Source: a virus. Taken from it: a stretch of DNA of 26,867 bases. Shown piece by piece: positions 1 to 26,867 of the stretch. The DNA lies in IMG/VR virus record IMGVR_UViG_3300036761_002268, positions 1-26,867 of that record; one strand, 5' to 3'. The notes beneath the pieces are model-generated. The model was given only the letters and a program-made list of their open reading frames with translations, was not told the DNA's origin and did not search any database. The position numbers and the translations under genes are program-made. The number at the start of each line of letters is the position of its first letter. Positions within the stretch are counted from its first letter, which is position 1.

Positions 1-302
1 GCTTCAGCAACCGCTGTTTGGTTGCGCGTGCGAAATATGAACTGGTAGGCGTAGTCAGCGATCGGCGTGTAGAGGTCGATCGTCATCGGGATCTGCACCA
101 GCAGACGCGAGCCGAGCGGCACTGGGATGCCCGCAAGCAGGTTGGGATCAAAACCTGGTTGACCAGCCTCGGGAGCGAGCCCACCAGGGAAGGCGATCGG
201 AATAGTTCCGGCCACGTTTTGATAGATCGCTTCGAACTCCGGTATCGGCCGGATCACCTGGAACATGCCCATCTGGGCATCTGAAAGAACGACGTCGCTC
301 AT
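1..302 (-). CDS. Hypothetical protein, N-terminal part (runs off left edge)
   Basis: An open frame of 100 codons starts at an ATG at 302 and continues past base 1 without a stop. The start overlaps the stop of the upstream gene as ATGA, the junction used throughout this window. The visible protein begins MSDVVLSDAQMGMF, has a Pro/Gly-rich middle and then a beta-rich stretch (LLVQIPMTIDLYTPIADY). No catalytic motif is visible. Its place next to a small membrane protein would fit a virion or membrane-associated protein, but that is a guess from context. The family is not recognised. Confidence 0.75.
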   Translation of the reverse strand, partial: MSDVVLSDAQMGMFQVIRPIPEFEAIYQNVAGTIPIAFPGGLAPEAGQPGFDPNLLAGIPVPLGSRLLVQIPMTIDLYTPIADYAYQFIFRTRNQTAVAE

Positions 303-724
303 TTGGACTCCTTGCGGTTGTAAATCCGGTAGCCAAGGTAGCCCACAATTGCGAGCCCCACGACGGAGAGCGCGAGGCTACGCGCCGCGTCGCTCTTCTC
401 GGATGGATCCAGCGAGCCAAGCCCCTGGGAGCGGTACAGGTTGCGAACGGTGCCAATTGCAGCGAGCCCAGTGAGGGCGCCAAGCGGGCCCCCCAGCACG
501 ATGGCCCCTGCGCCAGCGCCAGCCGCTGCCACAATGGCTCCCAGCCCGGCTTTGGCCCGAGCGACCGTCGGCGAGCGTGGGCGCGCCAGCGGGGCGCTCA
601 GAGGCATTCTCAGAGGGGCCGGCGGCATCTCCGGCGCAGCCCGGGGCGACGGGCGCTCGGCAGGCGGGGGCGGCTCCGGGATCGGAGGCGCATCGGGCCC
701 AAATGCGAAGTCGTCGAAATCCAT
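299..724 (-). CDS. Proline-rich small membrane protein, unknown function
   Basis: This 141-aa protein has an acidic, very proline-rich N-terminus (residues about 8-55), then a long Gly/Ala-rich hydrophobic stretch (about 59-92) and a second membrane segment (about 116-134), ending in a short basic tail NRKESK. That gives an integral membrane protein with a disordered N-terminal arm. Its stop overlaps the start of the downstream gene by four bases. A 13-base inverted repeat (725-737) lies directly upstream of its ATG. A virion, holin-like or membrane scaffold role is possible, but no motif identifies it. Confidence 0.75.
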   Translation of the reverse strand: MDFDDFAFGPDAPPIPEPPPPAERPSPRAAPEMPPAPLRMPLSAPLARPRSPTVARAKAGLGAIVAAAGAGAGAIVLGGPLGALTGLAAIGTVRNLYRSQGLGSLDPSEKSDAARSLALSVVGLAIVGYLGYRIYNRKESK

Positions 725-737
725 GGGGTGACACCCC
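725..737 (-). promoter_or_regulatory. Hairpin abutting a start codon
   Basis: The sequence ggggtgacacccc is a perfect inverted repeat of six base pairs around one base. It lies immediately upstream of the ATG at 724 and contains the only G-rich stretch that could serve as ribosome-binding site. In mRNA the stem could mask that site. Regulation is inferred, and the loop is very small, so a stable hairpin is uncertain. Confidence 0.35.
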
Positions 738-779
738 CAGGGTAGGGCAGTCCCCGATTTTCACCAAAAAGTCGGCGGC

Positions 780-992
780 TTACACGCGGCGGGGCTTTTT
801 TCCTGCGTATCGGAGTGCTAGCTCGGTGCGGGCCCACTCGTCGGCGCGCTCAATGCGCTTTAGATCAGTGGGTGAAATGTCACCGCTACCATCCACACAG
901 TTGGCCATCGCGGCGCTCGTTGCCGCCACGATGCCGTGCAGCATGTGCCGAGTCAGGCGCGGCTTACCGGAGACTGGGTGGAATTTCAACAT
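780..992 (-). CDS. Small hypothetical protein (70 aa)
   Basis: A 70-aa protein beginning MLKFHPVSGKPRLTRHML. I chose the ATG at 992 because it forms a TGATG junction with the stop of the upstream gene; a start four codons further up is possible. The middle is a small alanine-rich helix, and the C-terminal half is a charged helix (DLKRIERADEWARTELALRYAG) with a basic tail. No family is recognised. A 55-base gap separates it from the membrane-protein gene downstream. Confidence 0.65.
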   Translation of the reverse strand: MLKFHPVSGKPRLTRHMLHGIVAATSAAMANCVDGSGDISPTDLKRIERADEWARTELALRYAGKKPRRV

Positions 993-1198
993 CAGATCCT
1001 CCACATCTCGTAGAAAGGCACGAGCTTAGCCGTGCGGGTCTTAGGGTCGTACTCGACCTCGTGACGCCCGTGCCTCAGCCCGGCGAACCGCTCACGCACG
1101 GCGCGCGGAACGCGCTGAGGTTCCCAGATCGAATGAGCGCCGTAGCCCGCGCTCTCGATGCGCGAAATCTGGCGCTCGGTGCCGATGTAGCGCCTCAC
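992..1198 (-). CDS. Small basic hypothetical protein (68 aa)
   Basis: A 68-aa protein starting at GTG 1198, which overlaps the upstream stop as GTGA. It begins RRYIGTERQISRIESAGYGAHSIW after the initiator. It is rich in Arg and aromatic residues and ends in a short beta-like segment (HEVEYDPKTRTAKLVPFYEMWRI). No domain is recognised. It sits in a chain of four small coupled genes behind the 494-aa zinc/OB-like protein. Confidence 0.65.
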   Translation of the reverse strand: MRRYIGTERQISRIESAGYGAHSIWEPQRVPRAVRERFAGLRHGRHEVEYDPKTRTAKLVPFYEMWRI

Positions 1199-1437
1199 GC
1201 CTCGCCTCTGCCCAGTAGGTCGATCCCGTGATGTTCTCGGTAATGCCTTGCCCACGACTCTTCATCGGCGCGAGTCATGCTGCCCTGCCCGCGGCAGCCG
1301 CCCCAGACACGCGCGGCACACTGCTCGAACGTGTGATCGCCGCAACAGCACTCGCACGGTGCCAGCCTACAGAGCGTATCGACGTCACCGGCCCAGATGG
1401 CGTCTTCGAGTTCAGTGCGCTGGGTAAACCGTTTCAT
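1195..1437 (-). CDS. Cysteine-rich small protein (80 aa), probable metal binder
   Basis: This 80-aa protein starts at ATG 1437 (ATGA overlap with the upstream stop). Cysteines cluster at C23, C28, C30-C32, C40 and C48 within LCRLAPCECCCGDHTFEQC and the following WGGCRGQG. A charged segment with several histidines follows (SWARHYREHHGIDLLG). The Cys/His pattern suggests structural zinc or another metal. The function is unknown. Confidence 0.7.
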   Translation of the reverse strand: MKRFTQRTELEDAIWAGDVDTLCRLAPCECCCGDHTFEQCAARVWGGCRGQGSMTRADEESWARHYREHHGIDLLGRGEA

Positions 1438-1667
1438 GGGAGTGCTTTTGCAACCGCTGGCGTCAGCACCACGGCGCGGAGTAGTTGAAACGGGCTCTTG
1501 CCTGTCATGAGATCCTGCCAGCCCTTGCTGTCGCGAGCTTGCGCCACGTAGCCCTCGCCACGTGGCAAGCACCGCAGCGCCATGGGGCCAAGCTTCAGCT
1601 CCCAGAGAATTGAGGCCTGCACGCGGCTCTTGCCCGCAGCGCGAGCCTGGCTCGGGTCGTCGCTCAC
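1434..1667 (-). CDS. Small hypothetical protein (77 aa)
   Basis: This 77-aa product starts at GTG 1667, overlapping the stop of the 494-aa gene upstream as GTGA; its own stop overlaps the next start as ATGA. It has a charged N-terminus, a beta-like centre (SILWELKLGPMALRCLP, then GYVAQARD) and a C-terminal helix. No motif is recognised. The two flanking overlaps are the main support that it is a real gene. Confidence 0.65.
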   Translation of the reverse strand: MSDDPSQARAAGKSRVQASILWELKLGPMALRCLPRGEGYVAQARDSKGWQDLMTGKSPFQLLRAVVLTPAVAKALP

Positions 1668-3148
1668 GACGCAGCCTTCGCAGTCTTTGGTTGGTACCCG
1701 GGCAGATCCCACGGCGTGTGCGTGAGCCGCCAGTCGCGCGCGAATAGCTTGTGCAGCTCGATGCCTTGCTGGCAGGCCTCCCACGAGAAGACGGTGCCTA
1801 CCGGCGGCTTCCACTCGACGGCCACAATGCCTACGGTACCATTGGGCAAGAAGCCGTAGAACGGCAAGCCCTTGCTCTTCGGCTTCGCCTTCTTGGGCTT
1901 CGGCAGCTGGTAGGCCTCGGTCTTTCGCAGCTCGACGCGCGAGAGCAACGTGACCGGGTGACCGTACTTCTGATCGGTCTCATGCTTCTTGACGGTGCCG
2001 ATCAAGAACCACTCGCCGTCGAAGTCCTCGACGTTGCTGAGCGAGCCTGAGCTGAAGGTCTTGAGCGCGCTGTTCTGCGCGTCGAGCATCAGCAGCATCA
2101 CGCCGGTGCCAAATTCGCTCTCGTAGCCGCGCGCGAGTTTGACCGTGATCTTGGTGGTGATGCGCTCGCCGACGGTGCCGACATGGGGACCAGCCTCCGG
2201 GCGCTCGCGGCGCTCCTGCTCGCGACCCATTGCCTTGTCGTAGGACACCGGCAGGCTCGCGAGGATGCCCTCGGTGCGCTCACGCACGGTGCGCTCGGCG
2301 CAGGCGAGGCGAGAGTTGTGCATGTAGTCGGAGGAGTCCTTGGAGGCGAGCACCCAGGCGAGCACCACGGCGGCCTGCTCACGCTGCGCGTCGGTGGGCT
2401 GCATAGCTTTCCACGACTTGATTAGTTCTCGATCCCCCTTGAAGCCTTTGTCCACGGGGCACGGCGCGCAGATGAAATCGCAGAAGCTGCGGGTCGATCG
2501 CTCATCGCTGCCGCTCTTGTGAAATCCGCGGAGTCGAATGTTCGCGACGGCAGCCGCCAGGTAGTCCAGCGGCGTGGACTCCGGTTGCCATCGCCCAAAC
2601 CCCCAGCCGCCCTCCTCCGTATCGCTGAAACCCTTGAGAAACTCCGACCAGCACCTGAACAGCTTGACGGCGCCCTCGACGTCATCCGTGCGGGTGTAGT
2701 CACGCAGGCACTGGCGACCGACCTGGATAATGTTGCCCGACTCGTCGCGCACCAAGAACGTCGCAGCGCGCGAGCGGTCCAGGCCGCAGTGCTGGCAGCG
2801 GCTGCCGACGACGCGATAACCATCCAGATCGCCGTCGTAGCCCGGCGCGCGCAGGACGAGGTTGCCGCCGTCAAGGTGGTCGAGCTTGGCGACAAACGCG
2901 AAGCCGGCAATCACGGGAACGGTGCCCGTGAGCCTGACGTCCAGCACCCAGCGCACCTTGCGTAGCTCGTTAGCTAGGTAGGCGTCGCTCTTGGTCACGA
3001 ACTCCGATCGGGGGGCACCCGCGGTGACAGTGACGGGCGCCATGCCGAGCTTGGCCGCGCGCTTGTTGAGCTGGGCCACGCCGGCTCGGAGGACATCCAG
3101 GCGACTGGCCGGGATGACGTAGCTGCCGTCCTTGTTCTGGCGTTCCAT
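1664..3148 (-). CDS. Zinc-knuckle and OB-like phage/plasmid protein, unknown function (494 aa)
   Basis: The protein has a conserved-looking zinc site: C118 and C121 (CQHCG) pair with C147 in a GNIIQVGRQCLRDYT segment. This arrangement, CxxC, then about 25 residues, then QVGxxCL(R/K)D(Y/F), occurs in a family of uncharacterised phage and plasmid proteins. The C-terminal third contains beta-rich segments ending GTVKKHETDQKYG, then TLLSRVEL, which resemble the OB-like tail of such proteins. A lysine-rich stretch (PKPKKAKPKSKG) follows. It is the first gene downstream of the CRISPR region and has its own candidate promoter. The start ATG at 3148 lacks a clear Shine-Dalgarno sequence. A nucleic-acid role is plausible but unproven. 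Confidence 0.85.
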   Translation of the reverse strand: MERQNKDGSYVIPASRLDVLRAGVAQLNKRAAKLGMAPVTVTAGAPRSEFVTKSDAYLANELRKVRWVLDVRLTGTVPVIAGFAFVAKLDHLDGGNLVLRAPGYDGDLDGYRVVGSRCQHCGLDRSRAATFLVRDESGNIIQVGRQCLRDYTRTDDVEGAVKLFRCWSEFLKGFSDTEEGGWGFGRWQPESTPLDYLAAAVANIRLRGFHKSGSDERSTRSFCDFICAPCPVDKGFKGDRELIKSWKAMQPTDAQREQAAVVLAWVLASKDSSDYMHNSRLACAERTVRERTEGILASLPVSYDKAMGREQERRERPEAGPHVGTVGERITTKITVKLARGYESEFGTGVMLLMLDAQNSALKTFSSGSLSNVEDFDGEWFLIGTVKKHETDQKYGHPVTLLSRVELRKTEAYQLPKPKKAKPKSKGLPFYGFLPNGTVGIVAVEWKPPVGTVFSWEACQQGIELHKLFARDWRLTHTPWDLPGYQPKTAKAAS

Positions 3149-3164
3149 GGCTCGGTATACGGCT

Positions 3165-3194
3165 AGTATATACGGAACCTTCCCCGGTGGTCAC
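3165..3194 (-). promoter_or_regulatory. Candidate promoter for the 494-aa gene and downstream cluster
   Basis: On the minus strand a -10-like TATACT (3170-3165) lies 17 bases upstream of the ATG at 3148. A weak -35-like GTGACC (3194-3189) precedes it with an 18-base spacer. The adjoining gtatac and gtatatac palindromes might be an operator. The prediction is by eye only; the very short leader would agree with the absence of a clear ribosome-binding site. Confidence 0.4.
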
Positions 3195-3245
3195 CAGAAT
3201 TTTATAGGCCGCTAATCCCGTGGATTTAGCATGCTGAGGCCCCTG

Positions 3246-4033
3246 GTCTCGATCTTGAAGGCGTCGAGCAGCCGTTGTGGGAAGGGCGCGCCACTGTATG
3301 GCTACAAGACCAGCACCAGTCTCGATCTTGAAGGCGTCGAGCAGCCGTTGGGTGGGGTCTGCGGAGGAGGGGTTGGCGCATGGCCCCCATAGCGGTCTCG
3401 ATCTTGAGGGCGCCGAGCAGCCGTTGGGTGAACGCGCGGCGAACTCCAGCAGCGTTCTCCTTTTTACCAGTCTCGATCTTGAAGGCGTCGAGCAGCCGTT
3501 GGTGTAAACGCGCGCTCGATCTCGTCGGCCATGGCTACGTCATGTCTCGATCTTGAAGGCGTCGAGCAGCCGTTGATGGTCGAGCAGCCGCTGTGGGCGA
3601 ACAAGACATTCGCGCTCGATAATCCCGTCCAGGGGGTCTCGATCTTGAAGGCGTCGAGCAGCCGTTGGGTGACGAAGCGGGCGCACGCCGACTGCAGGTT
3701 GATCCGCGGTCTCGATCTTGAAGGCGCCGAGCAGCCGTTGCGGGGGATTGCCAGGAACCCCAGACCTACGAGCCACGAGCCAGGTCTCGATCTTGAAGGC
3801 GCCGAGCAGCCGTTGCGGGATGCAGCCGCCAGCGTGTAGACGGCGACGGACCAGTCTCGATCTTGAAGGCGCCGAGCAGCCGTTGCGGGCTCCAAGCCTG
3901 TCGATTTCTTCTCGCCCTGGTTGCCCTGTCTCGATCTTGAAGGCGCCGAGCAGCCGTTGCGGGTTGCGGGGCCTGGAAGGGTGGCTCGAAGAGTACGGGC
4001 GGTCTCGATCTTGAAGGCGCCGAGCAGCCGTTG
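3246..4033 (-). CRISPR. CRISPR array: 11 full repeats plus one truncated, 10 full spacers, no cas genes in view
   Basis: Eleven copies of a 32-base repeat (plus strand starts gtctcgatctt, ends gagcagccgttg) begin at 3246, 3319, 3395, 3470, 3544, 3636, 3709, 3784, 3854, 3928 and 4002. Spacers are unique and 38-44 bases long. The copies from 3709 on, and the one at 3395, carry C instead of T at repeat position 19. The copies from 3709 on are also followed by cggg, so the true repeat there may be 36 bases. A truncated repeat sits between the fifth and sixth copies. Uniform copies at the right and variable ones at the left suggest the leader is on the right and transcription on the minus strand, giving repeats that end in GAGAC. 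Iterons are less likely because the intervening sequences are unrelated. Confidence 0.85.
3580..3593 (-). repeat. Truncated CRISPR repeat inside the array
   Basis: The 60-base interval between the repeats at 3544 and 3636 is too long for one spacer. It contains tcgagcagccgctg, which matches the last 14 bases of the repeat with one change. Four bases (3576-3579) precede it and a normal 42-base spacer (3594-3635) follows. This is what a deletion removing most of one spacer and the first part of one repeat would leave. Confidence 0.75.
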
Positions 4034-4080
4034 CGGGGTGTCCCCGAAAAGAGCTAGGATTTCAAGGAGCGAGGGCCCGG

Positions 4081-4096
4081 TTTGCGAGCACCTCCG
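4081..4096. repeat. Leader direct repeat, copy 1
   Basis: The sequence tttgcgagcacctccg matches 4185-4200 at 15 of 16 positions, 104 bases away. It may be a binding site or the remnant of a duplication in the probable CRISPR leader. Confidence 0.5.
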
Positions 4097-4127
4097 CTTA
4101 CGGTAGCGGATCAGGCAGCCCAGTGTC

Positions 4128-4143
4128 TACCAGGGATTACCAG
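4128..4143. promoter_or_regulatory. Candidate operator: TACCAG double site in the CRISPR leader
   Basis: TACCAG occurs at 4128 and again at 4138, so the half-sites start 10 bp apart, on the same face of the helix. The same TACCAG-N4-TACCAG arrangement occurs at 8341-8356, directly upstream of the Cro-like gene. A shared operator for that regulator is the obvious inference. Confidence 0.45.
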
Positions 4144-4184
4144 TTTGACGACGGCTGCCAGTAAATATTCGCAGGATCCATCGT

Positions 4185-4228
4185 TTTGCGAGCGCCTCCG
4201 GGGTTTTGGCGACCACCGAGGCGCTCGC
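4185..4228. repeat. Leader direct repeat copy 2 with 11-bp inverted repeat
   Basis: Bases 4185-4200 repeat the element at 4081-4096. Within it, gcgagcgcctc (4188-4198) is perfectly inverted at 4218-4228, giving an 11-bp stem with a 19-base loop. The structure lies just beyond the stop of the 4232-4459 gene and could end its transcript. On the minus strand the stem is followed by an A-run, not a U-run, so it is not a canonical intrinsic terminator. Confidence 0.5.
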
Positions 4229-4231
4229 GCC

Positions 4232-4459
4232 TCAGCGCCGCCAAAGGCGCGGAAACAGACCATTGAGCTGCCGGCGCCGAGCCTCGCAGGGGGTACAGGG
4301 CTCGATACCCAGAGCCTTGGTGGCGCGCGCCACCATGTCTCCGGCCCCGTAGTGCCCCTGCGCGGCGCTCTGGTGCTCCTGGTGGGACTGGGCAAACGCA
4401 TCCACGCCTGCGGGCGCGCCAGCGGTCGCCTGCGCTCCACAGGCCGTGCAGCGCACGGC
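4232..4459 (-). CDS. Small zinc-binding protein with CxxCxxRRxxLN tail motif
   Basis: The product has two CxxC pairs: CTACG near the N-terminus, and CTPCEARRRQLNGLFP near the C-terminus after a GAGDMVARATKALGIEP segment. The combination GDxVAxxTxALGI, CxxCxxRRxxLN recurs in small hypothetical proteins of GC-rich phages and bacteria; no function is known. I place the start at GTG 4459, 8 bases after AGGGA and downstream of the previous stop. In-frame starts at 4516 (ATG) or 4585 (GTG) would overlap the upstream gene and cannot be excluded. Confidence 0.65.
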   Translation of the reverse strand, partial: AVRCTACGAQATAGAPAGVDAFAQSHQEHQSAAQGHYGAGDMVARATKALGIEPCTPCEARRRQLNGLFPRLWRR

Positions 4460-4470
4460 AAATCCCTGCG

Positions 4471-4677
4471 TTAGCTGGACGTACTGGACCCAACGGACTC
4501 GGGGGTGCTGCTGCATCGCAGGGCCAGGATAGCTCTGGCCGTCGCAAAAGTCAGCTGCTGGTGGTTGCCGGTCCCGGTTCGCCACTCCTGGCGGATTTCT
4601 ACCAGGAATCTCCCAGCGTGGGCTCGCACTCGCACGTCAGCGCCCGGCACCAACCACGCTAGCTCTTGGAGTTTCAT
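4471..4677 (-). CDS. Small hypothetical protein (68 aa)
   Basis: The protein starts MKLQELAWLVPGADVRVRAH and shows alternating beta-strand patterns followed by a helix and a Ser-rich tail. I chose ATG 4677 because AGGA lies at a good distance upstream. An upstream in-frame ATG at 4722 would form an ATGA overlap with the glycosyltransferase stop, as is usual here, but adds 15 residues with untypical codons. No family is recognised. Confidence 0.6.
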   Translation of the reverse strand: MKLQELAWLVPGADVRVRAHAGRFLVEIRQEWRTGTGNHQQLTFATARAILALRCSSTPESVGSSTSS

Positions 4678-4718
4678 GGGTGCGATCCTGCCGATCCCCG
4701 AACACCTGGGCCAAGTTT

Positions 4719-5840
4719 TCATCGGAGGTGTTCCACGAGCTGTGCTAACTGCGCATCCCAGCTCCACTCTTCGATCACCGCCGGGGCCTCCGAGACTGCA
4801 CGCTGGCTCATTCCGATCCAGTCAGCGTGCGCGGCTCGGAGAGCGGAGGCAATGTCCTCAGGGCGCACCGCCTGTGCAAGCGCGGCCGGTCCGTCGTCGA
4901 TGGGGACCAGCTCCGGCAACTGATCGATACCGATCACGCCGCCGCCGCGCACGTGACCAGCACTGTGACCCGTCGTTATGGTTGCGATGCACGGAACGCC
5001 GCTCGCGCGAGCTTCGAGCGGCGTGAGCCCGAAACCTTCGGCCCGCGACGGGCAGGCTATTACGTGCATGTGCCCGAGCAGCGACGCCATCACTTTCGGC
5101 AACATGTCGCCGCGAGGCAACAAGCTGATGTTCGTCGGCAACTGGATACCCCGGTCCATGAAGCGCTCCACAAGGGCCGCGCGCGCCAAGGGGTCGAGAA
5201 TGAGAAAAAGCTCGGCCCTTGGCGGTAGCGAGTCACCGAGCAGCATCCAAGCCTCGATCAGATCGACCGTACCTTTGCGTTCGCCGGACGTCGTCGAGAA
5301 GTGCGCGACGCGAAACTCACCCGCAGAAAAAGCCTCGCGGGTCTTCTCGATCTCCTTGGGGACCGGCGCAAACCCGGATACGCCGTGGCGAACGGTATGC
5401 ACCTGCACCACGACGCCCTCGCTGACGTACGTGCACCAGACCTCTCCGTCCTCGACGTATCTCAGTCCCATCTCGCAGAGCGCCTCGGCGATCATGGTGG
5501 TTCCCCACGCCGAGCACGACAGAATGCGCGGCTCCGGGAGCTTCAGGATCTCACCCAACAGCTCCTTCGGTACGAAGGTACTATTGGGCGTAACCGTGAC
5601 CCAGTGACGCTCGTGCTTAGCGCCCCGCTGCATCGTGCCCACGAGATTCAGGTTGCCGGTGAACACGCCGTCGCGCGCCTGCGCGCCCGGAGGCGCCTCC
5701 TCCTCCTCGCTGCCACCGGACCTATCGAGCGCCACGAAGCCTTCGAGCAGCTGCGCGCGCTCCAGCACTCCGCGGAAACCGCGCGTCACGACTGCCAGCG
5801 ATCCGTTTCCTACGTCGCGACCGTAGAGGCGAACGCTCAC
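4719..5840 (-). CDS. GT4-type glycosyltransferase (373 aa)
   Basis: The C-terminal half carries the nucleotide-sugar binding signature of GT-B retaining glycosyltransferases: CPSRAEGFGLTPLEARASG with the E-x7-E pair E268 and E276. Before it are typical segments HFSTTSGERKGTVDLIEAW (about 180-198) and LISLLPRGDMLPKVMA-like text near 238-252. It would transfer a sugar from an activated donor to an unknown acceptor: host surface polysaccharide, virion protein or modified DNA are the known options in phages. It starts at GTG 5840 (GTGA overlap) and lies behind a second glycosyltransferase, separated by a 53-aa protein. No signal peptide is seen, so it is cytoplasmic. Confidence 0.88.
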   Translation of the reverse strand: MSVRLYGRDVGNGSLAVVTRGFRGVLERAQLLEGFVALDRSGGSEEEEAPPGAQARDGVFTGNLNLVGTMQRGAKHERHWVTVTPNSTFVPKELLGEILKLPEPRILSCSAWGTTMIAEALCEMGLRYVEDGEVWCTYVSEGVVVQVHTVRHGVSGFAPVPKEIEKTREAFSAGEFRVAHFSTTSGERKGTVDLIEAWMLLGDSLPPRAELFLILDPLARAALVERFMDRGIQLPTNISLLPRGDMLPKVMASLLGHMHVIACPSRAEGFGLTPLEARASGVPCIATITTGHSAGHVRGGGVIGIDQLPELVPIDDGPAALAQAVRPEDIASALRAAHADWIGMSQRAVSEAPAVIEEWSWDAQLAQLVEHLR

Positions 5841-5998
5841 GGGTCCGCAGGATCCTGGGGCCCAGCGGCCACCTCGTCGAGGTATTGTAGGATGGCCTCT
5901 ACCATTGCTGCGAGCAGCTGCTCCGAGGTCGGGCTTGCCGCACCGTGCTCATTGCAGATTGTGACGCACAGTTCCTGGATACGTTCGCTTGGTTTCAC
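5837..5998 (-). CDS. Tiny acidic protein (53 aa) between two glycosyltransferases
   Basis: This 53-aa frame starts at GTG 5998, overlapping the upstream glycosyltransferase stop as GTGA, and ends at 5837 overlapping the downstream one in the same way. It reads MKPSERIQELCVTICNEHGA, then an amphipathic helix (SEQLLAAMVEAILQYLDEV) and a Pro/Asp-rich tail. Its exact fit between two coupled genes argues that it is translated. The function is unknown; an accessory partner of the glycosyltransferases is possible. Confidence 0.7.
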   Translation of the reverse strand: MKPSERIQELCVTICNEHGAASPTSEQLLAAMVEAILQYLDEVAAGPQDPADP

Positions 5999-7341
5999 CG
6001 GGGTTCACCTTTCATTGCGTAGCGCGCCTCTGGCGGCAAGGCGACATCGACTAGATCCCGCATCTGAGCGCCAACGGCGCGCATAGAGAAACGCTTCTCG
6101 AAGTTTTGAGGTCGCTCGAATGTCTCGGGGATCTGTGCTCTTCGGAGCCCATCCACTAGGTCACTCAGATCATAGTCGGCCCATCGGGCGCCGTGCTCCC
6201 ACTTGTAGCTGGGATCGACGGGACCGAGCCGGTACGGCACGGAGATGTCATCATCGTCAGCAAAGTCAACGACACCGCCATACGACACATATACAAGCGC
6301 GTTACCGGCGAGCTTTGCATCGAAGCTCGGTATCCCCCACGCCTCGCCGTGGCTAGCCGACACGTAGATGTTGTTCTCGTGATGGAGCCTCACGATCATC
6401 GAGCGCTTCACGCGCCCGTCGAGGATCGTGATGCGCTCACGCATGAGCTTGTCGGTCCAGCCGATGGATCGAAGCAGCGCTTCTTCGAGTGCTGCTTCTG
6501 GTGTCGGGTAACCGGGCCACTGACCGTTGCCTGAGTACTTGATCGTGAGGGAAACCTTGTCCTCTGGCGTGAACGCCGTCAGAAACGCTCTCATCAGATT
6601 GTAGAAGCCCTTGCGCGGCTCCCAGCGACCGATCGAGTAGAAGCGGCGCCAGCCATCGTGGTAGCCAGCAGGTCGCTTCGTGCACACGTGGATCATGTCA
6701 TCGTCGCGGTACGGGTGCGGTACGACATGCATACGCTCGGCTGGCACACCGCTCGCGATGAGCATGTGTCGATTGTGCGAGCACGGCACCCAGCACTGCT
6801 TCACGCGCGCCAAGTGCTGGGCGATTCCGGGATCGATACGGTCGCGCTCCCAGACGCTGTAGACGATCGTGTTGTCGTAGATGCCGTCGCGCATGGCCAT
6901 CTGCGCTTCGATGTTGTCTTCGAGCGGGATGGCGCCTCGCGGCATCAGGAGCTGCCTGCAGTGCTCAGCGCTCCGAATGACCACGTGTTTGATGACAGGC
7001 CGGAAGGTCGCGATGTCGGTACTCAAGATGTGGCCCACCTCGGAGGTCACTTCAGACGGCATACCCGCCACATGCACCGGCTCGGCGACGCCGTGCTCAC
7101 TCACCACCACGCCGGAGAACGAGCGCAGGATGAGCGGCACACCGGTGGCGGCGAGCGCACTTGCGTGTAGGCGCACCGCCTGCGCTGTGCCGTCGCTTGG
7201 CGTCTCGAACTCGCCCTGGTACAGGATACCGTAGGGGTGTTCGGCCGGCGCGCTCGGGGTGAAGTAGTTCTCACCTTCACGCGCGCGCACCTCATCCATG
7301 TCGGCGTGACCGAGCTGCTCGACATCCTGCTCGTTCAGCAT
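5995..7341 (-). CDS. GT4-type glycosyltransferase with E-x7-D variant (448 aa)
   Basis: The protein has the two-domain layout of GT-B enzymes. The N-terminal half starts its Rossmann-like part at GILYQGEF (about 38-45). The C-terminal half starts at FYSIGRWEPRKGFYNLMRAF (about 234-253) and carries YVSASHGEAWGIPSFDAKLAG, where E333 and D341 occupy the positions of the E-x7-E pair. The second Glu is thus Asp, a known conservative variant in the superfamily. The acceptor is unknown. It overlaps the upstream 62-aa gene by seven bases and is coupled to the 53-aa protein and the second glycosyltransferase downstream. Confidence 0.88.
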   Translation of the reverse strand: MLNEQDVEQLGHADMDEVRAREGENYFTPSAPAEHPYGILYQGEFETPSDGTAQAVRLHASALAATGVPLILRSFSGVVVSEHGVAEPVHVAGMPSEVTSEVGHILSTDIATFRPVIKHVVIRSAEHCRQLLMPRGAIPLEDNIEAQMAMRDGIYDNTIVYSVWERDRIDPGIAQHLARVKQCWVPCSHNRHMLIASGVPAERMHVVPHPYRDDDMIHVCTKRPAGYHDGWRRFYSIGRWEPRKGFYNLMRAFLTAFTPEDKVSLTIKYSGNGQWPGYPTPEAALEEALLRSIGWTDKLMRERITILDGRVKRSMIVRLHHENNIYVSASHGEAWGIPSFDAKLAGNALVYVSYGGVVDFADDDDISVPYRLGPVDPSYKWEHGARWADYDLSDLVDGLRRAQIPETFERPQNFEKRFSMRAVGAQMRDLVDVALPPEARYAMKGEPR

Positions 7342-7523
7342 CTCTTACCCGTGCCCATGCAGGAGTTGCACTGTACTGGACCGAGTACGTTAGGCAAAAC
7401 GTACTTGGTAACACTGCCTGTCCCGCTACATGCGCAGCAACGTCGTTTGCTTTTCGGCACGAGCTTCGCGAGCAAGAACCGTTCTCCAGCTCGTCGGTCG
7501 AGTGTAGCCGAAAACGTGGACAC
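7335..7523 (-). CDS. DnaJ-type zinc finger miniprotein (62 aa)
   Basis: Two CxxCxGxG motifs are visible: C29/C32 (CCACSGTG) and C52/C55 (CNSCMGTG). They form one zinc site of the kind seen in the DnaJ cysteine-rich region. No J domain is present, so it is not a DnaJ chaperone. It starts at GTG 7523, directly after the TAG of the upstream gene and a few bases after GGGAGG. Free-standing proteins of this kind are common in phages; the role may be binding a protein or nucleic acid. Confidence 0.78.
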   Translation of the reverse strand: MSTFSATLDRRAGERFLLAKLVPKSKRRCCACSGTGSVTKYVLPNVLGPVQCNSCMGTGKRC

Positions 7524-8120
7524 CTACACCTCCCTCACAACGCTATTGTCGATGACGAAGCGCATGCCACAGCCGAGGTTGGGGCAAGTGACGACTTCGT
7601 GCAGATGGATCGTGCCGGCGAGCGTCACGATGTGCTGCGGGTTCTTGGGGTTCACCCACAGCTCACCGGCGCGCCGCTGGTCGAGGTCGAAGCGCTTGTG
7701 CGTTTGGCTGAACTTGAAGTTGTCGGTGATGCCGCGCAGAGCACACCGGAAACAAGCCATGTTCAAACTCAGCGTGCCGTCGTCCGCCACGATCAGCTCG
7801 CACTCGATGTAGTCGAGCACGACGTTGTCCTTGGCGTGGCGCACTTCGAGCACGATGCCAGCGAAGTCCTTGTTGCCTCCGATCACCTTCTTGTACTGCT
7901 TGGCCTCGCCGGTGCCGGACTCAGCGAGTCGTCGGCGCTCGTCTTCGAGGGCGCGGCTCTTCTCGGCCTCTGCCTTCTGTTTTGCGAGCTGCAGCTCGTA
8001 GGCACTCGTCATCGTGCCGCCGCGCATCCAGGACATCATCGGGTTCTCGATGGTGCGTGGTGGCGTAGAGACAGGCTCAGCAGGTGCTGCCGGCGACTTC
8101 GGCGTCTCGTCGCTGCTCAC
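7524..8120 (-). CDS. Coiled-coil and zinc-site protein, unknown function (198 aa)
   Basis: The start is GTG 8120, overlapping the stop of the Cro-like gene as GTGA; a TTG at 8150 is less likely. Residues 1-30 are Pro/Ser-rich and disordered, about 41-68 form a charged coiled coil (QKAEAEKSRALEDERRRLAE), and the rest is beta-rich. Two cysteine pairs, C123/C126 (CFRC) and C179/C184 (CPNLGC), could bind zinc. It is probably transcribed together with the regulator. The family is not recognised. Confidence 0.75.
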   Translation of the reverse strand: MSSDETPKSPAAPAEPVSTPPRTIENPMMSWMRGGTMTSAYELQLAKQKAEAEKSRALEDERRRLAESGTGEAKQYKKVIGGNKDFAGIVLEVRHAKDNVVLDYIECELIVADDGTLSLNMACFRCALRGITDNFKFSQTHKRFDLDQRRAGELWVNPKNPQHIVTLAGTIHLHEVVTCPNLGCGMRFVIDNSVVREV

Positions 8121-8335
8121 GCTTTGACGCTCCTCGATTGGATCACCCAAGGCATAGGGATCTTATACAACTCCTTGAGCTTGCGCTGTATCGCTATGCG
8201 CGGCACCCAGGCGCACTTGATCCAGGCGTTCACCGATTGCTGTGAGCAACCAAGCTCCTCACTGACGAGCCGCTCGCTGCCTTTGAGGATTACAACTTCC
8301 GCCAGCATCTGTTGCTGAGACTTCTTTTTGGCCAT
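8117..8335 (-). CDS. Cro/C1-type helix-turn-helix regulator (72 aa)
   Basis: The protein is 72 aa and starts at ATG 8335, after a basic MAKKKSQQQ. Residues 22-41 (LVSEELGCSQQSVNAWIKCA) form the helix-turn-helix, with the usual SQQSVNAW recognition helix, followed by VPRIAIQRKLKELYKIP as in XRE/YdaS-like repressors. It would bind DNA as a dimer. It is divergent from the lytic transglycosylase gene, the classic position for a lysis or lysogeny switch. A pair of TACCAG half-sites begins six bases upstream of its start codon, suggesting autoregulation. Confidence 0.8.
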   Translation of the reverse strand: MAKKKSQQQMLAEVVILKGSERLVSEELGCSQQSVNAWIKCAWVPRIAIQRKLKELYKIPMPWVIQSRSVKA

Positions 8336-8340
8336 CGGGT

Positions 8341-8356
8341 TACCAGTTTCTACCAG
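8341..8356. promoter_or_regulatory. Candidate operator: TACCAG double site upstream of the Cro-like gene
   Basis: TACCAG at 8341 and 8351, 10 bp apart, lies just upstream of the regulator's ATG. On the minus strand it overlaps a possible -10 (TAGAAA) that follows a -35-like TTGCGT with an 18-base spacer. Binding there would block the regulator's own promoter. The same element is in the CRISPR leader (4128-4143). Confidence 0.45.
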
Positions 8357-8459
8357 TGGCCTGCGTGCGGACGCAAGGGTGAGGCCTTTTTCCTGGAGAT
8401 GATGGGGGCAAGCTTCCCACTTTTTGCTGATTGGTGAGGTTCCGAGGCATCCTAGTGGG

Positions 8460-9104
8460 GTGCAAGTCCTCGACGTCGCCGGTCTCCGCAGCAACACCTC
8501 GTCGGCGTTCCGGAGCGCGCTCGCCGAGATGGCACTCTCGCTAGGTCTCAACCCGAGCTACATCGCAGCCTCCATGGCGATCGAAACCGGGCGCACCTTC
8601 TCGCCGTCCATCCAAAATCCCTACACGCGAGCGACGGGTCTGATCCAATTCATGCCCGCGACGGCGAGAGCCATGGGCACCAGCATCGACGCGCTCAAGA
8701 GCATGAGCGCCATCGAACAGCTCGCGTACGTGAAGCTATTCTTCCGGCCTCACATTGGTCGCATTCGGCCGGACGTGCCCGGCGACTACTACCTGGCCAT
8801 CTTCTACCCAGCGCTCGTGGGGCGCGATCCGAGCAGCGTGATCTTCTCGGCCGGCGACACGGGCTACGCCCAGAACTCTGGGCTCGACCGCAACGGCGAT
8901 GGCGTCATCACGGCGGGTGACGTAACGGCCACAGTGGACGGGGTCGTGGCGAATGCCAGGACGCGACCGCCGATCGATGTGACGGTGGGCACCAGTGTCT
9001 TCACCTGGGCCTTCGGGGGGCTGGTGGTGAGCCTAGTCGGCTACGCGCTCTATGAGCGGCGCCGCGATGTCTCCCACTTCTTGGAGAAGCGCCTAGCGGC
9101 GTGA
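8460..9104 (+). CDS. Lytic transglycosylase with C-terminal membrane anchor (214 aa)
   Basis: The SLT-type fold is recognised by MAIETGRTF with catalytic E42, followed by ATGLIQFMPATARAMG (59-74), the family's G(L/I)xQxMPxTA signature. It cleaves the glycan strands of peptidoglycan. A calcium-loop-like DRNGDGVITAGD (143-154) is followed by a single membrane segment (about 177-197) and a basic tail. A C-terminal anchor is unusual for a soluble endolysin. I chose GTG 8460; a TTG at 8424 would add 12 residues. No N-terminal signal is seen. It stands with the SGNH hydrolase on the plus strand, opposite to all other genes. Confidence 0.85.
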   Translation: MQVLDVAGLRSNTSSAFRSALAEMALSLGLNPSYIAASMAIETGRTFSPSIQNPYTRATGLIQFMPATARAMGTSIDALKSMSAIEQLAYVKLFFRPHIGRIRPDVPGDYYLAIFYPALVGRDPSSVIFSAGDTGYAQNSGLDRNGDGVITAGDVTATVDGVVANARTRPPIDVTVGTSVFTWAFGGLVVSLVGYALYERRRDVSHFLEKRLAA

Positions 9105-9117
9105 GAGACTTTCGCCA

Positions 9118-9708
9118 ATGCGTCCCTCTTCGAAGCAATGGCTCTACGCGGGCCTCGCCCTCGTTGCCGGCGTCGGTGTCGTGCGGTTGATGAGCGGTCC
9201 CCGAATCAAGAAGGGTCTACGGGTGCTGCTGATCGGTGACAGCCTCGCGGTAGGCACCGCGCCCCACTACGGCGCGCTCGCCAAGGAGGCCGGCGTCAAC
9301 TTCAGGTCGCTCGCCATCGTCGGCACGCGCATTGACCAGTGGGCTAACTCTGCCGACCTCGCCAAAGCGATCCAGGAGTTCAACCCGCAGCTCGTGCTCA
9401 TTTCGCTCGGCACGAACGACGCTTTCATGCGAGGCGATGTCATTGCCAAACAGCACGCGGCGCTGGATAAGCTCATCGCACTGCTCGGCGACCGGGACAT
9501 CGTATGGATAGGGCCACCGACGCTGCCCAACCCACCGACGCCCGGCATGGTGACGATGATCCAGGAGGCCGCTGGCAGCACGCTGGCGCCCCGCTATCAC
9601 TACTTCCACAGCGAGCGCCTCTCAATCCCGCGTGGCCCAGACGGCATCCACCCGACCGTGCGAGGCTACGCTGGCTGGGCTGGCGCCGTGTGGCACGGGC
9701 TCAGTTAG
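9118..9708 (+). CDS. SGNH/GDSL-family hydrolase with N-terminal membrane segment (196 aa)
   Basis: All main SGNH blocks are present: LLIGDSLAVG with nucleophile S42, G69 in AIVGTRI, LISLGTNDAF with N100, and DGIHPTVRGY with D175 and H178. Residues about 7-24 form an N-terminal membrane segment (WLYAGLALVAGVGVVRLM), so the enzyme is probably anchored and active in the periplasm or cell envelope. SGNH enzymes remove acyl or acetyl groups from glycans or lipids; O-acetyl peptidoglycan or surface polysaccharide is a likely substrate next to a lytic transglycosylase. The gene starts 13 bases after the previous stop, and its stop overlaps the stop of the converging 57-aa gene. Confidence 0.88.
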   Translation: MRPSSKQWLYAGLALVAGVGVVRLMSGPRIKKGLRVLLIGDSLAVGTAPHYGALAKEAGVNFRSLAIVGTRIDQWANSADLAKAIQEFNPQLVLISLGTNDAFMRGDVIAKQHAALDKLIALLGDRDIVWIGPPTLPNPPTPGMVTMIQEAAGSTLAPRYHYFHSERLSIPRGPDGIHPTVRGYAGWAGAVWHGLS

Positions 9709-9878
9709 AGCGGGTCGAAACCCCAGAACCTGTTCCAGCGGTAGGCCACGTGGGCCACCACCGAAAGCGCGCGGCAACGAAGGCAGGTGATGGACTCAGC
9801 CATCGCCCGCTCGTACCGCGGCGAGTCGGCGTACTCACCGGGCTGGAGTTCGTGCTTGTCGCATTTTACGGGAGTCAC
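9705..9878 (-). CDS. Small zinc-ribbon-like protein (57 aa)
   Basis: This 57-aa frame starts at GTG 9878, seven bases after the deformylase stop, with AGG in between. It reads MTPVKCDKHELQPGEYADSP and later has CLRC. C6, H9, C32 and C35 could form one zinc site. A tryptophan-rich tail (YRWNRFWGFDPL) ends it. Its stop overlaps the stop of the converging SGNH gene by four bases. The function is unknown. Confidence 0.7.
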   Translation of the reverse strand: MTPVKCDKHELQPGEYADSPRYERAMAESITCLRCRALSVVAHVAYRWNRFWGFDPL

Positions 9879-9885
9879 ATGGCCT

Positions 9886-10404
9886 CTATTTGCTCATGGC
9901 TTGGGTCTTGGAAATGAACTCAAGAAAGCGCTCTTCGTTCTGCTTGTTGATGCGCATATTCACAATGTCAGTGCGCTGCACAAACAAGATCCCGTCCAGG
10001 TGATCGACCTCGTGCTGCACCACGATGGCGCGGAACTTGGTCCACAGGGCATCGATCGCCTTGCCTCTTCGGTTGAGAGCTTGGACGCGCACCGTGAGCG
10101 GGCGCCGCACCTCACCGATGACGCCTGGCACCGAGAGACAGCCTTCGCTCGACGTGTCGGTTTCGTCTCCCACTGGCGTAATGACGGGGTTCACGAGCAC
10201 GGTGAGCGGCTTCTCCACGACTACGATGCGCACCGACTCGTGGATCTGCGGCGCCGCAAGCCCGACGCCCGTCGTGCTCTTCAGTGTTTGGATCAGGTCG
10301 TCGATGATCTGCTGCATCTCCGGTGTGGCTAGCTCTTCGCGCGTGATCTCGCGCGCCACCTGCATCAACACTGGGTCGCCCATCATTGCAATCGGTCGGA
10401 TCAT
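9886..10404 (-). CDS. def: Peptide deformylase (172 aa)
   Basis: All three deformylase motifs are intact: GVGLAAPQ (46-53), EGCLS (87-91, metal ligand C89) and QHEVDHLDG (130-138, ligands H131 and H135 with catalytic E132). The enzyme removes the formyl group from the N-terminal Met of new proteins. The length fits a full-size enzyme, and MIRPIAMMGDPVL is a typical start. Several phages carry deformylases, where they are thought to support translation of phage proteins. It lies in a minus-strand run between a wall hydrolase and a small zinc protein. Confidence 0.93.
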   Translation of the reverse strand: MIRPIAMMGDPVLMQVAREITREELATPEMQQIIDDLIQTLKSTTGVGLAAPQIHESVRIVVVEKPLTVLVNPVITPVGDETDTSSEGCLSVPGVIGEVRRPLTVRVQALNRRGKAIDALWTKFRAIVVQHEVDHLDGILFVQRTDIVNMRINKQNEERFLEFISKTQAMSK

Positions 10405-10448
10405 GCCTTCGCGAAACTGGTAACACGTGCTCCGCGGCGACAGCAAGC

Positions 10449-10994
10449 TCAGAGTCCAAGGCGCTTCAAAACCCGGTCGATCGGGCCAGGGTTGAGGTAG
10501 GCGTAGGTCGCCGCGCCCAGCACAGCAGCGCCCCCGAGTAACCATGGCCACAGCGGCGCATTGCGCTCGGCTTCGTCGATAAGCGGCTGAATTGAGTAGA
10601 ACTCGATGTTGCCGTTCTTGACGAAGCGCACCCGGGGCTCAATGCCGGGCTGGTTACCGTCGATCGAGGTCACCATGCCCGTCGCGGCATCGTAGGAGAC
10701 CACTAGGGCCTGGTGCCCGAACGGCACCGGCACGAACACGATGTCGCCAGGTAGCGGCGCTGCGACGCGCGGCAGGCCAAGCGGTGAAATGAAGCCGAGC
10801 CCAATCTGCCAGTGCGCGCCTTTCGCGAGCCCTGCCTTCTGAAGCGAGCGCAGAATGAATGCTCCGCAATAGTCACCCTTGAACGGCAGCTCGTCTGGTC
10901 GCAGCAGCTCGCGCCAGTAGAGGTCGGGCCTCCCTTGCGGGAACTCCTCCCACTCTTTGATGGCGGCACGAACGGCGTCGGATCGGTAGCTCAT
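10449..10994 (-). CDS. CHAP/NlpC-like cysteine hydrolase with C-terminal membrane anchor (181 aa)
   Basis: The layout is that of CHAP and NlpC/P60-type amidases or peptidases. GDYCGAFILRSLQKAG puts a nucleophile at C43 at the start of a helix. PLPGDIVFVPVPFGHQALVVSY supplies the PGDI strand and H94. VTSIDGNQPG (about 108-117) is the usual third-residue region. Residues 148-167 form a membrane segment followed by a basic tail, so the enzyme is probably anchored with its catalytic part at the envelope. It likely cleaves peptidoglycan peptides or stem-to-glycan bonds. It starts at ATG 10994 (ATGA overlap). Confidence 0.7.
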   Translation of the reverse strand: MSYRSDAVRAAIKEWEEFPQGRPDLYWRELLRPDELPFKGDYCGAFILRSLQKAGLAKGAHWQIGLGFISPLGLPRVAAPLPGDIVFVPVPFGHQALVVSYDAATGMVTSIDGNQPGIEPRVRFVKNGNIEFYSIQPLIDEAERNAPLWPWLLGGAAVLGAATYAYLNPGPIDRVLKRLGL

Positions 10995-12010
10995 GGCAGT
11001 TCGGAAATCGCGTCCCAGCCGGACAGGCGACGGGCTTCCACAACGTCCGCCATGCCGTTGGCTTTGAACAGTCTACCCTGGCCCGAGGTGGCGTCCGGAT
11101 CGAGGTTGCGTGCCCAGCGATTGCGTAGGTCATCCACGGTTGCGTCCGATTGTCCGTTGGCGATGTAGACCAGTGAGAGCAGGCTCACCGCATCCTCGCT
11201 CAGTCCACGCACATCGAGCGCAAGCAGCGCCACGTCGCTCGTAGCGATGATCAGGGTCGGATCTTCCAGCACTTCGTGCCAGAGCACGTACAGGTCAGAG
11301 CCGTCCGTCGTGACACCGGGAAGCGTGGTCACGATCTCGGCCGCCACTAGATTGTGCTCGACTAGCGACTTGTAGCTGTACGTGTCGAAGGTCTTCTCGG
11401 TGGTCTTTTCGATGTCGACATTCACCGTGTTGACGTAGACGATCTTTCCTTCGACGCTCGCGACTCTGTTGAGTTCATACGGTTCGAGATCGAGATCGAC
11501 TCCCTCCTCTGTCTCCTCGTTCTCCTCGACGTGCTCACCGGTGAGACCCTGCTTCAGCGCCGCTGCCCACCAACGATCGGCCTCGCGTGAACGATCATTT
11601 GTGTCAGAACAAATGCCGTCGCCAGTGTCATGCGTCGAAACATCCACACGGTGCCTGAATTGCAGGTGAGCGGCGTCGCAGATCGCGGAGTACAGCGCGG
11701 TGCCGTAGCCCATGCCTTTGACGGTAACGCCTTGGGGCGTATGCACACGCGGATAACCTGTCGCAGCTGCGGCATCTTCTTGTCCGCTAGCTAGGTAGCC
11801 GTAGCCGAGCTTTTGAAGCAGTGACTCCTGGCGTAGGCTGCGAATGCTGACGTACTCTCCATCCGTCGTGGCAAGCACGGGCTCTTTCGTCTTGGGGTTG
11901 ATGATGAGGCCCAGCGTAGTGAGCCCCGCAATGGAGCGCGTCGCGCGGGCTATCTCCGGTCCTGGCGCCTGGAGGCGAAATTCCTCGTTGCGACGATAGC
12001 GGCGCATCAC
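10991..12010 (-). CDS. GNAT-like domain protein, probable polyvalent-type effector (339 aa)
   Basis: Residues about 95-158 look like an acetyltransferase core: VKGMGYGTALYSAICDAA (97-114) resembles the acetyl-CoA loop, and CSDTNDRSREADRWWAAALKQG (134-155) resembles the following strand-helix seen in phage GNAT-like domains. A very acidic linker (EENEETEEGVDLDLE) and a 160-residue C-terminal region of unknown fold follow. The gene is directly behind the two TPN-modular genes, joined by a GTGA overlap (ATG at 12007 is also possible). Enzyme activity is inferred from pattern only; a structural protein is not excluded. Confidence 0.65.
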   Translation of the reverse strand: MMRRYRRNEEFRLQAPGPEIARATRSIAGLTTLGLIINPKTKEPVLATTDGEYVSIRSLRQESLLQKLGYGYLASGQEDAAAATGYPRVHTPQGVTVKGMGYGTALYSAICDAAHLQFRHRVDVSTHDTGDGICSDTNDRSREADRWWAAALKQGLTGEHVEENEETEEGVDLDLEPYELNRVASVEGKIVYVNTVNVDIEKTTEKTFDTYSYKSLVEHNLVAAEIVTTLPGVTTDGSDLYVLWHEVLEDPTLIIATSDVALLALDVRGLSEDAVSLLSLVYIANGQSDATVDDLRNRWARNLDPDATSGQGRLFKANGMADVVEARRLSGWDAISELP

Positions 12011-14973
12011 GACACGCTCTCGCCAGTGCCGCGGCGGTAGCGGCGCACGATCTCGAAGCTGCTACTCGAAGGCAGGCTCCCGAAACTCACGGCACAATCA
12101 TCGGTCCCTTCTGCCGCGCCACCGCTGGCCATCTGTTCTGCCTCGTCGAGCGGGTACGGGCCGTAGGGGCCTTCTTTGGGCGTGCCGTCGGGAAGGATCA
12201 CCCAGACGTAGTGGCCGAAACTGTTTGGTGTTTGCCCCGCTCCGTTGAGCTTGAACCCGATGGTGCTGCCACCAGAACCCCCGCGCCTTGGTGGAAGCCT
12301 ACGGTTCGCTTCTTCTAGCGAAACGACGTCGCCGCTTGGAATCATCCTGACCAAGCCACTTCTGAAAACACCATGCTCGTCAGCGTCACCGACGTGATCG
12401 TAGCCGTAGTCACCGCGCTTGCTCGTGTCGATCGTTTCGCGATGAACCGTGGTTCCGGAGTCACCCGTGGTGAAGTCGTAGCCAGAGAAGCTCTGCTCCC
12501 GTGTGCGGGAGGTTCTCTTGCGGGCGTTCGGTGTCTGATCAGGCTTCCGATGCCTGGCCATTCGCGCCGCAGCGAGTTCATTGCGTTCCGCAGCGAGTTC
12601 CTTTCGAAACTGCTTCGTAAAGCTCTCGTTGAAGCTGCGTAGCGCCCGGAAGGCTCGATCAAACCCCGACTTCGCTGATCGCCACTCAGGTGTCGCTGTG
12701 ACGCTGTCAGGCGTCCTCCCCATGGGACCCTTCGGAAAGCGGTTCAGTTCGTCGCTGTATCTACGAACTTCCGCATCCAACTGATCCCTGACGCGCTTCG
12801 CTTCCTCGAATGTCATTGCGTTGGGCGTGTAACGCCCGTGACGGGCATTCGGTGTTTGCTGAGTCTCGTTAGGAGTCACGATGACAGCTGGGATCTCGTC
12901 CCAGTTCATGGCGGTGGCATAGTTCACGCGACCGCGCCCATCAGCGATTGCCACCATGTTGGGTGCCTCTACGATCACGATAGGCGGCATCTGCTCCGGC
13001 GAGGCCCACTGCTCGGCACGGTCCGCCCACCCGGAGCCACGGAACGACCGGATGTCTTGTGCGTCGGCGCCGCTGTCCAGATCCAGCCAGCTGCTTAGGT
13101 CATCGTACTGACCCAAGTCTTGCATGCGGATCATCATGGGCTCGGTTACCGCGACGTTCGACCTGTTCAGGTCAGAGTCGTAGTCGCTCATGTGATCCAG
13201 AGCTGCGTCGATGTCGTCGTCCAGGTTGCTCAGGTTGTAGTGGGAGGTTCGCTTGCGGGCGTTCGGTGTCTGCTCGCGCCTGATCCCAGAAATTCCGAAC
13301 TTTTCCAGCGTGACCCCGCCGCGCACCAGAGCCGCGCTCAGGTCGTCCGGATGCACATTCTCCCGCGCGCGCCTTCGATATTCAGCGTCGCTCACCCCGC
13401 GGCGCTTGATCTCGCCGCCGATTGCGCCGTCGAGTTCGTCGCCGTGAAGATGGCTCAGTAGCGTTGAGCAGTAGGCGTCCAGATCATCGATCCTGGTGCT
13501 CTCCGCCTCATCCGGTATGTTGCCGCTTGGGGAGTTCGGTGTGTGCGCGTGGCGCAGGTAGATCGCGAAATCTAAACCTAGTTTCGTGAGGTCACTCTCA
13601 CTGAGGAAGTTACCATCAGGGCTAACTAGCTCGCGACCGCGACGCCCCTGTTGAACCACCCAACCAGACTTCACCAGACGCGCGATATGATCTCCGCGTA
13701 GTGCAAATTCACCACGGACACTCACCTGCTTGCCCAGGACATCTGAAGCCCGCCTTTTCGCAGTCGGGCTCAGCGTGTCCGTAAATCCAAACCATGAGTC
13801 ATGCAGGTCTTGCGCCGCCTTGGCGTCAGACTCAGCTCCCCTGGCCCTGCTGCGGCTGACTTCCCTCAAGCGATCGATCTCGTCAAGTCGCTCATCCTTA
13901 GCGAATACGATCGCGTTGGGCGTGTGTCCCTCCCTCGCAGCGCGAGACGCTAATCGCGCTTTTTCTGCCGCTAGGTTGGCTCGGCGGGTAGCGGCGTCCG
14001 CGGTGTGCTTTCCCTCACGGTGCCAATTCAAGCAAGCCGAGCACGCCACGATGGGGGCTTCGACCTTCGGTTTTCTTGCTGCCTTGCGGGGCCGCATGAA
14101 TCCCTGTTTTTGCAGATCAGCAAACCGAGATGCGGGGGATGTTGGGTCGCTCATGTTTGGGGTGTGCTCCGCGTCTCGCGCAAATCGTTTCACTGCCTGA
14201 ATGATCTTAGCTTTCTCCTTCTCCGTAGGTCGATCGCGTCCTCTCATCTCCCAGCCTGCTGTCGGCTGAACATTGGGCCCGCGCTCGTAATCTAAATCGT
14301 ACACCCGGACAGTTAGCCTGCTCGTGCCACCATCGATCTCCACAAGGAATGATCCCGGTCGAGGTGATGAAACTCTCTCGATGGTGAACTTTTCACGGGC
14401 GGGTTTTGGGCGTCCGTAACTGTAAATGTCTGCCATGTTTGGGGTGTGCTCCACGTTCTCTTGCCAGTCGCCAATATCCGTAGCGATGTCGCCGATGGTC
14501 TCGTTGTCGCGGCGCGGCAGCGCCTTTCGTTCCATCCGAGCGATGGCTCCTATCCGGAAAAGCGCCACGCTTTCGTGCGGGATGTCGGTGGTGCTCAGCG
14601 TGTCACGCAGCATGATTCCATCCAAGCCTTTCTCCTTGAGAAGGCCGACCATCCAGCCCCAGCGCTCAAGGATCCCGAAGTCCGCGTGCTGCCTCCAATC
14701 CTCTTCGGTCCAAGCACCCATGCCGTGGCGGTTGGCTTCGTTCTGTGCATCGAACGCTGCTCGAATTGCGGGGTTGCTCAGATCAGTCAGGGCGGCCAGC
14801 TTGACTCTCGGTTTTAGTTCGATCTCCCAGACGTACGAGACGTCGCTCTTCGAGTACGACTTGTTGCCGTACTGAAAGGCGACTCGCGGGTTGGCCGCTA
14901 GCCACAGGATCCCAAAGCCGTTCAGCCTGGGCTTCGAGTAGTCCTTCGTGGTGCCGTGGTAGAGACGCATCAT
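12007..14973 (-). CDS. TPN-delimited modular (polyvalent-type) protein with N-terminal ART-like domain (988 aa)
   Basis: The protein is cut into modules by (H/Q/Y)TPN motifs, with T at 177, 271, 351, 478, 569, 707, 716, 814 and 915, plus VTPN at 700. Module 1 resembles an ADP-ribosyltransferase: YHGT (5-8, H6), LWLAANPRVAFQYG (23-36, Y35), GLDGIMLRD (116-124) and HESVALF (133-139, E134), a possible H-Y-E triad. Module 4 starts with a lone CSAC zinc knuckle preceding it. Module 6 ends in a ParB/sulfiredoxin-like strand-helix (PPIVIVE, then DGRGRVNYATAM, then IPAVIV). Module 7 is coiled coil. The last module reads YVWVILPDGTPKEGPYGPYP and ends FEIVRRYRRGTGE. Start: ATG 14973 (ATGA overlap). Possibly co-injected with phage DNA. 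Confidence 0.85.
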   Translation of the reverse strand: MMRLYHGTTKDYSKPRLNGFGILWLAANPRVAFQYGNKSYSKSDVSYVWEIELKPRVKLAALTDLSNPAIRAAFDAQNEANRHGMGAWTEEDWRQHADFGILERWGWMVGLLKEKGLDGIMLRDTLSTTDIPHESVALFRIGAIARMERKALPRRDNETIGDIATDIGDWQENVEHTPNMADIYSYGRPKPAREKFTIERVSSPRPGSFLVEIDGGTSRLTVRVYDLDYERGPNVQPTAGWEMRGRDRPTEKEKAKIIQAVKRFARDAEHTPNMSDPTSPASRFADLQKQGFMRPRKAARKPKVEAPIVACSACLNWHREGKHTADAATRRANLAAEKARLASRAAREGHTPNAIVFAKDERLDEIDRLREVSRSRARGAESDAKAAQDLHDSWFGFTDTLSPTAKRRASDVLGKQVSVRGEFALRGDHIARLVKSGWVVQQGRRGRELVSPDGNFLSESDLTKLGLDFAIYLRHAHTPNSPSGNIPDEAESTRIDDLDAYCSTLLSHLHGDELDGAIGGEIKRRGVSDAEYRRRARENVHPDDLSAALVRGGVTLEKFGISGIRREQTPNARKRTSHYNLSNLDDDIDAALDHMSDYDSDLNRSNVAVTEPMMIRMQDLGQYDDLSSWLDLDSGADAQDIRSFRGSGWADRAEQWASPEQMPPIVIVEAPNMVAIADGRGRVNYATAMNWDEIPAVIVTPNETQQTPNARHGRYTPNAMTFEEAKRVRDQLDAEVRRYSDELNRFPKGPMGRTPDSVTATPEWRSAKSGFDRAFRALRSFNESFTKQFRKELAAERNELAAARMARHRKPDQTPNARKRTSRTREQSFSGYDFTTGDSGTTVHRETIDTSKRGDYGYDHVGDADEHGVFRSGLVRMIPSGDVVSLEEANRRLPPRRGGSGGSTIGFKLNGAGQTPNSFGHYVWVILPDGTPKEGPYGPYPLDEAEQMASGGAAEGTDDCAVSFGSLPSSSSFEIVRRYRRGTGESVS
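12507..12537 (-). repeat. TPN-boundary DNA repeat B, copy 1
   Basis: These 31 bases match 13242-13272 at 30 positions. They encode QTPNARKRTS at the start of module 8 of the 988-aa protein. The flanking modules are not alike, so the boundary itself, not a whole domain, is duplicated. Confidence 0.7.
12829..12860 (-). repeat. TPN-boundary DNA repeat A, copy 1
   Basis: These 32 bases match 15738-15769 in the neighbouring gene at 31 positions. They encode QTPNARHGRY and include the 13-base inverted repeat gcccgtgacgggc. In both genes a second PN motif follows at once (YTPN here, YVPN there). Confidence 0.75.
13242..13272 (-). repeat. TPN-boundary DNA repeat B, copy 2
   Basis: This is the partner of 12507-12537, with one mismatch in 31 bases. 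It encodes QTPNARKRTS at the start of module 6 of the 988-aa protein. Confidence 0.7.
14152..14170 (-). repeat. TPN-boundary DNA repeat C, copy 1
   Basis: These 19 bases are identical to 14434-14452. On the coding strand they read GGAG, then codons for H-T-P-N, then ATG. The module after the motif therefore begins with Met (MSDPTSPAS), as if a former start codon had been fused in frame. Confidence 0.65.
14434..14452 (-). repeat. TPN-boundary DNA repeat C, copy 2
   Basis: This copy is identical to 14152-14170. It encodes EHTPNM; the module after it begins MADIYSYGRPKP. Confidence 0.65.
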
Positions 14974-17156
14974 GCCTCGTAGGCGCGCTCCCACCATTCG
15001 GTGGCCACCGCATGCGGGTCCTCACCCTGCTTGGTAGATTCTAGGTAGCTCGCTTGCCCTTCAAGCTCTTCGAGTGCGGCATCCTTTTTTTCTACATGCT
15101 CTTTCATGGCCACGAAAGCCAAGTCTGTGGGGCCCACGCCGGCCGCCTCAATGAGAGCTAGGGCTAGAGCGACCGAGCGCTCGGCGTACGCAATACTTTC
15201 GCGCTTGGCTTCCGCGTCCTTCAGCACCTTCGAGATGACGCCGTCGATCCTGACACTGCGGGCAAGTTCTTTTTTCTCCTCAATCTCGATAGCGGCAGAT
15301 ATGGCTCTAGGTTTCAGATCGCGCAAAAACTCTGCGTGGCGCTTGGTGCCGCGCCGGATCTTCAGCTTCTTCAGCTGTCCAGAAATCTCATCATCGAGCC
15401 CACTAAAGTCGGCGGTTCGTTGCCCGTATTCGTAGTATGAGGCGCGCGACTCCGAAGCATCTCGACCTCGGCCACTGCGTTCCCACGTTTCGTTCAGGCC
15501 CCTGGCGATCATGTTCAAGGACACATCGCGAGCGCCAACGTAACCCACCAGTGGGCTGTGATACCTGGATGCCAACTCCATTTGATCCGTTTTCAGGCCA
15601 ACGCTCTGGAGCACCGCGACACATCCCGCCAGCACGGCACCGTACTCGTTCACGTCACCACCGCGACGCAGCTCTTCCATCACGGCATCGTATGCGCCGC
15701 TGAATAGTTCATCGGGTGAAGATGATTGGTTGGGGACGTAACGCCCGTGACGGGCATTCGGCGTTTGCTCTGGTCCGAGGTAGTCGTCGATGTACTCGCG
15801 CGCCGCGCGTATCGTTGAGACCATCTTGGTGCCGCCGCTACCAGCCTCACCCAAATGGATCAGGTACTGGCGACCAATGTTGCGACCCTTGCCGGAGCGA
15901 CGGTGTATTCCTTCGCCGGTGTAGTAGCCCAACTGGGTGGCGTTCTCGATCACTTCGATCCGAAGGCCCCTGTACTCCGTGTCAGATGCGTTCGGCGTCT
16001 GTTCATCGTAACGCCCGTCGCACCGGGACTCGCACCCCACTGCGCCACCCTCGCTAAAGCCGCCGTCGATCCACTTCATTTCCTCGCCGCACCTTGCGCA
16101 TGCCGTTCTATCTCTAAGCACTCCACCCCACGGACTCACCTGGTGACCTCGCGCGATTGCGTCTACCAGCGCTTTCTCTTTAGGTGAACGGTTTCCCAAG
16201 GAAAGGATTCGGATCTTTCCAGCCAGTGCCGTCGCCGCGCGCGACGCGCGCCAGTCCCCACCCGGGCCATCGCTCTCACTGTTTGCGATGTCGTTGAGCA
16301 GGTTGGCGACGTCAATGCCGCGCTCGGCTGGGTACGCGATTTCGGAGGCCGTCACCTGAGTGGGCCACCAATCCTCCCGCTCGTCGTCATGATCGTGGTC
16401 GTCGCAGTGGATCTGCACGATGGACATCTGCGCGGGGGTCACCTTGACCCGTTCGCGGCCTAACATGTCGATCCCGTTCGGCGTGTGTCCCTGCGCGTTG
16501 CTCGGTTCAAGCATGTCCCTGGAGACCAGATCCACGACTACCTCGCGCGTTGCTGGATCGCCGCATGCACCACAGTCAAATTTAGGCTTGTCGTAACGGA
16601 GCATTGACTCCGCTAGCTGTTTACGCCGCGTGGTCGACCCCTCGGCCTCCTCAAGACAGTCTTCACAGATACCAAATACCTTTGTCTCGTGCGGCGAGGC
16701 TGGGCGCTCAGGTCCCTGTTTACCGATGCGTGAGAGGTACAGCTTCTCGCCGATGTCCCATGCCGCATCGCCCTCCCATGCCGTGTAGCTCGGGTGCTTA
16801 TGCGGCGGATTGTCTCTCCGTTGTAGTCTCACTCTGCCTTGATCCAAGGCCTCGCCGAGCGTCAGCACATCGCCGTTCGACAATCGAATCCTGTCCGATG
16901 CTTTGGTTCTGCCATTCGGCGTGTGCTTGGGATCGTTGCGGTCATGGTAGAGTTCACCGAACCGCTCACGCGATAGGTACGGTAAGCCCGTGAGGTGGTC
17001 CAGGTCTACGCCGGTCCCAAGCGCCCATGCGGCTTGAAAGCGCGTGTGGACGGGCACCACGCACTTGACGGGCCAACCGATTGACCTGGCTCCATCGGTC
17101 GCAGCCGCGCGAGTCGCAAAGATGCGAACCTTCGAACCGTCAACCTGAACGCTCAT
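14970..17156 (-). CDS. TPN-delimited modular protein with zinc motifs and C-terminal helical domain (728 aa)
   Basis: TPN motifs lie at T79, T225, T387 and T465, with a VPN at 474, giving five modules. Module 2 has two CxxC pairs (CEDC, CGAC). Module 3 has a His/Asp-rich HCDDHDHDDERED and a CARCG knuckle with further cysteines in GCESRCDGRY. Module 4 is small and beta-rich (GLRIEVIENATQLGYYTGEG). The final 250 residues are helical, with charged coiled-coil stretches. I start it at ATG 17156, preceded by AGGA at good distance; a TTG at 17192 is less likely. Its stop overlaps the start of the 988-aa gene. No catalytic site is recognised. It shares a near-identical 32-base boundary with its neighbour, so the two genes are related in their linkers but not in their modules. 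Confidence 0.85.
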   Translation of the reverse strand: MSVQVDGSKVRIFATRAAATDGARSIGWPVKCVVPVHTRFQAAWALGTGVDLDHLTGLPYLSRERFGELYHDRNDPKHTPNGRTKASDRIRLSNGDVLTLGEALDQGRVRLQRRDNPPHKHPSYTAWEGDAAWDIGEKLYLSRIGKQGPERPASPHETKVFGICEDCLEEAEGSTTRRKQLAESMLRYDKPKFDCGACGDPATREVVVDLVSRDMLEPSNAQGHTPNGIDMLGRERVKVTPAQMSIVQIHCDDHDHDDEREDWWPTQVTASEIAYPAERGIDVANLLNDIANSESDGPGGDWRASRAATALAGKIRILSLGNRSPKEKALVDAIARGHQVSPWGGVLRDRTACARCGEEMKWIDGGFSEGGAVGCESRCDGRYDEQTPNASDTEYRGLRIEVIENATQLGYYTGEGIHRRSGKGRNIGRQYLIHLGEAGSGGTKMVSTIRAAREYIDDYLGPEQTPNARHGRYVPNQSSSPDELFSGAYDAVMEELRRGGDVNEYGAVLAGCVAVLQSVGLKTDQMELASRYHSPLVGYVGARDVSLNMIARGLNETWERSGRGRDASESRASYYEYGQRTADFSGLDDEISGQLKKLKIRRGTKRHAEFLRDLKPRAISAAIEIEEKKELARSVRIDGVISKVLKDAEAKRESIAYAERSVALALALIEAAGVGPTDLAFVAMKEHVEKKDAALEELEGQASYLESTKQGEDPHAVATEWWERAYEA
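15738..15769 (-). repeat. TPN-boundary DNA repeat A, copy 2
   Basis: This copy matches 12829-12860 at 31 of 32 bases although it lies 2.9 kb away in another gene. It encodes QTPNARHGRY just before the long C-terminal module of the 728-aa protein. Confidence 0.75.
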
Positions 17157-17236
17157 GCCGGGATCCTGCCAGCGTTCAGGGAAAAGGGGCAACTTCGGGG
17201 AGCTACAGCGAAATTACCCGCTGCGTAGGCGGATCT

Positions 17237-17728
17237 TTAGAACGGCAGATCGTCTTCGTCGCCACCGGCGTGGCCGTAGTCTTGATCGTCGTAGCCACCA
17301 CCACCGCCACCGCCACCGCCGTCACCCTTGTCTTCATGGTGCTCGCGGCGATTCGGGCGAGCCCGCTCCGGGTCGTTCGGTTTGCTGCGCGGGTTGTTGC
17401 TGCCGCCAAGGATTACGTTGCTTACTACGACCTCGGTCTTGTAGCGCTTGATACCCTCGCGATCCTCCCAGCTCGCGGTCGAGAGCTTACCCTCCACGAA
17501 GATTTTGGCACCCTTGCGCAGGAACTTCGAAAGAGCTTCAGCTCGTTTCCCCCACACGACACACCTTATCCATTCGGTCTTCTCTTGGCGCACGCGATTC
17601 TTGTCGAGGTAGCTCTCGGAGCACGCGACGCTCATCGTCATCACGGACTGCCCGCTCTGCGTGACCCGTAGCTCCGGATCTTGTCCGAGGTTTCCCATGA
17701 TGTAGACCTTGTTCAGACCGTCAGCCAT
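17237..17728 (-). CDS. ssb: Single-stranded DNA-binding protein (163 aa)
   Basis: The protein starts MADGLNKVYIMGNLGQDPEL, the usual opening of bacterial-type SSB. An OB fold covers about residues 1-110 (with EWIRCVVWGKRAEALSKFL and the FVEGKLSTASWEDREG strand). A glycine-rich linker with nine consecutive Gly leads to the acidic tip DEDDLPF, which recruits replication and repair partners. It coats single-stranded DNA as a tetramer. Its start overlaps the stop of the upstream membrane protein by eight bases. An 80-base gap without a recognisable signal separates it from the 728-aa modular gene. Confidence 0.95.
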   Translation of the reverse strand: MADGLNKVYIMGNLGQDPELRVTQSGQSVMTMSVACSESYLDKNRVRQEKTEWIRCVVWGKRAEALSKFLRKGAKIFVEGKLSTASWEDREGIKRYKTEVVVSNVILGGSNNPRSKPNDPERARPNRREHHEDKGDGGGGGGGGGYDDQDYGHAGGDEDDLPF

Positions 17729-18200
17729 TCTTTCTCCCTTGTATCCAAACCAGGCACAGCATCGTCGCCACGAATAGACTTAGGCCAGTAGACGCAAGCG
17801 CGAACCAGAGCGGCATGATGGGCCCGCGCGCGCCCCATGAGAACCCCGACAGGAGGCTCACCGCGCCCAAGAACACAAAGTAACCGATCCCAACCAGTAG
17901 CCCTAGCCAAGGCCGGGGCGGCGTGTGAGTCATCGCAACTCGCGGCAACGGCAGATGTGAGCGCTCTTGGCGCAGAGGCACAGGCGATAGGCGCGCCGCG
18001 CGACGCGCGCTCGCGTCCGAGGGGCGATCTGATTTCCAGCCATGGATCACGCGCTGCCGGCAGTGCTCGTCGAAGTCTACGCGCGACAGATCGTATGCAT
18101 CGGACCAGCCGCACTCCCCGCACAGACGGCAGATGTATGCAAACTTCCGTTCGAGGTTCGTTTGTCCCGAGTAGACCCGGTCGTGATCGCAGCCTTTCAT
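17721..18200 (-). CDS. Zinc-knuckle protein with two C-terminal membrane segments (159 aa)
   Basis: The N-terminal part carries CDHDRVYSG and CRLCGECGW, so C4, H6, C24, C27 and C30 are candidate metal ligands. A basic linker follows, then two membrane segments (about 98-118 and 130-152) with a short basic tail. The two halves read in one frame, but an internal ATG at 17933 could yield the membrane part alone. The ATG at 18200 overlaps the upstream stop as ATGA. The function is unknown; a membrane-tethered zinc protein is all that can be said. Confidence 0.7.
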   Translation of the reverse strand: MKGCDHDRVYSGQTNLERKFAYICRLCGECGWSDAYDLSRVDFDEHCRQRVIHGWKSDRPSDASARRAARLSPVPLRQERSHLPLPRVAMTHTPPRPWLGLLVGIGYFVFLGAVSLLSGFSWGARGPIMPLWFALASTGLSLFVATMLCLVWIQGRKNG

Positions 18201-18889
18201 GGTTGAGTCGGTCCGGACGGTCCGCCCCCCTTTTCCAAGGCGTCGATCAGCGCTTCCACTGCGTGGATCAAGTTCAGGTGCAGCCGGTACGGGCTAGACT
18301 CGCCCAACTTGTTTTGATGCCAAACGGCTTCAGCCTTAGCCTTAAAAGCCCAACCGCGCGCTTCTGTAATTGAGTCGTGCTGCTCAATCTCGTGGGATTT
18401 CTCGGACATGTCGCCAGGGTCGCCACAGATGCAGCTCAGCTTGTTGCAGGATCCGCAGAAGTCGTTGGACCCAGTAGCCACATTGTCTTTTGCTTTGCAG
18501 TACGCGGACAATCGGCGCCGCAAAACTTCCAGCTCCTCTCGGTCCCCCAAGAGATCGGTAACCTGTTTTTCTAGCCGCTCCCTGCCCGCGCGTTCGGCGG
18601 AGAGCTTCTTGCGCAGCTTACCGACCTCTGCACAAAGCCCATCGAAATCTTTCGTTGCCTCATACTCGCCGGTATCGCCATTCATCCGCATGCAACCAAG
18701 CGCCTCGGCGAGATCATCAACCATCTCAATTTCTTCGTTGATGCGGCTACCCGCGGGGACGAAGCCGGCCAGGGCCAGCGTCTCCTGATTTGCCGGGTAG
18801 CTCGCGTCCAGATCGCTCCGGTGAAACCAGTACAGGTCCCACTCGTCTTGGCGTTTGGGTTGATCGGTCTCGGTGGTGAATGTGATCAT
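18197..18889 (-). CDS. Coiled-coil protein with Cys cluster, unknown function (230 aa)
   Basis: The start is ATG 18889 (ATGA overlap); the frame is open further upstream, but that part is covered by the neighbour. An acidic N-terminal part is followed by a coiled coil (about 88-130, KLRKKLSAERAGRERLEKQV). A tight cysteine group follows (C145, C148, C153, C155 in FCGSCNKLSCICGDPGD), and a C-terminal helical part contains HLNLIHAVEALIDALEKGGG. The cysteine group probably binds zinc and may be a dimer or partner-binding element. No family is recognised. Confidence 0.75.
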   Translation of the reverse strand: MITFTTETDQPKRQDEWDLYWFHRSDLDASYPANQETLALAGFVPAGSRINEEIEMVDDLAEALGCMRMNGDTGEYEATKDFDGLCAEVGKLRKKLSAERAGRERLEKQVTDLLGDREELEVLRRRLSAYCKAKDNVATGSNDFCGSCNKLSCICGDPGDMSEKSHEIEQHDSITEARGWAFKAKAEAVWHQNKLGESSPYRLHLNLIHAVEALIDALEKGGGPSGPTQP

Positions 18890-19080
18890 GATCTCCTCGG
18901 CATCGGGATTACCAGGTTCGCGTCGACCGCTGCAATCTCGACTATTACGAGCACCGAGTGCTTGGTCCAGTCGTGCATGGTCTGCTTCTCGTGACCAGCG
19001 ACGATCATCAGCGACTCCCACTCCGCATCGGTTAGGTAGAGCGTGAGGCGCTTGGTGCAATCAGGTTTATCTTTCGTCAC
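18886..19080 (-). CDS. Ribbon-helix-helix-like small protein (64 aa)
   Basis: This 64-aa protein starts at GTG 19080 (GTGA overlap). TKRLTLYLTDAEWESLMIVAG looks like the strand and first helix of a ribbon-helix-helix fold, with a second helix at MHDWTKHSVLVIVEIAAV. Such proteins bind DNA as dimers through the strand, often as phage or plasmid repressors. The assignment rests on pattern only; it could be a small helical protein of another kind. Confidence 0.65.
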   Translation of the reverse strand: MTKDKPDCTKRLTLYLTDAEWESLMIVAGHEKQTMHDWTKHSVLVIVEIAAVDANLVIPMPRRS

Positions 19081-19511
19081 GGTTGCTTCTTCCTGACGTA
19101 CGCCATGATCTCCTGACGCCTCGCTTCGTACTCTTCTGAGCCCTCGGCGCCGACGTGCTTTTTCTCCCGGAAGAAATCGGGGTCTAGTTTCTCCAGCGCC
19201 ATGGCGTACACGATCGCGGTCATCGCAAAGTGACACGTGTAGTTTTCAGCCTGCCCACACTCGACGGCGTCCTTGAGGCCATGGACGATACCTGCTGGTC
19301 CATACGTCATCCCGCAACTTCTTACGTCGAACAGTTCGGCGGCCACGTCAGTGATCTTGCGTCTCTTCATCAGGCGATGCAGCTCACCGACCAAGTTCTG
19401 CGCACCGTCCTTCTCCAGGATCGCTTTCAACGCTTCGAGGCAGTGGGTGTCCGTGATCAAAAAGAACGGCCCCATCTGGCCCGGGACTTTGGTGGCTTCT
19501 GGTTTCGTCAT
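19077..19511 (-). CDS. Hypothetical protein (144 aa)
   Basis: The protein starts at ATG 19511 (ATGA overlap). It is mainly helical with a mid-part GMTYGPAGIVHGLKDAVECG and a helix TCHFAMTAIVYAMALEKLD, and ends in a charged helix with a lysine-rich tip. Five cysteines are spread out rather than paired. No motif assigns a function. It sits in the coupled early-type chain. Confidence 0.7.
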   Translation of the reverse strand: MTKPEATKVPGQMGPFFLITDTHCLEALKAILEKDGAQNLVGELHRLMKRRKITDVAAELFDVRSCGMTYGPAGIVHGLKDAVECGQAENYTCHFAMTAIVYAMALEKLDPDFFREKKHVGAEGSEEYEARRQEIMAYVRKKQP

Positions 19512-19762
19512 CTTGGCTCCACGGCAGTGACACTCAGGATCTTCTTCGCGAGTCGGTACATTTGATCGATGTCCGGGTATTCGCGCGCGAGCGCGCCCAG
19601 GACCGACCGCGCCAACTCTTCCGCGTCGTAGTACAGCACGGAGCTTTTCTGGACAATCTCGCGTATGTGGTTGCGCTCCAGCGATATTGGCTGCTGTTCG
19701 AGCCACGCGATGTCCTGGCTCACGAGTTGATCGTAGGCGCTGCGATTGAGCTTCATCGTCAT
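19508..19762 (-). CDS. Small helical hypothetical protein (84 aa)
   Basis: The protein starts at ATG 19762 (ATGA overlap); two codons on is another ATG. It appears all-helical (YDQLVSQDIAWLEQQP, then a long AEELARSVLGALAREYPDI). No recognised domain. Confidence 0.7.
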   Translation of the reverse strand: MTMKLNRSAYDQLVSQDIAWLEQQPISLERNHIREIVQKSSVLYYDAEELARSVLGALAREYPDIDQMYRLAKKILSVTAVEPR

Positions 19763-20331
19763 CCGGTTTTCTCCGACGGGAACTTGCGTACCGTCACCAG
19801 CTTGTTCAGTGGCGCACCGGCGTACACCAGCCAGTTGTACTCGTTGCAGATGGTGCCAGTGGCGGGCACGCCCGGGTGCAGGCGCGCGAACTCCTCCAGG
19901 CATTCACGCTCGACACGGTCGCGCTCGTTGTGCCAAGCCTGGTGCTTGGCGCAGCAGGCTTCCGAGCAGAGCACGTACGGGTGTCTCGCCAAGGTGAGAC
20001 CATTTTCCGGCACTAACTTCGGCGCCGGCACGAAGATCACGTAGCCGTAGTCCTTGCCGGCCCACTTGCCGCACTCGCAGCACTCCCAGCGCCACTCGTT
20101 GTCGATCTGCCACTGGAGCAGGTCGCCCTTGAAGTCGTCCAGCTCGGCGATGCGCCTGAAGTCTTCGACCTCCAGGTATTCGATCTCTAGCTCGTGCGCG
20201 ACCGCCGTGCGCCCTTGGCCGCGCGTCTCCGCCCACACGATCGATTGCTCACCTTCGCCGTTTCTACCGGTCCCCGACAGGAGACCAATGCGCTCAGCCG
20301 TGCGCTCCAGCCACCGCTCCGACCACGTCAT
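19759..20331 (-). CDS. Zinc-binding protein with split Cys pairs, unknown function (190 aa)
   Basis: The first 75 residues are acidic and include EYLEVEDFRRIAELDDFKGD. A treble-clef-like site follows: C84/C87 (ECCECGKW), then about 35 residues later C122/C126 (LCSEACCAKHQAWH), with H130 nearby. The second half resembles the FCSxxC part of MYM or FCS-type fingers. Start ATG 20331 overlaps the upstream stop as ATGA. It may bind nucleic acid or protein; the function is unknown. Confidence 0.75.
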   Translation of the reverse strand: MTWSERWLERTAERIGLLSGTGRNGEGEQSIVWAETRGQGRTAVAHELEIEYLEVEDFRRIAELDDFKGDLLQWQIDNEWRWECCECGKWAGKDYGYVIFVPAPKLVPENGLTLARHPYVLCSEACCAKHQAWHNERDRVERECLEEFARLHPGVPATGTICNEYNWLVYAGAPLNKLVTVRKFPSEKTG

Positions 20332-20522
20332 GGGCGAGCCGTCTTGATCTTGTCTCGGATTTCGAGCGCCTGCTTGATGGCCTTGTCTTCGTCGGCGCCG
20401 ACACCGATCCAGCGTCCGTCCGGACGCTCACCGCGCAGGACAGCGCGAATGGCGCCACCGGGCTCGGCGCGGAGAATCACATCGTGATCGGGTGAGGCGT
20501 GCAGCCAGTCTTTGATGTTCAT
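20328..20522 (-). CDS. Small hypothetical protein (64 aa)
   Basis: The protein starts MNIKDWLHASPDHDVILRAE at ATG 20522 (ATGA overlap). A beta-rich core (AIRAVLRGERPDGRWIGVG) is followed by a helix (EDKAIKQALEIRDKIKT), an alpha/beta layout resembling small phage proteins of unknown function. No motif is recognised. Confidence 0.7.
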   Translation of the reverse strand: MNIKDWLHASPDHDVILRAEPGGAIRAVLRGERPDGRWIGVGADEDKAIKQALEIRDKIKTARP

Positions 20523-21301
20523 GGGGTCGCTTTCTTTTTCGGTGCTTCTTCTTCGGGCGTGTTGATGACGTCCCAGAGCCCGCGTGTAATGTCGGGACTC
20601 CAGGTAACCCACGAGTACTCACTGCTGTCAGATCGCGTCGTGACGATCTTCTCGCCGCAATCCGGGCACAGCGCCGGGACCCTCGCGTCTAGCGCAATGA
20701 GTCGTTGAAACTCGCACCACGTAAGCCCGAGCTTTCGGCCAGCCCCTGTGCTGGCAACGCACTTAACACTAATCGCGAACGACGGGCGTTTGCTTAGCAC
20801 CCGAAGGTGTGCCGGTTTTTCGCGCCACCAGTTCGAGCGCTGTTTGCTAGCGATAGCATTGAGCGGCAGCAGCAGTGTGGTCGGTGCCCCGTGCTTGAAG
20901 CAGTGGTCGGCGAACGGGAGCCAGATAGAAAAGGATGGGTTTGTTACGATTAAATCCACGGGCAGGTAAGCCGCGGGATCGCACTTGAAGAAGTCCGCAT
21001 GGATCACTTGGTCAAACACTGATACTCGGTCGTCGATCGACCCATCGAGCACCGCTTTTGCTTTGAGTGCAGCAGCAGCTCGCTTTTTATCGATCTCGAT
21101 ACCGATGATGCAGACGGTGCCGCCCCATACTTCTCGTATCACCTTCGCGATGGCACCGTTGCCGCAGGAGGGTTCCAGGATACGCATGCCTGGCTTGATC
21201 CCCAGGAACGGCATGATTGCGCGCACAACCCGCGACTGTGTCTGAAAGAACCCGTTCGGGTCCGGAACGTATCCCGCTGCTGATCTGCCCTTTGCGCTCA
21301 T
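20519..21301 (-). CDS. SAM-dependent methyltransferase, adenine-N6 type, NPSF variant (260 aa)
   Basis: Motif I is clear (ILEPSCGNGAIAKVI, 41-55), followed by GIEID (67-71) and an acidic HADFF (101-105). Motif IV is NPSF (121-124) where DNA N6-adenine methylases usually have NPP(F/Y); the second Pro is Ser. A CPDCGEKI pair lies at about 212-219. It probably methylates adenine in DNA, perhaps to escape restriction, but the variant motif leaves open RNA, protein or no activity. Start ATG 21301 (ATGA overlap) rather than the longer frame. Confidence 0.78.
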   Translation of the reverse strand: MSAKGRSAAGYVPDPNGFFQTQSRVVRAIMPFLGIKPGMRILEPSCGNGAIAKVIREVWGGTVCIIGIEIDKKRAAAALKAKAVLDGSIDDRVSVFDQVIHADFFKCDPAAYLPVDLIVTNPSFSIWLPFADHCFKHGAPTTLLLPLNAIASKQRSNWWREKPAHLRVLSKRPSFAISVKCVASTGAGRKLGLTWCEFQRLIALDARVPALCPDCGEKIVTTRSDSSEYSWVTWSPDITRGLWDVINTPEEEAPKKKATP

Positions 21302-21552
21302 TGTTTCCTGTCTTCCTCGTGCTCCAGCTCCCACTTCTGCTGCAACTCATCCTGATGGTGGGGTCCCATGATCGGCACCGTCGAGTAATCAACACTGATC
21401 ACGCGCTCGTAGTGGTATGGGCGCGAGCATGCGCCGCACTCGGTGATGCCGCTGTCGCCCACCAGCTCGTCGCTCGCGTTGTCTTCATGCCCGCAGTACG
21501 GGCAGACGCAGGAGTCGCTGCCGAGGCAATCGAGTTCAGAAGGGGTGTTCAT
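21298..21552 (-). CDS. Zinc-ribbon protein (84 aa)
   Basis: Four ligands form a clear zinc ribbon: C17/C20 (CPYCGHED) and C39/C42 (CGACSRPYHYER). The Cys-rich start and acidic ends surround it. Such free-standing ribbons in phages often bind RNA polymerase, nucleic acid or host factors; none of this can be shown here. Start ATG 21552 (ATGA overlap). Confidence 0.75.
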   Translation of the reverse strand: MNTPSELDCLGSDSCVCPYCGHEDNASDELVGDSGITECGACSRPYHYERVISVDYSTVPIMGPHHQDELQQKWELEHEEDRKQ

Positions 21553-21830
21553 CGGTCCGTACCCTGAAACATTGTGTAAGCTCCCATCATCATGACCATG
21601 TTCCTGGCGAGAACAGCCATCTCCGCCGACATGGGCCACGGGTTCACATAGACAGGCGGCGGCGCGTAGACTTTGCCTGCAAACACGGCGCCCCCAGCCA
21701 GTGCTGCCCCAGCAGCGAAGAAACCACGGCGACTCAGCGCGACGCGCGCGCAGCGCTCGCTGTGGAGCGCGTCCTCGGCTTGATGCTCCCCGACGCCCAG
21801 CATCTTGGCCAACATGCTCAGCGCGCTCAT
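21549..21830 (-). CDS. Small membrane protein with twin-arginine-like motif (93 aa)
   Basis: Residues 33-38 read SRRGFF and are followed by a hydrophobic Ala/Gly stretch (about 37-51) and KVYA, much like a Tat signal with a cleavage-like end. The motif is not N-terminal but preceded by about 30 residues, which is tolerated in Tat signals. The C-terminal part (AEMAVLARNMVMMMGAYTMF) is methionine-rich and possibly a second membrane helix. It could be a membrane anchor, a holin-like protein or a Tat-exported miniprotein. Start ATG 21830 (ATGA overlap). Confidence 0.68.
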   Translation of the reverse strand: MSALSMLAKMLGVGEHQAEDALHSERCARVALSRRGFFAAGAALAGGAVFAGKVYAPPPVYVNPWPMSAEMAVLARNMVMMMGAYTMFQGTDR

Positions 21831-22309
21831 TCTGCCTCCAACCATTCAGGGTGCAACTGCTGCACCAGCTCCAGCAAGTCGTCGCTATCGAGCGCGAAGA
21901 GCCTGAGTTGCTCGCAGCTAAAGACCTTGGCCTTGGTGATGTACCAGCTAACCACAGCGTGCATCCGCTGCTCCAACTCCTTCGCGTCGGCGTCGGACAA
22001 GCGATCTTCGCCGTCGAGGTCGCCGTGCTCTTCGCAGAAGTTCTCGCGAATGAACTCCGTAGCAGCCTCGGATTGTCGGGTGACCCAGGCCTCGCTCACT
22101 TGTCCCCGCTTGTAGGCACCGATCGGGAGGTAGACTCCCGGCCCCCTGAGCCATCTCCGGATGTCCTCGTACTGACCTATACCTTCCAGCACCTGCTCGA
22201 TGGCTTCGATCGGATCCGAGCACGAGAACGTCTCGTCGCCATCCTGGCCGAACAAGTCGGCTCCCTCGAACTCCATCAGAGCTTTGACGTTGGGTCTATT
22301 GAAGATCAT
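21827..22309 (-). CDS. Acidic hypothetical protein (160 aa)
   Basis: A strongly acidic, helical protein with segments DPIEAIEQVLEGIGQYEDIRRWL and ATEFIRENFCEEHGD, ending DLLELVQQLHPEWLEAE. Acidic small proteins in phage early regions sometimes act as DNA mimics or enzyme inhibitors; there is no direct evidence here. The ATG at 22309 directly follows the upstream TGA without a gap. Confidence 0.75.
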   Translation of the reverse strand: MIFNRPNVKALMEFEGADLFGQDGDETFSCSDPIEAIEQVLEGIGQYEDIRRWLRGPGVYLPIGAYKRGQVSEAWVTRQSEAATEFIRENFCEEHGDLDGEDRLSDADAKELEQRMHAVVSWYITKAKVFSCEQLRLFALDSDDLLELVQQLHPEWLEAE

Positions 22310-22906
22310 TCAAGGACACTCCCTTCTTTTCAGCAGCTGCTCGACAAGGTTCGCGAGCCCACTGACGGCGTCGCGCAAGTGACCGGAGTCTCCGGTCCGG
22401 ATGTGATCGACCACGGCACCGCGCACCGCGTCCAAAAGCAACTGAGGATCTGTTTCGAGGTGCAGAGGCGGACCGGAAGCTATCAACCACGTGGTGTCGA
22501 GATTCCAGACATCTCCGTTCACTTCGATTTTGACCTCCCACAGGTTGGGGTTCGGGTGCATGACATGCCGGCCCATCACCTTGCCTACGAGCCCATTCAG
22601 GTGCTTGTAGGGTGAGCCCACGACGCGCACCTCCTTGCCGGGCTCTGGCGACCAAGGGCGAGAGCGGACTTCTTCTTTCGCTCCTTCATCTTGGTAATCC
22701 GGATCGTCTTTGTACGAGTCGTAGTCTTGTTTGCCGTCGTTATTCGTGACGCTGCCCCGGTCGAGCGCCTGCGCTTCAATATCAGCAAGGGCCTGTGCGA
22801 TGATGTCTTTGCCGGCCAGCTGCGTGAGCTGCACACTGGGATCACGCTGAAGTTTTTCGATGACTGCGTGCGCGGCGATCAGGTGGCGAGACTCAAATTC
22901 GGTCAC
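22310..22906 (-). CDS. KOW/SH3-like domain protein (198 aa)
   Basis: Residues about 90-142 (EVRVVGSPYKHLNGLVGKVMG, then WEVKIEVNGDVWNL) resemble a KOW or SH3-like barrel: a hydrophobic strand, a P-x-x-G turn and GLVGKV. The N-terminal part is helical, joined by a very acidic linker, and the C-terminal part is helical (LRDAVSGLANLVEQLLKRR). KOW domains bind RNA, ribosomes or polymerase-linked proteins. The start is GTG 22906 (GTGA overlap). Confidence 0.72.
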   Translation of the reverse strand: MTEFESRHLIAAHAVIEKLQRDPSVQLTQLAGKDIIAQALADIEAQALDRGSVTNNDGKQDYDSYKDDPDYQDEGAKEEVRSRPWSPEPGKEVRVVGSPYKHLNGLVGKVMGRHVMHPNPNLWEVKIEVNGDVWNLDTTWLIASGPPLHLETDPQLLLDAVRGAVVDHIRTGDSGHLRDAVSGLANLVEQLLKRRECP

Positions 22907-23265
22907 GGTTCACCTTGCAGGTCGGCGCCGCTCTTGAAAGCCAGCTCCGCGATCTCGGGCGGCGGCTCTTTGCCCCAGTGTTCTTTGTACTCTTCGCCGC
23001 AGTCGAGCTGTTCGTCGGGCCACATGTCGCCGGGCGCCAAGGTGCGCAGGTGCTCGTGGATCTTCTGGCAGCGCCGGCAGCGCGTATGCTCTTCCACCTC
23101 GTCTTCTTCATCGGGGTCATCGGCTTCGGTGATGACGCACTCGATGGAGTAGTAGCGGTGCCCGACCAGGATCGGGTCCTTGCAGGCGTCGCACGTGTGC
23201 TCGGTGGCGGCGACGCGCAGCGTCTCGATGTACTCGGCGTAGACGTAGTCGATTGGTTGGCTCAT
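22903..23265 (-). CDS. Zinc-finger-like acidic protein (120 aa)
   Basis: CDACKDPILVGHRYYSIEC (25-43) looks like the first half of a treble-clef or LIM-like finger, and HTRCRRCQKIHEH (60-72) supplies the second pair C63/C66 after an acidic insert (DDPDEEDEVEE). The C-terminal part is acidic. Metal binding is likely; the target is unknown. Start ATG 23265 (ATGA overlap). Confidence 0.75.
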   Translation of the reverse strand: MSQPIDYVYAEYIETLRVAATEHTCDACKDPILVGHRYYSIECVITEADDPDEEDEVEEHTRCRRCQKIHEHLRTLAPGDMWPDEQLDCGEEYKEHWGKEPPPEIAELAFKSGADLQGEP

Positions 23266-23522
23266 TTGTTCTCGTCGTCCTTCGGTGGAAGGGGCTGTGG
23301 ACCACGCACCGGAATCGAGCCCCGCGTTTTGCTGACGCTACCAATGTTGTAGCCAGCCGCGTGCGCGTCCCGGATCGCATCGTCGAGCGACAGGTGGTGG
23401 AAGTCGCTCCTGGTGCACCGCGGCGCCTCGCCAACCTGATCAGGGGACGGGTCGGCGTCCACCCAAGTCCAGCTGTAACCGTTCCAAAACACGGTAGCCT
23501 GTTTCTTGAATCTCATGCTCAT
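23262..23522 (-). CDS. Small hypothetical protein (86 aa)
   Basis: It starts MSMRFKKQATVFWNGYSWTW, beta-like and aromatic, followed by a helix (SLDDAIRDAHAAGYNIG) and a proline-rich tail. The start is coupled to the upstream stop by ATGA. No motif is recognised. Confidence 0.7.
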   Translation of the reverse strand: MSMRFKKQATVFWNGYSWTWVDADPSPDQVGEAPRCTRSDFHHLSLDDAIRDAHAAGYNIGSVSKTRGSIPVRGPQPLPPKDDENK

Positions 23523-23917
23523 TGCTTCTCGCGCTTCCAGCCCTCGAAGTAGTCGTGCAGGGCCTTACAGATCTCGTCGTCCGTCGGCTGGTCACACGAG
23601 TAGCTGTTTGGTACGCCCGAGTAGTCGAGCATCACGAACGGTTTCTCACCGAGCTTGCGCCATACCGAGAAGTACAGGTGCCAACCCGAGTTCTGATCAA
23701 GCCACTCCAGCGTGAGCACGGTGCTCCCGTCATCGGTCTGCATGCGCTCCAGCGTGGGGTCGGGGGTGGGCGTGGCGGTCCTCACCGCGAGCGCATGCAC
23801 GCGCCGGATGGTCTTGTCGAAAAGCCGGTCCGCCAGTGACTTTCTGTCGGAGTCCTCGTAGAGACGCTTCGCCTTCTTCAGCGTAACTTCGAGCCACGGG
23901 TTCAGGTAAACGATCAC
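23519..23917 (-). CDS. Hypothetical protein (132 aa)
   Basis: An alpha/beta protein with a basic helix near the N-terminus (LKKAKRLYEDSDRKSLADRL), central strands (STVLTLEWLDQNSGWHLYFSVW, KPFVMLDYSG) and a C-terminal helix (DEICKALHDYFEGWKREKQ). The start is GTG 23917 (GTGA overlap). The family is not recognised. Confidence 0.72.
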   Translation of the reverse strand: MIVYLNPWLEVTLKKAKRLYEDSDRKSLADRLFDKTIRRVHALAVRTATPTPDPTLERMQTDDGSTVLTLEWLDQNSGWHLYFSVWRKLGEKPFVMLDYSGVPNSYSCDQPTDDEICKALHDYFEGWKREKQ

Positions 23918-24138
23918 GGCTCCTCCTCGGCGTACGCTTGGCGCGCGCGCATCTCACTGGCCACGTCGATCAGCACACGTTTTACTTCAACTCCAACGAT
24001 CGATGGCTCACGTGGAAGCTTGGGCGGCCTGCGCCTCTCACACGGGCACGCGAGCAGCACGTACCGACCCCAACGGTCCGCGACCGGGAAGACGTCGCCG
24101 CACAGCGCGCAGCGAATGAGCAACCACGACTCGGTCAT
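23914..24138 (-). CDS. Small zinc-ribbon protein (74 aa)
   Basis: C10/C13 (CALCGDVFPV) and C31/C33 (ACPCERRRPPK) make a probable zinc ribbon, with a basic proline-rich stretch after it and a C-terminal helix (VLIDVASEMRARQAYAEEEP). It starts at ATG 24138, overlapping the stop of a 12-codon mini-ORF as ATGA. The function is unknown. Confidence 0.72.
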   Translation of the reverse strand: MTESWLLIRCALCGDVFPVADRWGRYVLLACPCERRRPPKLPREPSIVGVEVKRVLIDVASEMRARQAYAEEEP

Positions 24139-24173
24139 TCTCCGAGATCCCTTACCTTGGTGAACTTCAGCAT
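24135..24173 (-). CDS. Coupled mini-ORF (12 aa), possible leader peptide
   Basis: The frame MLKFTKVRDLGE starts at ATG 24173, inside the end of the preceding 22-aa frame, and stops at 24135 in an ATGA overlap with the next gene. With the 22-aa frame it fills an otherwise empty gap, so ribosomes could pass from the methylase to the zinc-ribbon gene without a break. Its size makes chance occurrence possible. Confidence 0.35.
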   Translation of the reverse strand: MLKFTKVRDLGE

Positions 24174-24235
24174 TGGTCTACGTCTATGGTCCGTATATAT
24201 GTTCCTGGTAAATGGCGCAATTCTTTCTTTGGCAT
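24167..24235 (-). CDS. Coupled mini-ORF (22 aa)
   Basis: The frame begins MPKKELRHLPGTYIR and ends DQC. Its ATG overlaps the methylase stop as TGATG, and its end overlaps the ATG of the 12-aa frame. The junctions follow the style of this operon, which supports translation. No function is apparent. Confidence 0.4.
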   Translation of the reverse strand: MPKKELRHLPGTYIRTIDVDQC

Positions 24236-24801
24236 CAGGAGGCCTCGCGGCGTGATACCCGTACTTTTCCTAGAATCAGCGGCATCGCAACCGGACGACC
24301 AAAAACGACACCTAAGTGGGAAAGCGGTTCGAGGTCGATGCCGAATCCAAAAAGAACGCTCCCGTGTGAAGCGGCCTCCTGTCGTCCATTCTGCCGCACA
24401 GCGCCGAAGCGCAGACGTGCTTGCACGAAGCAAACCGACGAGCACGTGCGCAGTGCCCTCTGAACGGTTTGCGTTTCGGTGTGCGACGGGATCAGAAGGA
24501 TTGTCGGACGCGCTTCCCCAGAGTTAATGCAACGCTCGACCCACTTGTTCCGAGCTTCGCCATAGGGTGGGTTACAAAACACGTTGCGCGCATCCCAGGG
24601 TAGTTTGCAGCCATCGCTCGGTGGTGAGTAAAAAAGACGAGCCTGCGTTGGGTTGTTCGGTTCAGTGCAAGGATCAAGATCGATCCCGCCCAACAGCTCT
24701 CGGATCGGCTCCAGCACGTACTCTGGCGTCAGCATGCGTTGGCGATCATGATCTTCACCACGACGTCGCTTCGCGTTGTCGAATCTATGGGCGGCTTTCA
24801 T
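24235..24801 (-). CDS. dam: Phage-type N6-adenine DNA methyltransferase (188 aa)
   Basis: The pattern is that of the phage Dam family: TPEYVLEPIRELLGGIDLDPCTEPNN (25-50), LPWDARNVFCNPPYGEARNKWV (68-88) with catalytic N77-P-P-Y80, and ILLIPSHTET (101-110), which replaces the usual hydrophobic strand and aromatic end. These enzymes use SAM to methylate adenine in DNA, typically to shield phage DNA from restriction. The start ATG 24801 overlaps the helicase stop as ATGA; an ATG 22 codons later is possible. The neighbourhood of DnaB fits DNA synthesis. Confidence 0.88.
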   Translation of the reverse strand: MKAAHRFDNAKRRRGEDHDRQRMLTPEYVLEPIRELLGGIDLDPCTEPNNPTQARLFYSPPSDGCKLPWDARNVFCNPPYGEARNKWVERCINSGEARPTILLIPSHTETQTVQRALRTCSSVCFVQARLRFGAVRQNGRQEAASHGSVLFGFGIDLEPLSHLGVVFGRPVAMPLILGKVRVSRREAS

Positions 24802-26282
24802 CTGTCGTACCGGTTGTGCCAGTCGTCATCGGCGTCATCCGGAGGAGGTTCCGGGATGTGGTTATCGTCGAAGATGTCACCGAGTTGGTTGTAGTCAGCA
24901 CTTCCGGACGCTTCATGAAACGTCGTCGTCGTCGGCTCAAACTCGCAGTACAGAGTACCGGTACTGCCGTCGCGCCACTTCGCGACGATGATCTGTGCCT
25001 TGTTGTCTCTCGCTTCGCCTTTCGTGCGGTAGTAGTCCTCGCGATACAGAAAAATCACGACGTCGGCGTCTTGCTCCAAAGAGCCGCTCTCTCTCAAGTC
25101 GTGCAGCTGCGGGATTGGCGGCTTACGCTTCTCGCATTCGCGATTGACCTGGGCGAGTGACAACATTGCTACCCCCTCGTCTTTGGCGATGCTCTTGACG
25201 GCGCGGCTCACGGCAGAGATTTCCTGCTCACGGTTGTCGCTGTTTTGCGAAGACAGTAGCTGTAGGTAGTCGATGGCTCCTAGCTTCACCTTGAGGCTTT
25301 TACCAAACCTGTCCTCTAGCTTACGGCGCCCCATGCGCATCGCCGCGCGAATGGATGAAGGGGAGTGGTTGCTGGAATCCTCGATCACGATGGGCATGCG
25401 AAGTATTTTCTTCTGCGCGGCTGCCAGGCGATCCCATTCCTCTTTGTTCAGATTGCCGCGAGAGATTTTCGCGCTGTCGATACGAGACACCTGTGAAAGA
25501 ACACGGTGAGCGATCTGCTCCTTCGGCATCTCTACCGAGATGAATACGACACCGTCACCGATGCTGTCGGGGTTGTTTGGCTGTGGTGGCTTGGCGCACG
25601 CAAGCGCAATGCCAGTGGCACAGGCAGTTTTGCCGATTCCGGGGCGAGCAGCGATCACGTACACGCGACTTGGTTGTAGGCCACCGAGGCGCAGATCGAG
25701 CGTCGGCAAACCGGTCCGCACTCCGCTTATCCTCTCCCTGCCACTCTTGCCGATGGTTTCCATGGCCTCACGTGTGGCATCACTAAGGATTGTGAGCCGC
25801 TCGTCACGCCCAGCGGAGCGCGTCACCGAAAAGATGCGTTGATCGATGGCCTGCTTCCACTCTTCTGGATCGCCAACGTCCCCGTAGCCTTCAGCGACAA
25901 TGGTCTGGGCAGCGTGAATGATCTGTCGCAGCTCCCATTTCCCGACGATGGTCTTCGCGTGGTCTTCAACATGCGCGACTGCGGGTGTCGCATCCGAAAG
26001 CTGCGCGAGGTACGGGGATCCGCCAACCTGCTGCAGGCGCTCTCGGTCGCGCAGGTAACCCGCGACGCTAACGATGTCGATAGGTCGCCCAGTGTCGCGC
26101 AAATCGAGCGCTGACTGAAAGATGCGCGCGTTGGCATCGGCGTAGAAGTGCTTCGCCTCAAGAAATGGGATCTCGTCTAGCGTGGGCGGCTGAAGCAAGA
26201 TGGCGCTCAACACGGCAGCCTCTGCATCGAGATTATTGGGCGGGACTCGTCCTGCTCCTCCTCCGGCATCCGGCGGGGCCAC
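24798..26282 (-). CDS. dnaB: Replicative DNA helicase, DnaB family (494 aa)
   Basis: Full-length DnaB: an N-terminal domain (about 15-120, starting LDAEAAVLSAILL) and a RecA-like domain with Walker A ARPGIGKT (212-219), the VVFISVEMPKEQ segment (245-256), Walker B LGAIDYLQLL (334-343), SLAQVNRE (375-382) and DLRESGSLEQDADVVIFLYR (395-414). It unwinds the fork as a hexamer in the 5'-3' direction. The acidic C-terminal tail (PPPDDADDDWHNRYDR) is an extra. It starts at GTG 26282, three bases after the stop of the replication protein that probably loads it. Confidence 0.96.
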   Translation of the reverse strand: MAPPDAGGGAGRVPPNNLDAEAAVLSAILLQPPTLDEIPFLEAKHFYADANARIFQSALDLRDTGRPIDIVSVAGYLRDRERLQQVGGSPYLAQLSDATPAVAHVEDHAKTIVGKWELRQIIHAAQTIVAEGYGDVGDPEEWKQAIDQRIFSVTRSAGRDERLTILSDATREAMETIGKSGRERISGVRTGLPTLDLRLGGLQPSRVYVIAARPGIGKTACATGIALACAKPPQPNNPDSIGDGVVFISVEMPKEQIAHRVLSQVSRIDSAKISRGNLNKEEWDRLAAAQKKILRMPIVIEDSSNHSPSSIRAAMRMGRRKLEDRFGKSLKVKLGAIDYLQLLSSQNSDNREQEISAVSRAVKSIAKDEGVAMLSLAQVNRECEKRKPPIPQLHDLRESGSLEQDADVVIFLYREDYYRTKGEARDNKAQIIVAKWRDGSTGTLYCEFEPTTTTFHEASGSADYNQLGDIFDDNHIPEPPPDDADDDWHNRYDR

Positions 26283-26285
26283 CGA

Positions 26286-26867
26286 TCATTCCCCTGCCAA
26301 GAATTTGCGACGCTTCTCGGCAGCTTCGGGTGTGAGAGTCACCCGATTCGTTCTGTCGGCGGGCGCGGCGGTGACGGTAGACTTGGCGAGCCGGCAGTAC
26401 TTGTCCACGGCATTGCCGTCTTTGAAAATGGTCTGGAGGCTTTGGAGTTGCGGCTTGCTCTTGATCAGCTCGTCCGAGCTGGCGCCGCGAATGGCCTGGC
26501 GCATCCGAGCCTGCGGCACGCCATCGGCCCAGCGCTCAATGAGTGTCTTCACCCGGGAGTCGAAGCGGCCATGGCCGTCGGACGCAGCCAGCAGGTCGGG
26601 CTCGCAACCGAAGGTGGTGGCGACGAGCGTGTTCAGCTCGATGGTCTCGGCCCATAGCTCCGGATTGGGGTATTGCAGCGACGCTGCAAACGGGTCCTTT
26701 TGCCAGAGCTGCGCTCGGTGCCGTAGGTCGGCCACCAGCGGATCGGGTGTCTGGGGTGCACTGACCCCGGACTGCTCAGAGATCCGATCAGGAACAGGAA
26801 CCGAACCGAACCGATCCGATCCGACCCCTTCGATGGGGGATGGGATGGGGGATGGGATGGGGGATGG
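26286..26867 (-). CDS. Phage replication initiator / helicase-loader-like protein, C-terminal part (runs off right edge)
   Basis: The frame stays open to the last base: upstream of an in-frame GTG at 26735 there are 44 further sense codons and no stop. So the gene enters from the right, and at least 193 residues are visible. The first twelve read PSPI three times, a repetitive linker, followed by a Ser/Pro-rich stretch. The C-terminal part has MRQAIRGASSDELIKSK and LQSLQTIFKDGNAVDKYCR, the AIxG...LxTIF+D...VxKY pattern seen at the C-terminus of many phage replisome-organiser proteins. The position directly ahead of dnaB supports initiator or loader function. A start at 26735 alone (149 aa) would be the alternative. 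Confidence 0.75.
   Translation of the reverse strand, partial: PSPIPSPIPSPIEGVGSDRFGSVPVPDRISEQSGVSAPQTPDPLVADLRHRAQLWQKDPFAASLQYPNPELWAETIELNTLVATTFGCEPDLLAASDGHGRFDSRVKTLIERWADGVPQARMRQAIRGASSDELIKSKPQLQSLQTIFKDGNAVDKYCRLAKSTVTAAPADRTNRVTLTPEAAEKRRKFLAGE
26801..26825. repeat. Pentamer repeats in the replication gene
   Basis: Five consecutive copies of ccga followed by a, a, t, t and c form a 25-base tract inside the coding frame (linker). Together with the 12-base repeats next to it, this could be an iteron-like region, as in phage initiator genes that contain the origin. Confidence 0.6.
26832..26867. repeat. 12-base tandem repeat, at least three copies, cut by the window edge
   Basis: Three perfect copies of gatgggggatgg occupy 26832-26867. 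On the coding strand each copy encodes Pro-Ser-Pro-Ile. The copy number beyond the edge is unknown. Confidence 0.85.

Follow-up and report, generated by a model that had tools for sequence, protein, structure and literature searches.

The stretch of DNA analysed here (the window) is an entire IMG/VR virus record, linear and 26,867 bases long, and the CRISPR array of this phage-like contig probably has type V-M repeats and is parted from its effector gene. The relatives of this array adjoin cas12m, its repeats have the fold of those relatives, and they score well with a covariance model (R1) of cas12m-adjacent repeats. Together, these data indicate a type V-M guide array without an effector at the expected place. 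The description of the contig as a putative phage is based on IMG/VR and on PHROG matches.

With the full 36-nt repeat counted, the array occupies positions 3246–4037 in crRNA sense on the minus strand, with its leader end on the right. The eleven repeats and ten unique spacers named in a preliminary description of this DNA were borne out, and a pattern of three ATCGAGAC at array spacing occurred nine times in the window compared with 0.00 times in shuffles. Direct repeats are separated by unique spacers of regular length (34–40 nt with the full repeat counted), and these ten spacers are all different and mutually unrelated. Repeat 1, the leader-proximal copy (4002–4037, minus strand), reads CCCGCAACGGCTGCTCGGCGCCTTCAAGATCGAGAC and scores 27.4 bits with the V-M covariance model. 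The repeats at 3928–3963, 3854–3889, 3784–3819 and 3709–3744 on the same strand are identical to it and score 27.4 bits each, and repeat 6 (3636–3671) and the older repeats (3544–3579, 3470–3505, 3395–3430, 3319–3354 and 3246–3281, all minus strand) score 16.9–29.0 bits. The identity of the five right-hand repeats (3709–4037), as against the drift in the six to their left, puts the leader at the right end and makes the minus strand the crRNA strand. Part of the 5' half of a repeat is present a second time at 3579–3597 (minus strand), and this partial copy inflates the spacer at 3580–3635 to an apparent 56 nt; once this copy is subtracted, the true spacer is 38 nt long (3598–3635, minus strand). 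The array lies in an ORF-free gap (3149–4231). Its putative leader side (4038–4231, minus strand) has no cas12m, which relatives with upstream sequence do have, and no sigma-70-like consensus promoter was found in this putative leader.

The exact window repeat had no match in IMG/VR or in 84,980 genomes, the repeat core was likewise unmatched in the 84,980 genomes, and Rfam gave no match. Sister arrays were found by scanning for any array with three ATCGAGAC ends, a method that used no protein and no knowledge of Cas12m. The scans also returned unrelated tandem repeats, and several of the arrays among the matches listed had the motif CTCGA-N11-TCGAGAC. These sister arrays were present on a contig of 179 kb (L025/G001), on contigs of 150 and 147 kb that represent one phage in two samples (L035/G002 and L036/G003), on an 8.8 kb contig where the array adjoins phage structural genes by ORF reading (L039/G004) and on a phage-like contig of 68 kb that had been binned with a deltaproteobacterial MAG (L108, the same as G005:C75). 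L197 (70 kb) and L198 (36 kb) came from a second scan, and a search of 395 genomes from the phylum to which G005 belongs returned nothing beyond the phage-like contig found before.

In all four sister loci with upstream sequence (G001, G002/G003, G005:C75 and L197), cas12m or a remnant of it was directly upstream of the array on the same strand. Across the relatives with readable upstream sequence, the gene ended within approximately 0–170 nt of the first repeat. The contigs of L039 and L198 start inside or at the array, so the upstream gene is not visible there. The 601-aa protein directly upstream of the G001 array is Cas12m, as judged from PADLOC (Cas12u1, E = 1e-96) and from comparison with the PDB (Cas12m 23vw, E = 1e-72; Cas12m2 8hhl, E = 7e-20). 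A 545-aa Cas12m homologue ends at the array in G002, and L197 has a complete cas12m upstream. The Cas12m remnant of G005:C75 (L108 2879–3926) is in two frames with its middle missing, and the adjoining array still looks orderly. The array of G002 (L190 15800–17120) is split by a small ORF and by duplicated pieces, with its repeats spread over 1.3 kb.

An outward search from Cas12m led to Virus Rctr197k and to plasmids of Meiothermus silvanus, Methylomonas and Pelobacter. All four carry arrays with the repeat plan CAA...[stem]GCTCnn[stem]...nnGAGAC. V-M systems are common on plasmids too. In Virus Rctr197k (KX853510; L199 2950–4818) a gene annotated as 'similar to transposase' is Cas12m, and an annotated CRISPR follows directly after it. 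The RuvC residues D-E-D are kept in the Cas12m proteins of G001, L197 and Rctr197k. In the G002 protein (L190 14174–15811) a K replaces the second acidic residue, and with D-K-D this Cas12m is predicted to be unable to cut.

Twelve repeats could be aligned without gaps. They fold into a stem (positions 8–11 with 20–23) and a pseudoknot (14–18 with 30–34) and end in GAC. In these two helices 95.4% of cells were paired compared with 74.5% in shuffles and 25–44% in slid controls, double compensatory cells numbered 22 compared with 6.4 in shuffles, and none of 500 shuffles reached the observed covariation. Seven other CRISPR arrays ending in ATCGAGAC fitted only 1–5 of the 9 fold pairs, and no Cas12m was found at their loci. 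The L197 array (2005–2742) contains two repeat populations, CTCTG/CAGAG and CTCGA/TCGAG, so that a double compensation is seen inside a single locus. When single repeats were folded thermodynamically, the pseudoknot did not appear, such structures being beyond this method, and the window repeat yielded no signal (z = 0.87 and -0.32). As a comparison, the crRNA in the cryo-EM structure of Cas12m2 has a 36-nt repeat and a 20-nt guide with a disordered 5' end, a pseudoknot of positions 15–20 with 29–34 (numbering converted from -36..-1), a non-canonical G14:A35 pair and a C36 that is read base-specifically (PMC10442227). The window repeat has the same plan, but the register is shifted by one pair and its pseudoknot is one pair shorter. 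The crRNA of GoCas12m is described as a triplex plus pseudoknot (PMC11013384).

R1 was built from seven cas12m-adjacent repeats and included the pseudoknot helix; the window and the contig-end arrays were left out. Applied to the window, it ranked all 11 repeats as the top 11 matches (16.9–29.0 bits), and the best other site reached 10.4 bits. The model recovered the Meiothermus MsCas12m plasmid array, which was outside the training set, with up to 33.8 bits, and it also recovered the L198 and L039 arrays. Non-V-M arrays with the same 8-nt end scored at most 13.5 bits. Because R1 ranks, recovers and separates arrays in this way, we assign the window array to the type V-M (Cas12m) repeat family, and this assignment is very likely correct. 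The window repeat has the features seen beside cas12m, namely a length of 36 nt, the stem with the pseudoknot and a 3' GAGAC.

The effector half of the system is absent from the window. Profiles of Cas1 and RAMP proteins gave no match there, PADLOC models found no Cas among ten window ORFs, and tblastn with three Cas12m proteins gave no significant match. A Cas12m profile run against all six frames of the window reached a best E of 2.1, and as a control it recovered the broken Cas12m of the sister locus at E = 4e-36. These results support the earlier reading that this phage-like contig carries an orphan array without a cas gene at its flanks. Since no cas12m lies beside the array, the window does not hold a complete type V-M system; no cas genes were found in the 26.9 kb of this record, a linear fragment of the genome. 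The place that cas12m occupies in the relatives is taken by a 117-aa ORF with CxxC pairs (4232–4585, minus strand), which has a weak PHROG match of unknown function and no similarity to Cas12m. Downstream of the array is a phrog_2319 gene (1664–3148, minus strand) of unknown function, from a family present in large phages and some plasmids.

Besides phrog_2319, the genes of the window include DnaB, SSB, Dam, peptide deformylase and glycosyltransferases. Neither a terminase nor a capsid gene was recognised in the window proteins scanned, and the contig is therefore probably a fragment. Searches of IMG/VR and the phage collection with the array-neighbouring gene and DnaB turned up nothing closely related to the contig. 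Two ORFs of 996 and 740 aa (12007–17192, minus strand) contain the motif TPN ten and four times, mostly as H-TPN or Q-TPN, counts that were unreached in shuffled sequences. The spacing of the motif divides modules, as linkers or polyprotein processing sites would. The right end of the window (26830–26867) is a short tandem repeat of the GATGGGATGGGG type.

The missing effector may be in the unseen part of the genome, may be supplied by another element or may have been lost. Either another part of the fragmentary genome or a different element in the cell is the probable source of Cas12m, and action of Cas proteins in trans on the window array is possible. According to published work, Cas12m contributes to the processing of its own crRNA and requires no tracrRNA; its recognition motif is 5'-TTN, the heteroduplex that it forms spans 17 bp, and it silences through binding rather than cleavage (PMC11013384, PMC10442227). 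We propose that the minus strand of the array would be transcribed and that a Cas12m from the rest of the incomplete genome, a plasmid, a co-infecting phage or the host would bind the repeat pseudoknot and process the transcript to crRNAs of about 56 nt. The first 17 nt or so of each spacer would then bind DNA beside a TTN motif, and the bound complex, making no cut, would stop competing elements or host genes from being transcribed. The ten spacers would serve as silencing guides if a Cas12m meets the array transcript. More tentatively, the phage itself may have a guide array but no Cas12m at all, with guides that load into the Cas12m of a plasmid, the host or a co-infecting phage; we regard this as possible but rather doubtful. 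If true, the phage would redirect the DNA-binding silencer of another element against that element or against rivals.

The spacers gave no match to phages, plasmids, the collected loci or the other scanned collections, and no protospacer or PAM was found. Two spacers were also compared with IMG/VR using wobble-tolerant patterns, again with no match, and this applies to the newest, leader-proximal spacer (CGCCCGTACTCTTCGAGCCACCCTTCCAGGCCCCGCAA; 3964–4001, minus strand). One spacer has 23 of 24 nt in common with a RecD-like helicase gene of Roseobacter/Phaeobacter phages (E = 0.8), which we take as chance because the match is confined to the spacer half away from the seed. The fourth spacer had been said to resemble the start of a coding region, as a protospacer from a gene would. 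Its minus strand does carry ATGGCCGACGAGATCGAG, but the origin from a gene has no database support.

The main rival to an array that is parted from its effector and still usable is a relic, in which cas12m was lost from the lineage, the guides are no longer read and the repeats are merely recognisable. We consider this unlikely, although several observations agree with it. The usual place of cas12m lacks the gene, the sister locus G005:C75 has only a frame-broken and internally deleted copy, the older repeats of the window have drifted and half of one repeat is duplicated. However, the five leader-end repeats are identical. In the six older repeats changes are seen only at positions 1–4, 18 and 23, mostly positions that are disordered in the known structure, and every pseudoknot pair is kept in 11 of 11 repeats, with position 18 staying paired as A-U or G-U. 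Variation at all four of positions 1–4 has a probability of P = 2.5e-4 under uniform drift, and these positions fall within the part that is disordered in the Cas12m2 structure (PMC10442227). This end-biased drift hints at selection that keeps the scaffold, with other causes of end variation possible.

A type III origin had been suggested from spacer length. As an orphan type III (or type I) array, it would use host Cas6 and a host effector. The 34–40 nt spacers and the 8-nt 3' end do resemble those of type III handles, and in the MAG with which one sister contig was binned, other contigs carry type III and RT-Cas1 genes. By contrast, the array beside the RAMP genes of that MAG has an unrelated repeat. 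No type III locus or host array with the window repeat was found in the 84,980 genomes, and the sister repeats adjoin cas12m. The window repeat covaries with cas12m-adjacent repeats and scores as V-M, so the fold, the score and the gene adjacency of independently found relatives show the type III guess to be wrong, and we hold this origin to be very improbable.

Slightly less probable still is that the repeats are decoys that, like Racr anti-CRISPR repeats, occupy the rival Cas12m of a plasmid or phage instead of guiding it. Inhibition of host Cas complexes by phage repeat RNAs has precedent (PMC11656645), and G001 has one lone repeat outside its array. Even so, ten full-length unique spacers exceed what a decoy needs, and known Racrs are mostly single repeat units. 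The lone V-M repeat of G001 (G001:C1 154377–154400) is far from the array of the same phage and is possibly a relic or a decoy RNA. The repeats are tandem and intergenic, as an iteron, an origin or another structural repeat without guide function would be, but the repeat-spacer anatomy with unique spacers of regular length, the Cas12m crRNA fold and the sister loci adjoining cas12m make this reading negligible.

These data show that an orphan array can be typed from its repeat fold alone, which here moves the window array from type III to the non-cutting type V-M. In several unrelated phages the V-M array comes with an effector that is intact, broken or missing, and these phages form a natural series. 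This series bears on the use of guided silencing by phages and on whether arrays work with the Cas12m of someone else. Phage V-M systems and cas-less phage arrays were both known before. Both viral arrays that lack cas genes and V-M systems of plasmids and prophages have been described (PMC11656645), and viral effectors from landfill cluster with Cas12m/V-U1 in a study that also discusses orphan viral arrays (PMC12607003). No published case of a phage V-M array parted from its effector came up in a brief literature search.

The V-M systems (formerly V-U1), such as those with Mycolicibacterium Cas12m2, Gordonia GoCas12m and Meiothermus MsCas12m, have the same 36-nt repeats with the stem, the pseudoknot and the terminal GAC. 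Like the window, they have no adaptation genes nearby, and the window repeat scores with the V-M model; unlike them, the window has no cas12m. At the loci of G001, G002/G003, L197, G005:C75 and Virus Rctr197k, the array likewise belongs to a phage or phage-like contig and shares the repeat architecture of the window. By contrast with the window, they keep cas12m directly upstream, as a broken copy in G005:C75. The cas-less viral arrays and mini-arrays, such as those of the Saccharolobus viruses SPV1 and SPV2, resemble the window in that viral guides occur without cas genes and possibly use the Cas proteins of others. Known mini-arrays have 1–2 spacers and repeats identical to those of host arrays, whereas the window array has ten spacers and V-M repeats.
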